Shown here one piece after another: positions 1 to 64,000 of a stretch of 64,000 bases of DNA. The position numbers and the translations under genes are program-made. How positions within the stretch are numbered: position 1 is the first letter of the stretch; each line of letters begins with the position of its first letter. Under the pieces are notes generated by a model that did no database searches, was not told the origin of the DNA, and saw only the letters and a program-made list of their open reading frames with translations. The DNA is from Pseudonocardia hydrocarbonoxydans. Lineage in GTDB: Bacteria > Actinomycetota > Actinomycetes > Mycobacteriales > Pseudonocardiaceae. Location of the stretch: positions 1-64,000 of the forward strand of contig NZ_BJNG01000030.1 of the NCBI RefSeq assembly GCF_006539565.1, written 5' to 3'.

Positions 1-1
1 G

Positions 2-91
2 GCGCCGACCGCGACCCCGGCGCCGACCGCGACCCCGGCGCCGACCGCGACCCCGGCGCCGACCGCGACCCCGGCGCCGACCGCGACCCCG
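2..91 (+). repeat. Five tandem 18-bp repeats coding APTATP
   Basis: The unit GCGCCGACCGCGACCCCG occurs five times without mismatch (2-19, 20-37, 38-55, 56-73, 74-91) and may continue to the left. It is in frame with the coding sequence and gives a Pro/Ala/Thr linker. Perfect identity at every third base suggests recent slippage expansion. Confidence 0.95.
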
Positions 92-958
92 GCACAGCCC
101 TCCGCCCCGGCACCGCCCTCCGCCCCGGCACCGACCGAGACCCCGGCCGTCACCGAGGCCTCGGCCGGGACCGAGACCCCGGCCGCGGTGGAGGCGCCGG
201 TCCCGACCACGTCCGAGCAGCCGGTCGAGTCGCACCTGACCGCACCCCCCGCGCCGACCGAGCCGACGTCACCGACCGAGCCGTCCTCCCGCCGCGCCCC
301 CCGCGATCCGCAGCACCTGGCGGCCGAGCAGGCCGCCGCCGATCTCGCGCTGCTCCGGACGTTCGGCGACCCGTCGGCCCGTCCCGAGCGGGCACCGGTC
401 GTCGCACTGGAGGGGGCCTCCCGACCCGAGGGTCCGCCGGCGGTCGGCGCGGCGCAGCCCGTCCGGTTCCGGGCGGTCCGCCGCGACGGCACGGCGGTCG
501 CCGACGCCGCCGTCGCGCTGCTCGACGACCGCGGCCGCGAGGTCTCCACCGGCCGGTCCGGGGAGGGCGGGATGACCGCACCGCACCCCGGCAGCTACGT
601 CGTCGTCGCGACCGCGCCCGACCACCAGCCCGGCGCGGTGGCGCTGACCGTCGGTGACGCCCCCGTCGACGTCGAGGTGCTGCTCGCCCGTTCCGCCGCG
701 CTCGTCGGCACGGTGACCGGCGAGGACGGCCCGATCCGCGGCGCACGGGTGACCCTGGTGCAGGACGGGGAGGTCGTCGAGGTCGCGGAGACCGACGTCG
801 ACGGTGCCTACCTCGTCGCCGACCTGGCCGCGGGGGAGTACGCGGTGTCGGTGGCCGCCGCGGGCTGCGAGGCCGACGTCGTGCTCGTCGTCGTCACCGA
901 CGAGGCGGAGCGCGTGCACGACGTGGAGCTCGAGCCGGCCGGGGTGCCCGCCGGATAG
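2..958 (+). CDS. Pro/Ala/Thr-rich protein with two C-terminal carboxypeptidase-regulatory-like domains (5' end missing)
   Basis: The frame is already open at the left edge, so the start and N-terminus are outside the window; 318 residues are visible. They open with five exact APTATP repeats, continue as a Pro/Ala/Thr/Ser/Glu-rich linker to about visible residue 100, and end in two successive beta-sandwich repeats of the carboxypeptidase-regulatory (transthyretin-like) type, about residues 150-230 and 232-315. The second has the typical layout GTVTGEDGPIRGARVTL followed by GAYLVADLAAGEYAVSV. In actinobacteria such domains often form the tail of membrane transporters or surface proteins; which applies here cannot be told without the upstream part. 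The lipase-like gene follows after three bases, so the two may be cotranscribed. Confidence 0.75.
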   Translation, partial: APTATPAPTATPAPTATPAPTATPAPTATPAQPSAPAPPSAPAPTETPAVTEASAGTETPAAVEAPVPTTSEQPVESHLTAPPAPTEPTSPTEPSSRRAPRDPQHLAAEQAAADLALLRTFGDPSARPERAPVVALEGASRPEGPPAVGAAQPVRFRAVRRDGTAVADAAVALLDDRGREVSTGRSGEGGMTAPHPGSYVVVATAPDHQPGAVALTVGDAPVDVEVLLARSAALVGTVTGEDGPIRGARVTLVQDGEVVEVAETDVDGAYLVADLAAGEYAVSVAAAGCEADVVLVVVTDEAERVHDVELEPAGVPAG

Positions 959-961
959 GTT

Positions 962-1810
962 GTGCCGGTGACGGACACAGCGGATCGGGTCGAGGGCACG
1001 CTGCCCGGCGTCGGGGACGTCGAGCTGTTCTGGCGGGGCCGGCTTCCCGACGGGGAGCCGGCCGGGGTCCTGCTGGTCTGCCACGGCCTCGGCGAGCACT
1101 CCGGGCGCTACGGCAGCGTCGAGGACGTGCTCGTCCCCGACGGCTGGGCCGTCTACGGCCTCGACCACCGCGGCCACGGGCGGTCGACGGGTCGCCGTGC
1201 CCATCTCGACCGGTACTCCGACTGGCTCGCCGACTTCGACACCTTCCGCAGGCACGTCGCCGCGCGCCATCCCGGCCTGCCGCTGTTCCTGCTCGGGCAC
1301 AGCATGGGCGGCCAGATCGCGCTGGCCTACGCGCTCGACCACGGCGCCGGGCTGGCGGGCCTCGTCCTGTCGGCGCCCGCGCTCGCCAGCAACGCGATCC
1401 CGAAGGCCGCCGTCCCGGTCCTCAGGCTGCTGGCCAGGGTGGCGCCCACGCTGCGCCCGGCCGGGATCGACGCCACGAAGATCAGCAAGGACACCGCCGT
1501 CGTCGCCGACTACCTCGGCGACCCGCTCGTGCACCACGGCCACCCGACGCTCGGCCTGTCCTCGGCGCTGTTCGCCCAGTTCGACGTCCTGCCCGGCCGG
1601 GCCCGTGAGCTGCGGATGCCGGTGCTCGTCCAGCACGGCACCGCCGACGTGCTCACCGACCCCGCCGGCACCCGCGCGCTGGAGCCGATGATCGGTTCCC
1701 CGGACAGCACGGTCCGTTGGTACGACGGGCTGTGGCACGAGATCTACCACGAGCCCGAGCGCGACCGTCCCCTCGGCGACCTGCGCGACTGGCTCGCCGC
1801 CCACCGCTGA
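962..1810 (+). CDS. Alpha/beta hydrolase, monoacylglycerol lipase type
   Basis: A 282-residue single-domain alpha/beta hydrolase of the serine aminopeptidase S33/monoglyceride lipase family, predicted to cleave a lipid or carboxyl ester in the cytoplasm or at the inner face of the membrane. The family signature HGLGEHSGRY lies near residue 40, followed by DHRGHGRS, and the nucleophile elbow GHSMGG has its serine at residue 114. The acid is probably the Asp in GTADVLTDP and the base His the one in DGLWHEIYHEP near the C-terminus. The GTG start lies three bases after the preceding stop. A very strong hairpin follows the stop codon and separates it from the convergent neighbour. The substrate is not determined by the sequence. 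Confidence 0.85.
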   Translation: MPVTDTADRVEGTLPGVGDVELFWRGRLPDGEPAGVLLVCHGLGEHSGRYGSVEDVLVPDGWAVYGLDHRGHGRSTGRRAHLDRYSDWLADFDTFRRHVAARHPGLPLFLLGHSMGGQIALAYALDHGAGLAGLVLSAPALASNAIPKAAVPVLRLLARVAPTLRPAGIDATKISKDTAVVADYLGDPLVHHGHPTLGLSSALFAQFDVLPGRARELRMPVLVQHGTADVLTDPAGTRALEPMIGSPDSTVRWYDGLWHEIYHEPERDRPLGDLRDWLAAHR

Positions 1811-1844
1811 CGCCGGACTCGGGCACGGGAAACGGGGGACTCGC

Positions 1845-1898
1845 GGCCGGGGAACGGGGGACTCGCGGGGTCACCCCGCGAGTCCCCCGTTTCCCGGC
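1845..1898. terminator. Strong palindromic terminator between convergent genes
   Basis: An 18-base arm at 1854-1871 is the exact reverse complement of 1873-1890, around one central base, and the pairing continues outward with a one-base bulge (1845-1853 against 1891-1898). It lies between two convergent genes and probably ends transcripts from both sides. There is no U-tract, as is usual in actinobacteria. Its core GACTCGCGGGGT recurs in the inverted repeat near 50.7 kb. Confidence 0.7.
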
Positions 1899-1916
1899 CC
1901 CGAGTCCCCCGATCGC

Positions 1917-2618
1917 TCAGCGTGGGTGGGCGGTCGCCGGGTCCATGTCGAAGGCCACCCGCCCGGCCACGACGGTGAGGAGCGGGCGACGCGGGAGGCC
2001 GAGGGCGCGCAGCTCGTCGGCCATGGGGTGTCCGGAGCCCAGCGCCACCGACGCCCCGCGCCCGACCCGGATCCCGCCGATCCGCGCCCGCACGGCCGAG
2101 GCGAGGACGCCGCCGTCGTGCGGCGCCAGCGCCGTGACCGCGCCGCGCAGCGTGCCCGGCAGCCGCAGCGCGGCGTGCAGCGCGGCGGTCAGGACGGGGC
2201 GGCCGGTGTCGTCGGCGAGGTGACAGGTGGCGTCGGCGCCGTCGATGCCCAGCTCCGCCCGCGCGAGCCACTTCGGCAGCCCCCACAGCGCGCGCCCGGC
2301 CTCCATGGTGAACGTCTGCGTCACCGGGAGCTGGTGGATGTAGGTCCCGGTCCGGCCGCGGTGCCGGACCAGGAAGGCGACGCCGGCCTCGTCGTAGTCG
2401 CCCAGGTCGTTGACGCGGTAGTCGACCAGCACGAGGAACAGCGGCGTCCGCCCGGCCACCGACACCGGTTCCAGGCCGGTGCCGGTGAGCAGCGCGCGCA
2501 CGCCCGCGGTCCGGACGAGGTAGGTGGCGCAGGCCGCGGAGGCCTCGCCGATCCGGACGGTGAACCGGAGCCGCCGGCCCTGGACCTCCCAGCTGCCGTC
2601 GTCGAGCTGAGTCGCCAT
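1917..2618 (-). CDS. Acetoacetate decarboxylase-like (ADC superfamily) protein
   Basis: A 233-residue protein resembling the acetoacetate decarboxylase superfamily: an N-terminal strand-rich half with LFLVLVDYRVNDLGDYDE, then VTQTFTMEAGRALWGLPKWLARAEL, where family members carry the 'GxPK' segment with the surrounding WGLPKW pattern. In true decarboxylases a Schiff-base lysine drives catalysis; I cannot confirm the equivalent here, and many actinobacterial members have no known reaction. I chose the ATG at 2618 (MATQLDD) because the conserved region begins just after it and the reading frame upstream looks non-coding. The gene diverges from the leader peptide and cysteine dioxygenase unit. 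Confidence 0.7.
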   Translation of the reverse strand: MATQLDDGSWEVQGRRLRFTVRIGEASAACATYLVRTAGVRALLTGTGLEPVSVAGRTPLFLVLVDYRVNDLGDYDEAGVAFLVRHRGRTGTYIHQLPVTQTFTMEAGRALWGLPKWLARAELGIDGADATCHLADDTGRPVLTAALHAALRLPGTLRGAVTALAPHDGGVLASAVRARIGGIRVGRGASVALGSGHPMADELRALGLPRRPLLTVVAGRVAFDMDPATAHPR

Positions 2619-2716
2619 GGCGCCATTGTGGACCCGTCGGACATTGCGCCGGACGCGTGTCCCACGCGATGGGAGCGGGTGGAGCCGCCGGGGCCGGTCG
2701 TGCTTTCCTTCGGGGC

Positions 2717-2797
2717 ATGTCGCCCGCCGCCGTCCTCGGAGAGATCTGGGGCTGCCGCCGGGCCGACCACTTCGACCAGTGCTGTCGCGCGAGCTGA
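2717..2797 (+). CDS. Candidate 26-residue cysteine-containing leader peptide
   Basis: A short open frame, ATG at 2717 and TGA at 2795-2797, encodes a 26-residue peptide beginning MSPAAVLGEIWGC and ending DQCCRAS. It has three cysteines, two of them adjacent just before the stop, and sits 40 bases upstream of the cysteine dioxygenase gene. In mycobacteria, cysteine-rich leader peptides are established as cysteine-responsive attenuators of sulfur-metabolism genes, so location and composition suggest the same role here. The SD of the next gene (GGAG, 2829-2832) could pair weakly with CTCC at 2815-2818. The peptide has not been shown to be translated; this is inference from position. Confidence 0.6.
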   Translation: MSPAAVLGEIWGCRRADHFDQCCRAS

Positions 2798-2837
2798 CGA
2801 TCCCGATCCGTCCGCTCCGCCCCCCACTGGAGTCCCC

Positions 2838-3332
2838 GTGCTGTCGCACGCCCCGCGTCGCCCCGCGCCCACGCCCCTGGCCCTCGCCGACCTGGTCGGC
2901 CTCACCCGTCGCGTCGCCGACGAGGTGCGTGCCGGGCGCCATCCCGTCGTCGTCGACCCGGAGCAGCGCTGGTACCGGCGCCTGCTCGGCGACGACTTCG
3001 TCGACGTCTGGCTGATCGGCTGGGCCACCGAGCAGGCCGCCGAGCTGCACGACCACGGCGGCTCGCTCGGCGCGCTCACCGTCGTGTCGGGCGGCCTGGT
3101 GGAGCGGCGCTGGGACGGCACGGTGATGCGGTCGCGCCCGTTGCGGGCGCGGCGCAGCGTCGGGTTCGGACTCGGGCACGTCCACGACGTCGGCAACCCG
3201 TCGACGGCGCCGGCGGTCAGCGTGCACGCCTACTCGCCGCCGCTGACCGCGATGTCCTACTACGCCGTGGACGGTGGCAGGCTGCGCCGCACGCGCAGCG
3301 AGCTGGTCGCGGCGGGGGAGGGCGTGGGATGA
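2838..3332 (+). CDS. Cysteine dioxygenase type I
   Basis: A 164-residue cupin of the bacterial cysteine dioxygenase family, which uses Fe(II) and O2 to turn L-cysteine into cysteine sulfinate in the cytoplasm. Cupin motif 1 carries the iron ligands H71 and H73 in ELHDHGGS, and the third His lies in GLGHVHDVGN (H114 or H116). The second-shell Cys of the animal enzyme's Cys-Tyr crosslink is not evident, as is common in bacterial members. The GTG at 2838 is preceded by TGGAG at a good distance, and the frame upstream has no family similarity. The stop overlaps the rhodanese ATG (ATGA), so the two are translationally coupled and form a cysteine-catabolic pair under the upstream leader peptide. 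Confidence 0.85.
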   Translation: MLSHAPRRPAPTPLALADLVGLTRRVADEVRAGRHPVVVDPEQRWYRRLLGDDFVDVWLIGWATEQAAELHDHGGSLGALTVVSGGLVERRWDGTVMRSRPLRARRSVGFGLGHVHDVGNPSTAPAVSVHAYSPPLTAMSYYAVDGGRLRRTRSELVAAGEGVG

Positions 3333-3694
3333 CGATCGAGGAGATGCTGGCCGCGGCCCGCGCCCGGCTCGACCGCCCCGACCCGCCCCGCGCGGCCGAG
3401 CTGGTGGCCGACGGCGCGATCCTCGTCGACACCCGCCCCGGCTGGCAGCGCGAGCAGGAGGGCGGGATCCCGGGTGTGCTGGTCATCGAGCGCAACCACC
3501 TCGAGTGGCGCCTGGACCCCACCTCCGACGCCCGGATCCCGCAGGCCGTCGACCACGACGTCACCTGGATCCTGTTCTGCTCCGAGGGCTACAGCTCCAG
3601 CCTGGCGGCGGCGTCGCTGCAGGACCTGGGCCTGCGCAACGCCACCGACCTGGACGGCGGCTACCGGGCCTGGAAGGCCGCTTTCGGGGGTTAG
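3329..3694 (+). CDS. Rhodanese-like sulfurtransferase
   Basis: A 121-residue single rhodanese domain. The acidic strand AILVDTRPG near residue 32 and the active-site loop FCSEGYSSS, with the persulfide-forming C84, fit a functional enzyme; LDGGYRAWK near the C-terminus is the closing rhodanese signature. Such enzymes move sulfane sulfur between donors and thiol acceptors. Its ATG overlaps the stop of the cysteine dioxygenase gene, and this pairing is common in actinobacteria, suggesting it handles sulfur released during cysteine catabolism. Its stop overlaps by four bases the stop of the convergent acyl-CoA dehydrogenase gene. Confidence 0.88.
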   Translation: MTIEEMLAAARARLDRPDPPRAAELVADGAILVDTRPGWQREQEGGIPGVLVIERNHLEWRLDPTSDARIPQAVDHDVTWILFCSEGYSSSLAAASLQDLGLRNATDLDGGYRAWKAAFGG

Positions 3695-4881
3695 GCGAAC
3701 GCGCCGATGCCGGTGATGTCGCGGCCGACGATGAGGGTCTGCATCGTCTCGGTGCCCTCGAAGGTGTGGATGGCCTCGATGTCGGCCCAGTGCCGCACGA
3801 CGTGGTGCTCCAGCAGGATCCCGTTGCCGCCCAACAGGTCCCGGGCCTCGGAGAGGATCTTGCGGGCGGTGCGGGTGTTGTGCATCTTGGCCAGCCCGGC
3901 GACGGTGGGGGACAGCCGCCCGGCGTCGGCGAGGCGGCCGAGCTGCATGCAGTAGAGCTGCATCGACGTCAGGTCGGCGAGCATGTGCACGAGCCGCTGC
4001 TGCACGATCTGGAACGAGGCCAGCGGCTTGCCGAACTGCTCGCGCGCCATGGCGTAGCGCATCGCCGCGTCGTAGCCGGCGGTGGCGTGGCCCAGCGCCA
4101 TCCACGCGCAGATGCCGCGGGTGCTGGCCAGCACGCGCCCGCAGTCCTTGAACGAGTTCGCGTTCGCCAGCCGGTTCTCCTCCGGCACCCGGACGCCGGA
4201 CAGCTCGATGTCGGCCTGCCACACCGACCGCAGCGACACCTTCCCCGGGATGACGGTGGCCGTGTACCCCTCCGCCGGGGTCTCCACGACGAACCCCTTG
4301 ACGTCGCCGGAGTCGGTGTCGCGGGCCCAGACCGTGACGTAGTCGGCGATGGTCCCGTTGCCGATCCAGCGCTTGGAGCCGTCGAGGATCCAGTGGTCGC
4401 CGTCGCGGCGGGCGGTGGTCTCCAGCGCGATCGAGTCGGAGCCGTGGCCGGGCTCGGTGAGCGCGAACGCACCCACCTTGTCCAACGTGGACATGGCCGG
4501 GAGCCAGCGCTGCTTCTGCTCCTCGGAGCCGCACATCGCGATCGACTGCATCGCCAGCCCCGCGTGCACGCCGAGGAACGTGCCGAGCGAGCCGTCGCCG
4601 CGGTGCAGCTCCATGTGCACCAGGCCGCACGCCATCGGGCTCATCGCCGCGGCACCGTAGCCGTCGATGTCCTCGCCGACGATCTTCAGCTCGGGCAGCC
4701 TGCGGAACAGGTGCCACGGCAGCTCGGCCTTCTCCCAGTAGTCGCCGATGTCGGGCAGCACCTCGTCGTCGACGAACTTGCGCACCGCGATGAACTTCTC
4801 CCACTGCTCACCGGTGAACTGTTCGCGGACGGAGAAGAAGTCGGTACCCAGTGCTTCGCCCAAATGCGCGTATTCGGCCAT
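3691..4881 (-). CDS. Acyl-CoA dehydrogenase, glutaryl-CoA dehydrogenase-like
   Basis: A 396-residue FAD-dependent acyl-CoA dehydrogenase. The FAD/substrate signature FALTEPGHGSDS lies mid-protein, DGSKRWIGNG follows, and AREQFGKPLASFQ and the C-terminal ARDLLGGNGI are typical. The segment HTFEGTETMQTLIVGRDITG places a glutamate where glutaryl-CoA dehydrogenases have their catalytic base, so a glutaryl-CoA dehydrogenase-like or branched/aromatic acyl-CoA oxidising role is most likely; the physiological substrate is unknown. The start at 4881 (MAEYAHLG) agrees with the length of the family. It stands alone, convergent with the rhodanese gene. Confidence 0.88.
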   Translation of the reverse strand: MAEYAHLGEALGTDFFSVREQFTGEQWEKFIAVRKFVDDEVLPDIGDYWEKAELPWHLFRRLPELKIVGEDIDGYGAAAMSPMACGLVHMELHRGDGSLGTFLGVHAGLAMQSIAMCGSEEQKQRWLPAMSTLDKVGAFALTEPGHGSDSIALETTARRDGDHWILDGSKRWIGNGTIADYVTVWARDTDSGDVKGFVVETPAEGYTATVIPGKVSLRSVWQADIELSGVRVPEENRLANANSFKDCGRVLASTRGICAWMALGHATAGYDAAMRYAMAREQFGKPLASFQIVQQRLVHMLADLTSMQLYCMQLGRLADAGRLSPTVAGLAKMHNTRTARKILSEARDLLGGNGILLEHHVVRHWADIEAIHTFEGTETMQTLIVGRDITGIGAFA

Positions 4882-4961
4882 TCGGGGATCGTGCCATCCG
4901 GGGCCCGACCGCGCACCGCGTCGCCCTTCCGGGCCGCCCGGTCGGGGAGCAGGATCGGCCC

Positions 4962-5381
4962 GTGGGCGTGGACCGGGCGGTGCGGGGCAGGGCGGTGCGG
5001 GGCAGGGCGGTGCGGGGCAGCGTCGCGACGGAGGGGTCGGTCGCGGTGCTCGGCAGCGCCGCCACGGCGGGCAGCGCCGGGGTGGTGGCCTCCTCGGCCA
5101 CCGCGGGCAGCGTCGGGGTCGCCGCGGCCGCTGCGACGGCCGGGAGCGCCGGGGTGCTCGCGAGCGCGGCCACGGCGGGCGGCGTCGGCATCGTGGCGAG
5201 CGTGCTGACGATGCTGAGCGTCGGCCTGCTGGCCTGTGCCGGCTGCGTGGGCTGCGTGTTCTGCCGGCGGTGTGCCGGGTGCGTGGGCTGCATCGGGTGC
5301 GTCGACTGCGTGGGCTGTGTGGGGTGCGTGGGCTGTGTCGGGCTGCGCGGCGTGACCGGGCAGGTGGGGGCCGCGGCCTGA
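4962..5381 (+). CDS. Three-residue-repeat protein with twelve evenly spaced cysteines
   Basis: About 139 residues, start uncertain (GTG 4962 after GGGGAG, or GTG 4968). I recognise no characterised family. From the first residues the chain has a three-residue period: three AVRGR units, then triplets with a small residue in the middle (GSV, ATE, GSA, ATA, GSA, GVL), also visible as a 12-residue repeat, and finally twelve consecutive Cxx triplets (ACA GCV GCV FCR RCA GCV GCI GCV and so on) closing with GLRG. The strict Cys spacing in a 73% G+C genome, and ending six bases from the convergent stop, argue for a real gene. A beta-solenoid or polyglycine-II-like fold, or a metal-thiolate stack, could explain the repeat; function is unknown. 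Confidence 0.6.
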   Translation: MGVDRAVRGRAVRGRAVRGSVATEGSVAVLGSAATAGSAGVVASSATAGSVGVAAAAATAGSAGVLASAATAGGVGIVASVLTMLSVGLLACAGCVGCVFCRRCAGCVGCIGCVDCVGCVGCVGCVGLRGVTGQVGAAA

Positions 5382-5387
5382 CCGCGC

Positions 5388-6170
5388 TCAGGTCAGGGCC
5401 GCGGTGATCGCCCCGGACTCCCGCTCCAGCCAGGCCCGGGTGCGGTCGGCGCGGGCGCGGGCGCCGGGCGTCCAGTACTCGGCGAACCCGGGGACGCCGT
5501 TGCGGGCGCCGTCGCCGACCAGCGCGCACATCCACTCGTGGTGCCCGGCGGCGGCGGCCGCCAGCCGGGAGCGGCCGGCGTCGTCGAGGTCGTAGGCGTC
5601 GACGAGGATGCGCAGCCGGTCGAGCTCGCGGCGGCGCCGCCCGTCGGATGTGTCGACGGGGTCGCGCAGCGGTGCCCACAGCCGCGCGGTGCCCGCGACG
5701 TCCCACACCGGGTCGCCCGGGGCGGCGAGGTCGAAGTCGATCAGGGCGACGGCGTGCCCCCCGCGGAACACGACGTTGTCGAGGTTCGGGTCGTTGTGGG
5801 TGACGCCGCCCTCCGCGAACGGCTCGGGCACGGCCGCCGACCACGCGTGGGGGCGGGTGTCGAACCCGGCGACGGCGTCGTGGAAGCGCCGCAGCAGCCG
5901 ACCGACGCTGCGCAGCGCCGCGTCCGTCAGGCCCCACGCCGGCGCAGGCGCCGTCACCGCCCGGCCGGGGATGTAGCTGAGCACCTCGCGCCCGTCGTCG
6001 TCGACGCCCAGTACGCGCGGCGCACCGTCGAAGCCGACGTCCTCGAGGTGGCGCAGCAGCGCGTGGACGGCGGGGGTGCTGCGGCGCTGCGGGCGGCGCA
6101 CGGTGTCGCCCACGCGGTGCACCCGCCCGCGGTTGGCCGTGCCGCCCAGCAGCGGGATCTCAGGAGGCAT
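5388..6170 (-). CDS. Phosphotransferase, aminoglycoside phosphotransferase (APH) superfamily
   Basis: A 260-residue kinase-fold protein of the APH/choline kinase superfamily. The catalytic loop reads THNDPNLDNVVF (Brenner HxDxxxxN) and the Mg-binding motif is ALIDFDLA about 20 residues on. The N-terminal nucleotide-binding lobe is short. APH-fold enzymes phosphorylate small hydroxyl compounds; drug resistance cannot be inferred. Its ATG overlaps the end of the upstream SorC regulator gene by 11 bases, so it is coexpressed with it, and it may act on the same compound imported by the divergent transporter. This last point is inference. Confidence 0.75.
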   Translation of the reverse strand: MPPEIPLLGGTANRGRVHRVGDTVRRPQRRSTPAVHALLRHLEDVGFDGAPRVLGVDDDGREVLSYIPGRAVTAPAPAWGLTDAALRSVGRLLRRFHDAVAGFDTRPHAWSAAVPEPFAEGGVTHNDPNLDNVVFRGGHAVALIDFDLAAPGDPVWDVAGTARLWAPLRDPVDTSDGRRRRELDRLRILVDAYDLDDAGRSRLAAAAAGHHEWMCALVGDGARNGVPGFAEYWTPGARARADRTRAWLERESGAITAALT

Positions 6171-7110
6171 CGGCGGCGGCGATCAGCGCGGTCGCGAGCG
6201 TGGAGTGGGTGACCAGGCTGTCGACGAGCCCCCCGCGCACGGCGGCGAGCGCGGCCTGCACCTTGCGCAGCCCGTAGACGATGCCGATCACCTCGGGCAC
6301 CGCGCTCATCTGGGCGTGGGTGATGCCGATCATCCGGTCGGTCAGCGCGGCCGGGACGGCCGTGCCCGCGGCGTCGACCAGCACGCCCGAGACGTCGGCG
6401 CAGACGCCCGCGCGGGCCAGCGCCGCCCGCTCGGCCTCGCCGGTGGCGTCGTACAGCGTGGACTGCTCGGGCTCCCACGCCCCCACCCCCGCGACGGCGA
6501 CGGTCACGGAGCTGATCAGCGAGAACGCCCGGGCCACCTCGGGCTGGCCCCGGAGCGCGCGGGCGGTGGCGGCGTCGGGCACGGCCATCGGGGCGTAGAA
6601 GAAGTACGCCGGCCCGCCGGAGACGCGGGCGACCTCGCGCACCAGCTCGATCGAGCTGTCGTCGACGCCCGGGCGGGCCAGCGCGCCGGTGAGCTGCACG
6701 ACCGGCACCGGCGCCAGCTCCCGCAGCGCGGTGGCCATCGCCGAGACCGAGCGCGCCCAGGACAGCCCGAGCACGTCGTCCTCGCCGACGAGCTCGGTGA
6801 GCAGGTCGGCCGCGGCCGCGCCGAGGTGCTCGCGCAGCGCGGCGGGGTGCTCGTCGGGGGTGTCGGTGACGACGCAGTGGCGCAGGCCGAGCGCGCGCAT
6901 GAGCCGCCCGGACAGCTCGACGTCGACGGTGCCGGGATGGCCGATCTCGATGCGCACCAGGCCGCTGGAGCGGGCGTCCTCCAGCAGCCGGGCGACCTTG
7001 AACCGGCTCAGGGCGAACTCCTCGGCGATCTCGACCTTGGACCGGCCGTCGAGGTAGTAGCGGCGGGCCACCGACGCGGTGAGGACGAGCTGGGCGGGGC
7101 CTCGGGGCAT
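6160..7110 (-). CDS. SorC/DeoR-family sugar-binding transcriptional regulator
   Basis: A 316-residue regulator: an N-terminal helix-turn-helix (about residues 15-55, YYLDGRSKVEIAEEFALSR then KVARLLEDAR) followed by the SorC effector-binding domain with a phosphosugar-isomerase-like fold (GEDDVLGLSWARSV and, near the end, EVIGIVYGLRKVQA). Such proteins bind a phosphorylated sugar or polyol and control the adjacent catabolic genes. I chose the ATG at 7110 because AGGAG lies seven bases upstream; an in-frame start at 7155 has no ribosome site. It diverges from the polyol-type ABC transporter, with two identical palindromes between, and its end overlaps the phosphotransferase gene. Confidence 0.88.
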   Translation of the reverse strand: MPRGPAQLVLTASVARRYYLDGRSKVEIAEEFALSRFKVARLLEDARSSGLVRIEIGHPGTVDVELSGRLMRALGLRHCVVTDTPDEHPAALREHLGAAAADLLTELVGEDDVLGLSWARSVSAMATALRELAPVPVVQLTGALARPGVDDSSIELVREVARVSGGPAYFFYAPMAVPDAATARALRGQPEVARAFSLISSVTVAVAGVGAWEPEQSTLYDATGEAERAALARAGVCADVSGVLVDAAGTAVPAALTDRMIGITHAQMSAVPEVIGIVYGLRKVQAALAAVRGGLVDSLVTHSTLATALIAAADAS

Positions 7111-7121
7111 GGCGTTCTCCT

Positions 7122-7133
7122 GCTCATCTGAGC
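7122..7133. promoter_or_regulatory. Operator-like palindrome copy 1 (GCTCATCTGAGC)
   Basis: A perfect 12-bp palindrome directly upstream of the SorC-family start, repeated identically at 7211-7222. Two copies bracketing a divergent promoter next to a SorC gene are a natural candidate for autoregulation and control of the transporter operon. Confidence 0.6.
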
Positions 7134-7210
7134 GCGCTGACGCCCATTCTTGCACAAGTCATTGACTGTACGTGAGCCCTGCCACACCCTGATCGTGTGA
7201 TCGGACCAGC

Positions 7211-7222
7211 GCTCATCTGAGC
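7211..7222. promoter_or_regulatory. Operator-like palindrome copy 2 (GCTCATCTGAGC)
   Basis: Identical to the copy at 7122-7133, 89 bases apart centre to centre (about eight and a half helical turns), and 20 bases before the transporter ATG. A TTGACT at about 7163 could serve as a -35 element for the transporter, but no convincing -10 follows. Confidence 0.6.
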
Positions 7223-7242
7223 GTTCGGCGGGGAGGGACGCG

Positions 7243-8598
7243 ATGAGGCGGACACGAGCGGTACTGCTCACGCTGGCCGTGCTGGCCACCAGCTCCTGCG
7301 CGGGCTGGGGTGGGTCGGTGGGCGGGGGTGGGCCGGACAGCATCAACGTGCTGATGGTCAACAACCCGCAGATGGTGGACCTGCAGCGGCTCACCGCCGA
7401 CAACTTCACCCGCGAGACCGGCATCACCGTCAACTTCACGGTGCTGCCGGAGAACGACGTCCGCGACAAGATCAGCCAGGAGTTCTCCAGCCAGGCGGGC
7501 CAGTACGACGTCGCCACGCTGAGCAACTTCGAGATCCCGATCTACGCCCGCAGCGGCTGGATCGCCCCGATGGACGAGTTCATCGCGAACGACCCGGGGT
7601 TCGACCAGGACGACATCCTCGCCCCGATGGTCACCTCGCTGACCGGCGACGACGGGCAGGTCTACGGCCAGCCCTTCTACGGCGAGTCGTCGTTCCTGAT
7701 GTACCGCCGCGACGTCCTGGAGCAGGCCGGCATCACCATGCCGGCCAACCCGACGTGGCCGCAGGTCGCCGACATCGCCGCCCGCGTCGACGGCGCGCAG
7801 CCCGGCATGGCCGGGATCTGCCTGCGCGGCCAGCCCGGCTGGGGGCAGGTCTTCGCCCCGCTGACGACCGTGGTCAACACCTTCGGCGGCACCTGGTTCA
7901 CCCAGGACTGGCAGGCGCAGGTCGACTCCCCGGAGTTCACCGAGGCCGTCCAGTTCTACGTCGACCTGGTCCGCGAGCACGGCCAGACCGGTGCCCCGCA
8001 GGCCGGGTTCACCGAGTGCCTCAACAACCTGATCCAGGGCAACGTTGCGATGTGGTACGACGCCACGTCGGCGGCGGGGTCGCTGGAGGCCGAGGACTCG
8101 CCGGTCCGCGGGCTGATCGGCTACGCGCCCGCGCCGGTCGTCGAGACCGACTCCGCGGGCTGGCTCTACGCCTGGTCGTGGGGCATCCAGGCGGCCAGCG
8201 AGCGCAAGGACGCGGCCTGGCGGTTCGTGTCCTGGGCGTCGGGCAGGGACTACGAGCGGCTGGTCGGCGAGCAGGTGGGCTGGTCGTCGGTGCCGGCGGG
8301 CAAGCGGGCCTCGACCTACGAGATCCCCGAGTACCTCGCCGAGGCCGGCGCGTTCGCCGAGCAAACGCAGGCGGCGATCGAGTCGGCCGACCCGCGCGAC
8401 CCCGGCGTCCAGCCGCGGCCCGCGCTCGGCATCCAGTTCGTCGGCATCCCGGAGTTCCCGGACCTGGGGACGCAGGTGTCGCAGCAGATCAGCTCGGCGA
8501 TCGCCGGGCAGGTGAGCGTGCCGGACGCGCTGGAACGCGGCCAGCAGCTCGCCGACGACGTGGCGGAGCGGTACCGGTCCCGGGAGGAAGGGTCATGA
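7243..8598 (+). CDS. ABC transporter substrate-binding lipoprotein, sorbitol/mannitol type
   Basis: A 451-residue extracellular solute-binding protein (family 1). The signal sequence MRRTRAVLLTLAVLATSSC ends in a lipobox with the lipidated cysteine at residue 19, so the mature protein is anchored outside the membrane. The body matches the binding proteins of polyol/sugar systems (GQPFYGESSFLMYRRDVL, then NVAMWYDATSAAGSLE). It heads an operon of four genes, each overlapping the next by four bases: binding protein, two permeases, dehydrogenase. The stop overlaps the next ATG. The neighbouring Zn-dehydrogenase supports a sugar alcohol as ligand, but the sequence does not name it. Confidence 0.88.
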   Translation: MRRTRAVLLTLAVLATSSCAGWGGSVGGGGPDSINVLMVNNPQMVDLQRLTADNFTRETGITVNFTVLPENDVRDKISQEFSSQAGQYDVATLSNFEIPIYARSGWIAPMDEFIANDPGFDQDDILAPMVTSLTGDDGQVYGQPFYGESSFLMYRRDVLEQAGITMPANPTWPQVADIAARVDGAQPGMAGICLRGQPGWGQVFAPLTTVVNTFGGTWFTQDWQAQVDSPEFTEAVQFYVDLVREHGQTGAPQAGFTECLNNLIQGNVAMWYDATSAAGSLEAEDSPVRGLIGYAPAPVVETDSAGWLYAWSWGIQAASERKDAAWRFVSWASGRDYERLVGEQVGWSSVPAGKRASTYEIPEYLAEAGAFAEQTQAAIESADPRDPGVQPRPALGIQFVGIPEFPDLGTQVSQQISSAIAGQVSVPDALERGQQLADDVAERYRSREEGS

Positions 8599-9521
8599 CG
8601 ACGACGCTGGAGAAGCCGCGGACGCAGCGCCCGGCGCTGCGCCGCAGCGGGGACTGGGCCCGCCGCGCCCCCCTGCTGCCCGCGCTGGTCTTCCTGATCA
8701 TCGTGACGCAGCTGCCCTTCCTGGGCACGCTGGTGATCTCGTTCATGAACTGGAACGCCTACTACCCCGACGAGCGCGGGTTCGCCGGGTTCGACAACTT
8801 CGCGCGCGTGCTCACCGACGTCACCACCCGCGAGGCCATCGTCACCACGATCGTGCTGACGGTGTCGGTGGTGCTGATCAGCCTGCTGCTGGGCATGCTC
8901 GTCGCGCTGTTGCTGGACCGGGCGTTCCTCGGGCGCGGGATCGTCCGCACGATGATGATCACGCCGTTCCTGGTGGTGCCGGTCGCGGCCGCGCTGGTGT
9001 GGAAGCACGCGCTCTACAACCCGGAGTACGGCCTGTTCAACGGGCTGCTCACCGCGTTCCTCGGGCCGAACGCCCCCCAGCCGGACTGGGTCTCGACGCT
9101 GCCGCTGACCTCGGTCGTCGCCGCGCTGGTGTGGCAGTGGACGCCGTTCATGATGCTGATCATCCTGGCCGGGCTGCAGAGCAAGCCGCTCGACGTCATC
9201 GAGGCCGCCCAGCTCGACGGCTGCACGAACCTGCAGGTCTTCCGGCACATGACCTTCCCGCACCTGCGCCAGTACCTGGAGCTCGGCGGGCTGCTCGGGT
9301 CGATCTACATCGTCCAGAACTTCGACGCCGTCTTCACGATCACCTCCGGCGGGCTGGGCACCGCCAACCTGCCGTACACGATCTACCAGACCTTCTACAA
9401 CGCCCAGGACTACGGCCGGGCGTCGGCCGCGGGCGTCGTCGTGGTGATCGGCACGATCCTGATCGCCACCCTGGCCCTGCGCACCGTGTCGTCCCTGTTC
9501 CGCGAGGAGGGTTCCCGATGA
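8595..9521 (+). CDS. ABC transporter permease 1 (sugar/polyol)
   Basis: A 308-residue integral membrane permease of the MalF/SmoF kind. About six hydrophobic segments are visible, and the cytoplasmic EAA loop reads EAAQLDGCTNLQVFRHMTFP, the surface that contacts the ATPase. The N-terminal 25 residues are basic and cytoplasmic. Its ATG overlaps the stop of the binding protein and its stop overlaps the next permease ATG. It forms the channel with the following permease. Confidence 0.88.
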   Translation: MTTTLEKPRTQRPALRRSGDWARRAPLLPALVFLIIVTQLPFLGTLVISFMNWNAYYPDERGFAGFDNFARVLTDVTTREAIVTTIVLTVSVVLISLLLGMLVALLLDRAFLGRGIVRTMMITPFLVVPVAAALVWKHALYNPEYGLFNGLLTAFLGPNAPQPDWVSTLPLTSVVAALVWQWTPFMMLIILAGLQSKPLDVIEAAQLDGCTNLQVFRHMTFPHLRQYLELGGLLGSIYIVQNFDAVFTITSGGLGTANLPYTIYQTFYNAQDYGRASAAGVVVVIGTILIATLALRTVSSLFREEGSR

Positions 9522-10402
9522 CCGCGACCGTGGAGCGGGCCACGAAGACCCCGTCCGAGCTCGCCGTCGCGCCACCCCGGCGCAGGCGTTCGGGGGCGAT
9601 GCTGGGCGTCGTCGCCTGGATCGTCGGCATCCTGTTCGTGGCGCCGGTGGTGTGGATGGTGCTGACCTCGTTCCACAGCGAGACCGACGCCGCCACCAAC
9701 CCGCCGTCGCTGTTCGCGCCGCTCACCCTCGACGGTTACCTCAACTTCTTCGGCGCCTCGACGGGGGCGAGCCCGTGGCCGCCGCTGCTCAACTCGATGA
9801 CGGCGAGCATCCTGTCGACGGTGCTGGTGCTGATCCTGGCGATCCCGGCGGCCTACGCGCTGTCGATCCGGCCCGTCCGCAAGTGGACCGACGTGCTGTT
9901 CTTCTTCCTGTCCACGAAGATGCTGCCGGTCGTGGCGGGCCTGCTGCCGGTGTACCTGATCGCGCAGGGCATCGGGATGCTGGACAACATCTGGCTGTTG
10001 ATCGTGCTCTACACCTCGATGAACCTGCCGATCGCGGTGTGGATGATGCGCTCGTTCCTCGCCGAGGTGCCGGTGGAGATCCTGGAGGCCGCGGCCGTCG
10101 ACGGGTCGTCGCTGGCGCACACGCTGCGCGTGATCGTCATGCCGATCGTGCTGCCGGGGATCGCGGCCACGTCGCTGATCTGCTTCATCTTCAGCTGGAA
10201 CGAGCTGCTGTTCGCCCGGGTGCTCACGGCGACGGTGGCGCAGACGGCGCCGGTGTTCCTCACCAGCTTCGTCACCAGCCAGGGGCTGTTCCTGGCGAAG
10301 GTGTGCGCGGCCGCCGTGGTGGTGTCGCTGCCGGTGCTCATCGCCGGTTTCGCGGCGCAGGACAAGCTGGTGCAGGGACTGTCGTTGGGAGCGATCAAGT
10401 GA
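9518..10402 (+). CDS. ABC transporter permease 2 (sugar/polyol)
   Basis: A 294-residue MalG/SmoG-type permease with six hydrophobic segments and the EAA loop EILEAAAVDGSSLAHTLRVI. It pairs with the preceding permease. No ATP-binding subunit gene follows; many actinobacterial sugar importers rely on one shared ATPase of the MsiK type encoded elsewhere, which I infer here. Its stop overlaps the GTG of the dehydrogenase gene. Confidence 0.88.
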   Translation: MTATVERATKTPSELAVAPPRRRRSGAMLGVVAWIVGILFVAPVVWMVLTSFHSETDAATNPPSLFAPLTLDGYLNFFGASTGASPWPPLLNSMTASILSTVLVLILAIPAAYALSIRPVRKWTDVLFFFLSTKMLPVVAGLLPVYLIAQGIGMLDNIWLLIVLYTSMNLPIAVWMMRSFLAEVPVEILEAAAVDGSSLAHTLRVIVMPIVLPGIAATSLICFIFSWNELLFARVLTATVAQTAPVFLTSFVTSQGLFLAKVCAAAVVVSLPVLIAGFAAQDKLVQGLSLGAIK

Positions 10403-11385
10403 GAGCAGCCGTCATCTCCGCGGACCGGGTGACCGTGGAGAACGTCCCGGACCCGACGCCCGGGCCGCGGGAGGTGGTCGTCGCCGTCGCCGGGTGCGGG
10501 ATCTGCGGCACCGACCTGCACATCGCCGACGGCGAGTTCGCTCCCACCCTGCCGGTGACGCCCGGGCACGAGTTCGCCGGCGAGGTCGTGGCGAGGGGTC
10601 GCGACGTCACCGAGATCGAGCTCGGGCAGCAGGTGGCCGTCGACCCGTCGCTGCACTGCGGCGAGTGCTACTTCTGCCGCCGCGGCCGCGGCAACCTGTG
10701 CGAGCGCTGGGCCGCCATCGGCGTGTCGACGACGGGCGGGGCGGCCGAGTACGCCGTCGCCCCCGTGGCCAACTGCGTGGTGCTGCCGCCGGGGGTCAGC
10801 CCGGCCGACGCGGCGCTGATCGAGCCGCTGTCGTGCGCCGTCCGCGGGTTCGACGTGCTCGCCCCGGCCCTCGGCGACCACTACCTCATCTACGGCGCCG
10901 GCACGATGGGGCTGATGATGATGGAGCTGGCCAAGCGGGCCGGCGCCGCGAGCGTCAGCATGGTCGACCTCAACCCCGCCCGGCTGGAGACGGCCAAGGA
11001 GCTGGGCTGCACCCACACCGTGACCAGCGCCGACGAGCTGGAGCAGCGGCGCGGCTGGGACGTCGTCATCGACTGCACCGGCGTCGTCGCGGCCATCGAG
11101 GACGGCCTGGGCCGGGTGATCCGCGGCGGCACGTTCCAGCAGTTCGGCGTGGCGAACGAGGACGCGGTGGCCCGCTTCTCGCCGTTCCGGGTCTATAACC
11201 AGGAAATCCGGATCGTCGGCTCGATGGCGGTGCTGCACAGCTTCGAGCGGGCCGCTGAGCTGTTCGCCGACGGGGTGCTGCGGCCGGAGATCATGATCAG
11301 CGACCGGAAGCCGCTGGAGGAGTACCCGGCGGCGCTGGAGCAGTTCCGGGCCGGGGTGGGGCGCAAGATCCAGGTCTGCCCCTGA
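10399..11385 (+). CDS. Zinc-dependent medium-chain alcohol/polyol dehydrogenase
   Basis: A 328-residue medium-chain dehydrogenase of the sorbitol/L-threonine dehydrogenase group. Catalytic zinc ligands are in CGICGTDLH and TPGHEFAGEV; the four structural-zinc cysteines form HCGECYFCRRGRGNLC; the Rossmann motif is YGAGTMGLMM, followed by an acidic residue at the end of strand two (SMVDLNPAR) that favours NAD over NADP. It probably oxidises the alcohol brought in by the upstream importer to a ketose. The GTG start overlaps the permease stop, which makes it the last gene of the coupled operon. Confidence 0.88.
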   Translation: MRAAVISADRVTVENVPDPTPGPREVVVAVAGCGICGTDLHIADGEFAPTLPVTPGHEFAGEVVARGRDVTEIELGQQVAVDPSLHCGECYFCRRGRGNLCERWAAIGVSTTGGAAEYAVAPVANCVVLPPGVSPADAALIEPLSCAVRGFDVLAPALGDHYLIYGAGTMGLMMMELAKRAGAASVSMVDLNPARLETAKELGCTHTVTSADELEQRRGWDVVIDCTGVVAAIEDGLGRVIRGGTFQQFGVANEDAVARFSPFRVYNQEIRIVGSMAVLHSFERAAELFADGVLRPEIMISDRKPLEEYPAALEQFRAGVGRKIQVCP

Positions 11386-11398
11386 GCCGGACGAGATC

Positions 11399-11440
11399 GA
11401 CGTGAGGGCTGCCGGGTCACCCTGCGACAGCCCTCACGTC
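11399..11440. terminator. Hairpin ending the polyol operon
   Basis: A 13-bp perfect stem (11399-11411 with 11428-11440) with a 16-base loop lies 13 bases past the dehydrogenase stop and runs into the 3' end of the convergent gene. It contains part of the repeat GAGATCGACGTGAGGG (11393-11408), which recurs inverted on the other side of that gene. Confidence 0.6.
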
Positions 11441-12304
11441 CATCCCGAGCGCCCGGGCGATCTGCCGGACGATCCGTCCGGGCTCGCCGTACACCTCGTC
11501 GGCGGTGTAGCGGTAGATCCGCCAGCCGAGGTCGAGCAGGTCGGTGCTGCGCGCGATGTCGCGCCGGACGCCCGCCGCCGTGGTGTGCGTGCCGCCGTCG
11601 TACTCGATGCCGATCCGGTGCAGCGGGTACGCCAGGTCCAGCCACACCGCCCGGCGTACCCGCTCGTCCTGCACGACCCACTGCGTGCGCGGTCGCGGGA
11701 GCCCGGCGAGCACCAGCAGCAGCCGCAGCCGGGTCTCCATCGGGGAGCCGGAACCCCGGTCGGCCAGGGCCAGCACCTCGGCGAGCCGGTCGGTGCCGCG
11801 CAGGCCGGGGTAGCGGACCGGGAGGTTGAGCAGGAGGTCGGGGGCGAACCCGTGGCGTCGGGCCAGCGCGTCGACGCCCATGACCCGGTCCACCAGCGCG
11901 CCACGCCGGGCCAGGTCGAACGCCGTCCGGTGCGGGAAGGTGCACCGCAGCGTGCCGACGGTGCGGATCTCGCCGGGCGCGAGCCGCTCGCGGCGCACGA
12001 CGAGACCGGGGTGCGCGCGCTGCGCCCGGTCGGGAACGGTGACCTCGGCCGGGGCGTCGGCGGGCCCGCACGAGGCGTCGAGCACCTCGGCGGCGGAGTA
12101 CCCGGAGAGCACGCCGCGCCCCTCGACGTAGCGGTACGCCGCCCGGGACCGGAGCAGCAGGTCTGGCGGTGACGCACCCGCCCGCACGTAGGTGTCGGGG
12201 AACAGCCGCAGGAACGACGGCCCGCGCAGCCGACCACGGGTGACGAGCCCGGCCGCGATCGCCGCCGAGCCACGGAACGCCTCGGGCCACCCGGGAACGG
12301 TCAT
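11417..12304 (-). CDS. DUF559/Vsr-like endonuclease-fold protein with N-terminal AbiEi-like part
   Basis: A 295-residue protein of a common actinobacterial family. The N-terminal half resembles AbiEi-type winged-helix proteins (GLVTRGRLRGPSFLRLFPDTYVR, then GVLSGYSAAEVL). The C-terminal quarter has a PD-(D/E)XK/Vsr-like core: ETRLRLLL, then WLDLAYPLHRIGIEYDGGTH, then RDIARSTDLLDLGWRIYRYT. The family is often called endonuclease-like or antitoxin-like, and the role is unproven. The start is either ATG 12304 or GTG 12322; neither has a good ribosome site. It is flanked on both sides by inverted copies of a 16-bp repeat. Confidence 0.7.
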   Translation of the reverse strand: MTVPGWPEAFRGSAAIAAGLVTRGRLRGPSFLRLFPDTYVRAGASPPDLLLRSRAAYRYVEGRGVLSGYSAAEVLDASCGPADAPAEVTVPDRAQRAHPGLVVRRERLAPGEIRTVGTLRCTFPHRTAFDLARRGALVDRVMGVDALARRHGFAPDLLLNLPVRYPGLRGTDRLAEVLALADRGSGSPMETRLRLLLVLAGLPRPRTQWVVQDERVRRAVWLDLAYPLHRIGIEYDGGTHTTAAGVRRDIARSTDLLDLGWRIYRYTADEVYGEPGRIVRQIARALGMDVRAVAG

Positions 12305-12355
12305 CCCCGCAGCGTCGCGCACCGGCCGTCCACTGCGGGCCCGTTCGGAGAATCC

Positions 12356-12419
12356 CGGTCGAGATCGACACCAGGGTCGTCGTCCGGTCCCCGGGCAACC
12401 CTGACGTCGATCTCGACCG
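12356..12419. repeat. Imperfect 22-bp inverted repeat between the DUF559 gene and hrpA
   Basis: Arms 12356-12377 and 12398-12419 are reverse complements with two mismatches, separated by 20 bases. The right arm contains CCCTGACGTCGATCTC, the inverted copy (one mismatch) of 11393-11408. It lies directly after the hrpA stop codon (minus strand) and may also serve as its terminator. Confidence 0.65.
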
Positions 12420-15400
12420 TCAAGGGCGGGGGAGGTCGTCGATCGTCTGCTGGATGCGCCGCACCGACACCGGGTAGCGGGTGCGCATCGGGTGGGCGTA
12501 GAGGCCCACCCGCAGCTCCTCGATCATCCAGCGGATCTCGCGCAGCTCCGGCCCGGGTTCGACGCCGGGCGGCAGCGCGGCCAGCTCGGCGGCGTACTCG
12601 TCGGCGGCCACCCGGACCTGCGCCGTCCACTCGGCGTCGCGGGCCGGGTCGACGCGCAGCTTCTCGATCCGGCGCTCGACCGCCTCCAGGTAGCGCACGA
12701 GGTCGCCCAGCCGGGAGGCGCCCGCCGCCGTCGCGAAGCCCGGTCCGACGAGCGCGGCGAGCTGGGCCTCGATGTCGGCCAGCCCGGCCGCGACGCCGGG
12801 CGTGCGGTGCGTATCGGTGAGCAGAGCCTGCACGCGCAGCCGCACGTCCAGCACCGCGCGGACGGCGTGCAGCACCTGCACCGTCGTCGACGCCAGCTTG
12901 TCCCGGAACACCCGCTGCAGCCGGAGGTAGGAGCGCTCGTCCCACGGCGGCCCGCCGACCGCGGCGATCAGGGCGTCGGCGGCGCACACGGTGCAGTCCT
13001 CCAGCAGGGCGGCGACCGAGCCGTGCGGGTTGCGCGACAGCGCCAGCTTCGCGGCGTTGTCGAGCCCGCGCTGCACCTGCCTGGCCGGAGACGGGGTGTC
13101 GAGCAGCAGCAGGCGGCGCGCACCGCGGTGGTGCGCGGGGTCGCGCTCGGCGGCGGTGGGGAAGACCCGCACGTCGACGCCGGTACCGCGGTCGACCAGC
13201 CCGGGGAACCCGGTGACGGTGTGCCGGCCGCGCACGATCGCGTGCTCGCGCGGCAGCGTGCCGATGGTCCACGTGACGAGCCCGGTGCGCTCCAGCTCGA
13301 CGCCGGCCGCGGCCAGCTCGGCACGCACCTTCGGCGCCAGCTCGTGGCGCATCGCCTCCAGGTCGGTGCCCCGCATGACCTCGTCACCGGCCTCGTCGAC
13401 CACCCGGAAGGTGACGGTCAGGTGCTCGGGCAGGCGGCCCAGCTCCCACGCCTCGCGCGGGATCGTCACGTTCTTCATCCGGCCCAGCTCGCGTTCCAGC
13501 CCGTCGAGCAGGGGTTCGTCCTGGTCGCGCAGCCGGGCGAGCACGGCGCGGGCGTGGTCGGGGGCGGGCGCGAAGTTGCGGCGCAGGCTCTTGGGCAGCG
13601 TCTTGATCAGCGCGGTGACCAGGTCCTCGCGCAGGCCGGGCACCTGCCAGGTGAACGGGGTGGGGTCGATCTGGTGCAGCGCGGCGACGGGCACGTCGAC
13701 GGTGACGCCGTCGTCGCGCTTCCCGGGCTCGAAGGCGTAGGACAGCGGGAGCGTGAGCCCGCCCGCCTCGACGTGGTCGGGGTAGGCGGCGGCGTCGACC
13801 TCGGCGGCCTGCGCGGTGCGCACCATCTCCTCGGTGAGCAGGAGGTCGGGCTTCGCCCGCCGGTACCAGGAGTCGAAGTGCCGCCCCGACACCACGTGCT
13901 CGGGGATCCGCTCCTCGTAGAACGCGACGAGCGTCTCCTCGTCGATCACCAGGTCGCGGCGGCGGGCCCGCTGCTCCAGGTCCTCGGCGCGCTCGAGCAG
14001 CTCGCGGTTGGCGTGGAAGAAGCGGTGGCGGGTGTCCCAGTCGCCCTCGACGAGTGCGTGCCGGACGAACAGCTCGCGCGAGACCTCGGGGTCGATCCGC
14101 CCGTAGTCGACGGTGCGGTCGACGACGATCGGCACCCCGTAGAGCGTGACGCGCTCGACGGCGACGGCCGAGGCCCGCCTGCGCGACCAGTGCGGCTCCG
14201 AGTACGTCCGCTTCACCAGGTGCCCGGCCAGCGGCTCGACCCACTCCGGCTTGATCCGCGCGACGGTGCGGGCGAACAGCCGGGAGGTCTCCACGAGCTC
14301 CGCGGCCATCACCCAGCGCGGCCCCTTCTTCGCCAGCGCCGAGCCGGGGAAGATCATGAACTTGGCCCCGCGGGCCCCCAGGTACTCCTTGGTCTCCGCC
14401 TCGCGCAGCCCGATCTGCGACAGCAGCCCGGCGAGCACGGCGGTGTGGATCGCGTCGGCCGACGCCTCGGTGTCGTTGGGCGTCATCCCGGCGTTGCGGG
14501 CGGCGGAGCGGAGCTGGGCGTGCAGGTCCTGCCACTCGCGGATGCGCAGGTAGTGCAGGAACTCCTCGCGCAGCTGCCGGCGGAACCGGTTGCCGGTGAG
14601 CTCCTGGCGCAGCGTGGCGACGTGGGTCCAGAGGTTGCGGAAGGCGAGGAAGTCGCTGCCGTCCTCGGCGAAGCGGGCGTGGCGCTCGTCGGCGGCCTGG
14701 CGCTGCTCGGTGGGCCGCTCGCGCGGGTCCTGCACCGACAGCGCCGCGGCGATGACGAGCACCTCGCGCAGGCAGCCGACGCGGTCGGCCTCCACGAGCA
14801 TGCGGCCCAGCCGGGGGTCGACCGGCAGGCTCGCCAAGGCGCGCCCGACGGCGGTCAGCGCCCCCTTCTCCAGCGCCCCCAGCTCGTGCAGCAGCGCGAG
14901 CCCGTCGTCGATGCTGCGCCGGTCGGGCGGGTCGACGAACGGGAACTCCGCGATCTCGCCGAGCTCCAGCGAGATCATCTGCAGGACGACCGAGGCGAGG
15001 TTGGTGCGCAGGATCTCCGGGTCGGTGAACGCGGGGCGGGCGTCGAAGTCGTCCTCGGCGTAGAGCCGGATGCAGATCCCGTCGGCGACGCGGCCGCAGC
15101 GCCCGGCGCGCTGGTTGGCGCTGGCCTGGCTCACCTTCTCGATCGGCAGCCGCTGCACCTTGAGCCGCCGCGAGTAGCGGGAGATGCGGGCCAGCCCGGG
15201 GTCGATGACGTAGCGGATGCCGGGCACCGTCAGCGAGGTCTCGGCGACGTTGGTGGCCAGCACGACGCGTCGCCCCAGCGACTCCTGCCGCGGCGCGAAC
15301 ACCTTCTGCTGCTCCGCGGTGGTCTGCCGGGCGTACAGCGGGAGGATCTCGATGCCGGGGAACTGGCGGCGCGCCAGCCCGTCGGCGGTGTCGCGGATCT

Positions 15401-16733
15401 CGCGCTCGCCGGGCAGGAACACGAGGATGTCGCCGGGGCCCTCGCGGCGCAGCTCGGTGACGGCGTCGGCGATGGCGGCGAGCTGGTCGCGGTCGGGATC
15501 GGCGTCCGGATCGTCCGGGTCGACGACGGGCCGGTAGCGCATCTCGACCGGGTAGCTCCGGCCGGAGACCTCGACGATCGGCGCCGGGCGGTCGGGCGAG
15601 GCGAAGTGCTGCGCGAACCGCTCCGGGTCGATCGTGGCCGAGGTGATGATCACCTTGAGGTCGGGGCGCCGGGGGAGCAGCTGGGCGAGGTAGCCCAGGA
15701 TGAAGTCGATGTTGAGGCTGCGCTCGTGGGCCTCGTCGATGATCAGGGTGTCGTACTGGCGCAGCATCCGGTCGCCGGTGAGCTCGGCGAGCAGGATGCC
15801 GTCGGTCATCAGCTTGACCAGCGTGTTCTCCCCGACCTGGTCGGTGAAGCGCACCTTCCATCCGACGGTGTCGCCGATGTCGGAGCCCAGCTCCTCGGCG
15901 ATCCGGGCGGCCACGGTGCGGGCGGCGAGCCGCCGCGGCTGGGTGTGCCCGATCAGCCCGCGGACGCCGCGCCCCAGCTCCAGGCAGATCTTCGGGATCT
16001 GCGTGGTCTTCCCGGAGCCGGTCTCGCCCGCGACGATGACGACCTGGTGGTCGCGGATGGCGGCGGCGATGTCCTCGCGGCGCGCGCTGACCGGCAGCGC
16101 CTCGGGGTAGGTGACCGCAGGGACCGCGGCGCGGCGGGCGGCCACCCGGGCCACGCCCTCGTCGACGGCGGCGGCGATCCCGGCCAGCGCCCGGCCGCGG
16201 GCGACCGGGTCGCGGGTGCGGCGGGCGGTGTCGAGCCGGCGGGAGAGGCGGTGCTCGTCGCGCAGGGACAGCTCCGGGAGGCGGGCCGCGAGGGCGTCGA
16301 CGTCGACGTCACCGTCACCGTCACCGAACCCCGCGAGTCGGGACGATCCTGCGTCCGAGTCGTGCGGCACGTGCGACCCGGCCGCTGCCTCACCCCCGCG
16401 ACGTCGACGCCCCGCGGCGTCCCGGCCGCCGCGTGCGGGCGACCCGCCCGGTGCCGGGTCGGCCGGTCGGCGCGCCCGGCGGGGGGACGCGCCCCGGCGC
16501 GACTCGGGGGACCGGTCGCCGCGGGGCTGGCGCACCGCGGGGCCGCCCTCGGCCGTCGACGGCGTGCCCCGGCCGTCCGCGTCGACGGCGGGGGAGTCGG
16601 ACGTGCGGGGCCGCCTGCGGCGGGGTCGCCCGGACCGCGGCGGCTGTGGCCCGACGGCGGTGGGGCCACCGTCCTGCCGGCGGTCGGCGGAATCGTGGCC
16701 GTGCTGCAGGTCGGGGAGGGCGTCGGAGGGCAT
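12420..16733 (-). CDS. hrpA: ATP-dependent RNA helicase HrpA (DEAH box)
   Basis: A 1437-residue DEAH-box helicase, close to the 1300 residues usual for HrpA. Motif I GETGSGKTTQ is near residue 235, DEAH near 334, and SAT near 364; the helicase-associated HA2 and OB-fold regions follow, then the long C-terminal domain typical of HrpA. It unwinds RNA and has been linked to mRNA processing and ribosome rescue in other bacteria. I chose the ATG at 16733. The first 105 residues are Arg/Pro/Gly-rich and of low complexity, absent from most relatives, so a later start is possible. It is 29 bases downstream of the small gene at 16763-17023 and probably shares its promoters. Confidence 0.9.
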   Translation of the reverse strand: MPSDALPDLQHGHDSADRRQDGGPTAVGPQPPRSGRPRRRRPRTSDSPAVDADGRGTPSTAEGGPAVRQPRGDRSPESRRGASPRRARRPADPAPGGSPARGGRDAAGRRRRGGEAAAGSHVPHDSDAGSSRLAGFGDGDGDVDVDALAARLPELSLRDEHRLSRRLDTARRTRDPVARGRALAGIAAAVDEGVARVAARRAAVPAVTYPEALPVSARREDIAAAIRDHQVVIVAGETGSGKTTQIPKICLELGRGVRGLIGHTQPRRLAARTVAARIAEELGSDIGDTVGWKVRFTDQVGENTLVKLMTDGILLAELTGDRMLRQYDTLIIDEAHERSLNIDFILGYLAQLLPRRPDLKVIITSATIDPERFAQHFASPDRPAPIVEVSGRSYPVEMRYRPVVDPDDPDADPDRDQLAAIADAVTELRREGPGDILVFLPGEREIRDTADGLARRQFPGIEILPLYARQTTAEQQKVFAPRQESLGRRVVLATNVAETSLTVPGIRYVIDPGLARISRYSRRLKVQRLPIEKVSQASANQRAGRCGRVADGICIRLYAEDDFDARPAFTDPEILRTNLASVVLQMISLELGEIAEFPFVDPPDRRSIDDGLALLHELGALEKGALTAVGRALASLPVDPRLGRMLVEADRVGCLREVLVIAAALSVQDPRERPTEQRQAADERHARFAEDGSDFLAFRNLWTHVATLRQELTGNRFRRQLREEFLHYLRIREWQDLHAQLRSAARNAGMTPNDTEASADAIHTAVLAGLLSQIGLREAETKEYLGARGAKFMIFPGSALAKKGPRWVMAAELVETSRLFARTVARIKPEWVEPLAGHLVKRTYSEPHWSRRRASAVAVERVTLYGVPIVVDRTVDYGRIDPEVSRELFVRHALVEGDWDTRHRFFHANRELLERAEDLEQRARRRDLVIDEETLVAFYEERIPEHVVSGRHFDSWYRRAKPDLLLTEEMVRTAQAAEVDAAAYPDHVEAGGLTLPLSYAFEPGKRDDGVTVDVPVAALHQIDPTPFTWQVPGLREDLVTALIKTLPKSLRRNFAPAPDHARAVLARLRDQDEPLLDGLERELGRMKNVTIPREAWELGRLPEHLTVTFRVVDEAGDEVMRGTDLEAMRHELAPKVRAELAAAGVELERTGLVTWTIGTLPREHAIVRGRHTVTGFPGLVDRGTGVDVRVFPTAAERDPAHHRGARRLLLLDTPSPARQVQRGLDNAAKLALSRNPHGSVAALLEDCTVCAADALIAAVGGPPWDERSYLRLQRVFRDKLASTTVQVLHAVRAVLDVRLRVQALLTDTHRTPGVAAGLADIEAQLAALVGPGFATAAGASRLGDLVRYLEAVERRIEKLRVDPARDAEWTAQVRVAADEYAAELAALPPGVEPGPELREIRWMIEELRVGLYAHPMRTRYPVSVRRIQQTIDDLPRP

Positions 16734-16762
16734 CGTCGAACCAGTGTGCCTGGGGCCGCGGC

Positions 16763-17023
16763 TCACGCGGAGCGCAGGGCGGGTGTGATCTCGTCGGCCG
16801 CCGGGGCGTCCGCGGCCGGGTGCTCCACGAGCGCGAGCACGCGGTTGGCCAGGAACCGCGCGGTCCGCACGACGGAGCCGCCGCGGGTGGTCTCGGCGAC
16901 CTCGACGACGCCGCGCCCGTGCGTGATCCCGACCCGGCGCCCGGCCCGGGTGGCGACGATCTCGTAGGTCCGGGTGGTGCCGCTGCCGGCGTCGATGACG
17001 ATCTCGACCCGATCGCCCTTCAT
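16763..17023 (-). CDS. Small conserved hypothetical protein upstream of hrpA
   Basis: An 86-residue protein (MKGDRVEIVIDAGSGTTRTY...) that I cannot assign to a family. It appears to form a small beta-rich domain followed by a helical tail (RTARFLANRVLALVEHP). An AGGAG at a spacing of seven before the ATG supports the start. It lies 29 bases before hrpA on the same strand and about 200 and 370 bases after two sigma-R-type promoter candidates, so it is probably the first gene of an hrpA transcript. Confidence 0.65.
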   Translation of the reverse strand: MKGDRVEIVIDAGSGTTRTYEIVATRAGRRVGITHGRGVVEVAETTRGGSVVRTARFLANRVLALVEHPAADAPAADEITPALRSA

Positions 17024-17229
17024 GGGTGCGCTCCTGGGGATGTGGGGGGCGGCGTCGTGGGGGCCGACGCCGCCCGGGCAACCGCGTCCGGCGGTGGAGA
17101 CGCCGGACGTGGCGGGTTCGTGGGGGTGTCCGGGCCGGGCGCTGGTCGCCTCTCGGCGCGTGGCGCACCCGTGGGTGGCGTTGTGGTGAGACCCGGGGAC
17201 ACAGGTCGCCCGGTCCGGACGAGTCGTAC

Positions 17230-17255
17230 AACCACCTACCCCCCTCGGGTATTCC
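17230..17255 (-). promoter_or_regulatory. Sigma-R/sigma-H-type promoter candidate, proximal copy
   Basis: On the minus strand GGAAT (17255-17251), an 18-base spacer and GTT (17232-17230) match the established -35/-10 consensus of the actinobacterial thiol-stress ECF factors (GGAAT-N18-GTT). It points towards the small gene and hrpA. The spacer carries an ATACCC...GGGGGGTA-like palindrome, so a metal regulator site is an alternative reading. Confidence 0.6.
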
Positions 17256-17392
17256 GGACCCGGTGGTCACGGGGCGGGTTCGTGGGGGGTGTCCGGGCCG
17301 GGCGCTGGTCGCCTCTCGGCGCGTGGCGCACCCGTGGGTGGCGTTGTGGTGAGACCCGGGGACACAGGTCGCCCGGCTCGGACGAGCGGTAC

Positions 17393-17418
17393 AACGGCCC
17401 ACCCCCGCCCGGCATTCC
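17393..17418 (-). promoter_or_regulatory. Sigma-R/sigma-H-type promoter candidate, distal copy
   Basis: GGAAT (17418-17414), again exactly 18 bases, then GTT (17395-17393) on the minus strand. Both elements and their spacing survive although the sequence between them differs from the proximal copy, which suggests selection on the promoter. Confidence 0.6.
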
Positions 17419-17425
17419 CGCACCG

Positions 17426-17493
17426 CCGTGATCATCGTTTGGGCGCGTTTCCGGCGAGATCCCGCCGGAAACGCGCCGAAACGGCGATCACGG
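17426..17493. terminator. Long hairpin after the GNAT gene
   Basis: Arms of 31 bases (17426-17456 and 17463-17493) pair with three mismatches around a six-base loop. It lies two bases past the stop of the leftward GNAT gene and just upstream of the distal sigma-R-type promoter, insulating the two units. Confidence 0.7.
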
Positions 17494-17495
17494 GG

Positions 17496-17966
17496 TCACC
17501 GGGCGACGAAGCGGGTCACCTCGGTGCCGTGGCGGCCGGTCAGCGTGCCGTCCTCGACGAACCCCGCGGCGCGCAGCATCGCCGCCGACGCCGCGTGGTC
17601 GACGTCGGCGTACGCCGTCGGCAGGACACCGGGGAACCGGACGCGCACCATCGGCAGCAGCACGCCGAGCAGCCCGCGGCCGTGGCCTCGCCCCCAGTGC
17701 CGCGGCGCGAGCCAGATGCCGGTCTCGATCTCGGCGAGGTGGTCCAGCTCGCCGACGACCACCCCGACGACCCCGGTGCCGTCGCGGGCGATCAACCACA
17801 GGCCCTCGCCGCGCGCGCAGCACGCCATCCCGCGCCGGAAGCGGGCCCGCGCCGTCTCCGGGGTCCACGGCGTGCCGTCGCCGATCCGGGCGGTCACCCG
17901 CGGGTCGAGCGCGAGGGTCAGGAAGTCGTCCAGGTCGGCGTCGGTGCACGCGTCGAGGCCGATCAC
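17496..17966 (-). CDS. GNAT family N-acetyltransferase
   Basis: A 156-residue GNAT-fold acetyltransferase, expected to transfer an acetyl group from acetyl-CoA to an amine. Strand 4 ETGIWLAPRHWGRGHGRGLL contains the R/Q-x-x-G-x-G/A acetyl-CoA-binding motif, and the C-terminal AAGFVEDGTLTGRHG is typical of the RimJ/RimL-like branch. The substrate is unknown. The GTG start overlaps the TGA of the upstream serine hydrolase (GTGA), so it is the last gene of a coupled three-gene operon. Confidence 0.8.
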   Translation of the reverse strand: MIGLDACTDADLDDFLTLALDPRVTARIGDGTPWTPETARARFRRGMACCARGEGLWLIARDGTGVVGVVVGELDHLAEIETGIWLAPRHWGRGHGRGLLGVLLPMVRVRFPGVLPTAYADVDHAASAAMLRAAGFVEDGTLTGRHGTEVTRFVAR

Positions 17967-18769
17967 AGGGCGGCGAGCACCCCGTCGGTGAACGGCGGCC
18001 AGGCCTCGATCGCCCAGTCGCCGAAGTCGCGGTCGGCCAGCGCCACGCAGGCGGCACCGGCGTCCGGGTCGACCCACAGGAACGTGCCGGACTGCCCGAA
18101 GTGCCCGAACGTGCGCGGCGAGCTGTGCGCGCCCGTCCAGTGCGGGGACTTGCCGTCGCGGATCTCGAAGCCCAGCCCCCAGTCGTTGGGCTTCTGCCGC
18201 CCGTAGCCGGGCAGGATCCCGGCGACGCCGGGGAACGCGACGGTCGTGGCGTCGGCCAGGGTGTGGGTGAGCGTCGGCGCCAGCAGCTCGGCGGCGAAGC
18301 GGGCCAGGTCGTCGACGGTGGACACGGCGTCGGCGGCGGGGGAGCCGTCCAGCCGTGTGGCGGCCATGCCCAGCGGCTCGCACACGGCCTGGTGCAGGTA
18401 CTGGGCGAAGGGCATGTCCGCGGCGTCGGCGACGGTGGCGCCGAGCACGTCGAAACCGGTGTTGGAGTAGATCCGCCGCGTGCCCGGCGCGGCCTGCACC
18501 GAGCCGTCGGCGAACGCGAGCCCGGAGGTGTGCGCGGCGAGGTGGCGCACGGTGGAGCCCTCGGGGCCGGCGGGCTGGTCCCACTCGATCGCGCCCTCCT
18601 CCACCGCCACCAGCACCGCGTAGGCGGTGAGCAGCTTGGTGACCGAGGCCAGCCGGAACTCCCGGCCGGTCTCGCCCGCGGTCACCGTGTCCGCGCCGAC
18701 GACCGCCACGGCCACGTGGTCGACCGGCCAGCCCAGCGCCGCGTCGAGCGCCGACCGCAGGTCAGGCAT
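17963..18769 (-). CDS. Serine hydrolase, class C beta-lactamase/PBP family
   Basis: A 268-residue beta-lactamase-fold serine hydrolase. The nucleophile motif is SVTK near residue 43, the YxN triad is YSN, and HFGQSG stands where class C enzymes have the K/H-T-G box. There is no signal peptide, so it should be cytoplasmic, like the esterase/peptidase members of this family rather than a secreted beta-lactamase. The ATG at 18769 overlaps the end of the upstream SDR gene by eight bases. Confidence 0.82.
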   Translation of the reverse strand: MPDLRSALDAALGWPVDHVAVAVVGADTVTAGETGREFRLASVTKLLTAYAVLVAVEEGAIEWDQPAGPEGSTVRHLAAHTSGLAFADGSVQAAPGTRRIYSNTGFDVLGATVADAADMPFAQYLHQAVCEPLGMAATRLDGSPAADAVSTVDDLARFAAELLAPTLTHTLADATTVAFPGVAGILPGYGRQKPNDWGLGFEIRDGKSPHWTGAHSSPRTFGHFGQSGTFLWVDPDAGAACVALADRDFGDWAIEAWPPFTDGVLAAL

Positions 18770-19436
18770 CGCCGTACACCGGGATCGCCGCACCGCTGAT
18801 CGGGGCGGCGTCGGGCCCGCAGAGGAACGCGATCACCTTGGCGATCGCCGCGGGGGCGACCGCGCGCGCCGCGAGGTCCTCGGACATCCAGCTGCGGTTG
18901 GCCGGGGTGTCGATCACCGAGGGGAGCACGGCGTTGACGCGGATCCGCCGCGGGCGCAGTTCGGCGGCGAGCAGCTGGGTCAGCCGGACGACTGCGGCCT
19001 TGCTCGTGGCGTGCGCGACCGGCGCGGGGCCCTCGACGGCGGTCTTCGACCCGACGGTGACGATCGATCCGCCGTCCCCGAACAGCCCCACGGCGGCCTG
19101 TGCCGTCCACAGCGCGGAGCCGAAGTTGGAGCGCCACAGCGACTCGAGCGTCTCCTCGTCGACATCGGCGAGCGAGCCCGGGGTGAAGCCGCCGGCCAGC
19201 CCGACCAGCGCGTCGCAGGCGACCGGGATCCGGTCGAACGCGTCCTGCACGGCCGCCCGCGCCGACAGGTCGGCGGCGAGGGCGTGCACCCCGTCCTGTC
19301 GGCCCATGGCGTCGAGGTGCTCGCCCGCCCGGTCCAGCGCCACCACCTCCCGGCCCCGGGACCGGAACTCGGCGACGACGGCGTGCCCGAGGGCGCCCGC
19401 GGCGCCCGTCACGATGACTGCATCCACGGCGCCCAT
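18762..19436 (-). CDS. Short-chain dehydrogenase/reductase with a replaced catalytic Tyr
   Basis: A 224-residue SDR. The cofactor motif VTGAAGALGHAV is at the N-terminus and VGLAGG replaces the usual NNAG. In the active site, where SDRs have YxxxK, the chain reads HATSK (H142, K146), so the catalytic tyrosine is a histidine; the codon is CAC. The Ser partner is probably S130 in VGSKT. The protein may be a non-canonical reductase or a binding protein. It is the first gene of the operon with the serine hydrolase and GNAT genes, and its ATG lies only five bases from the divergent DUF72 start. Confidence 0.8.
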   Translation of the reverse strand: MGAVDAVIVTGAAGALGHAVVAEFRSRGREVVALDRAGEHLDAMGRQDGVHALAADLSARAAVQDAFDRIPVACDALVGLAGGFTPGSLADVDEETLESLWRSNFGSALWTAQAAVGLFGDGGSIVTVGSKTAVEGPAPVAHATSKAAVVRLTQLLAAELRPRRIRVNAVLPSVIDTPANRSWMSEDLAARAVAPAAIAKVIAFLCGPDAAPISGAAIPVYGDA

Positions 19437-19441
19437 CCTGC

Positions 19442-20266
19442 ATGCTCCGGGGCGTGGCGCGGGCGCGGGTCGGTACGTCGGGGTGGCGGTACCCGCCGTG
19501 GCGCCGCACGTTCTACCCCGAGGGCCTCCCGCAGCGCCGCGAGCTGGAGTACCTGTCCCGGCGCGTCGACAGCATCGAGATCAACGGCTCCTTCTACGCG
19601 CTGCAGCGCCCGGAGAGCTACCGGGCCTGGGCCGCCCAGACGCCCGACGACTTCGTGTTCGCCGTCAAGGGCCCCCGGTTCGTCACCCATCTCAAGCAGC
19701 TGCGCGACGTCGAGGCCCCGGTGGCGAACTTCCTGGCCTCCGGCGTGCTCGCGCTCGGCCCCAAGCTCGGCCCGCTGCTGTGGCAGCTCCCGCCCCGGAT
19801 GCGCTTCGACCGCGACCGGACGGCCGCCTTCCTCGCCCTCCTGCCGGCCACCACCGCCGCCGCGGTCGACCTCGCGGGCCGGCACGACGAGCGCGTCGAG
19901 GGCCGCACCCACCTCGCCACCGACGCCGACCGCCCGCTGCGGCACGCGATCGAACCGCGGCACGAGAGCTTCCGGGACCCGGCGTTCGCCGCCCTGCTGC
20001 GCGAGCACGGCGTCGCGCTCGTGCGGGCCGACTCCGCCGGGACCTGGCCGGTGTTCGACGAGCTCACCGCCGACTTCGTCTACGTCCGGCTGCACGGGCA
20101 GGACGAGCTGTACGCGAGCGGGTACACCCCCGAGGCCCTCGACGCCTGGGCCGCCCGGGTGCGGGAATGGCGGGACGGCGGCCGCGACGTCGTCGTCTAC
20201 TTCGACAACGACGCCAAGGTGCACGCCCCCTACGACGCGATCGCGCTGGCCGACCGGCTCGCCTGA
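19442..20266 (+). CDS. DUF72 (YecE-like) TIM-barrel protein
   Basis: A 274-residue member of the DUF72 family. Characteristic segments are VGTSGWRYPPWRRTFYPEGLPQ, then EINGSFYALQRPESYRAWA near residue 47, EPRHESF in the middle and VYFDNDAKVHAPYDA at the end. The fold is a TIM barrel and the biochemical role is unknown. An alternative GTG start is at 19454. The divergent SDR begins five bases away, so any promoter must lie inside the neighbouring coding region. The 3' end overlaps the end of the convergent MFS gene by 37 bases. Confidence 0.85.
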   Translation: MLRGVARARVGTSGWRYPPWRRTFYPEGLPQRRELEYLSRRVDSIEINGSFYALQRPESYRAWAAQTPDDFVFAVKGPRFVTHLKQLRDVEAPVANFLASGVLALGPKLGPLLWQLPPRMRFDRDRTAAFLALLPATTAAAVDLAGRHDERVEGRTHLATDADRPLRHAIEPRHESFRDPAFAALLREHGVALVRADSAGTWPVFDELTADFVYVRLHGQDELYASGYTPEALDAWAARVREWRDGGRDVVVYFDNDAKVHAPYDAIALADRLA

Positions 20267-21402
20267 TGCGCCACCAGCATCCGCCGGCCCAGCCCCATCA
20301 GCACCGCCGCGACCAGCATCGTCGCGGCGCCGGCCAGCCACGCCGTCGGGAACGAGGCGTGCGCGGCCAGGAACCCGAACGCCGCGGGCCCGGCGAAGCC
20401 GCCGCCGTACACGCCCACCTGCACGATCGACGTCGCCGCCGCGGGGGCCGACGGGTTGAGCCGCACGACGGCGAACTGCAGCAGCCCCGGCCACGCCCAG
20501 CCGAGCCCGAACCCCAGCACGGTGCCGATCACCAGCGCGGGCGTGCCGGGCACGGCGAGCAGCGCGAGCCCGCCCGCGCCGAGCACCAGTGATCCGGTGA
20601 CGACGGCGACGTGCCCGCCGGAGCGCCGGTCGGCCGCCCAGCCGTGCAACAGCCGCAGCGTGAGCCCGACGACGCTGCCGAGGGTGAGCGTCAGACCGGC
20701 CGCGGCCGGGTCGATGCCCTGGTCGACGGCGGAGGCGACCAGGAAGATCCCCAGCGCCGACGACGACGCGGCGGCCAGCCCGGCCGCGACGCCGATCACC
20801 GAGAGCGCGCCCGTGGCCCGCTCGCCCGGGTTCGCCGGGGTCGGGGCGCGGCCCACCGTGTCGCGCGGGGCCACCAGCAGCGCGGCGAGCGCCAGCCCCG
20901 CGCCCATCACGAACGCCCAGCGCCAGCCCAGCGTCAGCGCGACGGCGGGCACCGCGGCCCCGGCCAGCAGCGTGGCCGCCGGGATCGCGGCCTGCTTGAC
21001 GCCGAAGGAGAGCCCGAGCCGGTGCGCGGGCACGTACCGCGCGAGCGTCAGGTTCGCGGCGAGCTGGCCCAGCACGTTGCACCAGGCGCTGCCCAGCAGG
21101 ATCGCCACGAGCGCGGGGTAGGAGCGGGCGAACAGCGCCACGGCCGCCATCACGAGGGCCGCGCCGAGCACCGCGAGCCGGCTCGTCGGGCCCGACCCGT
21201 ACCGCTCGACCAGCCACCCGCACGGCAGCGAGGCGAGCGCGCTGACGCCGAAGAACAGGGCCACCACCAGGCCGAGCCCGGCCGGGTCGAAGCCCAGCTC
21301 GGCGGAGATCTGCACGGCCAGCCCGGCCGTGAGGAAAACCGGCAGCACCGACACCGTCGTGGTCGTGACGGCGCCCAGCACGGCCCTCGCACCAGGACTC
21401 AT
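20230..21402 (-). CDS. Major facilitator superfamily transporter (CynX/NimT-like)
   Basis: A 390-residue MFS permease with about twelve hydrophobic segments. The loop between helices 2 and 3 reads GWLVERYGSGPTSR, the usual MFS signature, and the central cytoplasmic loop is short (PTPANPGERA). The substrate is not evident. I chose the ATG at 21402 (MSPGARAV), where the first helix begins; another start at 21447 would add 15 hydrophilic residues and cut into the LysR regulatory region. It diverges from the LysR gene, which may regulate it. Confidence 0.82.
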   Translation of the reverse strand: MSPGARAVLGAVTTTTVSVLPVFLTAGLAVQISAELGFDPAGLGLVVALFFGVSALASLPCGWLVERYGSGPTSRLAVLGAALVMAAVALFARSYPALVAILLGSAWCNVLGQLAANLTLARYVPAHRLGLSFGVKQAAIPAATLLAGAAVPAVALTLGWRWAFVMGAGLALAALLVAPRDTVGRAPTPANPGERATGALSVIGVAAGLAAASSSALGIFLVASAVDQGIDPAAAGLTLTLGSVVGLTLRLLHGWAADRRSGGHVAVVTGSLVLGAGGLALLAVPGTPALVIGTVLGFGLGWAWPGLLQFAVVRLNPSAPAAATSIVQVGVYGGGFAGPAAFGFLAAHASFPTAWLAGAATMLVAAVLMGLGRRMLVAHQASRSASAIAS

Positions 21403-21489
21403 GTGAGCAATGCTAATGGGCACTTCAGGGCCTGCGGTACCGATCATGCGGAGGAAATGGTACGAAACATACGGTCAGGAGGTGGTCCG
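21403..21489. promoter_or_regulatory. Divergent MFS/LysR control region
   Basis: The 87 bases hold a LysR-like dyad GTACGAAACATAC around 21460, a second GGTAC at about 21435, and the strong ribosome site AGGAGGT for the LysR gene. The A+T content is clearly above the neighbourhood. Divergent placement suggests that the regulator controls the transporter. Confidence 0.45.
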
Positions 21490-22365
21490 ATGGAGCTCCA
21501 CCAGTTGCGCTACTTCGTCGCCGTCGCCGAGGAGGGCAGCTTCACCCGCGCGGCGGCGCGGCTGTTCCTCGCCCAGCCGTCGCTGTCGGTGCAGATCCGC
21601 AAGCTGGAGCAGACCGTCGGGGCCGCGCTGTTCGAGCGCACCGGCCGCCGCGTCGTGCTCACCGCGGCCGGGGAGGTGTTGCGGGAGCACGCGGTCCGGG
21701 CGCTCGCCGAGATGGAGGAGGCCCGGGAGCGCGTCACCGCCGTCTCCGAGGCGCGGGGCGGGCAGGTCACCGTGGGCGTGCTGCCCAGCGTCGGTGCGCA
21801 GCTGCTGCCCGAGGTCGTCGCGCGGTTCCGGGCCGAACACCCCGAGGTCACCGTGCACCTGGTCGAGCACGACGTCTCGCGGGAGTTCGAGCAGATGGTG
21901 ACGGCGGGCACGCTGGACCTCGCCGTCACCCGCATGCCCGCCACCTCCGCCGGGCTCGCCGCCCGCACCCTGGTGCGCGAGCCGGTCGTGCTGCTGGTCC
22001 CGCCCGGCCATCCGCTGCGCGGCCGTCCCGGCGTGTGGCTGCGCGACCTGCCGGACGCCGAGACCGTCGCCATGCGCCGCGGCTACGGCCTGCGCGACCT
22101 CGCCGACCGGCTGTGGGCCCAGGCCGGGGTCACGCCGCGGATCGCGCTGGAGACCGGGCAGCTCTCGATCGTGCGCGGCATGGTGCGCGCCGGGATGGGG
22201 GTGGCCCTGCTGCCGCGCCTGGCGCTGGGCCGCGACGACACCGACGTCGTGCCCGTCTGCGACCCGGGGGCCTACCGCGAGCTGGGTGTGGTCTGGCGGG
22301 AGACCTCGCTCGCCTCGGCCCCGATCGCGGCGTTCCTGGCGATGTTGCTGAAGTCCACCGGGTGA
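21490..22365 (+). CDS. LysR-family transcriptional regulator
   Basis: A 291-residue LysR protein: winged helix-turn-helix at residues 1-60 (MELHQLRYFVAVAEEGSF, AQPSLSVQIRKLEQTVG), then a periplasmic-binding-like effector domain from about residue 90 (TVGVLPSVGAQLLPEVVARF). AGGAGGT seven bases before the ATG fixes the start. It probably controls the divergent MFS gene, perhaps also the convergent UbiX/UbiD operon, with which its 3' end overlaps by 94 bases. Confidence 0.9.
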   Translation: MELHQLRYFVAVAEEGSFTRAAARLFLAQPSLSVQIRKLEQTVGAALFERTGRRVVLTAAGEVLREHAVRALAEMEEARERVTAVSEARGGQVTVGVLPSVGAQLLPEVVARFRAEHPEVTVHLVEHDVSREFEQMVTAGTLDLAVTRMPATSAGLAARTLVREPVVLLVPPGHPLRGRPGVWLRDLPDAETVAMRRGYGLRDLADRLWAQAGVTPRIALETGQLSIVRGMVRAGMGVALLPRLALGRDDTDVVPVCDPGAYRELGVVWRETSLASAPIAAFLAMLLKSTG

Positions 22366-22961
22366 GACGGGGCTCCCGCGCGCCGGCCGTCCCCGCGCTG
22401 GCCGTCCCAGCGCTGCACGTGGTCGGTCTCGATGCCCAGCGCGTCCAGGGCCCGCCCGACGGTGTGGTCGACGATGTCCTCGATCGTGACGGGCCGCGTG
22501 TAGAACGCCGGCACCGGCGGCATCACGATCGCCCCGGACGCCGTGACGTCGGCCATCAGCCGGATGTGCCCGGCGTGCAGCGGGGTCTCGCGCAGCAGCA
22601 GCACCAGCGGGCGCCGCTCCTTGAGCACGACGTCGGCGGCGCGCACCACGAGCGTGTCGTCGTAGCTGGTGGCGATGCCCGAGAGCGTCTTGACGCTGCA
22701 CGGCGCCACCAGCATCCCGGCCGTGCGGAACGAGCCGCTGGAGATCGGGGCGCCCAGGTCGCCGTCGCTGTGGACGACGTCGGCCAGCGCCCGCACGTCG
22801 GCCACCGTCCGGTCGGTCTCGTGGTCGATCGTGGCCCGGGCGGCCTTCGTCAGCACCAGGTGGGTCTCGACGTCGGGAAGCTCGCGCAGCATCTCCAGCG
22901 CCCGGATCCCGTAGACGGCCCCCGACGCGCCGGTCAGGGCCACGATCACGCGCCGGATCAT
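22272..22961 (-). CDS. UbiX-family flavin prenyltransferase
   Basis: A 229-residue UbiX-like enzyme, which makes prenylated FMN, the cofactor of UbiD decarboxylases. Family motifs are VALTGASGAVYGIRALEML at the N-terminus, LVAPCSVKTLSGIATSYDD in the middle, LVLLLRETPLHAGHI, and MPPVPAFYTRPVTIEDIVDH. The last 35 residues exceed the usual length and are encoded where the convergent LysR gene also codes. Its ATG overlaps the UbiD stop. It is the last gene of the coupled operon and supplies the cofactor for its neighbour. Confidence 0.88.
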   Translation of the reverse strand: MIRRVIVALTGASGAVYGIRALEMLRELPDVETHLVLTKAARATIDHETDRTVADVRALADVVHSDGDLGAPISSGSFRTAGMLVAPCSVKTLSGIATSYDDTLVVRAADVVLKERRPLVLLLRETPLHAGHIRLMADVTASGAIVMPPVPAFYTRPVTIEDIVDHTVGRALDALGIETDHVQRWDGQRGDGRRAGAPSHPVDFSNIARNAAIGAEASEVSRQTTPSSR

Positions 22962-24304
22962 GCGAGGCCCAGCTCGAGCAGGTGCGAACGCAGCCGCTCC
23001 GCGTCCGGCGGGGCCACCCGCATCTGCCGGTGGGCGTCACGCTCGGCGGCCGGCACCGTGGCGTCGATGCCCAGCTTGGCCGTGGTGCCGCCGCGCGCGG
23101 AGGGGTCCAGGCTGCTGCCCTTCGCCCGGGGCACGACCAGCAGGTCGCGGTCGGCCTGCACGCGGGTCGCCACGGCCCAGCCGATCTGCTCGTCGTCGAA
23201 CACGTCGACGTCGTCGTCCACCACCGTCACCGTCTTGACGGTCGCGGCCGCGGTGAACAGCGTCAGCATCGCCGTGGTCGCGGCCCCGGGTGCGGGGTCG
23301 CGCAGCGCCACCGCGGCGTCGAAGCGGCAGGAGCCGTGCTCGGGCAGGCGCAGGCCGGCGACGTCGAGCCCGGCCCGGCGCAGCGCCCGGACCAGCAGTG
23401 CCTCGCGCGGCAGCCCGCCGGCCAGGAAGTGCTCACGGCCGCCGGACAGGATCGTCTGGAAGAGCGCGTCGGTGCGGTGCCACGCGGCCTCCAGCTCGAT
23501 CACCGGCGCCGGCCCGCCCGGCCCGTAGGTGCGCGGGAACTCCCCGAACGGGCCCTCCGCCGCGCGGCGCCCGGCGCGGAACCGGCCCTCCAGGACGAAC
23601 TCCGCGTCGGCCGGGACGACCGCGTCGACGGTCGGTGTGCGCGTGACACGCAGCGGCGACGGCAGCAGCGCCGAGGCCACCTCCAGGTCGTCGAGGTCGC
23701 GGTCCGGGGGTGACTGGCTGGCCAGCAGCAGCGCCGGGTGCACCCCGACGACGATGCCGACGTCGAGGTCGCGGCCCTCCGCCTCGGCCCGGGTGAAGAT
23801 CGCCCGCAGCCGGCCGGGCAGCAGCAGCGCCCGCAGCTCCCGCTCGCCGACGGCCAGCATCCGGTTGATCGACAGGTTCGTCGTGCCGCTGGACGGGTCG
23901 CGGACCGACAGCAGCGCCGAGGTCAGGTACATCCCCGCGTCGTGCTCGTGCTGGCGGGTGAGCGGCAGCGCGGAGAGCAGGTGCTCGCCGGTCAGGCGCT
24001 CGGCGAGCACCGGGGCGTCGGCGACCTCGACGCACGCGCGGGGCCGGTCCAGCGCGTCGGCCATCCGGTCGGCGGCGTCGCGGGTGGCGCAGCCCAGCGC
24101 GGGGCCGAGGTGGTCGCGGCCGATCATCGTGTTGCCCACCAGCGGGAAGCGCGCGCCGCGCACCGCGTCGAAGCGCACCGCGCGACGGCCGTCGGCCGCC
24201 TCCAGCACGGCGGCCACCTCCTGGTCGGGGTCGACCGGGGACGCCAGCACGCCGAGGTCGCCGCGCCCGGCCAGCTCGGCGAGCCAGGTCCGGAGATCGC
24301 TCAC
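22958..24304 (-). CDS. UbiD-family decarboxylase
   Basis: A 448-residue UbiD-type (de)carboxylase that uses prenylated FMN and acts on aromatic, heteroaromatic or alpha,beta-unsaturated acids. Visible signatures are the phosphate/metal region SSGTTNLSINRM, the active-site segment EGPFGEFPRTYG, and near the end VDDDVDVFDDEQIGWAVATR with the family's acidic residues. The GTG at 24304 overlaps the TGA of the upstream SDR, and UbiX follows directly, as expected for a working pair. The substrate is unknown; the P450, SDR and acyl-CoA synthetase of the cluster suggest an aromatic or terpenoid acid. Confidence 0.9.
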   Translation of the reverse strand: MSDLRTWLAELAGRGDLGVLASPVDPDQEVAAVLEAADGRRAVRFDAVRGARFPLVGNTMIGRDHLGPALGCATRDAADRMADALDRPRACVEVADAPVLAERLTGEHLLSALPLTRQHEHDAGMYLTSALLSVRDPSSGTTNLSINRMLAVGERELRALLLPGRLRAIFTRAEAEGRDLDVGIVVGVHPALLLASQSPPDRDLDDLEVASALLPSPLRVTRTPTVDAVVPADAEFVLEGRFRAGRRAAEGPFGEFPRTYGPGGPAPVIELEAAWHRTDALFQTILSGGREHFLAGGLPREALLVRALRRAGLDVAGLRLPEHGSCRFDAAVALRDPAPGAATTAMLTLFTAAATVKTVTVVDDDVDVFDDEQIGWAVATRVQADRDLLVVPRAKGSSLDPSARGGTTAKLGIDATVPAAERDAHRQMRVAPPDAERLRSHLLELGLA

Positions 24305-25074
24305 GTGAACACGCCACCGCCGTCGACGACGACGGTCTGCCCGGTGACGAACCCGCTCGACGGCCCGGCCAGCCACAGCACCGCGCCGACCAGGTCGTCC
24401 GGCGCCATCTCGCGGCCCAGGGCCCGGCCCCGCGCGGCCATCGCGATGTAGTCGTCGGTGTTGAGGGTGCGCGAGGCCTCGTCGCTGACCAGGCCGGGCG
24501 CCACGGCGTTCACGGTGATCGCGTCCGGGCCGAGCTCGCGCGCCGCGGCCCGGGTGAGGCCGTCCACCGCGGCCTTGGACGCCACGTAGTGCGCGAACCC
24601 CGGCGCGCCCATCCGCGCCACCGTCGAGGAGATGTTGACGATCCGGCCGCCGCCGCTCTCGCGCATCAGCGGGGTGACGGCCTTGATCGCCTGCCAGGTG
24701 CCGCGGACGTTGACGGTCAGCACGCGGTCCCACTCGTCGTTGGCCAGCGCGGTGAGGTGGCGCTTGCCGCCGAGCCCCTGGTAGATCGCGGCGTTGTTGA
24801 CCAGCGCGTCGATCCGGCCGAACTCGCGGCGGGCGGTGTCGACCGTCGCCGCCCAGTCGTCGTCGGAGGTGATGTCGGCGGTCACGAACACCGCGCGGCC
24901 GGGCCCGGCGGCGGTGGCCTTCTCGGCCAGCTCCGTGCCGCGTTCCGCCAGCGGCGCGACGTCGGCGGCGACGACGAGCGCGCCCGCCGCGGTGAGCGAG
25001 GCGACGTAGCGGCCGCCGATCCCGCCCGCGGCACCCGTCACGACGACGACCCGGCCGGAGTGTTCGCTGGTCAC
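24301..25074 (-). CDS. Short-chain dehydrogenase/reductase
   Basis: A 257-residue classical SDR: TGAAGGIGG cofactor loop, VNNAAIYQG, catalytic Ser in VNISSTVA and YVASK as the YxxxK pair, then PGLVSDEA. It should oxidise an alcohol or reduce a ketone in the catabolic route encoded by the operon. The GTG start overlaps the stop of the transporter gene and its own stop overlaps the UbiD start (GTGA at both ends). Confidence 0.88.
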   Translation of the reverse strand: MTSEHSGRVVVVTGAAGGIGGRYVASLTAAGALVVAADVAPLAERGTELAEKATAAGPGRAVFVTADITSDDDWAATVDTARREFGRIDALVNNAAIYQGLGGKRHLTALANDEWDRVLTVNVRGTWQAIKAVTPLMRESGGGRIVNISSTVARMGAPGFAHYVASKAAVDGLTRAAARELGPDAITVNAVAPGLVSDEASRTLNTDDYIAMAARGRALGREMAPDDLVGAVLWLAGPSSGFVTGQTVVVDGGGVFT

Positions 25075-26435
25075 GATGTGGTTCCTTCGAGTCGGGGGGA
25101 GGGGGTGGTCTCGTCGATCGGGTCCGGGCGCTCCAGCGCGCCGCGGGTCTCCGGCGACAGCGCCGCGCCCACCAGGAAGATCCCGACGCAGGCGGCCAGG
25201 AAGATGGCCAGGCGGCTCGGGATGTCGGCGACGGTGGGGCTGGCGAGCGTCACGAACGTCGTCATCAGGCCGCCGATCGCGAAGCCGCCGTTCCACACCA
25301 GCGCCGTGGCCGTGGCGCGCAGGCGGGTGGGGAAGCGCTCGTTGAGGTAGATCGGCACCGCGGCGTAGGAGGCGTTGGCCAGGACGGTCAGCAGCAGGCC
25401 GTAGAGCAGCAGGGAGCCGGTGTCGTCCGGACCCAGCCCGCCCAGCGCCAGCACCAGCAGCGGCAGCGCGACCACGTTCACCGCGCCGATGCCGAGGAAC
25501 ACCTTGCGCCGCCCGATCAGCTCGGACAGGTGCCCCACGAGCAGCGCGACGGGCAGGATCGCGAGGCTCGTCCAGACCAGCAGCATGCCGCGCGGCCCGG
25601 AGGGCACCTCGTTGACGCTCGCGAAGTACGTCGGCAGGTAGCCCGAGGTGAGGTAGTACTGCGCACCGGCGCCGATCACCAGCGCCAGGCTGGTCAGCAG
25701 CACCGGCACCCGGCCGGGGGCGACGAGGTCCCGCGCCCGCGCGGGCCGCACGTCGGCCCGGGGCGCCGCGGCCGCGGCCTTCCAGATCGGCGACTCCTCC
25801 AGGAACCGGAACAGCGCCAGGCTCAGCAGCGACGCCGCGAGGCCGGTGAAGAACATGACCCGCCAGCCCCACACGGCGAACTGCTCGCCCGGGTAGGCCG
25901 CCGAGACGCCGAGGAACACCAGCGAGGCGATCACCGCGCCCAGCCCCGCGCCGCCCCCGCCGACCAGCCCGGACACCAGCCCGCGCCAGCGCTGCGCCAC
26001 GGACTCGGTGCCCAGGGTGTGCGTCGAGGCCACGACGCCGCCGACCAGCAGGCCCTGCACCAGCCGCAGCGCCACGAACAGCACCGGGGCCAGCACCCCG
26101 ACGGCCGCGTAGGTGGGCAGTGCGCCCATCAGCGCCGTCGCGACGCCGACACCGGTGATCGTCACGATCATGCTGCGACGCCTGCCGACGCGGTCGGCGT
26201 AGCGGCCGAACACCGCGCCGCCGAGCGGCCGCATGACCAGGCTGACGCCGAACGAGGCGTAGGTCGCCGCGAGCTGCAGGGTCTGGCTCTCGGCCGGGAA
26301 GAACAGCGGCCCGATCGTCGAGGCCACGTAGAGCAGGATGAACAGGTCGAAGAGGTCGAACGCGAACGCGACCGTCGAGGCCGCACCCGCCGTGATCATC
26401 TGCCGGGGCGTCGGCTCCGCCGCGGGGGCGCTCAC
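25071..26435 (-). CDS. MFS transporter, metabolite:H+ symporter type
   Basis: A 454-residue MFS permease of the metabolite:H+ symporter/aromatic acid kind. The loop GRYADRVGRRRSMI after helix 2 and SELIGRRKVFLG in the second half are the duplicated MFS signatures, and RFLEESPIWKAA marks the family's central loop. Its position inside the operon suggests that it imports the acid degraded by the neighbouring enzymes. Two adjacent GTG codons (26438, 26435) can start it; the second gives the same GTGA overlap with the upstream stop as seen elsewhere in this operon. Confidence 0.86.
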   Translation of the reverse strand: MSAPAAEPTPRQMITAGAASTVAFAFDLFDLFILLYVASTIGPLFFPAESQTLQLAATYASFGVSLVMRPLGGAVFGRYADRVGRRRSMIVTITGVGVATALMGALPTYAAVGVLAPVLFVALRLVQGLLVGGVVASTHTLGTESVAQRWRGLVSGLVGGGGAGLGAVIASLVFLGVSAAYPGEQFAVWGWRVMFFTGLAASLLSLALFRFLEESPIWKAAAAAPRADVRPARARDLVAPGRVPVLLTSLALVIGAGAQYYLTSGYLPTYFASVNEVPSGPRGMLLVWTSLAILPVALLVGHLSELIGRRKVFLGIGAVNVVALPLLVLALGGLGPDDTGSLLLYGLLLTVLANASYAAVPIYLNERFPTRLRATATALVWNGGFAIGGLMTTFVTLASPTVADIPSRLAIFLAACVGIFLVGAALSPETRGALERPDPIDETTPSPRLEGTTS

Positions 26436-27628
26436 CACGTCACCGGCAGCGTCCGGACGCCGAGATGGCGTCCCCCGCCCTCGAGCGGATCGGTGCGTTC
26501 GACCGTGCCGTCGACGCGGAAGCCGGGGATGCGGCGCAGCACGGTCTCCACGGCGATCCGGATCTCCGCGCGCGCCAGCGCCATGCCGGGGCAGGTGTGG
26601 ATGCCCGCGCCGAACGCGACGTGCCGGTTGGGGCGGCGGTCGATGACGACCTCGTCGGCGCGGTCGAACACCTCGGGATCGCGGTTGGCCGAGGCGAACA
26701 GCAGGACGACGCGGTCGCCCGCCTTCATCTCCTGACCGGCCATCGACGTGTCGCGGGTGAGGTTGCGGGGGAACCAGTGCAGCGGTGTCTCGTAGCGCAG
26801 GATCTCGTCGACCGCGGTGACGACGAGCCGCGGCCGCTCGATCAGCTGCTCCTGGACCTCGGGGTGCTCGGCGAGATAGAGCAGGGTGTTGGACAGCCCG
26901 AGCGCGGTGGAGTCGTGCCCCGCGTAGGTCAGGATGAACATCATGTTGGCCAGCGTCGGGTCGTCGGCGCCGTGCTCGGCCTGCACGAGGTGGGTGATGA
27001 AGTCGTCCTGCGGGTCGCGGCGGCGCTGCGCGAACAGCTCCATCCAGTAGGCGCAGACCCGGTCGATCACCTCGCGGCCCTTCGGCCCGCCGGCGTGCTC
27101 CAGGAACTCCAGGGAGTAGCCGCGGATGTCCTCCGCGCGCTGCGGGTCCAGGCCGTAGAGGTGGGTGATGACGTCGAGCGGCAGCGGGACCGCCAGCTCC
27201 TCGACGAGGTCGGCCGATCCGCGGTCGACGAACCCGTCCACCATCGCCTCGACGGATCCCCGGATCATCGGCTCCATCGCCTTCGCGGCGGCGCCGCTGG
27301 TCAGCGGGGCGATCAGCTCGCGGAACCCGGCGTGCTCGGGCGGGTCGTAGTCGATCGGCGGGAACCGGCTGTCGGAGACCGGTGGCAGGTAGACCCCACC
27401 CGTGGACGAGTAGGTCTCGTGGTCCAGCGCGGCGGCCCGCACGTCCTCGTAGCGCGACAGCGACCAGTAGCCGCCGTGGTTCTCACCGCGCGAGACCGGG
27501 CAGCTCGTCCGGAGCTCGTCGTAGAGGGCGTAGGCGCGTTCGGGGGAGAGATCGGGCGAGTGCGGGTCGAACACCGGACAGGTGGACCCGACGGCCGATG
27601 ACGGGGCCGGTGAGGCGACGTCGGTCAT
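26432..27628 (-). CDS. Cytochrome P450
   Basis: A 398-residue soluble class I P450. The I-helix reads LTYAGHDSTALG, the ExxR motif is in VDEILRYETPLHW, and the heme-binding loop FGAGIHTCPG has the thiolate ligand C346. It needs ferredoxin and reductase; a [3Fe-4S] ferredoxin gene lies 2.4 kb away on the same strand. The class oxidises hydrophobic or aromatic substrates by hydroxylation or O/N-dealkylation. It begins the coupled part of the operon (P450, transporter, SDR, UbiD, UbiX), 44 bases after a 21-bp palindrome. Confidence 0.92.
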   Translation of the reverse strand: MTDVASPAPSSAVGSTCPVFDPHSPDLSPERAYALYDELRTSCPVSRGENHGGYWSLSRYEDVRAAALDHETYSSTGGVYLPPVSDSRFPPIDYDPPEHAGFRELIAPLTSGAAAKAMEPMIRGSVEAMVDGFVDRGSADLVEELAVPLPLDVITHLYGLDPQRAEDIRGYSLEFLEHAGGPKGREVIDRVCAYWMELFAQRRRDPQDDFITHLVQAEHGADDPTLANMMFILTYAGHDSTALGLSNTLLYLAEHPEVQEQLIERPRLVVTAVDEILRYETPLHWFPRNLTRDTSMAGQEMKAGDRVVLLFASANRDPEVFDRADEVVIDRRPNRHVAFGAGIHTCPGMALARAEIRIAVETVLRRIPGFRVDGTVERTDPLEGGGRHLGVRTLPVTW

Positions 27629-27671
27629 GTGGCGAGTCTGTGACCGCCGTCGCCCCCGGTCGATGCGCAGC

Positions 27672-27692
27672 CCGCTATGGCTGCGATAGCGG
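27672..27692. promoter_or_regulatory. 21-bp operator-like palindrome upstream of the P450 operon
   Basis: CCGCTAT (27672-27678), seven bases, ATAGCGG (27686-27692): perfect arms between the acyl-CoA synthetase stop and the P450 start. Spacing and symmetry fit a dimeric repressor site (TetR- or IclR-like); no matching regulator gene is adjacent except the LysR gene at the far end of the operon. Confidence 0.5.
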
Positions 27693-27695
27693 CGG

Positions 27696-29303
27696 CTACC
27701 CGCGGATGCGGTGGGTCTCCCCGCCCCACTCCTTCTCGCGCAGCTCGAACTTCTGCACCTTGCCGGTGGAGGTCTTCGGCAGCTCGTCGACGATCTCGAC
27801 GTCGCGCGGCGCCTTGTACCGGGCGATCCTCGACTTCACGTGCTCGATCAGCTCGTCGGGCGTCGCGTCCTTCCCGTCGGCCAGCACCACGAACGCCTTC
27901 GGCCGCTCGCCGAACTTCTCGTCGGGCACGCCGATCACCGCGGCCTCCAGCACCGCCGGGTGCGAGACGACGGCCTGCTCGACCTCGACCGTCGAGATGT
28001 TCTCCCCGCCCGAGATCACCACGTCCTTCGCGCGGTCGCGGAGCTCGACGTAGCCGTCGGGGTGCATGACGCCCAGGTCGCCGGAGTGGAACCACCCGCC
28101 CGCGAACGCCTTCTCGGTGCCGGCGGCGTCCTCGTAGTAGCCCTTCATGACGTTGTTGCCGCGCATGACGATCTCGCCCATCGTGACGCCGTCGGCGGGC
28201 ACGTCGGCCATGTCCTCGTCCACCACGCGCAGGTGGTCGGCGCACAGCATCCCCACGCCCTGCCGGGCCTGCAGCGACGCGCGCTCCTCGGCGGGCAGGT
28301 CGTCCCATGCCCGCTGGTACTGGTTGACCGAGTACGGCCCGTAGGTCTCGGTGAGCCCGTAGACGTGCACGATCCGGAAGCCCATCTCCTCCATCTGCAG
28401 GATCGTGGTCGGCGACGGCGGGGCCCCGGCCGTGGTGATCACCAGCTGGTAGTCCAGCGTGACGGCCTCGGGCGCCCGCATGATCGTGGTGACGACGGTG
28501 GGGGCGCCGTTGAGGTGGGTCACGCCGTGCTCGGTGATCTGCTGCCAGATCACGTCGCCGCGCACCTCGCGCAGGCACACGTGGGTGCCGCCGATGGCGG
28601 TGAGCGCCCAGGGGGTGCACCAGCCGTTGCAGTGGAACATCGGCAGCGTCCAGAGGTAGACGCTGTCCGGGGTGTGCGCGGAGTGCACGATCTCGCCGAA
28701 GGAGTTCAGGTACGCGCCGCGGTGGTGGTACATCACGCCCTTGGGCCTGCCCGTGGTGCCCGAGGTGTAGTTGATCGCGATCGTGCCGTCCTCGTCGTCG
28801 ACGGACCAGGGGAGCGGCTCGTCGCTGCCGCGGGCGAGCAGGTCGTCGTAGCGCACCCCGCTGCCGATCCCGTCACCCGGCGCGGCGGGGTCGACCACCG
28901 TGACGATCTCCTCGACGGTCTTGAGCTCGTCGGCCACCGGCGCCACCGTCGGGTACAGCGCGGCGTCGACGACGAGCACCTTCGCCCCGGAGTGGTCGAG
29001 GATGTAGCGCACCTCCTCGGTGGACAGCCGCGTGTTGATCGCGACGAGCACCGCGCCGGCCAGCGGCACCGCGAAGTGCGCCACCAGCATCTCCGGGACG
29101 TTCGGCAGCAGGTAGGCGACGCGGTCGCCCGGCGCGACGCCCGACCCGCGCAGCGCGTGCGCCACCCGCGTGGCCTCGGCGGCGAACTCCGCGTAGGTGT
29201 GGCGGCGTTCGCCGTAGACGATCGCGGTCTTGTCCGGGTACACCTCGGCGGACCGGCGCAGGAACGCCAGCGGGGTCAGCGGGGTGTTCCAGACGGTGTT
29301 CAT
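27696..29303 (-). CDS. Acyl-CoA synthetase (AMP-forming)
   Basis: A 535-residue member of the adenylate-forming enzymes that activates a carboxylic acid as its CoA thioester. The P-loop motif YTSGTTGRPKGVMYHH, the HVYGLTETYGP motif, GWFHSGDLGVMHPDGY with the adenine-linked Asp, and the catalytic Lys near the end in KTSTGKVQKFELRE are all present. AAGGAG six bases before the ATG fixes the start. It precedes the P450 operon by 67 bases on the same strand and probably activates a fatty or aromatic acid in that pathway. Confidence 0.9.
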   Translation of the reverse strand: MNTVWNTPLTPLAFLRRSAEVYPDKTAIVYGERRHTYAEFAAEATRVAHALRGSGVAPGDRVAYLLPNVPEMLVAHFAVPLAGAVLVAINTRLSTEEVRYILDHSGAKVLVVDAALYPTVAPVADELKTVEEIVTVVDPAAPGDGIGSGVRYDDLLARGSDEPLPWSVDDEDGTIAINYTSGTTGRPKGVMYHHRGAYLNSFGEIVHSAHTPDSVYLWTLPMFHCNGWCTPWALTAIGGTHVCLREVRGDVIWQQITEHGVTHLNGAPTVVTTIMRAPEAVTLDYQLVITTAGAPPSPTTILQMEEMGFRIVHVYGLTETYGPYSVNQYQRAWDDLPAEERASLQARQGVGMLCADHLRVVDEDMADVPADGVTMGEIVMRGNNVMKGYYEDAAGTEKAFAGGWFHSGDLGVMHPDGYVELRDRAKDVVISGGENISTVEVEQAVVSHPAVLEAAVIGVPDEKFGERPKAFVVLADGKDATPDELIEHVKSRIARYKAPRDVEIVDELPKTSTGKVQKFELREKEWGGETHRIRG

Positions 29304-29399
29304 CGGGGGCTCCTTGCGACGGGTGGGGTCGATCCTGCGTCCTGCGCAGCGGCGCGGCAACCGCCGGACCCGCTCGCCCGGCCCGGCAGACTCGGACGG

Positions 29400-30044
29400 G
29401 TGGACGAGATGATCGAGGCGAACCGCCGCAACCGGGACGCCCGCGTCCCCGTCCACCTCGACGGCGGCTACGACCTCGACGCCCTGCGCTCCGGGCGGCA
29501 GCGGCTCGCCGACTTCGAGTACGCCGCGATCGAGGTGGACGGCCGCGACGTGCTGCACCTGCAGTGCCACCTCGGCACCGACACGATCTGCCTCGCCCGG
29601 CACGGCGCCCGTGCCGTGGGCCTCGACCTCTCCGGTGCCTCGGTCGAGGCGGCCCGCGCGCTCGCCGCGGAGTGCGGTGTGGGCGTCGAGTACGTGCGGA
29701 GCGACGTGTACGGCGCCGCCGACGACCAGCCGGGCCCGGGCGTCGTGCTGGACTGGCCCTACCTGCCGGCCGGGCCGCTGCGCACCGAGTCGGCCGTGAG
29801 CTACGACGGCACCGGGGAGCTGGCCGGTGACACGGTCTCCTTCGAGTGGACCCACGGCATCGGCACGCTGCTCGACGCCGTGCGTGCGGCCGGCCTGGAC
29901 CTCACCGGTTTCGCCGAGCACGACGTGAGCCCGTGGCGCCGCTGGCCGGACATGCGCGACCTCGGCGGCGGCTGGTGGGGCTGGCCCGAGGGCACCCCGC
30001 GCCTGCCGCTGCTGTTCTCCCTGCGGGCTAGCCGACCAGCTTGA
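29400..30044 (+). CDS. SAM-dependent methyltransferase with an internal deletion
   Basis: A 214-residue relative of the class I methyltransferases of about 265-280 residues that begin with the NRRNRDARVPVHL pattern. Motif I is present as VLHLQCHLGTDTICLARHGARAVGLDLS. After about residue 110 (VRSDVYGAADD) the chain jumps straight to GVVLDWPYLP, a segment usually found about 50 residues later, so the strands that hold motifs II to IV are missing without loss of frame. The C-terminal part (FEWTHGIGTLLDAVRAAGL) is normal. It is likely inactive, or a recent in-frame deletion. The start is GTG 29400 or ATG 29409. It ends overlapping the convergent ferredoxin gene. Confidence 0.65.
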   Translation: MDEMIEANRRNRDARVPVHLDGGYDLDALRSGRQRLADFEYAAIEVDGRDVLHLQCHLGTDTICLARHGARAVGLDLSGASVEAARALAAECGVGVEYVRSDVYGAADDQPGPGVVLDWPYLPAGPLRTESAVSYDGTGELAGDTVSFEWTHGIGTLLDAVRAAGLDLTGFAEHDVSPWRRWPDMRDLGGGWWGWPEGTPRLPLLFSLRASRPA

Positions 30045-30219
30045 TCGCCGCCCGCGGGCAGGCCTGCACGGCCTCCTCGAGCTTGGGCCGCAGCTCCTCG
30101 CCGGGGTTCTCGTCGAGGATGTACAGGAAGTCGTCGTCCCGGACCTCGAACACCTCCGGGGCGATGCCCATGCACACGGCGTTGGACTCACACAGGTCGA
30201 AATCCACCTCTACCTTCAT
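30028..30219 (-). CDS. [3Fe-4S]-type ferredoxin
   Basis: A 63-residue ferredoxin of the kind that donates electrons to actinobacterial P450s. Cluster ligands are C10 and C16 in DLCESNAVC and C54 in QACPRAAI; the residue between the first two cysteines that would be a fourth ligand is not a cysteine, which indicates a [3Fe-4S] cluster. The acidic middle (EVFEVRDDDF) fits interaction with P450 partners. It probably serves the P450 at 26.4-27.6 kb, although a synthetase gene and the divergent methyltransferase gene lie between. Confidence 0.88.
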   Translation of the reverse strand: MKVEVDFDLCESNAVCMGIAPEVFEVRDDDFLYILDENPGEELRPKLEEAVQACPRAAIKLVG

Positions 30220-30274
30220 GCCGCCATCGTGCACCGCGACCCGCCCGGCCGTCACCGAAGGCGACCCTCAGCGA

Positions 30275-30958
30275 TCAGCGGACGCCGGCCAGCCGGGCCC
30301 ACACGACCACGTTGTCCGGGTACGGGCCGTCGCCGCGGTCGAAGACCCCGCCGAAGGTGATCAGACGCAGCTCCGGGCCCGCGGTGTCGCCGTAGACCTC
30401 CCCGGCCGGGAACGCCTCGCGCGGCACCCGCTCCACCCGGTAGACGGTGAACACCGCGTCGGTCCCGTCGGAGCGGCCCACGCTCACCTCGTCGCCGGCG
30501 GCCAGCTCACCGAGCCGGGCGAACGGTCCCGCGGCCCCCGCGACGCCCACGTGCCCGGCGATCACCGCGGGCCCGGCGGCGCCCGGCGTCGGGCCGCGGG
30601 TGAACCAGCCGGTGGTGGCGGCGTCGTCCGGTGCGGCGAGCACGCCGCCCGCGTCGGGGGCGAGCGCGACGATCCGGTCGGTGCGCACGCCGATGGCCGG
30701 TACGTCGAGCCGCGCGGGTGGTGACTGCTCCAGCCGGTCGACGGCCCGCAGCGGTTCCGCGGCGGGGGCCGCGGCGGGCACCGGCACGACCGCGGGGGCC
30801 TGCGGCGAGGCGGCCAGCGGCACGACCGAGCGCGTCACGGGCATGCGGAACGCCGCGGGCGTGGCGGTGGGCGGGGCGGTGCACCCGGTCAGCACCACGG
30901 CTCCCACCAGCACGGCGCCCACCAGCACGGCGACGGGGCCGGCCGCCCGGCGGCTCAC
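30275..30958 (-). CDS. Class F sortase-like protein lacking the catalytic cysteine
   Basis: A 227-residue protein with an N-terminal membrane/lipoprotein signal (VLVGAVVLTGC) and a Pro/Ala linker, then a class F sortase domain from about residue 85 (RLDVPAIGVRTDRIVALA, PAVIAGHVG with the expected His at 136, DEVSVGRSDGTDAVFTVYRV). At the position of the catalytic Cys in the usual ITCGG motif the sequence is ITFGG: F202, codon TTC, one base from TGC. The downstream Arg-containing strand (DNVVVWARLA) is kept. It cannot act as a normal transpeptidase. The GTG start overlaps the stop of the small secreted-protein gene upstream. Confidence 0.82.
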   Translation of the reverse strand: MSRRAAGPVAVLVGAVLVGAVVLTGCTAPPTATPAAFRMPVTRSVVPLAASPQAPAVVPVPAAAPAAEPLRAVDRLEQSPPARLDVPAIGVRTDRIVALAPDAGGVLAAPDDAATTGWFTRGPTPGAAGPAVIAGHVGVAGAAGPFARLGELAAGDEVSVGRSDGTDAVFTVYRVERVPREAFPAGEVYGDTAGPELRLITFGGVFDRGDGPYPDNVVVWARLAGVR

Positions 30959-31173
30959 GGCGCGGGGACCCGCGCGGTGAGGGCGGGGGTCGTCATCGGG
31001 CCGTCGGCGGGCATCTCGGCCCGCGCGACCGCGGGGCGGCCGTGGGGCGGCTCGGGCGCGTCGGGCGGGTCGGGCGGGGAGAAGGCGACGGCGGTGCCGG
31101 CCATGCCGACGACGAGCGCGCCGCTCAGCGCGGCGCACAGCGCCGCGGCACGGGTACGACGGTGCACATCCAT
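30955..31173 (-). CDS. Small exported Pro-rich protein coupled to the sortase-like gene
   Basis: A 72-residue protein with a signal peptide (MDVHRRTRAAALCAALSGAL, cleavage near AVAF) and a mature part of about 40 Pro/Ala/Asp-rich residues. There is no LPxTG-like sorting motif. Its stop overlaps the GTG of the sortase-like gene. Such small secreted partners often precede class F sortases in actinobacteria; function unknown. Confidence 0.65.
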   Translation of the reverse strand: MDVHRRTRAAALCAALSGALVVGMAGTAVAFSPPDPPDAPEPPHGRPAVARAEMPADGPMTTPALTARVPAP

Positions 31174-31305
31174 GAGAGTCGGGGATCCTCTCGGGGCAAC
31201 GACAGGGCGTACGCGCCGTCGTGGGGGAGCGCCGGCCGCGCATCCCCGTCATCGCTCACCGTCACCGGGCGTTACCCGATCGGGTGGACATTCGTCCCCG
31301 GACGG

Positions 31306-31354
31306 GCCGAACGGCACCTCCGGCCCGTCGAGAGGACCGGAGGTGCCGTTCGGC
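31306..31354 (-). terminator. Terminator of prpE
   Basis: A perfect 18-bp stem (31306-31323 with 31337-31354) and a 13-base loop, five bases past the prpE stop on the minus strand. Confidence 0.75.
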
Positions 31355-31359
31355 GCGGG

Positions 31360-33237
31360 TCAGTCGCGGCGCAGGACCGGGCGCAGGGCGTCGAGCACGG
31401 AGGCGTCGTCGATGGTGCCGGGCACCGGCTCGTCGACGCCGTCGGCGATGCCGCGCATGGTCTTGCGCAGGATCTTCCCCGACCGGGTCTTCGGCAGCGC
31501 CGCCACCACGGCGACATCCCGGAGCGAGGCCACGGCGCCGACCTGGTCGCGCACCATCTGCACCAGTTCGGCGCGCAGCTCGTCCTCGGCCCGCTCGACG
31601 CCGGCCTTGAGCACGACGAACCCGCGCGGGATCTGCCCCTTCATCTGGTCGGCGACGCCGATCACCGCGCACTCGGCGACGTCGGGGTGCGAGGCGAGCA
31701 CCTCCTCCATGCCGCCGGTGGACAGCCGGTGCCCGGCCACGTTGATCACGTCGTCGGTGCGGCCCATGACGTAGACGTAGCCGTCCTCGTCGATCCGCCC
31801 GCCGTCACCGGTGAGGTAGTAGCCCTCGAACGCCTTCATGTAGGAGTTGACGAAGCGCTCGTCGTCGTTCCAGAGCGTGGGCAGCGAGCCGGGCGGCATC
31901 GGCAGCTTGACGACGATCGCGCCGTCGGTGCCGGCCTCGACCTGGCGGCCTGAGGTGTCGACGACCTGCACGTCCCAGCCGGGCAGCGGGGTGGTCGGGG
32001 AGCCGGGCTTGACGGGCAGCAGCTCGATGCCCGCGGGGTTGGCCACGATCGGCCAGCCGGTCTCGGTCTGCCACCAGTGGTCGATGACCGGGATCTCCAG
32101 GAGCTCTGCGGCCCACTTGTAGGTCTCCGGGTCCAGCCGCTCGCCCGCGAGGAACAGGTACTGCAGCGACGAGAGGTCGTACTTGCGGGCGTACTCGCCC
32201 CGCGGGTCCTCCTTCTTGATGGCCCGGAACGCCGTGGGCGCGGTGAACAGGCTCTTCACCCCGTGCTCGGCGACGACCCGCCAGAACTGCCCGGCGTCGG
32301 GCGTGCCGACCGGCTTGCCCTCGTAGAGCACGGTGGTGGCCCCGACCAGCAGCGGCGCGTAGACGATGTAGGAGTGGCCGACGACCCAGCCCACGTCGGA
32401 CGCGGTGAAGATCGTCTCGCCGGGCCCGACGGCGTAGACGTTGGGCATCGACCAGTTCAGCGCCACCGCGTAGCCGCCGCTGTCGCGCACCACGCCCTTC
32501 GGCTTCCCGGTCGTGCCGGAGGTGTAGAGGATGTAGAGCGGGTCGGTGGCCTTGACCGGCACGCAGTCGGCCGGGGTGGCGTCGGCGACGGCGGCCGCCC
32601 AGTCGACGTCGCGCTCGCCCATCGCGGCCTCGACCTGCGGGCGCTGCAGGATGACGCAGCGCTCGGGCTCGTGCGAGGCCAGCTCGATCGCCTTGTCCAG
32701 CAGCGGCTTGTACTCGATGACCCGCTTGCCCTCGATGCCGCAGGACGCCGAGACGATCACCTTCGGGGCGGCGTCGTCGATACGGACGGCCAGCTCCTTG
32801 GGGGCGAACCCGCCGAACACCACGGAGTGGACGGCGCCGATCCGCGCGCAGGCGAGCATCGCGATGGCGGCCTCGGGCACCATCGGCAGGTAGACGACGA
32901 CGCGGTCGCCCGGCCCGACGCCCAGCCCGGCGAGCACGCCCGCGAAGCGCGCCACCTCGTCGCGCAGCTCGCGGTAGGTGAAGGTGCGCTGCGACTCGGT
33001 GACCGGGGAGTCGTGGATCAGGGCGGGCTGGTCGCCGCGCCCGGCGTCGACGTGGCGGTCGAGCGCGTTGTGGCAGACGTTGAGCTCGCCGTCGGGGAAC
33101 CACCGGTAGAACGGGGGCCGCGAGTCGTCCAGTGCCGTGGTCGGGGCGGAGTGCCAGTCGATCCCGGCCGCGGCGTCGAGCCAGAACCGCTCGGGGTCCT
33201 CCACGCTCGCACGGAACAGTTCCTCGTACACACCCAC
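31360..33237 (-). CDS. prpE: Propionyl-CoA synthetase / acetyl-CoA synthetase-like
   Basis: A 625-residue AMP-forming acyl-CoA synthetase. The P-loop TSGTTGKPKG is followed by VVRDSGGYAVALNWSMPNVY, which is typical of PrpE rather than Acs. DHWWQTETGWPI, the adenylate Asp in YYLTGDGGRIDEDGY and the catalytic Lys in TRSGKILRK complete the set. It converts propionate (and less well acetate) to its CoA ester. The GTG start has AAGGAGG ahead. A CRP-like palindrome lies in the 186-base divergent region shared with the BLUF gene, which would fit carbon-source control of prpE. Confidence 0.88.
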   Translation of the reverse strand: MGVYEELFRASVEDPERFWLDAAAGIDWHSAPTTALDDSRPPFYRWFPDGELNVCHNALDRHVDAGRGDQPALIHDSPVTESQRTFTYRELRDEVARFAGVLAGLGVGPGDRVVVYLPMVPEAAIAMLACARIGAVHSVVFGGFAPKELAVRIDDAAPKVIVSASCGIEGKRVIEYKPLLDKAIELASHEPERCVILQRPQVEAAMGERDVDWAAAVADATPADCVPVKATDPLYILYTSGTTGKPKGVVRDSGGYAVALNWSMPNVYAVGPGETIFTASDVGWVVGHSYIVYAPLLVGATTVLYEGKPVGTPDAGQFWRVVAEHGVKSLFTAPTAFRAIKKEDPRGEYARKYDLSSLQYLFLAGERLDPETYKWAAELLEIPVIDHWWQTETGWPIVANPAGIELLPVKPGSPTTPLPGWDVQVVDTSGRQVEAGTDGAIVVKLPMPPGSLPTLWNDDERFVNSYMKAFEGYYLTGDGGRIDEDGYVYVMGRTDDVINVAGHRLSTGGMEEVLASHPDVAECAVIGVADQMKGQIPRGFVVLKAGVERAEDELRAELVQMVRDQVGAVASLRDVAVVAALPKTRSGKILRKTMRGIADGVDEPVPGTIDDASVLDALRPVLRRD

Positions 33238-33343
33238 GTCAGTCCTCCTTGGCGTTCGCTGAGCGCACCCTAGTGCGGCGTCCGGACCGGCTCACCTCGT
33301 CCTCGCAGGCCCGCGGCCTCCCGGAGCCCGTTCAAGATCGACA

Positions 33344-33359
33344 TGTGGCCCGTGTCACA
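33344..33359. promoter_or_regulatory. CRP-like site between prpE and the BLUF gene
   Basis: TGTGG-N6-TCACA matches the actinobacterial/mycobacterial CRP consensus TGTGA-N6-TCACA with one mismatch. It could serve the leftward prpE, the rightward BLUF gene, or both. Confidence 0.5.
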
Positions 33360-33423
33360 TCGCGTTACGGTTTAGAACGCCGGTCATCGTGTCCGGTGCA
33401 GTACACGAACAGGAAGGCCTCTC

Positions 33424-33906
33424 ATGGCCGACACTGCTGTCGCCCCGTTGTTCCGGCTCGTCTATCGCAGTCAGCTGACCATCTCCCCGGCGGAGCGCCG
33501 GACCGAGATCGAGGCGATCCTGCAGAACTCCCGCGCGAAGAACGTCGAGCGCGGCATCACCGGCGCCCTGCTCGTCTGGCAGGACTACGTCGTGCAGACC
33601 CTGGAGGGTGACGAGGGGGTCGTGCGCGGCCTGTACGAGAAGATCGCCGCCGACGAGCGGCACGAGGCCGTCACGCTCCTCGAGGCCGCGCCGGTGGAGA
33701 GCAGGGCCTTCGCGCGCTGGTCGATGGCGCGCGTGTCCGACGACGACCAGCCGGCGGGCATGCCGGTGCTGACCAACACCAACGCCGGCGACGCTCCCGA
33801 GCCGGGCCACGACACCCGGGAGGCCGACCCCGTGATCAGCGCGATGCGCGGTTACGCCACGGGGACGCGTCCGTCGAACCCGCACATCGGCCGCACCGTC
33901 CTCTGA
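33424..33906 (+). CDS. BLUF-domain blue-light sensor protein 1
   Basis: A 160-residue protein consisting of a BLUF domain (residues 9-105) and a 50-residue tail. All photocycle residues are visible: Y14 (LVYRS), N40 (RAKNVERGITG), Q58 (VVQTLEG), W99 and M101 (RWSMARV). BLUF domains bind FAD and rearrange the Gln hydrogen bonds on blue-light absorption. No output domain is attached, so it should act through a partner. AGGAAGG-like sequence precedes the ATG. A paralogue with the same residues is encoded at 39.4 kb. Confidence 0.9.
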   Translation: MADTAVAPLFRLVYRSQLTISPAERRTEIEAILQNSRAKNVERGITGALLVWQDYVVQTLEGDEGVVRGLYEKIAADERHEAVTLLEAAPVESRAFARWSMARVSDDDQPAGMPVLTNTNAGDAPEPGHDTREADPVISAMRGYATGTRPSNPHIGRTVL

Positions 33907-33940
33907 CGCTCGTCCGCGTTCGGTGACCCGCCGGTGCGGG

Positions 33941-34852
33941 TCAGCGCGCACCGAGGCCGCGCGCGGCGGCCTCGGTGCGCACCGCGTCGATCACCAGCTG
34001 CAGCGAGGTGCGGCGGGCGGTCCCGGTGCGGTAGGCGATCGACACCGTCCGGGTGATGGGCTCGATCATCGCGCGGACGTCGACCCCCGGTGGGCACAGC
34101 GCCAGGCCGAGGTCGGAGACGAGCGTGACGCCCAGCCCGGCCGCGACCATGGCCAGCGCGGTGGACTGCTCGCCGACCTCGTGCTCGACGCGCGGCTCGA
34201 ACCCGGCGCGCTGGCAGGCGATGCGCACCGCGCGTCCGAAGTGCGAGCGCGGCCCGGAGAGGATCCACGGGTGGTCGGCGAGATCGGTCAGCACGACGGT
34301 GGGCGCCGCGATCGTGCCGGGCGGGACCGCGGCGTGCAGCCGCTCGTCGGCGATCACCGCGCGCTCCAGCCCGGTGTCCCAGGCCATGGGGTGGCCCGAG
34401 TAGTCGATGACGAAGGAGAAGTCGAGCGCGCCGTCGCGGACGGCGCCCGCGGTGTCCTCGGGCGCCAGCTCGCGGGTGCGGACCCGGATCCCGGGGTGCT
34501 CGGCGGCCAGCTGTGACAGTGCCGCGGGCAGCAGTCCGGACGCGACCGACGCCCACACCCCCGCCGTGAGCCGCACCGAGACCGTGGCCTGCGCCTCCTC
34601 CAGGGCCAGCGTCGCCCGCTCGACGGCCCCCAGGATCTCCTCGGCGTGGTCGGCCAGCACCAGGCCGGTGTCGGTGAGCCGGACCCGCCGCCCCAGCCGT
34701 TCGAACAGGGAGCTGCCGACGTCACGCTCGAGCTGCGCGAGCTGCTGCGACACCGCCGACGCCGTGTAGTGCAGCGCCGCCGCGGCGGCCGTGACGGTGC
34801 CGCGGCGGCGCAGCTCGCGCAGCATCCGCAGGCGCTGCAACGAGAGGTCCAC
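33941..34852 (-). CDS. LysR-family transcriptional regulator
   Basis: A 303-residue LysR protein: HTH at the N-terminus (LRMLRELRRRGTVTAAAAAL, ASAVSQQLAQLERDVG) and an effector domain from about residue 88. GTG 34852 (VDLSLQRLRM) is the start that begins directly at the conserved first helix. It diverges from the amino-acid dehydrogenase gene, 116 bases away, and is a plausible regulator of it. Confidence 0.88.
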   Translation of the reverse strand: MDLSLQRLRMLRELRRRGTVTAAAAALHYTASAVSQQLAQLERDVGSSLFERLGRRVRLTDTGLVLADHAEEILGAVERATLALEEAQATVSVRLTAGVWASVASGLLPAALSQLAAEHPGIRVRTRELAPEDTAGAVRDGALDFSFVIDYSGHPMAWDTGLERAVIADERLHAAVPPGTIAAPTVVLTDLADHPWILSGPRSHFGRAVRIACQRAGFEPRVEHEVGEQSTALAMVAAGLGVTLVSDLGLALCPPGVDVRAMIEPITRTVSIAYRTGTARRTSLQLVIDAVRTEAAARGLGAR

Positions 34853-34968
34853 ACGGGCCAGCGTAAGCACCCGTGAACGACGGTGTGCAGGTTCCGTAAC
34901 TGGACGCACCGCGCGGGGCGCACCCACGCTGGGGCCACCGGCCGACCAGACGAGGGGAGTGGTGCGAC

Positions 34969-36234
34969 ATGACCACGACGCAGGACCCGATGATGCCCGT
35001 GCAGCAGCCCGGACAGCCGGTCGCCGCCGCGCCCGTGACACGCGACGCCGGGGTGGTCGACCAGGACCCGTTGATCCGCCTGACCTGGACCGACCCGGTC
35101 ACCGGAACCCGCGGCTACCTGGTCGTGCACCTGCTCGTGTCGGGGCTGGCCACCGGCGGCACCCGGATGCGCGCGGGCTGCACGCTCTCCGAGGTCGAGG
35201 ACCTCGCCCGCGGCATGGCCGCGAAGACCGCCGTGTTCGACCTGCCCGTCGGCGGGGCCAAGGGCGGCATCGACATCGACCCCAAGGACCCCCGCGCCGT
35301 CGACGTCCTCACCCGCTTCTGCGAGGCCATGCGCCCCTGGCTGGACGGCTACTGGGTGACCGCGGAGGACCTGGGCGTCCCGCAGCACCTGATCGACGAC
35401 GTCTTCGCCCGCATCGGCCTGGGCCAGAGCTACCACGCGGCGATCACCCGCTCGGCCGACCCGGAGGCCACGATGCGCCGGGTCCGGGCCGGGCTCGACG
35501 CCCCGGTCGAGGGCGGCCTGCTCGGCGACGTCATCGGCGGCTACGGCGTGGCCCAGGCCTGCCTGGCCGCCGCGCAGACGTGGAGCTGGTCGCTGCCCGG
35601 CACGACCGTGGCGATCCAGGGCGTCGGCACGATGGGCGGCGCCGCCGCCTTCTACCTGCACGAGGCCGGGATGCGGGTCGTCGCCGTCGCCGACGCGGCC
35701 GGCACGCTGTACCACCCCGGCGGCCTCGACGTCCCCGCGCTGCTGGAGCTGCGCGACGAGTTCGGCGAGATCGACCGCACCCGGGTGCCCGCCGACGTGC
35801 AGCGCCTGCCGCGCGCCGCCGTGATCGCCACGGCCGCCGACATCCTGATCCCCGCCGCCATCTCCTACGCCCTCACGCCCGACAACTCCTTCGACGTGGC
35901 CGCCAAGGTCGTCGTGGAGGCGGCCAACACCGCCACCACCCCGGAGGCCGAGGCGATGCTCACCGCGCGCGGCATCCCGGTGCTGCCGGACTTCGTGGCC
36001 AACGCCGGCGCGGCGGCCTGGGCGTGGTGGCTGCTGCTGGGCTACGTCGACGACGACCCGGAGACCTCGTTCCTGCGCCTGCGCACCGAGATGCGGGCGA
36101 AGGTCGGCCTGCTGCTGGAGCGCTGGATCGTCGACGGGACCCCCCCGCGGCACACCGGCTGGGCCTGGGCGGCGGCACGGCGCGCGGCACTGGCGAGCGA
36201 CCCGCACGGGGCCCCGCCCGTCGTCATCCCCTGA
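34969..36234 (+). CDS. Glu/Leu/Phe/Val dehydrogenase family protein
   Basis: A 421-residue amino-acid dehydrogenase. The catalytic segment KTAVFDLPVGGAKGGIDIDP has the family lysines, the nucleotide-binding motif is AIQGVGTMGGAAAFYLHEAG, and VVEAANTATTPEAEAML is the C-terminal signature. It interconverts an amino acid and its oxo acid with NAD(P). Which amino acid is preferred cannot be told; the divergence from many glutamate dehydrogenases suggests a branched or special substrate. GGGGAG lies before the ATG. It diverges from a LysR gene that may control it. Confidence 0.85.
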   Translation: MTTTQDPMMPVQQPGQPVAAAPVTRDAGVVDQDPLIRLTWTDPVTGTRGYLVVHLLVSGLATGGTRMRAGCTLSEVEDLARGMAAKTAVFDLPVGGAKGGIDIDPKDPRAVDVLTRFCEAMRPWLDGYWVTAEDLGVPQHLIDDVFARIGLGQSYHAAITRSADPEATMRRVRAGLDAPVEGGLLGDVIGGYGVAQACLAAAQTWSWSLPGTTVAIQGVGTMGGAAAFYLHEAGMRVVAVADAAGTLYHPGGLDVPALLELRDEFGEIDRTRVPADVQRLPRAAVIATAADILIPAAISYALTPDNSFDVAAKVVVEAANTATTPEAEAMLTARGIPVLPDFVANAGAAAWAWWLLLGYVDDDPETSFLRLRTEMRAKVGLLLERWIVDGTPPRHTGWAWAAARRAALASDPHGAPPVVIP

Positions 36235-36243
36235 TTCACCTGC

Positions 36244-36266
36244 CCGGGTGGTGAGGGACCACCCGG
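36244..36266 (+). terminator. Hairpin after the dehydrogenase gene
   Basis: A nine-pair stem (36244-36252 with 36258-36266) and a five-base loop, ten bases past the stop codon. Confidence 0.55.
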
Positions 36267-36315
36267 CGACCTCACGACGTCACTCACGGAGAGTGAATCC
36301 GGCTTGACGTCACGT

Positions 36316-36350
36316 GACCACCCGATCGGCCGACTCACGATCGGGTGGTC
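36316..36350. repeat. 12-bp perfect inverted repeat upstream of the SGNH hydrolase gene
   Basis: GACCACCCGATC (36316-36327) and its exact complement at 36339-36350 with 11 bases between. It ends 81 bases before the hydrolase start. It repeats the GGTGGT/ACCACC arms of the preceding terminator, so it may be a second terminator or a regulatory dyad. Confidence 0.5.
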
Positions 36351-36431
36351 CCGCTCGTTCGACCCTACGTAACGGATCGCCTACTACCCGTTCGAGCAAC
36401 GTGTGTCGTCACGTTCGCGGCGGGGGCGGCG

Positions 36432-37778
36432 ATGACACTGCGGAACGGTCGGAGCGAGGGGTCGGTGGGGCGGGCGATGCGGGCACGGTCTCGGGTGCGC
36501 AACGGGGTGCGCGGGCTGCTCGCCGCGGCCGCGATGGTCTGCCTGCTCGGGGCCTTCGCCCTCACCGAGCGCGTCCCGGAGCCCGTGGGGACGGGCGTCG
36601 CGGGGGCGCTGGGTCCGGACTGCGCACCCGCCTGGGCCGGTGCCTGGCACGCCGCGGCGCAGCCCGTGCCCGCCGACCCGGCGCTGGCCGGGCGCACGCT
36701 GCGGATGGTGGTGACGCCCCAGGTCACCGGTTCCCAGGTGCGGGTGCGCCTGTCGAACGCCTACGGCACCACGCCGATGCAGGTCGGCACGGTGTCCGCG
36801 GCCTGGTCCGACGGCGCCGCGGGCCTCGTGCCCGGCACGATGCGACCGGTCGCGTTCGACGGGGCGCCCGCGGTCACGGTGGCGCCGGGTGCCGACGCCG
36901 TCAGCGACCCGGTGGCGCTCGTCGCCGAGGCGGGTCGTCCGCTCGCCGTCAGCCTGTTCCTGGTATCCCCGCCCGACGTGCTCACCCAGCACGGCGTGGC
37001 GCTGCAGACCTCCTACCTCTCCGGGCCCGGCGACGTCGCCCTGCTCGACGGCGGCGGCGCGTTCGACACGCCCGTCACCTCCTGGCTGGTGCTCACCGGC
37101 GTCGACGTCCTGGCGCCACGGCCGGTCAACACGGTCGTCACCATCGGCGACTCGATCACCGACGGCGTCGGCGCGGGGCCGGGGGAGCGCTGGTCCGACG
37201 CCCTGGCGCAGCGCCTCACCACGGTGGGCGGACCGGCGGTCATGTCCGTGCTGAACGCCGGCATCTCGCGCAACCAGCTGCTCGCCGACGCCCCGCTCGT
37301 CGACGGCGACTCGCCGCTGTCGCGCTACGACCGCGACGTCGGCGCGGCGTCCGACGTGGTGCTGCACATCGGCACCAACGACATCGCGGCCGGCCGCTCC
37401 GCCGACGAGATCGTCGCGGGGATGGTCCGGTTCGCCGACCGCGCCCGCGCGAGCGGCACCCGCGTCGTGCTCACCACGATCACCCCGTCGGCGGCGGGGG
37501 CGCACGGCACGCCGCAGGCGATCGCCACGCGCGACGCCGTCAACGGCTGGGTGCGGGCGCACGGCGCGGAGCACGCCGACGCGGTGGCCGACTTCGCCGC
37601 GGCGGTCGCGGACCCCGCGGCCCCGTCCCGACTGGCCCCGGCCTTCGACTCCGGCGACGGCCTGCACCTCTCGGCCGCGGGCCACCGCGCGCTGGCCGGC
37701 GCGCTCGACCCGGCCGTGCTGACCGGCAGCCCCTGCCTCGACGGCGGCCCCAGCCGGGTGCTCGCGTCCGGACCCTAG
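36432..37778 (+). CDS. Exported SGNH/GDSL hydrolase
   Basis: A 448-residue protein with a basic N-terminus and a hydrophobic signal/anchor segment at about residues 22-45, then an exported SGNH hydrolase: block I GDSITDG with the nucleophile Ser, block III HIGTNDIAAG, and block V DGLHLSAAGH with the Asp-His pair. The N-terminal region before block I (about 70-230) is a beta-rich domain often found with secreted rhamnogalacturonan-acetylesterase-like or lipase-like members. It probably removes acyl groups from polysaccharide or lipid outside the cell. The ATG at 36432 is preferred over upstream starts because those lie within the intergenic dyads. Confidence 0.82.
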   Translation: MTLRNGRSEGSVGRAMRARSRVRNGVRGLLAAAAMVCLLGAFALTERVPEPVGTGVAGALGPDCAPAWAGAWHAAAQPVPADPALAGRTLRMVVTPQVTGSQVRVRLSNAYGTTPMQVGTVSAAWSDGAAGLVPGTMRPVAFDGAPAVTVAPGADAVSDPVALVAEAGRPLAVSLFLVSPPDVLTQHGVALQTSYLSGPGDVALLDGGGAFDTPVTSWLVLTGVDVLAPRPVNTVVTIGDSITDGVGAGPGERWSDALAQRLTTVGGPAVMSVLNAGISRNQLLADAPLVDGDSPLSRYDRDVGAASDVVLHIGTNDIAAGRSADEIVAGMVRFADRARASGTRVVLTTITPSAAGAHGTPQAIATRDAVNGWVRAHGAEHADAVADFAAAVADPAAPSRLAPAFDSGDGLHLSAAGHRALAGALDPAVLTGSPCLDGGPSRVLASGP

Positions 37779-38146
37779 GGGCCGGGCCGGCGGCCGAGCC
37801 TGCTCAACGGCCCGCGCCTGCGCTTCTCGGCCTGCTCGACGACGGCGAGCGGCCCGGTGGGGGTGTCCTCCCGGTCGAGCCGCTCCACGACCCAGTCGAC
37901 GGCCAGGGCGCCCGGCGACACGCCCCGCTCCTGAGCGATCCGGCGCAGCTGCTCGATGCGCAGCGCGGGCAGCCGCAGCGCGAACACCTGCGCCGAGCCG
38001 AAGCGGCCGGTCAGCTCGGTGGCGTGCTCCTCGGCGCCGGGTGCCAGCGCGGCGAGGTAGGAGTCGAGCTCGGGATCGTGCGCGTCCGGCTCCGGGGCGT
38101 CGGAGAACCGTGCGGGGCGGCGGCGCGCTCGGCGGTCGGACGGCAT
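37775..38146 (-). CDS. Hypothetical protein with a possible ribbon-helix-helix core
   Basis: A 123-residue protein, basic and Pro-rich at both ends. The centre, RLPALRIEQLRRIAQERGVS then LAVDWVVERLDRE, has the length and hydrophobic pattern of a ribbon-helix-helix DNA-binding unit (a short strand followed by two helices). I recognise no specific family. The start is ATG 38146 or GTG 38155. Its stop overlaps by four bases that of the convergent hydrolase. Confidence 0.55.
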   Translation of the reverse strand: MPSDRRARRRPARFSDAPEPDAHDPELDSYLAALAPGAEEHATELTGRFGSAQVFALRLPALRIEQLRRIAQERGVSPGALAVDWVVERLDREDTPTGPLAVVEQAEKRRRGPLSRLGRRPGP

Positions 38147-38186
38147 GCCCGGCACCCTACGGGGCCGCCGGACCGGGCCGCGGGAC

Positions 38187-38408
38187 TCAGCCGACGAGCT
38201 CGAACCCGGCCTCGGAGACGGCCGCGGCGATCTCGCCGCGCTCCACGTCGCGGTCGGCGAGCACGGTGACCCGGCCGCTGCCGAGGTCGACGTCGACGGC
38301 GCTGACGCCCTCGATCTCGGTGACCTCCTCGGTGACCGACATCACGCAGTGCTGGCAGGTCATGCCGGTGACGGTGACGTGGGTGCGGAACGGTGCCTCG
38401 ACAGCCAT
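38187..38408 (-). CDS. Heavy-metal-associated domain protein (copper chaperone-like)
   Basis: A 73-residue single HMA domain with the metal site GMTCQHC near residue 15 and VDVDLGSGRVTVLAD in the following strand. Such proteins carry Cu(I) to P-type ATPases or regulators in the cytoplasm. GAGGAGGT before the ATG 38408 fixes the start. No copper ATPase gene is in the window. Confidence 0.88.
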   Translation of the reverse strand: MAVEAPFRTHVTVTGMTCQHCVMSVTEEVTEIEGVSAVDVDLGSGRVTVLADRDVERGEIAAAVSEAGFELVG

Positions 38409-38600
38409 CGGACCTCCTCGAACGGGCTGGCGGACATGGTGGCAGAGGGCCTCGCCGCCCAGCGCACCGGCGGCCCGTCGACCCCGCAGGGTCACGGTCG
38501 TGGCGGTCCGGTCACCCGGGAAGGGGCATGCGCGGGCGTCACCCGATAGGTAACGTCTCGGTCACGGTCACGGGGGTGGCCACGGGGGCGGGAGGCATGG

Positions 38601-38834
38601 ATGTCCGGTGGAATCGGCAGCGCGCGGCGGGAGTCGTCCGACGGTGCGGTCTCGGGGTCGATCCCGAGCCAGCGCACCGCCTCCGACGCCTACCGCGTCA
38701 GCGACGACCAGCTGCACGCCGCGCGCAAGGTGGTGGCGGAGAACTCCTCGGGCTCCGAGGACCTGCGTGAGCTGCTCGACATGCTGGGGCTGATCTCCTC
38801 CTCCCCGGACCTGCCCCCGCCGGTCAGCCGCTGA
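38601..38834 (+). CDS. Small conserved hypothetical protein before the tRNA cluster
   Basis: A 77-residue protein: about 28 Ser/Gly-rich residues, then DAYRVSDDQLHAARKVVAEN and DLRELLDMLGL, which look like two amphipathic helices. I recognise no family. GGGAGG stands five bases before the ATG, which supports the start. It precedes the tRNA genes by 95 bases. Confidence 0.6.
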   Translation: MSGGIGSARRESSDGAVSGSIPSQRTASDAYRVSDDQLHAARKVVAENSSGSEDLRELLDMLGLISSSPDLPPPVSR

Positions 38835-38929
38835 CGGCACCCCGGTGCGGGGGGCGTACGGGGGTGTCCTATGCTTGGCGGGCTCCCAACGGACTGTCGT
38901 TGACGGCTAGGACGGCTTCGGCGGTCCGA

Positions 38930-39002
38930 GTCCCCATCGTCTAGTGGCCTAGGACTCCGCCCTTTCAAGGCGGCAACGCGGGTTCGAATCCCGTTGGGGG
39001 TA
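38930..39002 (+). tRNA. tRNA-Glu (UUC)
   Basis: 73 nt with a full cloverleaf: anticodon stem CCGCC/GGCGG around CTTTCAA (anticodon TTC) and T-loop GGTTCGAATCC. The acceptor closes with two G-U pairs, as in related actinobacterial tRNA-Glu genes. CCA is not encoded. TATGCT at about 38869 is a possible -10. Confidence 0.95.
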
Positions 39003-39040
39003 CGGTTACACGGCACCACCGCAGTACGGTTCCACAGCAA

Positions 39041-39114
39041 GGCCCAGTGGCGCAGTTGGTTAGCGCGTCGCCCTGTCACGGCGAAGGTCGCGGGTTCGAG
39101 TCCCGTCTGGGTCG
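39041..39114 (+). tRNA. tRNA-Asp (GUC)
   Basis: 74 nt; acceptor GGCCCAG/CTGGGTC, anticodon loop CTGTCAC (GTC) on a TCGCC/GGCGA stem, T-loop GGTTCGAGTCC. The 38-base spacing to tRNA-Glu suggests one transcript. Confidence 0.95.
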
Positions 39115-39147
39115 CTCCACGGCACGGTGCATGGCACCGTGCCTCCC

Positions 39148-39221
39148 GGCCAGGTAGCTCAGTTGGTACGAGCGACCGCCTGAAAAGCGGTAGGTCGGCG
39201 GTTCGACCCCGCCCCTGGCCA
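39148..39221 (+). tRNA. tRNA-Phe (GAA)
   Basis: 74 nt; acceptor GGCCAGG/CCTGGCC, anticodon loop CTGAAAA (GAA) on an ACCGC/GCGGT stem, T-loop GGTTCGACCCC. Third gene of the Glu-Asp-Phe cluster common in actinobacteria. Confidence 0.95.
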
Positions 39222-39321
39222 CACCTTCTCGGCCCCGCGCTCCCGTCGGCGCCGGTATCGCCCTCCCGTCGCAAACTGAGACTCCGGCGATCTAGCTCAT
39301 CGCTGACGCTGCGAGCGCGAC

Positions 39322-39333
39322 TGTGACGTCACA
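39322..39333. promoter_or_regulatory. TGTGACGTCACA palindrome upstream of BLUF gene 2
   Basis: A perfect 12-bp palindrome with CRP-like half-sites (TGTGA/TCACA) but a shorter spacing than the consensus. It lies 82 bases before the BLUF gene 2 start; BLUF gene 1 also has a TGTG...CACA dyad upstream. Confidence 0.4.
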
Positions 39334-39415
39334 CACGCGGGCTGCAGCCGCGGTTCTGCAACGGAGCCCGTACCTCGTGCGCGGCCCCGAGTCGCCCACC
39401 GAGGAGGTCGCGAGC

Positions 39416-39844
39416 ATGACGTTCCGCCTGATCTACCGGAGTCACAACCGGATTCCGGTCCCGCAGCGCAAGAGCGAGCTCGGAGCGATCTTCAGCGTCG
39501 CCCGCTCGCAGAACAAGAAGGCCGACATCACGGGTGCGCTGCTGATCAGCGGAGACTGGTTCGTCCAGGCGCTGGAGGGTGACGAACCGGCGGTGAAGGC
39601 GCTCTACGACCACATCGAGAAGGACCGGCGGCACGAGCGGCTCTCCGTGGTCGACGCCCAGGACGTGGACGAGCGGGTGTTCTCCCGGTGGTCCATGGCG
39701 CGGGTCTCCGAGGACGGCGAGCCCGACATCCCGCTGCTCATGAACGTCGACAAGGGCGGTGCCTCTCCGGCGGCGCCACGCCCGACCACTCCCGAGCAGG
39801 ACGCCGTCCTGGACCGGATGCGCGCGGCCCTCCGGGAGGCGTAG
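39416..39844 (+). CDS. BLUF-domain blue-light sensor protein 2
   Basis: A 142-residue BLUF protein, paralogue of the one at 33.4 kb. Photocycle residues Y7 (LIYRS), N33 (RSQNKKADITG), Q51 (FVQALEG), W92 and M94 (RWSMARV) are all kept; the tail is Pro/Ala-rich. GAGGAGGT seven bases before ATG 39416 decides the start over an upstream in-frame ATG at 39323. It has no output domain. It is followed by a terminator, a lipoprotein gene and a GGDEF gene. Confidence 0.9.
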   Translation: MTFRLIYRSHNRIPVPQRKSELGAIFSVARSQNKKADITGALLISGDWFVQALEGDEPAVKALYDHIEKDRRHERLSVVDAQDVDERVFSRWSMARVSEDGEPDIPLLMNVDKGGASPAAPRPTTPEQDAVLDRMRAALREA

Positions 39845-39859
39845 GGCCCCGGCGCCGGA

Positions 39860-39895
39860 TGAGACCCGTCTCAGGATCAGCTCAGACGGGTCTCA
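39860..39895 (+). terminator. Terminator after BLUF gene 2
   Basis: A perfect 12-bp stem (39860-39871 with 39884-39895) and a 12-base loop, 15 bases past the stop. Confidence 0.65.
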
Positions 39896-39919
39896 CCCCG
39901 CGCCGGTGAAGTGATCGTC

Positions 39920-40483
39920 ATGAAGAAGACGACGACGCTCCTCGCCCTCGCCGCCGGCACCGCCCTCCTCACCGCCTGCGGCTCGGGCGCCGACACCCCG
40001 ATCGCCCCGGTCGCCGCACCGCAGGTCGCCGTCCCGTCCTCCGCGGGCCAGGCCGCCGACACCTCCTCCGCGGCCGCCTCCGGGGCCGGGCGGCTGGCGG
40101 CGGTGCCGGACCCGGGGGCCTCGGTCGAGGTCGACGACCAGACCGGCGACGGGCGGACGGTCGTCGTCCGCGAGGTCCGGCTCTCCGGCGGCCCGGGCTG
40201 GGTCGTGATCCGCACCGACGACGACGATGACGACGGCCGGGTGCTGGGCGCCGCCCCGGTGCAGTCCGGCCGCTCCGGGCCGGTCACCGTGACGCTGACC
40301 GAGCCCGTCCCCGGATCCGGGGACGACGACCTCACCGCGGTGCTGCACCTCGACGACGGTGACGGCGTGTTCGACGAGCGGACCGATCCCGCGGTCCTCG
40401 ACGAGGACGACGACGACGGCGACCGCGACGACGCCCGCGGCGACGACGTCGAGGACGACGACTTCGACTACCGCATCGCCTGA
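39920..40483 (+). CDS. Acidic lipoprotein (DUF7282-like)
   Basis: A 187-residue lipoprotein: signal MKKTTTLLALAAGTALLTAC with the lipidated Cys at residue 20, a Ser/Ala linker, then a beta-sandwich-like domain (VEVDDQTGDGRTVVVREVRL, PGWVVIRTDDDD, VTVTLTEPV, LTAVLHLDDGDGVFDERTDP) and a strongly acidic tail ending DDFDYRIA. The domain resembles DUF7282, found in archaeal and actinobacterial surface proteins; the Asp-rich loops could bind Ca2+. The start may be GTG 39911. Confidence 0.75.
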   Translation: MKKTTTLLALAAGTALLTACGSGADTPIAPVAAPQVAVPSSAGQAADTSSAAASGAGRLAAVPDPGASVEVDDQTGDGRTVVVREVRLSGGPGWVVIRTDDDDDDGRVLGAAPVQSGRSGPVTVTLTEPVPGSGDDDLTAVLHLDDGDGVFDERTDPAVLDEDDDDGDRDDARGDDVEDDDFDYRIA

Positions 40484-40567
40484 CGCCGTCACCCCGTGGC
40501 GGCTACGATCGCCCGCACGGGGGACCTCACTCGGGTCCGGCCGCCGGACGAGGGGAAGCTGGGGGGC

Positions 40568-41887
40568 ATGCCACCGTCACCGGATGGACCATTCGCGGCG
40601 GCCCACTGGGCCATCTGGTCCATCCCCCGTCGGCTCGCCGTCATGCTCCTGGCGGTGGAGGCGCTCGCGGTCGCGGTCGTGGTGGTCAACGGACTCGTCG
40701 CGCCCCCGGACGTCACCGTCACCGGGCTCTGGACCCTCGCCGTCCTCACCGCCGCCGGGGTGGTCCACACCGAGGCGGCGCGGGGGGTCGAGCGGATGCG
40801 GCGGCGCGTCGACCGCACCCCGCACCTCGACCTGAGCTCGGTCTGGACCTTCGCCGCCGCGCTGCTGCTGCCCGGCTGCCTGGCCACGGCCGTGGTGCTG
40901 CTCGTCTACCTGCACCTCTACCTGCGCGTGTGGCGGCCATCGGGCTTCCCGCCGTACCGCGTCGTGTTCAGCACGACGACGGTCGTGCTCGCCGTGCACG
41001 CCGCGTCCCTCGTCTCGGGGCTGGGCGGCGGGGACGGACCGTTCGGCTCCGCCCGCGGGCTCGTGTTCGTGGCGCTGGCGGTGCTCGCCTACGGGCTGGT
41101 GAACCTCGTGCTCGTCGTCGCGGCGATCCGGATCAGCGGACCGGCCACCACCTGGCGCCGGGCCGTCGGCCACCGCGACGAGCTGCTCCTGGAGCTCACG
41201 ACCCTCACCCTCGGCGTGGTGGTCGCGGCGGCGGTGTCGCGGTTCGGGCCCGCGCTGGCCGTGCTGGTGCTGCCGCCGCTGATCGTGCTGCACCGCACGG
41301 TGCTGGTCCGGCAGCTGGAGGAGGCGGCGAGCACCGACGCGAAGACCGGGCTGCTCACCGCGGCGGCCTGGCGCCTGCGCGCCGATCTGGCGCTGCGCAC
41401 CGCCCGGCACTCCGAGGGCACCGTCGCCGTCCTGCTGCTCGACGTCGACCACTTCAAGCTCGTCAACGACCGCTACGGCCACCTCGCCGGCGACCAGGTG
41501 CTGGCCGACATCGGCGCGGCCCTGCGCGCCGAGGTGCGCGACCGCGACCTCGTGGGGCGCTTCGGCGGCGAGGAGTTCGTCGTGCTGCTGGCGGCCGCCG
41601 ACTCCGGCGACCTGCGCACCGGCGCGGGCGCCGTGGCCGACCGGATCCGACGCCGGATCGACGGCCTGCGCACCGAGGTCGCCACGCCGGACGGGCCGGT
41701 CGTCCTCGACGACGTCTCGGTGTCGGTCGGCGTGGCCGGCTACCCGGCCGACGGCGCCGATCTCGACGAGCTGCTCGAGGTCGCCGACGCCGCGCTCTAC
41801 GCGGCGAAGGCCGCGGGCCGCAACCTCGTCCGGCACGGCCTGCACGCCGTCGACGATCCCGAGGAGCGGCCCGGGCACGGGTCCTGA
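40568..41887 (+). CDS. Membrane-bound GGDEF diguanylate cyclase
   Basis: A 439-residue protein with about seven hydrophobic segments in the first 250 residues and a C-terminal GGDEF domain. The active site reads GRFGGEEFVVLL (GGEEF variant, still catalytic in this family) with the metal-binding LLLDVDHFKLVNDRYGH. No RxxD inhibitory site five residues before GGEEF is evident. It should make cyclic di-GMP in response to an unknown signal sensed by the membrane part. The ATG 40568 follows a purine-rich stretch. Confidence 0.88.
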   Translation: MPPSPDGPFAAAHWAIWSIPRRLAVMLLAVEALAVAVVVVNGLVAPPDVTVTGLWTLAVLTAAGVVHTEAARGVERMRRRVDRTPHLDLSSVWTFAAALLLPGCLATAVVLLVYLHLYLRVWRPSGFPPYRVVFSTTTVVLAVHAASLVSGLGGGDGPFGSARGLVFVALAVLAYGLVNLVLVVAAIRISGPATTWRRAVGHRDELLLELTTLTLGVVVAAAVSRFGPALAVLVLPPLIVLHRTVLVRQLEEAASTDAKTGLLTAAAWRLRADLALRTARHSEGTVAVLLLDVDHFKLVNDRYGHLAGDQVLADIGAALRAEVRDRDLVGRFGGEEFVVLLAAADSGDLRTGAGAVADRIRRRIDGLRTEVATPDGPVVLDDVSVSVGVAGYPADGADLDELLEVADAALYAAKAAGRNLVRHGLHAVDDPEERPGHGS

Positions 41888-41950
41888 CGCGGGCCCGTCG
41901 TGGCACGATCTGGGGTGGGCGTCGAGCAGGAGGCGCCCGAGGAAGGGTCG

Positions 41951-42604
41951 ATGTCCGCCACGCACCCCGGGGCTGTCACGGCCGGGTCCCGCCGGGCCGG
42001 TCGGCGTCCCGTCACGTCCCGGGTCGAGATCGAGCACATCGCGCTCGACATGTTCACCCGCCGCGGTTTCGACACGACCACCGTCGACGACATCGCCGCC
42101 GCGGCCGGCATCGGGCGCCGCACCGTCTTCCGCTACTACGCCTCCAAGAACGACATCCCCTGGGGGGCGTTCGACGAGCAGCTCGACCGGATGCGGGCCA
42201 CCTTCGCCGCGCTGCCCCCCGACCTCCCGGTGATGGACGGCGTGCGGGCCGCCGTCCTCGACTTCAACGAGGTGCCCGCCGAGGAGCAGCACTGGCACCG
42301 CCGCCGGCTGCGCCTGATCCTCGACACGCCCGCGCTGCAGGCCCACTCGACGCTGCGCTACGCGGCCTGGCGCCGGGTCGTCGCCGACTACGTGGCGGCG
42401 CGGCTCGGGACGTCGAGCGACGACCTCGTGCCCCAGGCGGTCGGGCACGCGAGCCTCGGTGTCGCGCTCGCGGCGTACGAACGCTGGCTCGACCACGGCG
42501 ACGGCGAGCTGCGCGACCTGCTCGACGCGGTCTTCCGCGCGCTCGGCCCTGGCCTCGCGGGCCCGCTCGCCGGCGAGGCCCGCCCGGCCGCCGAGGGCGG
42601 CTGA
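41951..42604 (+). CDS. mftR: TetR-family regulator, mycofactocin MftR-like
   Basis: A 217-residue TetR protein. The HTH (TTVDDIAAAAGIGRRTVFRYYASKNDIPWG) and the following FDEQLDRMR and EEQHWHRRRLRLILDTPAL are the pattern of MftR, the regulator of mycofactocin redox-cofactor genes. GGAAGG before ATG 41951 supports the start. The usual neighbours (mftA precursor peptide, mftB, mftC radical SAM enzyme) are absent here, so it is either an orphan paralogue or the locus is split. Confidence 0.75.
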   Translation: MSATHPGAVTAGSRRAGRRPVTSRVEIEHIALDMFTRRGFDTTTVDDIAAAAGIGRRTVFRYYASKNDIPWGAFDEQLDRMRATFAALPPDLPVMDGVRAAVLDFNEVPAEEQHWHRRRLRLILDTPALQAHSTLRYAAWRRVVADYVAARLGTSSDDLVPQAVGHASLGVALAAYERWLDHGDGELRDLLDAVFRALGPGLAGPLAGEARPAAEGG

Positions 42605-42626
42605 CGGGCGGGCCGGGGGAGCAGGA

Positions 42627-43487
42627 TCAGCCGGCGACCGAGGGTGCGGCGCCGGTGGGCAGGTCCGGTGCGGGCAGGGCCGGGGCGGCCGGGACCGCCG
42701 GGAGGGACGCGGCCGGGTCGGGCACCGCGGGTGCCGGGGCACCCGGCTCGGGCAGCGCCGGAGCGACGGCCGTGGGGTCGGGTACCGCGGGGACGTCACC
42801 GGGCAGGTCGCCGACCGGTGGGCAGCCGACGGGCAGCCCGGTGGCGGGGTCGACGACCGACGGGTCGATCGCCGCCGGGTCGACCGGAGCGGCGGGCAGC
42901 GCGGGCGCGGCCGGGACGTCGGCGGGCAGCGCGGGGGCGCCGGGCAGCGCGGGTGCGGCCGGGACGTCGCCGGGCAGGGCGGGGGCGGCCGGGACGCCGG
43001 CGGGCGGGGCCGGCACGGCGGCGCCGGGGTCGGTCGCGGCCGGGTCGGCCGGTGCGATCGCGCAGGGATCGGGGACCTGCTCCCCGGCGACCGGCAGCGC
43101 GGGCACGGCAGCGGGCACGTCGGCGGGCACGGCGGGCAGGGGGGCGGCGGGCAGGGGAGCGGCGGGCACGGCGGGGACGGCAGCGGCGGGGAGGGGAGCG
43201 GCCGGTGCCGGCGGCAGTGCGGGGGCGGCGGGTACCGCGGCGAGGCCGCCCGGGACCGGGACGACGGCGGGATCGGCGGGCACGGTGCCGCCCAGCAGGT
43301 CGGGGAGCAGGTCCTGCAGGGTCACCAGCAGCCCGTTGAGCAGGCCCCCCACCGGGGTCGGCGGGTCCGGCACCTCCGGTATCACCTGCGCCGGTGTGGC
43401 GGCGTACGCACCGGTGGCGCCGATCACGGCGAGCGCGCTGCTCGCCGTGACGACGACGATCGCCTGGGCAATTCTGCGACTCCGCAC
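42627..43487 (-). CDS. Secreted Ala/Pro-rich repeat protein
   Basis: A 286-residue exported protein: basic N-terminus and hydrophobic core (VRSRRIAQAIVVVTASSALA), probable cleavage after GAYA, a short hydrophobic segment (GGLLNGLLVTLQDLLPDLL), then about 200 residues of Ala/Pro repeats such as VPAAPALP and ADVPAAP with two cysteines (DPCAIA, VGCPP) that may form a disulfide. GGGGAGG before GTG 43487 fixes the start. No enzyme motif; perhaps a cell-wall spacer or adhesin. Confidence 0.75.
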   Translation of the reverse strand: MRSRRIAQAIVVVTASSALAVIGATGAYAATPAQVIPEVPDPPTPVGGLLNGLLVTLQDLLPDLLGGTVPADPAVVPVPGGLAAVPAAPALPPAPAAPLPAAAVPAVPAAPLPAAPLPAVPADVPAAVPALPVAGEQVPDPCAIAPADPAATDPGAAVPAPPAGVPAAPALPGDVPAAPALPGAPALPADVPAAPALPAAPVDPAAIDPSVVDPATGLPVGCPPVGDLPGDVPAVPDPTAVAPALPEPGAPAPAVPDPAASLPAVPAAPALPAPDLPTGAAPSVAG

Positions 43488-44072
43488 TGGAGCCTCCCCG
43501 AATGAGTCGACGGACGTGACGGCCGGAATGATGCGCGGGCCCCGATGGCGACGCCAGAGGCCCGCGCGGCGCCGGTGGGGCGTCGCGCACCCGGTACACA
43601 CCCCGTTCGGTGATGCCCGGCGGGTCCACCACCGGATCGGGGGAACACGGTGGGGTGGCGACACGCCGTCACCCGTCCGACGCGCCGGTTCGGACCCGCG
43701 GTGCCCTCCGGTGGGGCGTCGGCGATCACCCGTCGAGGTAGGAGTTGGTCGACATCCCCCGAAAGATCAAGATCGTCACCTTCCGTAGGTGTGTCGGCCC
43801 GCATCTCTCACTCTGGGTGAGCGCGTTGTCGCAGGTCCCGGGGCCGTACCGTGATCTTCGGGCGGCGCTTCCGGGGTCGCCGTGAGGGTCCCGTCGCGTG
43901 ATAGGTTCTCGCGCGGTTGCAGTCGTGTCTTCCTCGCTCGCCCGAGAAGCGTCCGTTGGAGAGTGACGGTGGGCTTCACGGGCGTCGGACGCTCGCCGTT
44001 CCGTGTCCCCGCCACGCAGCCCCCGGTCGGCACAGTGCCGGCAGGGTCCGCTTCACGTGTGGGAGAACAGGT
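43488..44072. other. Non-coding region upstream of the cold-shock gene
   Basis: No frame here looks coding on either strand. There is a small dyad CTCAC-TCTGG-GTGAG at 43807-43821 and a weak -10-like TAGGTT near 43902, about 170 bases before the cold-shock ATG, which would leave the long 5' leader usual for csp mRNAs. I see nothing else. Confidence 0.5.
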
Positions 44073-44276
44073 ATGCCGCAGGGCACCGTCAAGTGGTTCA
44101 ACGCCGAGAAGGGCTTCGGCTTCATCGCGACCGACGACAACGGTCCGGACGTCTTCGTCCACTACTCCGCGATCCAGACGGACGGGTTCCGTACGCTCGA
44201 GGAGAACCAGCGGGTCGACTTCGAGTCGAGCCAGGGTGCCAAGGGCCCGCAGGCCGACACGGTCCGCCCGATCTGA
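44073..44276 (+). CDS. Cold-shock protein (CspA family)
   Basis: A 67-residue cold-shock domain. RNP1 is KGFGFIA and RNP2 VFVHYSAI, with the aromatic surface (W8, F15, F17, H/Y in RNP2) complete. It binds single-stranded RNA and acts as an RNA chaperone. GGGAG before the ATG fixes the start; a perfect hairpin follows the stop. Confidence 0.95.
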
Positions 44277-44294
44277 GGTCCCCCGAGACCTGTT

Positions 44295-44331
44295 CCGGAG
44301 CCGGCGATCCCCCCGGGGTCGCCGGCTCCGG
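44295..44331 (+). terminator. Terminator of the cold-shock gene
   Basis: A perfect 13-bp stem (44295-44307 with 44319-44331) with an 11-base loop, 18 bases past the stop and 11 bases from the end of the convergent epimerase gene, so probably bidirectional. Confidence 0.7.
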
Positions 44332-44342
44332 CGCGTCCGGGG

Positions 44343-45251
44343 TCAGACCCGGCCGGTCCACCGCGCCGTCAGCGCGAGACCCTCGACCACCCCGCGCGGG
44401 CTGAACCCCAGCGCCCGCGCCCCGCGGTCGTCGACGCGGACCGGCGGGAACCGGCCGTAGACCTCCGAGCGCCGGGCGAAGGTCGCCGCCCCCTCACCCA
44501 GTGCCGAGCCGGGCGGCAGGACGTCGACCATCGCCCCGCCGACGTGCCCGGCGAAGGTGTGCAGCACCCGCCCGAACGTCGCGGTCTCCCCGCACAGCAC
44601 GTACCGCCGCCCGGGCGTCCCGCGCTCGAACGCCAGCAGGTGCCCCAGCGCGGCGTCCTCGGCGAGCACCCAGCCCACCGTCGCGTCGACGACGGCCGGC
44701 ACCTCGCCGCGCGCGGCGGCCAGGAACAGCCCGTTGTAGGAGTGCGGCCCCTGCGGGCTCGGGCCGTAGATGTTGACCGGGTTGACGACCACCGTCTCGA
44801 TCCCGGTCGCGGCCAGGACGATGCGCTCCGCCTCCGCCTTGCTCGTCGAGTACGGGTCGGTCAGGGCGGGTGGGCCGACCGGCTCCTCGGCCACCAGCCC
44901 GTCGGCGTCGATCACGGCGGCGCTGCTGCTGGTGAGGACCAGCCGCCGCACCCCCGCCGCCGTCGCCGCGTCCAGCACCGCCCGCGTGCCCTCGACGTTC
45001 GCCCGGCGCGTCTCCTGCGGCGAGTGCCCGACCGAGCCCGCGAGGTGCAGGACGCCGGTGCAGCCGTGGGCGGCCCGGGTCAGCGCGTCGACGTCGTCCA
45101 GCGGGGCGACGGCGAGCCCCACCCCGGCCGGTAGCAGGGCCCGCGCGCGGTCGACGTCGCGGACGGCGGCCCGCACCGCCAGCCCCCGCCGCACGGCCAC
45201 GTCGACGAGCGCGCTGCCCAGGAACCCGGTCGCCCCGGTGACCATCAACAT
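44343..45251 (-). CDS. NAD-dependent epimerase/dehydratase (extended SDR)
   Basis: A 302-residue extended SDR of the dihydroflavonol-reductase/3-beta-HSD-like group: TGATGFLGSAL cofactor loop, HLAGSVGHSP, active-site Ser in LTSSSAAV and YSTSK as YxxxK, then VVVNPVNIYGP. It reduces or epimerises an unknown substrate with NAD(P). The start is ATG 45251 or 45245. It stands alone. Confidence 0.85.
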   Translation of the reverse strand: MLMVTGATGFLGSALVDVAVRRGLAVRAAVRDVDRARALLPAGVGLAVAPLDDVDALTRAAHGCTGVLHLAGSVGHSPQETRRANVEGTRAVLDAATAAGVRRLVLTSSSAAVIDADGLVAEEPVGPPALTDPYSTSKAEAERIVLAATGIETVVVNPVNIYGPSPQGPHSYNGLFLAAARGEVPAVVDATVGWVLAEDAALGHLLAFERGTPGRRYVLCGETATFGRVLHTFAGHVGGAMVDVLPPGSALGEGAATFARRSEVYGRFPPVRVDDRGARALGFSPRGVVEGLALTARWTGRV

Positions 45252-45525
45252 GGGGTGATCCTGGCAAGCGACCGGGTGTGCGCGCAGCCGCTGGTCGACG
45301 GCGGCCGGACGGCGACCGGTTCCGCCCACCGATCGGAGTAGCCGTCGGCCCGCCGGTCCGGACCGGTCGCCCGCTGCCCACCGGTCGCCGTCGCGTGCTC
45401 GACGGGAGGATCTCCCGCTCGTCCCGAAGTCACGCACGGTCGCCGAACCACGGCATTCCGTGCGTCTCCCGGGCCGATTCCTGGTGTTGAGTGTCACAGG
45501 TACATCGACGCGGGGAGAGTGGGAC

Positions 45526-46044
45526 ATGTCGGGCTGGGACAGCTACCGCACGGTTCACGGTGCGGAGCTGCGCGCGGCGGCGCGGGAGTTCACCGTTCAC
45601 GGGTGGCCGGTGGCCGAGGAGTCGGCCACGGCGCTGCGCCTCGTCACGGGCACCACGCTCGACGTGCTGGAGGTGCCCGCCGCCGTCGGCCGCGGCATCT
45701 GTGCCCAGCTCCGGGCGGTGAACGTCGTGGTCCCGGTGGCGGGCACGCCCACCGGGTCGTGGTGGTACCCGATGGCGCCCGGTGCGGTGCCGCCGTCGGA
45801 TCTGCTCGAGGCGCCGGGCGTCGTCCTGCACTCCGCGGGTGGCTCGGTGCTCGCGCCGCCGTCGCAGGTGCCCGACGGCTGGGTGCACTGGCGGGTCGCC
45901 CCGGCACTCACCGGCTACCTGCTGCCGCCGGCCGAGCTGATCGTCCCCGCCGCTACGGAGAGTGTTCGTTGGCGAGTCGACCACGAGAGGCATCCGGGCG
46001 CCCAGCGGCCCGCCGCTGCCGCCGTGGCCGGGATGCGGTTCTAG
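45526..46044 (+). CDS. Hypothetical protein, possibly primase/polymerase-like
   Basis: A 172-residue cytoplasmic protein. The pattern AAREFTVHGWPVAEES, TGSWWYPMAPGAVPPSDLLE and VVLHSAGGSVLAPPSQVPDG then VHWRVAP resembles the short actinobacterial proteins annotated as bifunctional primase/polymerase N-domain homologues, but the metal-binding acidic residues of active prim-pol domains are not obvious. GGGGAG before ATG 45526 supports the start. A strong hairpin follows the stop. Confidence 0.6.
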   Translation: MSGWDSYRTVHGAELRAAAREFTVHGWPVAEESATALRLVTGTTLDVLEVPAAVGRGICAQLRAVNVVVPVAGTPTGSWWYPMAPGAVPPSDLLEAPGVVLHSAGGSVLAPPSQVPDGWVHWRVAPALTGYLLPPAELIVPAATESVRWRVDHERHPGAQRPAAAAVAGMRF

Positions 46045-46128
46045 CGGGGACCGCGAGAGGGCCGGACCGGATCGGTCCCGCTGCCGCGGCTCGTCGAGCC
46101 GCGCCGGGGCCGCCGGGCATCCGGTGAG

Positions 46129-46174
46129 GTGCGGCGCCCGGAGGGGGCACTTCCCCCTCCCGGCGCAGCCGCAC
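46129..46174 (+). terminator. G/C-rich hairpin after the primase-like gene
   Basis: The arms GTGCGGC...GGAGGGGG and CCCCCTCC...GCCGCAC pair over about 19 bases with one bulge. It lies about 85 bases past the stop. The rest of the 300-base gap up to the DUF445 gene holds only the dyad listed separately. Confidence 0.5.
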
Positions 46175-46243
46175 CCCGAACTCTGGCCGGGGCCGGTGGA
46201 TCACCATCGGCCCCGGTCATGACCAGGACCCGCCGGACGCGAT

Positions 46244-46288
46244 GATGCCTCCCGGAGCCGTGGGGGCAACACGTCTCCGGGAGGCATC
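46244..46288. repeat. 14-bp perfect inverted repeat upstream of the DUF445 gene
   Basis: GATGCCTCCCGGAG at 46244-46257 and its exact complement at 46275-46288 with a 17-base loop, 55 bases before the DUF445 start. It could be a further terminator or a regulatory dyad. Confidence 0.5.
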
Positions 46289-46342
46289 GACCGGAGCGCG
46301 TCCGGTCGCACGGGGGTTCGCGTCCGCGGGCACTATGGGTTC

Positions 46343-47674
46343 GTGCAGACCCCGCAGAACACCCGAACGGCGGCATCCGCGCCGCGTACCCGGCCGGTGG
46401 TGGAGGTCGGCCTCGGTATCGGGTCGATGGACCCCACCACCAAGGCGCGCGACCTGCGGCGGATGAAGTCGCTCGCCACCGGCCTGCTGCTGCTGGCCGC
46501 CGTGATCTTCCTGGCGTCGCGCTGGTGGGAGTCGGCCGACGGCCCGGTGTGGATCAGCTACGTCCGGGCCACCGCCGAGGCCGCGATGGTCGGCGCGCTG
46601 GCCGACTGGTTCGCCGTCACCGCGCTGTTCCGCCGACCGCTCGGGCTGCCGATCCCGCACACCGCGATCATCCCCACCAAGAAGGACATGATCGGCGACA
46701 GCCTCGGCGACTTCGTCGGCGAGAACTTCCTGGCCGAGGACGTCGTGCGCGACAAGCTGGCCCGCGTCGAGGTCGCCACCCGGGTCGGCGACTGGATCGG
46801 GCAACCGGCCAACGCCGACCGGGTCACCGCCGAGCTCGCCACCGCCGCGCGCGGCGTCGTCACGGTGCTGCGCGACGAGGACGTGCAGGCCGTCATCGAG
46901 CAGGTGCTGGTGCGCAAGCTGATGGAGAAGCCGGTCGGCCCGCCGCTGGGCACCGTGCTGGAGGGGATCCTGTCCGACCAGTCGCACCACCGGCTCGTCG
47001 ACCTCGTCATCGACCGCGCCTACGACTGGGTCTCGCAGAACCAGGAGATGGTGCTGCGGGTGGTGCACGAGCGTGCGCCGTCGTGGTCGCCGCGCTTCGT
47101 CGACGACCTGATCGCCGACCGCGTGTTCCTGGAGGTCCAGACGTTCGCGTGGGCCGTCAAGACCGACCCGGCGCACCCGCTGCGTCTCGCCGTCGACCGC
47201 TACCTCGACGAGTTCGCGGCCGACCTGCAGCGCGACCCGGAGACCATCGAGCGCGCGGAGAAGATCAAGCACCAGATCGTCGGGCACCCGGACGTGCAGA
47301 AGTTCATCGGCGGTGCGTGGGGCGTGGTGAAGGGCCTGATCCTGGACGCGGCGGCCGACCCGTCGAGCGAGCTGCGGCTGCGCGTGCGTGACGGCCTGCT
47401 GTCCTTCGGCAGGCGGCTGAGCGCCGACGCCGCGCTGCGCGAGAAGCTCGACGGCTGGCTCGCCGACGCGGCGGGCTACGTCGTGCGGCACTACCGCGGC
47501 GAGATCACGACGCTGATCACCGACACCGTCTCGCGCTGGGACGCCGAGGAGACCAGCCGCAAGGTGGAGCTCCAGGTGGGCCGCGACCTGCAGTTCATCC
47601 GGATCAACGGCACCGTGGTCGGGGCGCTGGCCGGGCTGGCGATCTACGCGGTGAGCCAGGCGCTGTTCGGCTGA
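46343..47674 (+). CDS. DUF445 membrane protein
   Basis: A 443-residue DUF445 (YjiN-like) protein. Helix 1 (about residues 43-60) and the family motif AMVGALADWFAVTALFRRPLG with PIPHTAIIPTKKD near residue 75 are followed by a long soluble helical part and a last hydrophobic segment (VVGALAGLAIYAV). Function unknown; the family sits in the inner membrane. GTG 46343 is preceded by CACTAT at six bases, which fits a leaderless transcript; ATG 46427 is the alternative. Confidence 0.85.
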   Translation: MQTPQNTRTAASAPRTRPVVEVGLGIGSMDPTTKARDLRRMKSLATGLLLLAAVIFLASRWWESADGPVWISYVRATAEAAMVGALADWFAVTALFRRPLGLPIPHTAIIPTKKDMIGDSLGDFVGENFLAEDVVRDKLARVEVATRVGDWIGQPANADRVTAELATAARGVVTVLRDEDVQAVIEQVLVRKLMEKPVGPPLGTVLEGILSDQSHHRLVDLVIDRAYDWVSQNQEMVLRVVHERAPSWSPRFVDDLIADRVFLEVQTFAWAVKTDPAHPLRLAVDRYLDEFAADLQRDPETIERAEKIKHQIVGHPDVQKFIGGAWGVVKGLILDAAADPSSELRLRVRDGLLSFGRRLSADAALREKLDGWLADAAGYVVRHYRGEITTLITDTVSRWDAEETSRKVELQVGRDLQFIRINGTVVGALAGLAIYAVSQALFG

Positions 47675-47681
47675 GCGCCGC

Positions 47682-48035
47682 TCAGGTGAGGCCGTTCCCC
47701 AGCCACAGCCCCAGCCCGGCCGCGGCGAGCCCCACCACCACCGAGCCGACGGCGTTGAGCGCCGCCGCGCCGCGACGGCCCCGTTCCGCGAGCGACATCG
47801 TCTCGAGGGCGAAGGTCGAGTAGGTGGTGAGGGCGCCGCAGAAGCCGGTGCCGACCAGGGCGACCACCTCCGGCGACGCGGCCGCCCCGACCACGACACC
47901 CAGCACGAGCGAACCGGCCGTGTTGACGGCGAACGTGCCCCACGGCGAGCCGTACCGGGCCTGCACCACCCGGTCGACCGCGTAGCGCAGCGGCGCCCCG
48001 ACGGCCGCCCCGAGCACGACCAGCAGCGCGGTCAC
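47682..48035 (-). CDS. crcB: Fluoride channel CrcB/Fluc subunit 2
   Basis: A 117-residue protein with four hydrophobic segments. The Fluc signatures WGTFAVNTAGS (pore Asn) and GFCGALTTYSTFALE (the Phe-box and central Na+ site region) are present. Fluc proteins are dimeric fluoride exporters. The GTG overlaps the stop of the other crcB gene; two different subunits encoded together often form a heterodimer, which I infer here. Confidence 0.9.
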   Translation of the reverse strand: MTALLVVLGAAVGAPLRYAVDRVVQARYGSPWGTFAVNTAGSLVLGVVVGAAASPEVVALVGTGFCGALTTYSTFALETMSLAERGRRGAAALNAVGSVVVGLAAAGLGLWLGNGLT

Positions 48036-48445
48036 CGCGACGCTCCGGTGGCGGCGCGGGCGAGCCGGATCCCGAGCCAGGTGGCGGCGAGGGCCGCGAC
48101 GAGCGTGCCGGCGACGTAGGCGGCGGCCGCGACGGGCCGCCCGGCGGCCACCATCAGGTGCGCGTCGACGGCGTAGGTGGAGAACGTCGTGTAACCGCCG
48201 AGCACCCCGGTGCCCAGCGTCGGGCGGACCAGCGGGTGGACGGGGCGCCACTCCGTCACCAGCACGATCAGCACCCCGATGAGCAGGCAGCCGGAGACGT
48301 TGACCGCGAAGGTCGCCCAGGGCGGGGCGCCCGGCGCGTGCGGGAGGGCGAGGCCCAGACCGTGGCGGGCGAGTGCGCCCACGGCCCCGCCGACCGACAC
48401 CGCGACCAGCACGGGCGCCTGGCCGGCGAGCGGCGCGGTGGTCAT
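48032..48445 (-). CDS. crcB: Fluoride channel CrcB/Fluc subunit 1
   Basis: A 137-residue Fluc subunit with WATFAVNVSGC and GVLGGYTTFSTYAVD. The ATG 48445 lies just before the first hydrophobic segment; an upstream start would add 11 hydrophilic residues. I looked for a fluoride riboswitch ahead of it and saw none. It diverges from the HTH gene at 48559. Confidence 0.9.
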   Translation of the reverse strand: MTTAPLAGQAPVLVAVSVGGAVGALARHGLGLALPHAPGAPPWATFAVNVSGCLLIGVLIVLVTEWRPVHPLVRPTLGTGVLGGYTTFSTYAVDAHLMVAAGRPVAAAAYVAGTLVAALAATWLGIRLARAATGASR

Positions 48446-48487
48446 CCGCGCACCGTACCCGGGTGTGGCAGACGCCACGCCACCTGC

Positions 48488-48504
48488 GCAAGCAGTCCGC
48501 TTGC
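48488..48504. promoter_or_regulatory. Dyad GCAAGC-N5-GCTTGC between crcB and the HTH gene
   Basis: Perfect six-base arms with five bases between, in the divergent control region 55 bases before the HTH start; a related TTGCAA lies immediately to the right. A possible autoregulatory operator. Confidence 0.45.
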
Positions 48505-48558
48505 AACTGCTAGCACCGCCGGGTAGCGTCGCTGGGGACAGGGACGGAGGTGAGCGGC

Positions 48559-49002
48559 ATGAGTACGAAGGGCAAGCCCGAACGGGTCGGGCAGGTCGTC
48601 GAGCAGGTCGGCCACGTCGTCGAGCACGCCGGTCACGCCGTCGGTCAGACCGTCGAGGGCATCGGCGCCTACATCCGCAGCCAGCGCGAGCTGGCCGACG
48701 TGTCGATGCGCCAGCTCGCCCGCACGGCAGGCGTCAGCAACCCCTACCTCAGCCAGATCGAGCGGGGCCTGCGCAAGCCGTCGGCCGAGATCCTGCAGCA
48801 GATCGCGAAGGGTCTCCGCATCTCCGCGGAGGCGCTGTACGTGCGAGCCGGGATCCTCGACGAGCGCCCGGCGAGCGTCGTCACCGACGCCGTGCTCGCC
48901 GATCCGACCCTGACGGAGCGCCAGAAGCAGGTGCTCCTCGACATCTACGCCACCTTCCGCCGGGAGATCGACACCGTCCCCGGACCCACAGACAAGGAGT
49001 GA
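48559..49002 (+). CDS. XRE-family HTH regulator upstream of the hbhA-like gene
   Basis: A 147-residue protein with a helix-turn-helix of the XRE/Cro type at about residues 45-100 (VSMRQLARTAGVSNPYLSQIERGLRKPSAEIL). Gene order HTH-hbhA-DUF2516 equals that of the mycobacterial Rv0474-Rv0476 locus, so it is the Rv0474 equivalent. GGAGGT nine bases before ATG 48559 decides the start. It ends six bases before the hbhA-like gene. Confidence 0.88.
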   Translation: MSTKGKPERVGQVVEQVGHVVEHAGHAVGQTVEGIGAYIRSQRELADVSMRQLARTAGVSNPYLSQIERGLRKPSAEILQQIAKGLRISAEALYVRAGILDERPASVVTDAVLADPTLTERQKQVLLDIYATFRREIDTVPGPTDKE

Positions 49003-49007
49003 TCGAC

Positions 49008-49715
49008 ATGGCTGTTCAGCTGCCCACCTCGACCGATGTCCGCAAGGCCCGCGCCCAGGCCGCCGAGCGTGCCGAGGTCGCCCGCACCCCGCTGCTCGCC
49101 GTCCTCGGTGCCGGCGACTACGCGTACACGACCGTCACCAAGGCCGTCGTCGACGCCCGCGCCCGCGCCGAGGAGGCCGCCAACCGCGCCTCCGAGCTGC
49201 CCCAACGCCTCTCGCCCGAGGGTCTGCGCCGTCTGGTCGCCGACCTGCGCGCCGACGCCGAGGAGCGCTACACCGGTTTCGCCGAGCGTGGCGAGAAGAC
49301 CTGGGGCCGCATCCGCAAGCAGCCGCAGGTGAAGAACGCCATCTCCACCATCGAGACCTACACCGACAAGCTCGACGCCCGCGTCGACGTCCTGGTCGAC
49401 GACGCGCACGACGCCGCCGAGAAGGCGCTGTCGACCGTCACCCGCCAGACCCGCTCGGTCGGCGAGAAGACCGCCCGCGCCACCCAGCGCCTCGCGGCCG
49501 AGACCGCGGAGACCGTCGCCGAGGTCGCCCAGGACGTCTCCGACGACGTCGCCGAGGCGGGCAAGGACGCCGCCGCCGCGATCAACGAGGCCGGTGACGA
49601 GGCCGCCGGCACCACGCGTTCGGTGACCCGCAAGGCCGCCAACCGCACCGCGCCGAAGACGGCCACCCGCAAGCCGGCCACCCGTCGCACCACGAACGGC
49701 TCCGCCTCCAGCTGA
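49008..49715 (+). CDS. Heparin-binding hemagglutinin-like (HbhA) protein
   Basis: A 235-residue protein: short N-terminal segment with AVLGAGDYAYTTV, a long alpha-helical coiled-coil part (about residues 45-200, heptads rich in Ala, Glu and Arg), and a basic tail with RKAANRTAPKTATRKPATRR, like the Lys/Ala/Pro-rich heparin-binding tail of mycobacterial HbhA. In non-pathogens such proteins associate with membranes and lipid bodies. No signal peptide. It is cotranscribed with the preceding HTH gene. Confidence 0.82.
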   Translation: MAVQLPTSTDVRKARAQAAERAEVARTPLLAVLGAGDYAYTTVTKAVVDARARAEEAANRASELPQRLSPEGLRRLVADLRADAEERYTGFAERGEKTWGRIRKQPQVKNAISTIETYTDKLDARVDVLVDDAHDAAEKALSTVTRQTRSVGEKTARATQRLAAETAETVAEVAQDVSDDVAEAGKDAAAAINEAGDEAAGTTRSVTRKAANRTAPKTATRKPATRRTTNGSASS

Positions 49716-49802
49716 TCGCCGTCCGCCCCACCACCGCGCCCCCGGAGCCTCCCGCGCCCCGGGGGCGCTGTGCTGCGTGCCGGCCCCGGGTACATTGGCC
49801 TC

Positions 49803-50117
49803 GTGTACGAGTTCCTGGATGTCCTGGATAACTACATCCTGTGGGGCATCGGGCTGCTCGCGATCCCCGTCGGCGGCTACGCGTTCGTGCACGCGGTGAT
49901 GCAGCGGGCCGACGCGTTCACCGCCGCCGACAAGCTCACCAAGCCCGCCTGGCTCGGCATCACCGGCGCGAGCGTGCTCATCCTCGTCGTCTTCTACGGG
50001 GGGCTCGGCAGCAGCGGTTCGCTGTTCTGGCTGGCCGCGCTCGTGGCGTCGCTGGTGTACATCGTCGACGTGAAGCCGGCGATCGTCGGCGTGCAGGGCG
50101 GCGGACCGCACTGGTGA
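49803..50117 (+). CDS. DUF2516 membrane protein
   Basis: A 104-residue protein with two or three hydrophobic segments (YILWGIGLLAIPVGGYAFVH, ITGASVLILVVFYGGLG, LFWLAALVASLVYIVDVKPA), matching DUF2516, which lies next to hbhA in mycobacteria too. TACATT ends six bases before GTG 49803, so it is probably leaderless with its own promoter. Its stop overlaps the next GTG. Confidence 0.85.
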   Translation: MYEFLDVLDNYILWGIGLLAIPVGGYAFVHAVMQRADAFTAADKLTKPAWLGITGASVLILVVFYGGLGSSGSLFWLAALVASLVYIVDVKPAIVGVQGGGPHW

Positions 50118-50662
50118 GCTGGCCCGTACTGGGCACGCTCGTCGGCGTGCCCGCACTCGACCGCCCCGACCTGCTCGCCGACCCGGTCGCCCGTGCGCTG
50201 AAGGAGCTCGACCCGGCCGACGCCGCACTCGTCGGCGTCGCGGAGATCGACCCCGCGCTCGCCGACACCGCGGAGTTCTGCGCCGCCTACGGCTCCCCGC
50301 TCGACGGCTCCGCCAACTGCGTGGTCGTGGCCGGGCGCCGCGGCGAGATCACCCGCTACGCCGCCTGCCTGGTGCTCGCCAGCACCCGCGCCGACGTCAA
50401 CGGCCTGGTCCGCAGGCGGCTCGACGCCCGCAAGGCCTCCTTCGCCCCGATGGACGACGCCGTGACGATCACCGGCATGGAGTACGGCGGCATCACCCCG
50501 GTCGGGCTGCCCGAGGACTGGCCGGTGCTCGTCGACGCCGCGGTGGCGGCCGCGCCCGCCGTCGTCATCGGGTCGGGGGTGCGGCACTCGAAGCTCGCGC
50601 TGCCCGGTGCGCTGGCCGCCCGCCTGCCCCGCGCCGAGGTGCACGGGTCCCTCGCCCGCTGA
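50114..50662 (+). CDS. YbaK/EbsC-family (aminoacyl-tRNA deacylase-like) protein
   Basis: A 182-residue protein of the YbaK/ProX superfamily: NCVVVAGRRGEITRYAACLVLASTRADVNG, then RKASFAPMDDAVTITGMEYGGITPVGLP, where the family's conserved Lys (RKAS) and GGITPVG loop lie. Members hydrolyse mischarged tRNA; the exact substrate here is not known. GTG 50114 overlaps the DUF2516 stop (GTGA). Confidence 0.8.
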   Translation: MSWPVLGTLVGVPALDRPDLLADPVARALKELDPADAALVGVAEIDPALADTAEFCAAYGSPLDGSANCVVVAGRRGEITRYAACLVLASTRADVNGLVRRRLDARKASFAPMDDAVTITGMEYGGITPVGLPEDWPVLVDAAVAAAPAVVIGSGVRHSKLALPGALAARLPRAEVHGSLAR

Positions 50663-50767
50663 CCCGCGAGTCGGGGCATTCGTGCGACCGAGATGTGCCA
50701 CCGGGTGCGGGGCCGGTGACCGCACAGGGCCGACGACTCGCACGCACGGATGTCCCGACTCGCGGGT
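50662..50767. repeat. 25-bp inverted repeat between the YbaK-like gene and lon
   Basis: Arms 50662-50686 and 50743-50767 are reverse complements with two mismatches, 56 bases apart. They share the core GACTCGCGGG with the terminator at 1.85 kb. The dyad begins at the stop of the YbaK-like gene and its right arm touches the ClgR-like box. Confidence 0.75.
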
Positions 50768-50779
50768 TCGCTGGGAGCG
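50766..50779 (+). promoter_or_regulatory. ClgR-like box upstream of lon
   Basis: GTTCGCT-N4-GCG at 50766-50779 equals the ClgR motif reported for Streptomyces (GTTCGC, five bases, GCG), where ClgR activates clp and lon genes. It lies 52 bases before the lon start. Confidence 0.55.
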
Positions 50780-50786
50780 TACTTCC

Positions 50787-50808
50787 TTGAACGCTGGAAC
50801 AAGTTCAA
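50787..50808 (+). promoter_or_regulatory. Possible lon promoter with TTGAAC-N10-GTTCAA dyad
   Basis: TTGAAC at 50787-50792 can act as a -35 element, with GTGTAA-like sequence at about 50811 as the -10. Together with GTTCAA at 50803-50808 it forms a dyad, resembling a degenerate HspR/HAIR half-site pair but with a spacing different from the consensus. Confidence 0.4.
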
Positions 50809-50830
50809 CGGTGTAACGGTTGGACGGGAC

Positions 50831-53137
<2,307 letters not shown>

Positions 53138-53151
53138 CGCGTCGCACGACG

Positions 53152-53188
53152 AGGCACTCCCACCCGGGGAAATCGGGTGGGAGTGCCT
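53152..53188 (+). terminator. Terminator of lon
   Basis: A perfect 15-bp stem (53152-53166 with 53174-53188), seven-base loop, followed by TTTC; the clearest intrinsic terminator in the window. Confidence 0.85.
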
Positions 53189-53255
53189 TTCGCGTATCTG
53201 GCGGGCGTCCCGGCGCCTCCTTCGGAGACGTGTTCCGAGACCCGAGGGAGCAGTC

Positions 53256-54644
53256 ATGACCCGAGCCGACACCTTCGACGAGCTGCGCGCGGCGATGGAC
53301 GGGAGCGTCCTCGTCCCCGGCGACCCGGACTACGACGGGGCGCGCCTGATCTGGAACGGTGCGATCGACCGCTACCCCGCGGTGGTGGCGCGGTGCACCT
53401 CGCCCGCCGACGTCGCCGAGGCGCTGGCGTGCGCGCGGGACCGGGGCCTGGAGGTGGCGGTCCGCGGGGGCGGGCACGGCTACTGGGGGGCCGCCGTGCC
53501 CGAGCAGGGGCTGATGATCGACCTGAGCCCGCTCGACGGCGTCGTCGTCGACCCGGTCGCCCGCCGCGCGCGCGTCGGTGGCGGGGCGAAACTGGCCCAG
53601 CTCGACGCCGCCTGCCAGGAGCACGGCCTCGCCGTCCCGGCCGGGACGGTGAGCCACACCGGCGTCGGCGGTCTGACGCTGGGCGGCGGGTTCGGCTGGC
53701 TCACCCCCCTGCACGGGCTCTCGATCGACAACCTCGAGTCGGCCGAGGTGGTGCTGGCCGACGGCACCTGCGTCCGGGCGAGCGCCGACGAGCACCCGGA
53801 CCTGTTCTGGGCGCTGCGCGGGGGCGGGGGCAACTTCGGTGTCGTCACCGAGTTCGAGTTCCGACTGCACCCCGTCGGCCCGATCGTGCACCTGGGGATG
53901 CTGTTCGTGGAGCAGGACCGGGCGGCGCACGCCATCCGGACGGCCCGCGACGCGTTCGGCTCGGTGCCCACCGGGATCAGCCCGGGCATCGCGGGCATCT
54001 GCGCACCTCCCGCGCCGTTCGTGCCGGAGCGGCACCACGGCGCGCCCGGCGTCGCGGCGATCATGGTGGGCTTCGGGACGGCGGAGGAGCACGCCGCCGC
54101 GCTGGCCCCGCTGCGGGAGGCGCTCGACCCGCTGTTCGAGGTCGTGATGCCGCTGCCCTACGTCGCGCTCCAGCAGATGCTCGACGAGGGCACGTTCTGG
54201 GGCATCCGGGCGTACACGAAGGGGCTCTACCTCGACGAGCTGCCCGACGCGGCCGTCGACGTCCTCGCCGACCGGTTGTCGACCCGCACGTCGCCGCTGT
54301 CGGAGCTGCTGATCTTCCCGTTCGGCGGTGCGTACGCCGAGGTCGCCGACGCCGACACGGCCTTCGGGGGCAGCCGCTCCATGCGCTACGTCGTGGCGAT
54401 CGAGGGCATGGCGCCCGACCCCGAGGCCTACCTCCGGGAGCGGCAGTGGGTCCGCGACACCTGGGACGCCTTGCGGCCGGCGGCCGTGGGTCCCGGGACC
54501 TACGTGAACCTGATGTCGGAGGCCGACGAGGGCGCGCTGCGCGCGGCCTACGGGTCGGAGAAGTACGAGCGGCTGTCCCGGATCAAGGCGCGGTACGACC
54601 CGGGCAACGTGTTCTCCGTCAACGCCAACATCAAGCCCGCCTGA
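53256..54644 (+). CDS. FAD-linked oxidoreductase, berberine-bridge-enzyme type
   Basis: A 462-residue VAO/PCMH flavoprotein. RGGGHGYWG near residue 72 carries the His that binds FAD covalently; GTVSHTGVGGLTLGGGFGW lacks the cysteine of bicovalent enzymes, so attachment should be single. ADEHPDLFWALRGGGGNFGVVTEFEF is the second FAD signature, and the C-terminal YERLSRIKARYDPGNVFSVN is the BBE domain. It oxidises an alcohol, sugar or amine with O2 or another acceptor; substrate unknown. No signal peptide. Confidence 0.88.
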   Translation: MTRADTFDELRAAMDGSVLVPGDPDYDGARLIWNGAIDRYPAVVARCTSPADVAEALACARDRGLEVAVRGGGHGYWGAAVPEQGLMIDLSPLDGVVVDPVARRARVGGGAKLAQLDAACQEHGLAVPAGTVSHTGVGGLTLGGGFGWLTPLHGLSIDNLESAEVVLADGTCVRASADEHPDLFWALRGGGGNFGVVTEFEFRLHPVGPIVHLGMLFVEQDRAAHAIRTARDAFGSVPTGISPGIAGICAPPAPFVPERHHGAPGVAAIMVGFGTAEEHAAALAPLREALDPLFEVVMPLPYVALQQMLDEGTFWGIRAYTKGLYLDELPDAAVDVLADRLSTRTSPLSELLIFPFGGAYAEVADADTAFGGSRSMRYVVAIEGMAPDPEAYLRERQWVRDTWDALRPAAVGPGTYVNLMSEADEGALRAAYGSEKYERLSRIKARYDPGNVFSVNANIKPA

Positions 54645-54663
54645 CGGCCCCGTTGCCCGACGC

Positions 54664-54679
54664 GTAACTGGTGTGTTAC
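54664..54679. promoter_or_regulatory. ArsR-type operator candidate GTAAC-N6-GTTAC
   Basis: A perfect dyad with an inner TGTGTTACACA palindrome, ending nine bases before GTG 54689 of the ArsR-like gene; suited to autorepression. Confidence 0.5.
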
Positions 54680-54688
54680 ACATTCCCG

Positions 54689-55054
54689 GTGCTCGCGCTC
54701 GCCGCCCTCGCCGACCCGGTCCGCCGGGAGATCGTCGAGCTGCTCGCCGTCGGGGAGTGCACGGCGGGGGCGATCGCGCAGCGGTTCCCGGTCTCGCGCC
54801 CGGCGGTCAGCCGGCACCTGCGGGTGCTGCGCGAGGCGGGCCTGGTCACCTCGCGGGTGACCGGCCGGAACCGCCTCTACGCCCTCGACCGGGCCCCCCT
54901 CGCCGAGCTCGACGGCTGGCTCGACGGGTTCCGCCCGCTGTCGCCGGCGGGCGGGCCGGCCGGGCGCCTGGACGCACTGGACACCGAGATACGCCGCGGC
55001 AGGCGGCAGCGCCGCGCGGCCGGAGCAGGAGACGTCGATGACCGCACCGCATGA
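54689..55054 (+). CDS. ArsR-family winged-helix regulator
   Basis: A 121-residue ArsR-type regulator. The first helix LAALADPVRREIVELLAVGE and the recognition part FPVSRPAVSRHLRVLREAGLV then GRNRLYAL are typical of the branch without metal-site cysteines that is coupled to SRPBCC genes. GTG 54689 leaves the dyad outside the gene; GTG 54671 is the alternative and would overlap it. The 3' end overlaps the SRPBCC gene by 17 bases. Confidence 0.88.
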   Translation: MLALAALADPVRREIVELLAVGECTAGAIAQRFPVSRPAVSRHLRVLREAGLVTSRVTGRNRLYALDRAPLAELDGWLDGFRPLSPAGGPAGRLDALDTEIRRGRRQRRAAGAGDVDDRTA

Positions 55055-55484
55055 GATCGTGCTGCGCAAGGAGTTCCCGGACCCCGTCGAGGACGTGTGG
55101 TCCGCCGTCACCGACTCCGAGCGCCTCGGTCGCTGGTTCGGCACCTACACCGGTCGCGGCCGGGTCGGGGGCACCGTCGAGCTCACCGTCACCGGCGAGG
55201 TCGACGCGGGCGGCGAGATCGCCGCGCCGGTCACGGTGACGATCCTGGAGTGCGACGCCCCGCGCCGGCTCGTCGTCGACATCCCGGAGAGCGCGACCAG
55301 CTCGTGGCGGGTGGCCGTCGACATCGCGCCGGACGGGGACGGGTCGGTGCTGGTGTTCACCCAGCGGGTCGCCGACGGTGTCGACGCCGCCGACGTCACC
55401 GCGGGCTGGCGCTGGTATCTCGACCGCCTCGAGGCCGCGCTGCACGGCACCGCCCGGCCCGAGTGGGCGGCCTACGCCCCCTGA
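55038..55484 (+). CDS. SRPBCC (AHSA1-like) protein
   Basis: A 148-residue helix-grip protein of the AHSA1/START-like family: PDPVEDVWSAVTDSERLGRWFG at the N-terminus, GGTVELTVTGE, and AAGWRWYLDRLEAAL-like last helix. Such proteins bind hydrophobic ligands; those next to ArsR genes are a frequent but uncharacterised pair. AGGAG six bases before the ATG supports the start. Confidence 0.88.
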   Translation: MTAPHEIVLRKEFPDPVEDVWSAVTDSERLGRWFGTYTGRGRVGGTVELTVTGEVDAGGEIAAPVTVTILECDAPRRLVVDIPESATSSWRVAVDIAPDGDGSVLVFTQRVADGVDAADVTAGWRWYLDRLEAALHGTARPEWAAYAP

Positions 55485-55485
55485 C

Positions 55486-56367
55486 CTACCGGAACACCAC
55501 GGTCTTGTTGCCGTGCACCAGGATCCGGTCCTCCAGGTGCCAGCGCAGGCCCCGGGACAGCACGAGGCGCTCGATGTCGCGGCCGCGGCGGACCATGTCC
55601 TCCGCCGTGTCGCCGTGGTCGACCCGGATGACGTCCTGCTCGACGATCGGGCCCGCGTCGAGGTCGGCGGTGACGTAGTGGCAGGTCGCCCCGATCAGCT
55701 TGACGCCGCGGGCGTAGGCCTGGTGGTAGGGGCGCGCGCCGACGAAGGACGGCAGGAAGCTGTGGTGGATGTTGAGCGCGCGGCCCGCCCAGCGCTCGCA
55801 CAGGTGGGCGGGGAGCACCTGCATGAACCGGGCCAGCACGATGGCGTCGGGGGAGTGGGCGTCGACGGCCTCGCGCACCTTCTCGAACGCCTCGACCTTG
55901 CCCGCCTCCCGGCGCGGGTCGCCCGCCGCCGGGAACGGCACGTGGTGGAACGGCACGCCGTGCGCCTCCACGATCCCGGCGAGTGCCTCGTGGTTGCCGA
56001 CGACGGCCTCCAGCCGCACCGGCAGCTCCCCGCTCGACGCCCGGCCGAGCAGGTCGTGCAGGCAGTGCGTCTCCTTGCTCACCAGCACGACGGCGCGCTT
56101 GGGCTCCGCGGTGTCGGCGACCGTCCACTGCGCCTGCGGGCCGATCTCCGCGGCCACGGCGGCGAACCGCTCGCGGAGCCCGTCGGCGTCGAAGGGCAGG
56201 GAGTCGGCGCGCACCACCTGGCGGGTGAAGAACCAGCCCGTCCCGGGATCGGAGTGGTAGGCCGCCTCCACGATCCAGCCGCCCGCGTCGGCGAGGAAAC
56301 CCGCGATGCGCGCGACGATGCCGGTGGTGTCCGGGCAGCTCAGCGAGATGACGAAACGGCGGTCCAT
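55486..56367 (-). CDS. purU: Formyltetrahydrofolate deformylase
   Basis: A 293-residue PurU: N-terminal ACT domain (FVISLSCPDTTGIVARIAGFLADAGG) and C-terminal formyltransferase-fold domain with NIHHSFLPSFVG and TADLDAGPIVEQD, which carry the catalytic Asn, His and Asp. It hydrolyses 10-formyl-THF to formate and THF, balancing one-carbon pools. Its ATG overlaps the stop of the DUF2505 gene (ATGA). Confidence 0.92.
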   Translation of the reverse strand: MDRRFVISLSCPDTTGIVARIAGFLADAGGWIVEAAYHSDPGTGWFFTRQVVRADSLPFDADGLRERFAAVAAEIGPQAQWTVADTAEPKRAVVLVSKETHCLHDLLGRASSGELPVRLEAVVGNHEALAGIVEAHGVPFHHVPFPAAGDPRREAGKVEAFEKVREAVDAHSPDAIVLARFMQVLPAHLCERWAGRALNIHHSFLPSFVGARPYHQAYARGVKLIGATCHYVTADLDAGPIVEQDVIRVDHGDTAEDMVRRGRDIERLVLSRGLRWHLEDRILVHGNKTVVFR

Positions 56368-56873
56368 CAGCGGTGGCTGCCCGCCAGCCACTCCAGCGTG
56401 AACGCCGTCTCCGCGGCGAGCAGCTGCTGCACCTGGTCGGCGATCACCGCCTCGATCTTCCCGCCGAGGAACGGCACCTTGACGGTGACGTCGGCCCGCA
56501 CGACCAGCTCGCTGCCCGTCGCCGTGTCGTGCAGCCGCAGGGTGCCGACGGCGGAGGCGGGCGTGCCGGGGATCTGCACGTCGACCTCGCCCGCCCACTC
56601 GCCGGGGGACCGCCGGTGCAGCGACTCGGTGCGCTGGATGACCAGGTTCCCGCTGACCAGCGAGCTGACGACCGACGGCAGCGCGGCCTGGTCGACGCCG
56701 TGCCGGATCGTGTACCGCCCGCCGTCGTCGGTGGCCTCGTGCTCCAGCACCTTCGCCCCGGGGCCGCCGAGCTGCGTCAGCCGGGCCCGCAGGTATCCCT
56801 CGTCGAGCATCACCGCGGCGACGTCGTCGGCGCGGTGCTGCGACGACGACCGGTAGTCGATCTGTCGTGACAT
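56367..56873 (-). CDS. DUF2505 protein (SRPBCC-like)
   Basis: A 168-residue DUF2505 protein: DYRSSSQHRADDVAAVMLDEGYLRARL at the N-terminus, then GGRYTIRHG, and the last helix IEAVIADQVQQLLAAETAFTLEWL. The fold is START-like, the role unknown. TAGCCT ends six bases before the ATG, so it is probably leaderless; its -10 overlaps that of divergent murB. It is coupled to purU. Confidence 0.85.
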   Translation of the reverse strand: MSRQIDYRSSSQHRADDVAAVMLDEGYLRARLTQLGGPGAKVLEHEATDDGGRYTIRHGVDQAALPSVVSSLVSGNLVIQRTESLHRRSPGEWAGEVDVQIPGTPASAVGTLRLHDTATGSELVVRADVTVKVPFLGGKIEAVIADQVQQLLAAETAFTLEWLAGSHR

Positions 56874-56879
56874 GGACGG

Positions 56880-56889
56880 AGGCTACCGT
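56880..56889. promoter_or_regulatory. Back-to-back -10 elements for the DUF2505-purU operon and murB
   Basis: On the minus strand TAGCCT (56885-56880) lies six bases before the DUF2505 ATG; on the plus strand TACCGT (56884-56889) lies eight bases before the murB GTG. They share the two bases TA, giving one symmetrical bidirectional promoter in a 24-base gap. Confidence 0.6.
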
Positions 56890-56897
56890 TGCGCCCC

Positions 56898-57911
56898 GTG
56901 CCCCCGACCGAACTGGCGTCGCTCACCACCCTGCGCCTCGGCGGCCCGGCCCGTCGGCTGGTGGAGGCCACCACCGCCGAGGCCGTCGTCGAGGCGATCC
57001 GCACCGCGGACGACCCGGTGCTCGTGCTGGGCGGCGGCTCGAACCTCGTCGTCGACGACGCCGGCTGGCCCGGCACCGTCGTCCACGTCGCCACCACCGG
57101 GCGGCGCACCGAGCGCCGCCCCGACGGCTCGGTGCTGCTCACCGTGGAGGCGGGGGAGGACTGGGACGCCGTCGTCGCCGCCACCGTCGCCGACGGCCTG
57201 GGCGGGCTGGAGTGCCTGTCCGGCATCCCCGGGCGCACGGGCGCCACGCCGGTGCAGAACGTCGGGGCGTACGGCGTCGAGATCGCCGAGCTGCTCGTCG
57301 ACGTCGACCTCTACGACCGGCGCACCGGCACCGTCCGCGCCCACGTACCCGCCGCCGACCTGGGGCTCGCCTACCGCACGAGCACGCTCAAGGGCCGCGA
57401 CGACGCCGTGGTGCTGCGGGTGCGCCTCGCCCTGCCCGGTGGCGGCGACAGCGCCCCGATCCGGTACGCCGAGCTGGCGCGCACGCTCGGTGTCCAGGCG
57501 GGGGAACGGGTGCCCGCGGCCGTCGCGCGGGAGGCGGTGCTGGAGCTGCGCCGGGGCAAGGGGATGGTGCTCGACGCCGCCGACCACGACACCTGGAGCG
57601 CCGGTTCCTTCTTCACCAACCCGGTCGTCGACGAGGCCGCCGCGCCGGACTCGGCCCCCCGCTGGCCCGCGGGGGAGCGGGTCAAGCTGCCCGCGGCGTG
57701 GCTGATCCAGCACGCCGGGTTCGCGCGCGGGCACGCCGGTCCGGGCGGTCGCGTCGCGCTCTCGACCAAGCACGTCCTCGCGCTCACCCACCGCGGCGGC
57801 GGCAGCGCGGCCGACCTGCTCGTGCTCGCCAGGGAGGTCCGCGACGGCGTGCGGGCCACCTTCGGCATCGACCTCGCGCCGGAGCCCGTCCTCGTCGGCT
57901 GCCGGTTGTAG
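56898..57911 (+). CDS. murB: UDP-N-acetylmuramate dehydrogenase MurB
   Basis: A 337-residue MurB, which reduces UDP-GlcNAc-enolpyruvate to UDP-MurNAc with NADPH and FAD in peptidoglycan synthesis. FAD-binding LVLGGGSNLVVDD, the catalytic Arg in GIPGRTGATPVQNVGAYG, the Ser in GSFFTNP and the C-terminal Glu (LAPEPVLVG) are all present. I chose GTG 56898, eight bases after TACCGT, as a leaderless start; TTG 56889 is in frame but lies in the -10. Confidence 0.93.
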   Translation: MPPTELASLTTLRLGGPARRLVEATTAEAVVEAIRTADDPVLVLGGGSNLVVDDAGWPGTVVHVATTGRRTERRPDGSVLLTVEAGEDWDAVVAATVADGLGGLECLSGIPGRTGATPVQNVGAYGVEIAELLVDVDLYDRRTGTVRAHVPAADLGLAYRTSTLKGRDDAVVLRVRLALPGGGDSAPIRYAELARTLGVQAGERVPAAVAREAVLELRRGKGMVLDAADHDTWSAGSFFTNPVVDEAAAPDSAPRWPAGERVKLPAAWLIQHAGFARGHAGPGGRVALSTKHVLALTHRGGGSAADLLVLAREVRDGVRATFGIDLAPEPVLVGCRL

Positions 57912-57944
57912 CCTCGGGACGGACCGGCACCCGGGAGGACGACG

Positions 57945-59099
57945 ATGCGACGGGCCCTGATCGCGACGGCCGTGTTCCTGGTCGGCGCGCTGGGCGTCGC
58001 GACGGTCACCTGGGTCGGTGCCGCGGGGTCGACCGCCCCGCCGGTGCCGGGCGTGTCGGTCGTCCACGAGCCGGCCGTGGGGGCCACGGACGTCGGCCCG
58101 GCGGCGCCGGCCACCGTGTCCGTCGCCGGCGGCACGCTCGACGCGGTCGCGCTCACCGGCCCGGACGGCGCGGCCGTCGAGGGCGCCCCCGGCGACGGCG
58201 GCGCGTCCTGGAGCACGACGGCCGACCTCGCCTACGACACCACCTACACCTGGTCGGGCACCGCGCGCGGCCCCGACGGCCGGGCGGTCCCCGTCGACGG
58301 GGCGTTCACCACCGTGGCTCCCGCCGACGTCGTGCGCGGCGTGCTCGACATCGGCGACGGCCGCACCGTCGGGATCGCCGCGCCGATCGGGATCCAGTTC
58401 GACGCGCACGTGGAGGACCGGGCGGCGGTCGAGCGCGCGCTGTCGGTGCGGACCTCCGTGCCCGTCGAGGGGTCGTGGGGCTGGCTGCCCGACGAGAACG
58501 GCGGGTCGCGGGTGCACTGGCGGCCCGCGGAGTACTGGCCCCCGTACACGCAGGTCACCGTCACCGCCGACCTGTTCGGCGTCGCCTACGGCGGCGGCGC
58601 CTACGGTCGCGCCGACGTCACCTCCACCTTCTCGATCGGGCGCGCGCAGATCGTGCGGGCCGACGTGAACAGCCACCGGATGCTGGTGTTCCGCGACGGC
58701 GAGCAGGTGGCCGACTACCCGGCCAGCTACGGCCTGTCCGGCGACCCCGACCGCACCACCCGCTCCGGGATCCACGTCGTCACCGAGCGGTTCACCGACA
58801 AGCGGATGGTCAGCGAGCGCTACGGCTACGACCTCGTCGAGAAGTGGGCGGTCCGGATCAGCAACAACGGCGAGTTCATCCACGCCAACCCGGCGTCGTC
58901 GGCGGCGCAGGGCTCGTCCAACGTCACCCACGGCTGCGTCAACCTCTCCACCGCCGACGCCCGCGCCTACTACGACACCGCGCTCTACGGCGACCCGGTC
59001 GAGGTCACCGGCACCGACGTGCCGCTGGCCGAGCGCGACGGCGACATCTGGGACTGGACGCTGTCCTACGACCGGTGGCGGGGGCTGTCCGCACTCTGA
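57945..59099 (+). CDS. L,D-transpeptidase (YkuD) with two Ig-like domains
   Basis: A 384-residue exported enzyme resembling mycobacterial LdtMt2: N-terminal membrane/signal segment, two Ig-like domains (about residues 40-130 and 130-235) and a YkuD catalytic domain ending in SSNVTHGCVNLST with the His-Cys pair H329/C331. It makes 3-3 crosslinks in peptidoglycan. It follows murB by 33 bases on the same strand, so both cell-wall genes may be cotranscribed. Confidence 0.92.
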   Translation: MRRALIATAVFLVGALGVATVTWVGAAGSTAPPVPGVSVVHEPAVGATDVGPAAPATVSVAGGTLDAVALTGPDGAAVEGAPGDGGASWSTTADLAYDTTYTWSGTARGPDGRAVPVDGAFTTVAPADVVRGVLDIGDGRTVGIAAPIGIQFDAHVEDRAAVERALSVRTSVPVEGSWGWLPDENGGSRVHWRPAEYWPPYTQVTVTADLFGVAYGGGAYGRADVTSTFSIGRAQIVRADVNSHRMLVFRDGEQVADYPASYGLSGDPDRTTRSGIHVVTERFTDKRMVSERYGYDLVEKWAVRISNNGEFIHANPASSAAQGSSNVTHGCVNLSTADARAYYDTALYGDPVEVTGTDVPLAERDGDIWDWTLSYDRWRGLSAL

Positions 59100-59134
59100 G
59101 TTTCGCCGGTGCGCCCCCGCGGGTACCGGCCCTC

Positions 59135-59338
59135 ATGAGCTCCCCCGAGGACAGGGCCCGCACCCGCGCCGAACCGCTGCCCGAGGAGGCGGCCGCCGAG
59201 ACCGGCGACGAGGACCGCGAGGCCGGGGCCGCGGCGATCCTGGCCGAGAGCGAGCAGCGCCTGGCGCAGGCGGCGGACGCCGACGCCCCGGCCGACGCCG
59301 CCGACGAGCACCGCACGACGCCCGAGACCTCGCGCTGA
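59135..59338 (+). CDS. Small acidic conserved protein
   Basis: A 67-residue acidic protein; the segment AAAILAESEQRLAQAADADA followed by EHRTTPE corresponds to a small conserved actinobacterial protein of unknown function whose signature is a short ILADSE-like helix. Start ATG 59135, 35 bases after the transpeptidase stop. Ends four bases before the convergent SDR stop. Confidence 0.65.
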   Translation: MSSPEDRARTRAEPLPEEAAAETGDEDREAGAAAILAESEQRLAQAADADAPADAADEHRTTPETSR

Positions 59339-59341
59339 CCC

Positions 59342-60082
59342 CTACGAGGGCTCGCGGTACGCCCGCATCGGGGTGGCCTGCGCGCGGGGCTTGAGCACGA
59401 TCTGGTCCAGGTTGACGTGGCTCGGGCGGGTGGCGGCGAACGCGATGACGTCGGCCACGTCGTCGGCGGTGAGCGGAGTGATGCCCCGGTACACCTCGTC
59501 GGCCCGGGCCTGGTCGCCGCCGAAGCGGACGAGGGAGAAGTCGGTCTCGACCATCCCGGGCAGGATCTCGGTGAGCCGCACCGGCTGCCCGAGCAGCTCG
59601 CCGCGCAGCGTGCGGTGCAGCATCGCCTGGGCGTGCTTGGCGCCGGTGTAGCCCGCGCCGTTGTCGTAGGGCTCCAGCGCCGCGATCGAGGTGACGGTGA
59701 CGATGTGCCCGTCGCCGGAGGCGAGCAGCGCGGGGAGCAGGGCCTTCGTGACGCGCAGCGTGCCGATGACGTTGGTCTCGAACATCCAGCGCCAGTCCTC
59801 CTCGTCGGCCTCCGCGACGGGTTCGAACCCCTTCGCCCCGCCGGCGTTGTTGACCAGCAGCCGGCACTCGGGCACCGCGGCGGCGAACGCGGCCACCGAC
59901 TCGGCGTCGGTGACGTCGAGGCGTACCGCGGTGCCGTCGATCTCCTTCGCGATCTCGGCGCAGCGGTCGACGCGGCGCGCACCGAGGACGACGTGGAAGC
60001 CGGCGGAGGCCAGTGCGCGGGCGGTGGCGGCGCCGATGCCCGAGCTGGCTCCGGTGACGACGGCGACGGGAGGGGTGCTCAT
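59342..60082 (-). CDS. Short-chain dehydrogenase/reductase (YdfG-like)
   Basis: A 246-residue SDR: TGASSGIGAATA, NNAGGAKGFEPV, catalytic Ser in VTVTSIAALEP and YTGAK as YxxxK, then LPGMVETDFSLVRF, as in the YdfG/serine-3-dehydrogenase branch acting on short hydroxy acids. TAGTTT ends six bases before the ATG and no ribosome site is present, so the mRNA is probably leaderless. Confidence 0.88.
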   Translation of the reverse strand: MSTPPVAVVTGASSGIGAATARALASAGFHVVLGARRVDRCAEIAKEIDGTAVRLDVTDAESVAAFAAAVPECRLLVNNAGGAKGFEPVAEADEEDWRWMFETNVIGTLRVTKALLPALLASGDGHIVTVTSIAALEPYDNGAGYTGAKHAQAMLHRTLRGELLGQPVRLTEILPGMVETDFSLVRFGGDQARADEVYRGITPLTADDVADVIAFAATRPSHVNLDQIVLKPRAQATPMRAYREPS

Positions 60083-60096
60083 GGGAGGAAACTAGA

Positions 60097-60339
60097 TCAG
60101 TCGTCGAGGCCCTGCTGCGCGCCCCGGGAGCCGCGCCGGGCGGCCGCGCGCTGCCAGCGGAAGATCCCCCAGCCCACCCCGCCCAGCGCCGCGCCCGCCA
60201 CGCAGGTCGCGAACGGGACGCCCGGGGCCTGTCCGGTGGCCAGGAGCCCGGCCGCGCCGAGCGCCCACAGCGCCGATCCCGCGCCGACGACCGTGGTCAT
60301 GTCGGACAGGTGGCGGGGCAGGGGCGGGGGATCGGCCAC
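60097..60339 (-). CDS. DUF2530 membrane protein
   Basis: An 80-residue protein with two hydrophobic segments (TTVVGAGSALWALGAAGLL, VPFATCVAGAALGGVGWGIF) and a basic C-terminus, matching DUF2530. Function unknown. GTG start at 60339, divergent from the NCS2 permease. Confidence 0.8.
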   Translation of the reverse strand: MADPPPLPRHLSDMTTVVGAGSALWALGAAGLLATGQAPGVPFATCVAGAALGGVGWGIFRWQRAAARRGSRGAQQGLDD

Positions 60340-60379
60340 GCAGTCAGCGTAGTGATCGATGTCGACCTACGGTGTCGCC

Positions 60380-61816
60380 GTGATCGAGCGCTTCTTCCGC
60401 GTGGCCGAGCGCGGTTCCACCGTCCCCCGCGAGCTGCGTGGCGGTCTCGTCACCTTCGTGACGATGAGCTACATCATCGTGCTCAACCCGCTGATCCTCG
60501 GCAGCTTCGCAGCGGACGGTCCGGGGGCGAAGGCCGACGTCACCGGCGCCGTGCTGAGCGTGCCCCAGGTCGCGGCCGTCACCGCGCTGGTCGCCGGGGT
60601 CATGACGGTGATCTTCGGGCTGGTCGCGAACTACCCGTTCGCGATCGCCACCGGGCTGGGCATCAACACCCTCGTCGCGGTGACGATCGCGCCACTGGTG
60701 ACGTGGCCGGAGGCGATGGGGCTGGTCGTCGTCAACGGCCTGGTGATCGTGCTGCTCGCCGTCACCGGGTTCCGCACGGCGGTGTTCGACGCGGTGCCGC
60801 CCGAGTTGAAGGCCGCGATCGCCGTGGGGATCGGGTTGTTCATCGCGTTCATCGGGCTGGTCGACGCCGGGTTCGTGCGCCGGATCGCCGACGCCGCGAA
60901 CACCACGGTGCCGGTCGGGCTGGGCATCGGCGGGTCCATCGCGTCCTGGCCGACGGCGGTGTTCGTCCTCGGCCTGCTGGTGACCTCGCTGCTGGTGGCC
61001 CGTGGCGTGCGGGCGGGGATCCTGCTCGGCGTCGCGGTGACGACGGTGGTCGCGATCGTCGTCGAGTCCGTCGTGCGCGTCGGGCCGTCGATGGGGACGA
61101 ACCCGCAGGGGTGGGCGCTGTCGGTGCCCGCCCTGCCGGACAGCGTGTTCGGGGTGCCGGACCTGTCCCTGGTCGGTGCGGTGTCGTTCGGGGCGTTCGC
61201 GCGGCTCGACGTCGTCACCGTGGCGCTGCTCGTGTTCACCCTCGTGCTCGCCAACTTCTTCGACGCGATGGGCACGATGACCGCCCTGGGCAGGCAGGCC
61301 GGGTTCGTCGGGAAGGACGGCCAGCTGCCCGGCATCGGGCGGGCGCTGATCGTCGAGGGTGCGGGGGCGGTGGCCGGAGGGGCGGCGTCGAGCTCGTCGA
61401 ACACGGTGTTCGTGGAGTCCGCGTCGGGGATCGCGGAGGGGGCGCGGACGGGGCTGGCCAACGTCGTCACCGGGGTGCTGTTCCTGCTCGCGATGTTCTT
61501 CACCCCGCTCTACGCGATCGTGCCGATCGAGGCGGCGGCACCGGCGCTCGTGGTGGTCGGGGCGCTGATCATGCGGCAGATCTCCGAGATCGACCTCTCC
61601 GAGTTCCGGGTGGCCCTGCCGGTCTTCCTGACGATCGTGGTCATGCCGTTCACCTACTCGATCGCCAACGGCATCGGCGCCGGGTTCGTCAGCTGGGTGC
61701 TGCTCGCCGCGGCCACCGGCCGGGCGCGGTCGGTGCACCCGCTGATGTGGGTCGTGGCTGTGGCGTTCGTCGCGTACTTCGCCGTGGGCCCGCTGCGGGC
61801 ACTGCTCGTCGGATAG
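60380..61816 (+). CDS. NCS2-family purine/pyrimidine permease (AzgA-like)
   Basis: A 478-residue permease with 12-14 hydrophobic segments. RFFRVAERGSTVPRELRGGLVTFVTMSYIIVLNP, ATGLGINTLVAVTIAP and ANFFDAMGTMTALGRQAG then SSSSNTVFVESASGIAEGARTGL identify the AzgA-like (adenine/guanine/hypoxanthine) branch. I chose GTG 60380 because TACGGT lies six bases before it and the family starts here; ATG 60359 adds seven residues. Confidence 0.9.
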   Translation: MIERFFRVAERGSTVPRELRGGLVTFVTMSYIIVLNPLILGSFAADGPGAKADVTGAVLSVPQVAAVTALVAGVMTVIFGLVANYPFAIATGLGINTLVAVTIAPLVTWPEAMGLVVVNGLVIVLLAVTGFRTAVFDAVPPELKAAIAVGIGLFIAFIGLVDAGFVRRIADAANTTVPVGLGIGGSIASWPTAVFVLGLLVTSLLVARGVRAGILLGVAVTTVVAIVVESVVRVGPSMGTNPQGWALSVPALPDSVFGVPDLSLVGAVSFGAFARLDVVTVALLVFTLVLANFFDAMGTMTALGRQAGFVGKDGQLPGIGRALIVEGAGAVAGGAASSSSNTVFVESASGIAEGARTGLANVVTGVLFLLAMFFTPLYAIVPIEAAAPALVVVGALIMRQISEIDLSEFRVALPVFLTIVVMPFTYSIANGIGAGFVSWVLLAAATGRARSVHPLMWVVAVAFVAYFAVGPLRALLVG

Positions 61817-61836
61817 TTGTTGTAGGCTAAGTAGAC

Positions 61837-63105
61837 GTGACCGCCACCGTCGACGCCCCTGCCCCGCGGTCGACGTTCGCCTCGCTGCGGGTCCGCAACT
61901 ACCGGTTCTTCGCCGCCGGGCAGATCGTCTCCCTGGCCGGCACCTGGATGCAGCGGGTGGCCCAGGACTGGCTGGTCCTCGACCTCTCCGGCGGCAGCGC
62001 CACCGCGCTCGGCATCGCCGCGGCGCTGCAGTTCTCCCCGACGCTCGTGCTGTCGCTGTGGGGCGGCGTGCTCGCCGACCGCCTCGACAAGCGCCGCGCC
62101 CTGATCGTCCTGCAGACGGGGATGGGGGTGTGCGCGCTGGTCCTCGGCACCGCCGTCGTCACCGGGGTGGTGGCCCTGTGGCACGTCTACCTGCTCTGCC
62201 TGCTGCTCGGCTGCTTCTCCGCGCTCGACGTGCCGGTGCGCCAGGCCTTCGTGCCCGAGCTCGTCGGCGACGCGCAGCTCGGCAACGCCGTCGCGCTGAA
62301 CTCGCTGACCTTCAACCTCGCCCGGATCGTCGGCCCGTCGGTGGCCGGGGTGCTCATCGCCGTGACCGGCACCGGCTGGGTGTTCCTGATCAACGCGGCC
62401 AGCTTCGCCGCGGTGATCGCCGGGCTCGCGCTGATGGACCCCGCGCGGCTGCACCGCGTGACGCCGGTGCCGCGCGCCCCCGGCCAGCTCCGTGAGGGGC
62501 TGCGCTACGTCCGCGGCCGGCCCGACCTCGTCGCCGTCCTGGCGCTGGTGTTCCTCGTCTCGACCTTCGGCATCAACTTCTACCTGACGCTCGCGCTGCT
62601 GGCGCGCAACGTGTTCGGCCTCGGTGCCGACGCCTACGGGCTGCTCACGACGCTGCTCGCCGTCGGGTCGGTGGGGGGTGCGGTGCTCGCGGCGCGGCGG
62701 CTGCGGCGTCCCCGGCTGCGCCTGGTCACCGGGGCGGCGCTCGCGTTCGGGGTGCTCGTGACGCTGGCCGGTCTGATGCCGACCTACCTGCTCACCGGGG
62801 TGGTCATGGTGCCGCTCGGGTTCGCCGCGCTGACGTTCACGACCGCGGCGAACTCGGCGGTGCAGCTCTCGGTGGAGCCCGCGATGCGCGGGCGGGTGAT
62901 GGGGCTCTACATCCTGCTGTTCCTCGGCGGGACGCCGGTCGGGGCACCGCTGCTGGGGTTGCTCGCCGAGAGCTGGGGCGGCCGCTCGCCGCTCGTGCTC
63001 GGCGGGGTGGTCACGGTGGCGTCGGTGCTGGTGGTGACGCTCGTGCTGGTGTGCCGCGGCGGTGGACCGAGGGCCCTCTTGCGCCGGGAACCAAGCTTAG
63101 GCTAA
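61837..63105 (+). CDS. MFS exporter (EntS/DHA3-like)
   Basis: A 422-residue MFS transporter of the MFS_3 group, which includes the enterobactin exporter EntS and several drug exporters. It starts with FASLRVRNYRFFAAGQIVSLAGTWMQRVAQDWLV and has GVLADRLDKRRAL after helix 2. Export of a small amphipathic compound, perhaps a siderophore, is possible. TAGGCT eight bases before the GTG may be the -10. The end of the gene lies within an iron-box-like sequence. Confidence 0.85.
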   Translation: MTATVDAPAPRSTFASLRVRNYRFFAAGQIVSLAGTWMQRVAQDWLVLDLSGGSATALGIAAALQFSPTLVLSLWGGVLADRLDKRRALIVLQTGMGVCALVLGTAVVTGVVALWHVYLLCLLLGCFSALDVPVRQAFVPELVGDAQLGNAVALNSLTFNLARIVGPSVAGVLIAVTGTGWVFLINAASFAAVIAGLALMDPARLHRVTPVPRAPGQLREGLRYVRGRPDLVAVLALVFLVSTFGINFYLTLALLARNVFGLGADAYGLLTTLLAVGSVGGAVLAARRLRRPRLRLVTGAALAFGVLVTLAGLMPTYLLTGVVMVPLGFAALTFTTAANSAVQLSVEPAMRGRVMGLYILLFLGGTPVGAPLLGLLAESWGGRSPLVLGGVVTVASVLVVTLVLVCRGGGPRALLRREPSLG

Positions 63106-63111
63106 CCTCAT
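63093..63111. promoter_or_regulatory. DtxR/IdeR-like iron box without an obvious gene
   Basis: The minus strand carries AGGTTAGCCTAAGCT, 13 of 15 bases of the DtxR/IdeR core AGGTTAGSCTAACCT. It overlaps the stop of the MFS gene and is followed by a terminator, not a gene start. Confidence 0.5.
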
Positions 63112-63155
63112 GCACGTCGCTTCGTGGTGGGAGCGGCGCGTCAGTTCGGGACGGT

Positions 63156-63189
63156 ATCGGGGCCCTGGCCGGTTGGCCAGGGCCCCGAT
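63156..63189. terminator. Bidirectional terminator between the MFS and GH16 genes
   Basis: A perfect 15-bp stem (63156-63170 with 63175-63189) and a four-base GGTT loop between the convergent genes. Confidence 0.85.
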
Positions 63190-63196
63190 CCGTGTG

Positions 63197-63985
63197 TCAG
63201 CCCGGCAGGGCGTACCGGGCGACCCGGTCGACCTGCATGCTCGACGCCCGCACCTCGCCGGTGCCCTCGGGGAACCAGTCCAGCTGCACGCACAGGTGCA
63301 TCGGCCCCGGGGGGAACGCCCCGGTGTCGGTGGTGCGGAACCACTGCTCGCCGTCGACGGACGCGGTGATCGCCTCGGGGGTCCACTCCACGGCCCAGTC
63401 GTGCCACTGCGTCGCGTCGATCTCCACCTCCCCGGTGACGGGCGGGCCGTCGCCGTGGTGGAGGAAGAACCCGGTGCGCTGCCGGGTGGGGTCCTGCATC
63501 TCGACGACGTCGATCTCCCCGTCGGCGGGGTCGCCGGAGTCCGGCCACAGCAGCACCACCGCGTCGTAGGAGGGGTCCGAGACCGGGGCGCGCACGCGCG
63601 CCTCCCACCGCCCGTACCGCTGCCCCGGTGACCAGCACATCCCCGCCGTGGTGCCCTCGGCGTCGCCGGTGAGCGTCAGGACGCCGTCCTCGACGGTGGC
63701 CGCCGACGGGGAGCGCATACCCCGGCCGGCGTGGCCGGGGCCGTCGTAGAGCTCCCACTGCGCGAGGCCCGAGGAGAAGTCGTCCTCCTGGGCCGGGGTG
63801 CCCCAGTCGACGGGGGCGGGGTCGACGGGGGCGGGGTCCCGGGTGGGGGTGGCGGTGGCCGTCGGGGGCGCGTCGCGCGGGGCGGGGTCGGTGGCGCCCG
63901 TGCCGGGGGCGAAGACGATCAGCACGACGGCGATGCCGGTCGACAGGTAGCGCCGGATCAGGTCCTCGATCTCGTCGACGGTCAC
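63197..63985 (-). CDS. Exported GH16-like glycoside hydrolase
   Basis: A 262-residue protein with an N-terminal hydrophobic segment (about residues 14-28), a Pro/Thr/Asp linker to about residue 60, and a GH16/concanavalin-like domain. The active site GEIDVVEM gives the catalytic E157 and E162 of the ExDxxE motif. It probably cuts a beta-1,3- or mixed beta-glucan outside the cell. GTG start 63985, with GAGGA about ten bases upstream at the very edge of the window. It is shorter than many relatives but looks complete. Confidence 0.85.
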   Translation of the reverse strand: MTVDEIEDLIRRYLSTGIAVVLIVFAPGTGATDPAPRDAPPTATATPTRDPAPVDPAPVDWGTPAQEDDFSSGLAQWELYDGPGHAGRGMRSPSAATVEDGVLTLTGDAEGTTAGMCWSPGQRYGRWEARVRAPVSDPSYDAVVLLWPDSGDPADGEIDVVEMQDPTRQRTGFFLHHGDGPPVTGEVEIDATQWHDWAVEWTPEAITASVDGEQWFRTTDTGAFPPGPMHLCVQLDWFPEGTGEVRASSMQVDRVARYALPG

Positions 63986-64000
63986 GGCTGCTCAGTCCTC

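Follow-up and report, generated by a model that had tools for sequence, protein, structure and literature searches.

Mycobacterial leaderless cysteine upstream open reading frames (uORFs) were reportedly shown by Canestrari in 2020 to be cysteine-responsive. Cysteine leader peptides in Actinobacteria had been predicted in 2005 from stretches of consecutive Cys codons close to the stop codon in front of cys and cbs operons, at which no terminator was found according to the available part of that work (Seliverstov 2005, PMC1262725), and leaderless cysteine-rich uORFs were described in mycobacteria at cysA2, Rv0485/Msmeg_0932 and nirA/Msmeg_4527, with ribosome occupancy at the cysA2 locus, in the available part of PMC4633059. 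A reannotation of Streptomyces lividans names eight leader peptides, none of which is cysteine-dependent in the portion available (PMC8079986).

The window examined here, a stretch of 64,000 nucleotides from Pseudonocardia hydrocarbonoxydans (NZ_BJNG01000030.1, positions 1 to 64,000), carries a short cysteine-containing frame in front of a dioxygenase-rhodanese gene pair. Judged by comparison among relatives, this leader is real and conserved and very likely regulatory, and it belongs to a motif class, xFWxxR[RQ]xxxFDxxC, that is distinct from the RRHVDF class. The class shares with the mycobacterial uORFs the short ORF, here predicted to be leaderless, the Cys codons near the stop and the place directly before sulfur genes, and differs from them by mostly having a single constant UGU rather than a Cys run, by its own motif, and by a stem at the Shine-Dalgarno (SD) region in the dioxygenase group; its targets are also other ones, the word "dioxygenase" having no occurrence in the available text of PMC4633059, although the two classes may overlap. 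The leaders of 2005 likewise have Cys codons near the stop and are actinobacterial, but they were described for cys and cbs operons, and no motif of the window class was met in the available part of that paper (PMC1262725). Leaders of the RRHVDF/RRHVDL type have RR and D before the Cys and the UGU in common with the window class, and differ in the longer spacing from RR to Cys and in having no FW motif. Cysteine leaders as such are known; the motif class, the UGU rule and the targets set the present ones apart from those compared above. Cysteine leaders, so far a matter of a few mycobacterial operons, thereby gain a second class that can be recognised in many Actinobacteria, where it marks a set of sulfur genes, and for which the signature together with UGU provides a sequence handle.

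Conservation of the leader frame

The earlier note had proposed a 26-codon frame 40 bases ahead of the next gene (gap 2798–2837, GTG at 2838), and the frame is borne out by its coordinates (Table 1) and by its relatives. A dioxygenase scan of genome contigs gave 27 loci from Pseudonocardia, Actinomycetospora and Actinacidiphila, and a leader frame with the same core stands upstream of the dioxygenase in 26 of them, the contig of the one remaining locus (L013) giving just 111 upstream bases. Among 20 aligned leaders W, RR, F, D and the second Cys were invariant, and in a broad alignment of 28 sequences, whose rows were picked for the motif, invariance was observed for W, the first R, D and the Cys. 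Codon-position diversity in 23 leaders was 0.189, 0.131 and 0.347 for positions 1, 2 and 3, so that the frame is kept across relatives with mostly third-position variation, which the earlier note had proposed to look for and which is typical of a frame under translation. The window's own profile scores (2.0e-17 and 9.3e-12) are uninformative, since its peptide was a row in both profiles.

The RRHVD[FL]xR...C signature is absent from the window peptide, which reads RRADHFDQCC, and the earlier note's suggestion that it lacks the RRRHVDF-like signature and may represent another class is supported. NCBIfam returned no family for the peptide, and Rfam nothing at gathering score in 2400–3000.

Table 1. 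Features of the leader, its operon and a related triple locus in the same genome.
Feature	Position	Strand	Remarks
Extended TG of putative -10	2701–2702	+	column statistics, 23 leaders
Putative -10 element TTCCTT	2705–2710	+	-12 to -7 from leader ATG; consensus of 23 leaders
Leader ORF	2717–2797	+	ATG 2717, TGA 2795–2797; 26 residues, MSPAAVLGEIWGCRRADHFDQCCRAS and stop; predicted leaderless
Codons of conserved peptide W11..R14R15...F19D20	2747–2776	+	alignments of 20 and 28 sequences
5' arm CCAGUG of SD-region stem	2776–2781	+	inside D20-Q21-C22 codons; stretch 2770–2850, z -2.93
UGU codon of Cys23, proposed stall codon	2783–2785	+	TGT in 139/139 leaders
3' arm CACUGG of SD-region stem	2825–2830	+	overlaps SD GGAG (2829–2832)
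Thiol dioxygenase gene	2838–3332	+	Pfam CDO_I (PF05995), E=2.8e-14; nearest solved relative ergothioneine dioxygenase
Single-domain rhodanese gene, CSEGYSS loop	3329–3694	+	Pfam Rhodanese, E=4e-12; 4-base overlap with dioxygenase
Three class leaders in a row	L089 (contig 15), 8348–12759	-	before TauE, NMT1-type ABC system and PF03601 gene

A constant UGU codon

In the window leader two Cys occupy residues 22 and 23, so that a pair does stand near the end, as the earlier note had it; the pair is not strictly terminal, however, with RAS coming between it and the stop. Neither the conservation of this pair nor its role as stall site or sensor held up. In the 20 aligned leaders the residue preceding the invariant Cys is C, W, G, F, S or R, and the pair is therefore not conserved. 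A protein-pattern search, which fixed the Cys at the amino-acid level with a stop within 45 codons and left its codon alone free, yielded 139 distinct leaders from the loci collected so far, a part of the profile matches. An adjacent Cys of some kind was observed in 41 of them and absent in 98, a Cys immediately before the constant one in just 20, while 88 have only one Cys in the stretch from W-4 to the stop; consecutive Cys are not a feature of the class, though the window has them, and the Cys pair was rejected as the sensor.

The constant element is one codon. The constant Cys is encoded by TGT in 139 of 139 leaders, against 51 of 457 Cys codons in the collected loci and 20 of 124 in the window genes (11–16%), and against 15 of 72 for the remaining Cys codons inside the same leaders; these rows come from related species with 85 distinct core peptides and are not 139 independent events, and no probability is attached to them. 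Of the profile matches read that fall outside the pattern, five also have TGT at the Cys site (L181, L190, L193, L194 and L199), and so do 5 of 5 collected RRHVDL-type leaders at the Cys that follows their DLxR stretch. From this Cys to the stop there are 0–13 codons in 138 of the 139. The bases flanking UGU had no fixed identity in this set, which makes a pairing motif a poor explanation, and wobble decoding at limiting Cys-tRNA would be a good explanation of the constancy. Two matches of the leader-class profile, L172 and L189, have no Cys codon, the frame ending earlier or an Arg taking its place.

Distribution and downstream genes

A DNA pattern of the RRADHFD codons with two mismatches was too loose to be of use, matching 117 of 200 genomes and often matching as a reversed control too. 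A narrow-profile search in 394 genomes of the taxonomic class refound the class; matches at E<=1 occurred in 269 genomes, most of them weak and likely due to chance. A broader profile at E<=0.001 placed the class in 50 of the 200 genomes searched from the window's family, 10 of 11 from its own genus among them, at 2–5 copies each, and a phylum-wide sample gave it in 9 of 296 genomes, the window's own genome being counted every time. The best match of the broader family search (L106) duplicates the leader of L017.

The 139 leaders precede a limited range of genes. By tblastn 84 were assigned, to the dioxygenase (39), winged-helix genes (16), TauE/SafE (15), SBP_bac_5 (8), NMT1-type substrate-binding proteins (5) and a PF03601 (YeiH-like) gene (1), with Pfam domains tested on ten representatives; the other 55, for which eight cluster representatives were run against Pfam, include 33 before clustered beta-carbonic-anhydrase-like proteins, presumably the family of Rv1284, next to cysDN; 6 before MetY-like and 4 before luciferase-like monooxygenase genes; 6 in one group whose one tested member gave an SDR-like match below threshold; five whose targets occur once each, including TauE, an APS kinase gene and another of luciferase-like type; and a last leader lacking an ORF. 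Leaving aside the beta-carbonic-anhydrase-like, SBP_bac_5, SDR-like and winged-helix targets, those with a guessable function would serve sulfur uptake and assimilation, and with a Cys near the stop upstream of sulfur genes the class fits, in this respect, the broad kind of leaderless cysteine leader.

Five class copies were detected in the window genome, including those before the dioxygenase-rhodanese pair and before a beta-carbonic-anhydrase-like gene. The contig-15 leaders (Table 1) are located downstream of genes whose products carry sulfite reductase, PAPS-reductase (two genes), CysN-like GTPase and CbiX domains, and an RRHVDL-type leader precedes sulfite reductase in this genome. Two small ORFs of about 36 and 47 amino acids, the second membrane-like, were seen by eye on the minus strand of L089 at about 8060–8347, in the gap that separates the third leader from the PF03601 gene, with a similar one after the leader in L129.

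The winged-helix genes behind class leaders (about 190 amino acids, several families) were observed in L070, L077, L086, L088, L095 and L096; L138–L143; and L079 and L092–L094. Trans_reg_C was matched by Pfam in the three that were tested, and in one family, judged by eye, genes of SBP and FMN-reductase-like type lie close by. Their position marks them as candidate sulfur regulators.

Promoter spacing

Relative to the first base of the start codon, as assigned in this analysis, 22 of the 23 leaders have T at -12 and 21 have T at -7, and TGTG occupies -17 to -14 in 19–21 of 23 per base. The window copy is weaker, with the TG shifted by one base and T rather than the commoner A at -8. An SD-like sequence before the leader start was found in 0 of the 23, the window included. 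A -10 element at -12 to -7 has the spacing expected of a transcript that begins at the start codon, and this suggests that transcription may start at the leader ATG.

The dioxygenase-rhodanese pair

The residues H71-D72-H73, H130 and Y132 are invariant in 27 dioxygenase sequences, in keeping with the CDO_I cupin fold. A conserved substrate-binding Arg as in cysteine dioxygenase is not seen in the family: the position of that Arg in the B. subtilis and rat enzymes aligns, in a weakly aligned part, to R48 of the window's enzyme, and is R or L among its relatives. The closest solved relatives are ergothioneine dioxygenases. The idea that the window enzyme is an ortholog of these was considered and is not supported by the neighbourhood, as close orthologs of the Thermocatellispora tengchongensis enzyme (8qfl–8qfr) have, by pattern, a leader or a neighbouring rhodanese in 0 of 23 loci. 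A PF10017 (EgtD-type) gene in the window genome shows only that ergothioneine may be made.

The earlier note had annotated the gene as a cysteine dioxygenase that destroys cysteine. Its CDO_I family membership stands, whereas the destruction of cysteine is doubtful on account of the ergothioneine dioxygenases as closest kin and of the leader class preceding sulfur-acquisition genes; the regulatory evidence raises the possibility that an enzyme so annotated serves sulfur acquisition.

Other cysteine leaders before dioxygenases

Unrelated Cys leaders in a separate frame were observed by eye at the same place in 16 of 25 located loci of other dioxygenases, with a rhodanese neighbour in 15 of these 16 and none seen for L248. 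Among eight loci taken from one family, five carry MRCCC, two RRHIDLKRTCTAICR and one MQSCR, each running directly into its stop codon, the differing leaders standing behind the same promoter sequence. A ..ECCR.. leader was present in three loci of another family, and a RRVHMDLVRYAGCVC frame in two loci of a third. No Cys leader was seen in 8 of the 25 located loci (L224, L225, L228, L230, L240, L241, L243 and L249); a further one, L238, was not located and lies outside the 25. The tiny MRCCC and MQSCR leaders are those of L227 and L231–L237, and an RRHIDL-type leader takes their place in two relatives. In L229, which likewise has no separate leader, the motif appears as a RRRLHVDLRRQASALCRR stretch that continues in frame into the dioxygenase and forms the upstream part of its reading frame.

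RNA structure at the Shine-Dalgarno region

The earlier note had expected the pairing around the downstream SD to change on stalling. A stem between leader and SD region was indeed found and is supported for the dioxygenase group by sequence comparison: RNAalifold recovered it unaided from 22 sequences, its cells were paired in 84.3% as against 22–41% in slid controls, and its covariation score was equalled by 2 of 500 shuffles. The support comes mainly from one covarying pair, mostly U-A, G-C in L011 and A-U in L024 and L027; pairs with a double change were no more frequent than in shuffles, 293 of 500 of which reach their number. L010, L015, L017 and L026 fit the stem poorly. The outer stem appeared in the minimum-energy fold of all ten stretches folded, with z values relative to shuffles ranging between +0.09 and -3.51, these stretches having been chosen from 9 of the 22 loci with the four badly fitting ones left out. 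In duplex tests over the 27 dioxygenase loci a leader paired with its own SD at a mean of -11.76 compared with -10.07 for swapped partners (mean z -1.29), and in the TauE, beta-carbonic-anhydrase and MetY groups no clear leader-SD complementarity was detected (mean z -0.11, -0.68 and 0.44, respectively).

The release of the SD on stalling, the other part of that expectation, was not supported by folding. When a ribosome at UGU was masked in the class-B dioxygenase set, the mean unpaired fraction of the SD was 0.25 before and 0.21 after, a gain above 0.1 occurred in just 3 of the 27 loci, and the window itself (L001) went from 0.48 to 0.00. In the eight loci with MRCCC and related leaders the SD was unpaired at 0.00 without a ribosome and at 0.05–0.27 with UGU in the A site (free from +16). 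Masked-ribosome folding was accordingly dropped as proof of SD release, having failed for class B and given a modest effect in one other family; that a stalled ribosome opens the SD is inferred.

The same folding result would suit a regulation that needs no SD masking, either Rho-dependent transcription attenuation or termination and reinitiation at the gene 40 bases on. Rho has been proposed for mycobacterial cys leaders in the available part of PMC1262725, but a stem at the SD region in two families with differing leader sequences speaks against such a scheme, which we regard as possible though rather unlikely.

Proposed mechanism and direction of control

The reading preferred here, to which we give a probability of roughly 0.6, is that the window leader acts in cis on the dioxygenase-rhodanese operon, as a leaderless sensor of cysteine, and belongs to a multi-copy sulfur regulon. 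In this model 70S ribosomes would start at the 5'-terminal ATG, and the nascent peptide (FW/IW..RR...FD) would lead the ribosome to a single wobble-read UGU Cys codon. On a shortage of Cys-tRNA it would wait there, occupying the DQC codons, which could then no longer pair with the SD region of the dioxygenase, and the operon would be translated; with ample cysteine it would reach the stop a few codons on and leave, and the stem would close. The operon would most likely scavenge sulfur, as sulfite, from some non-cysteine thiol instead of degrading cysteine. For an enzyme acting on cysteine, induction by low cysteine would be futile, whereas the other targets and the kinship of the enzyme suggest scavenging, with which switching on at low cysteine would be coherent.

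The opposite direction would be expected of an arrest peptide. In TnaC an arrest peptide stalls on abundance, and by the same logic a nascent chain here would sense an excess of cysteine or a derivative and stall, inducing the dioxygenase for its removal. The whole peptide is conserved, with W and FD at a fixed distance from the Cys, which exceeds the needs of codon counting, and the dioxygenase gene has a catabolic annotation; yet the class also precedes acquisition genes, at which induction by excess would be senseless, minimal MRCCC and MQSCR leaders stand in for the peptide in another family, and the UGU constancy points to decoding, so that this explanation appears improbable. The UGU rule makes a codon-charging sensor and an arrest peptide separable by a one-base synonymous change. 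A role of the small protein in trans, with no meaning attached to where its gene lies, would suit the strong amino-acid conservation but is highly improbable in view of the repeated placement before sulfur genes, the several variants per genome and the extreme codon constraint at one site.

Beyond the proposed cysteine-sensing leader of this one operon, a wider proposal is put forward tentatively, at somewhat less than even odds: one wobble-read Cys codon in a leaderless mini-ORF might be a cysteine-starvation sensor shared across the phylum, encompassing the FW..RR...FD..C, RRHVDL..C, ..ECCR, MRCCC and MQSCR leaders, and might have been invented repeatedly before the dioxygenase-rhodanese pair, which would then be thiol-desulfurising and sulfite-releasing, with ergothioneine or another thiol as substrate, and not cysteine-degrading.

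Elsewhere in the window, a strong inverted and tandem repeat around GGGGGACTCGCGG ... CCGCGAGTCCCCC was seen by eye at 1825–1910, between two genes, and is possibly a terminator or a mobile palindrome.
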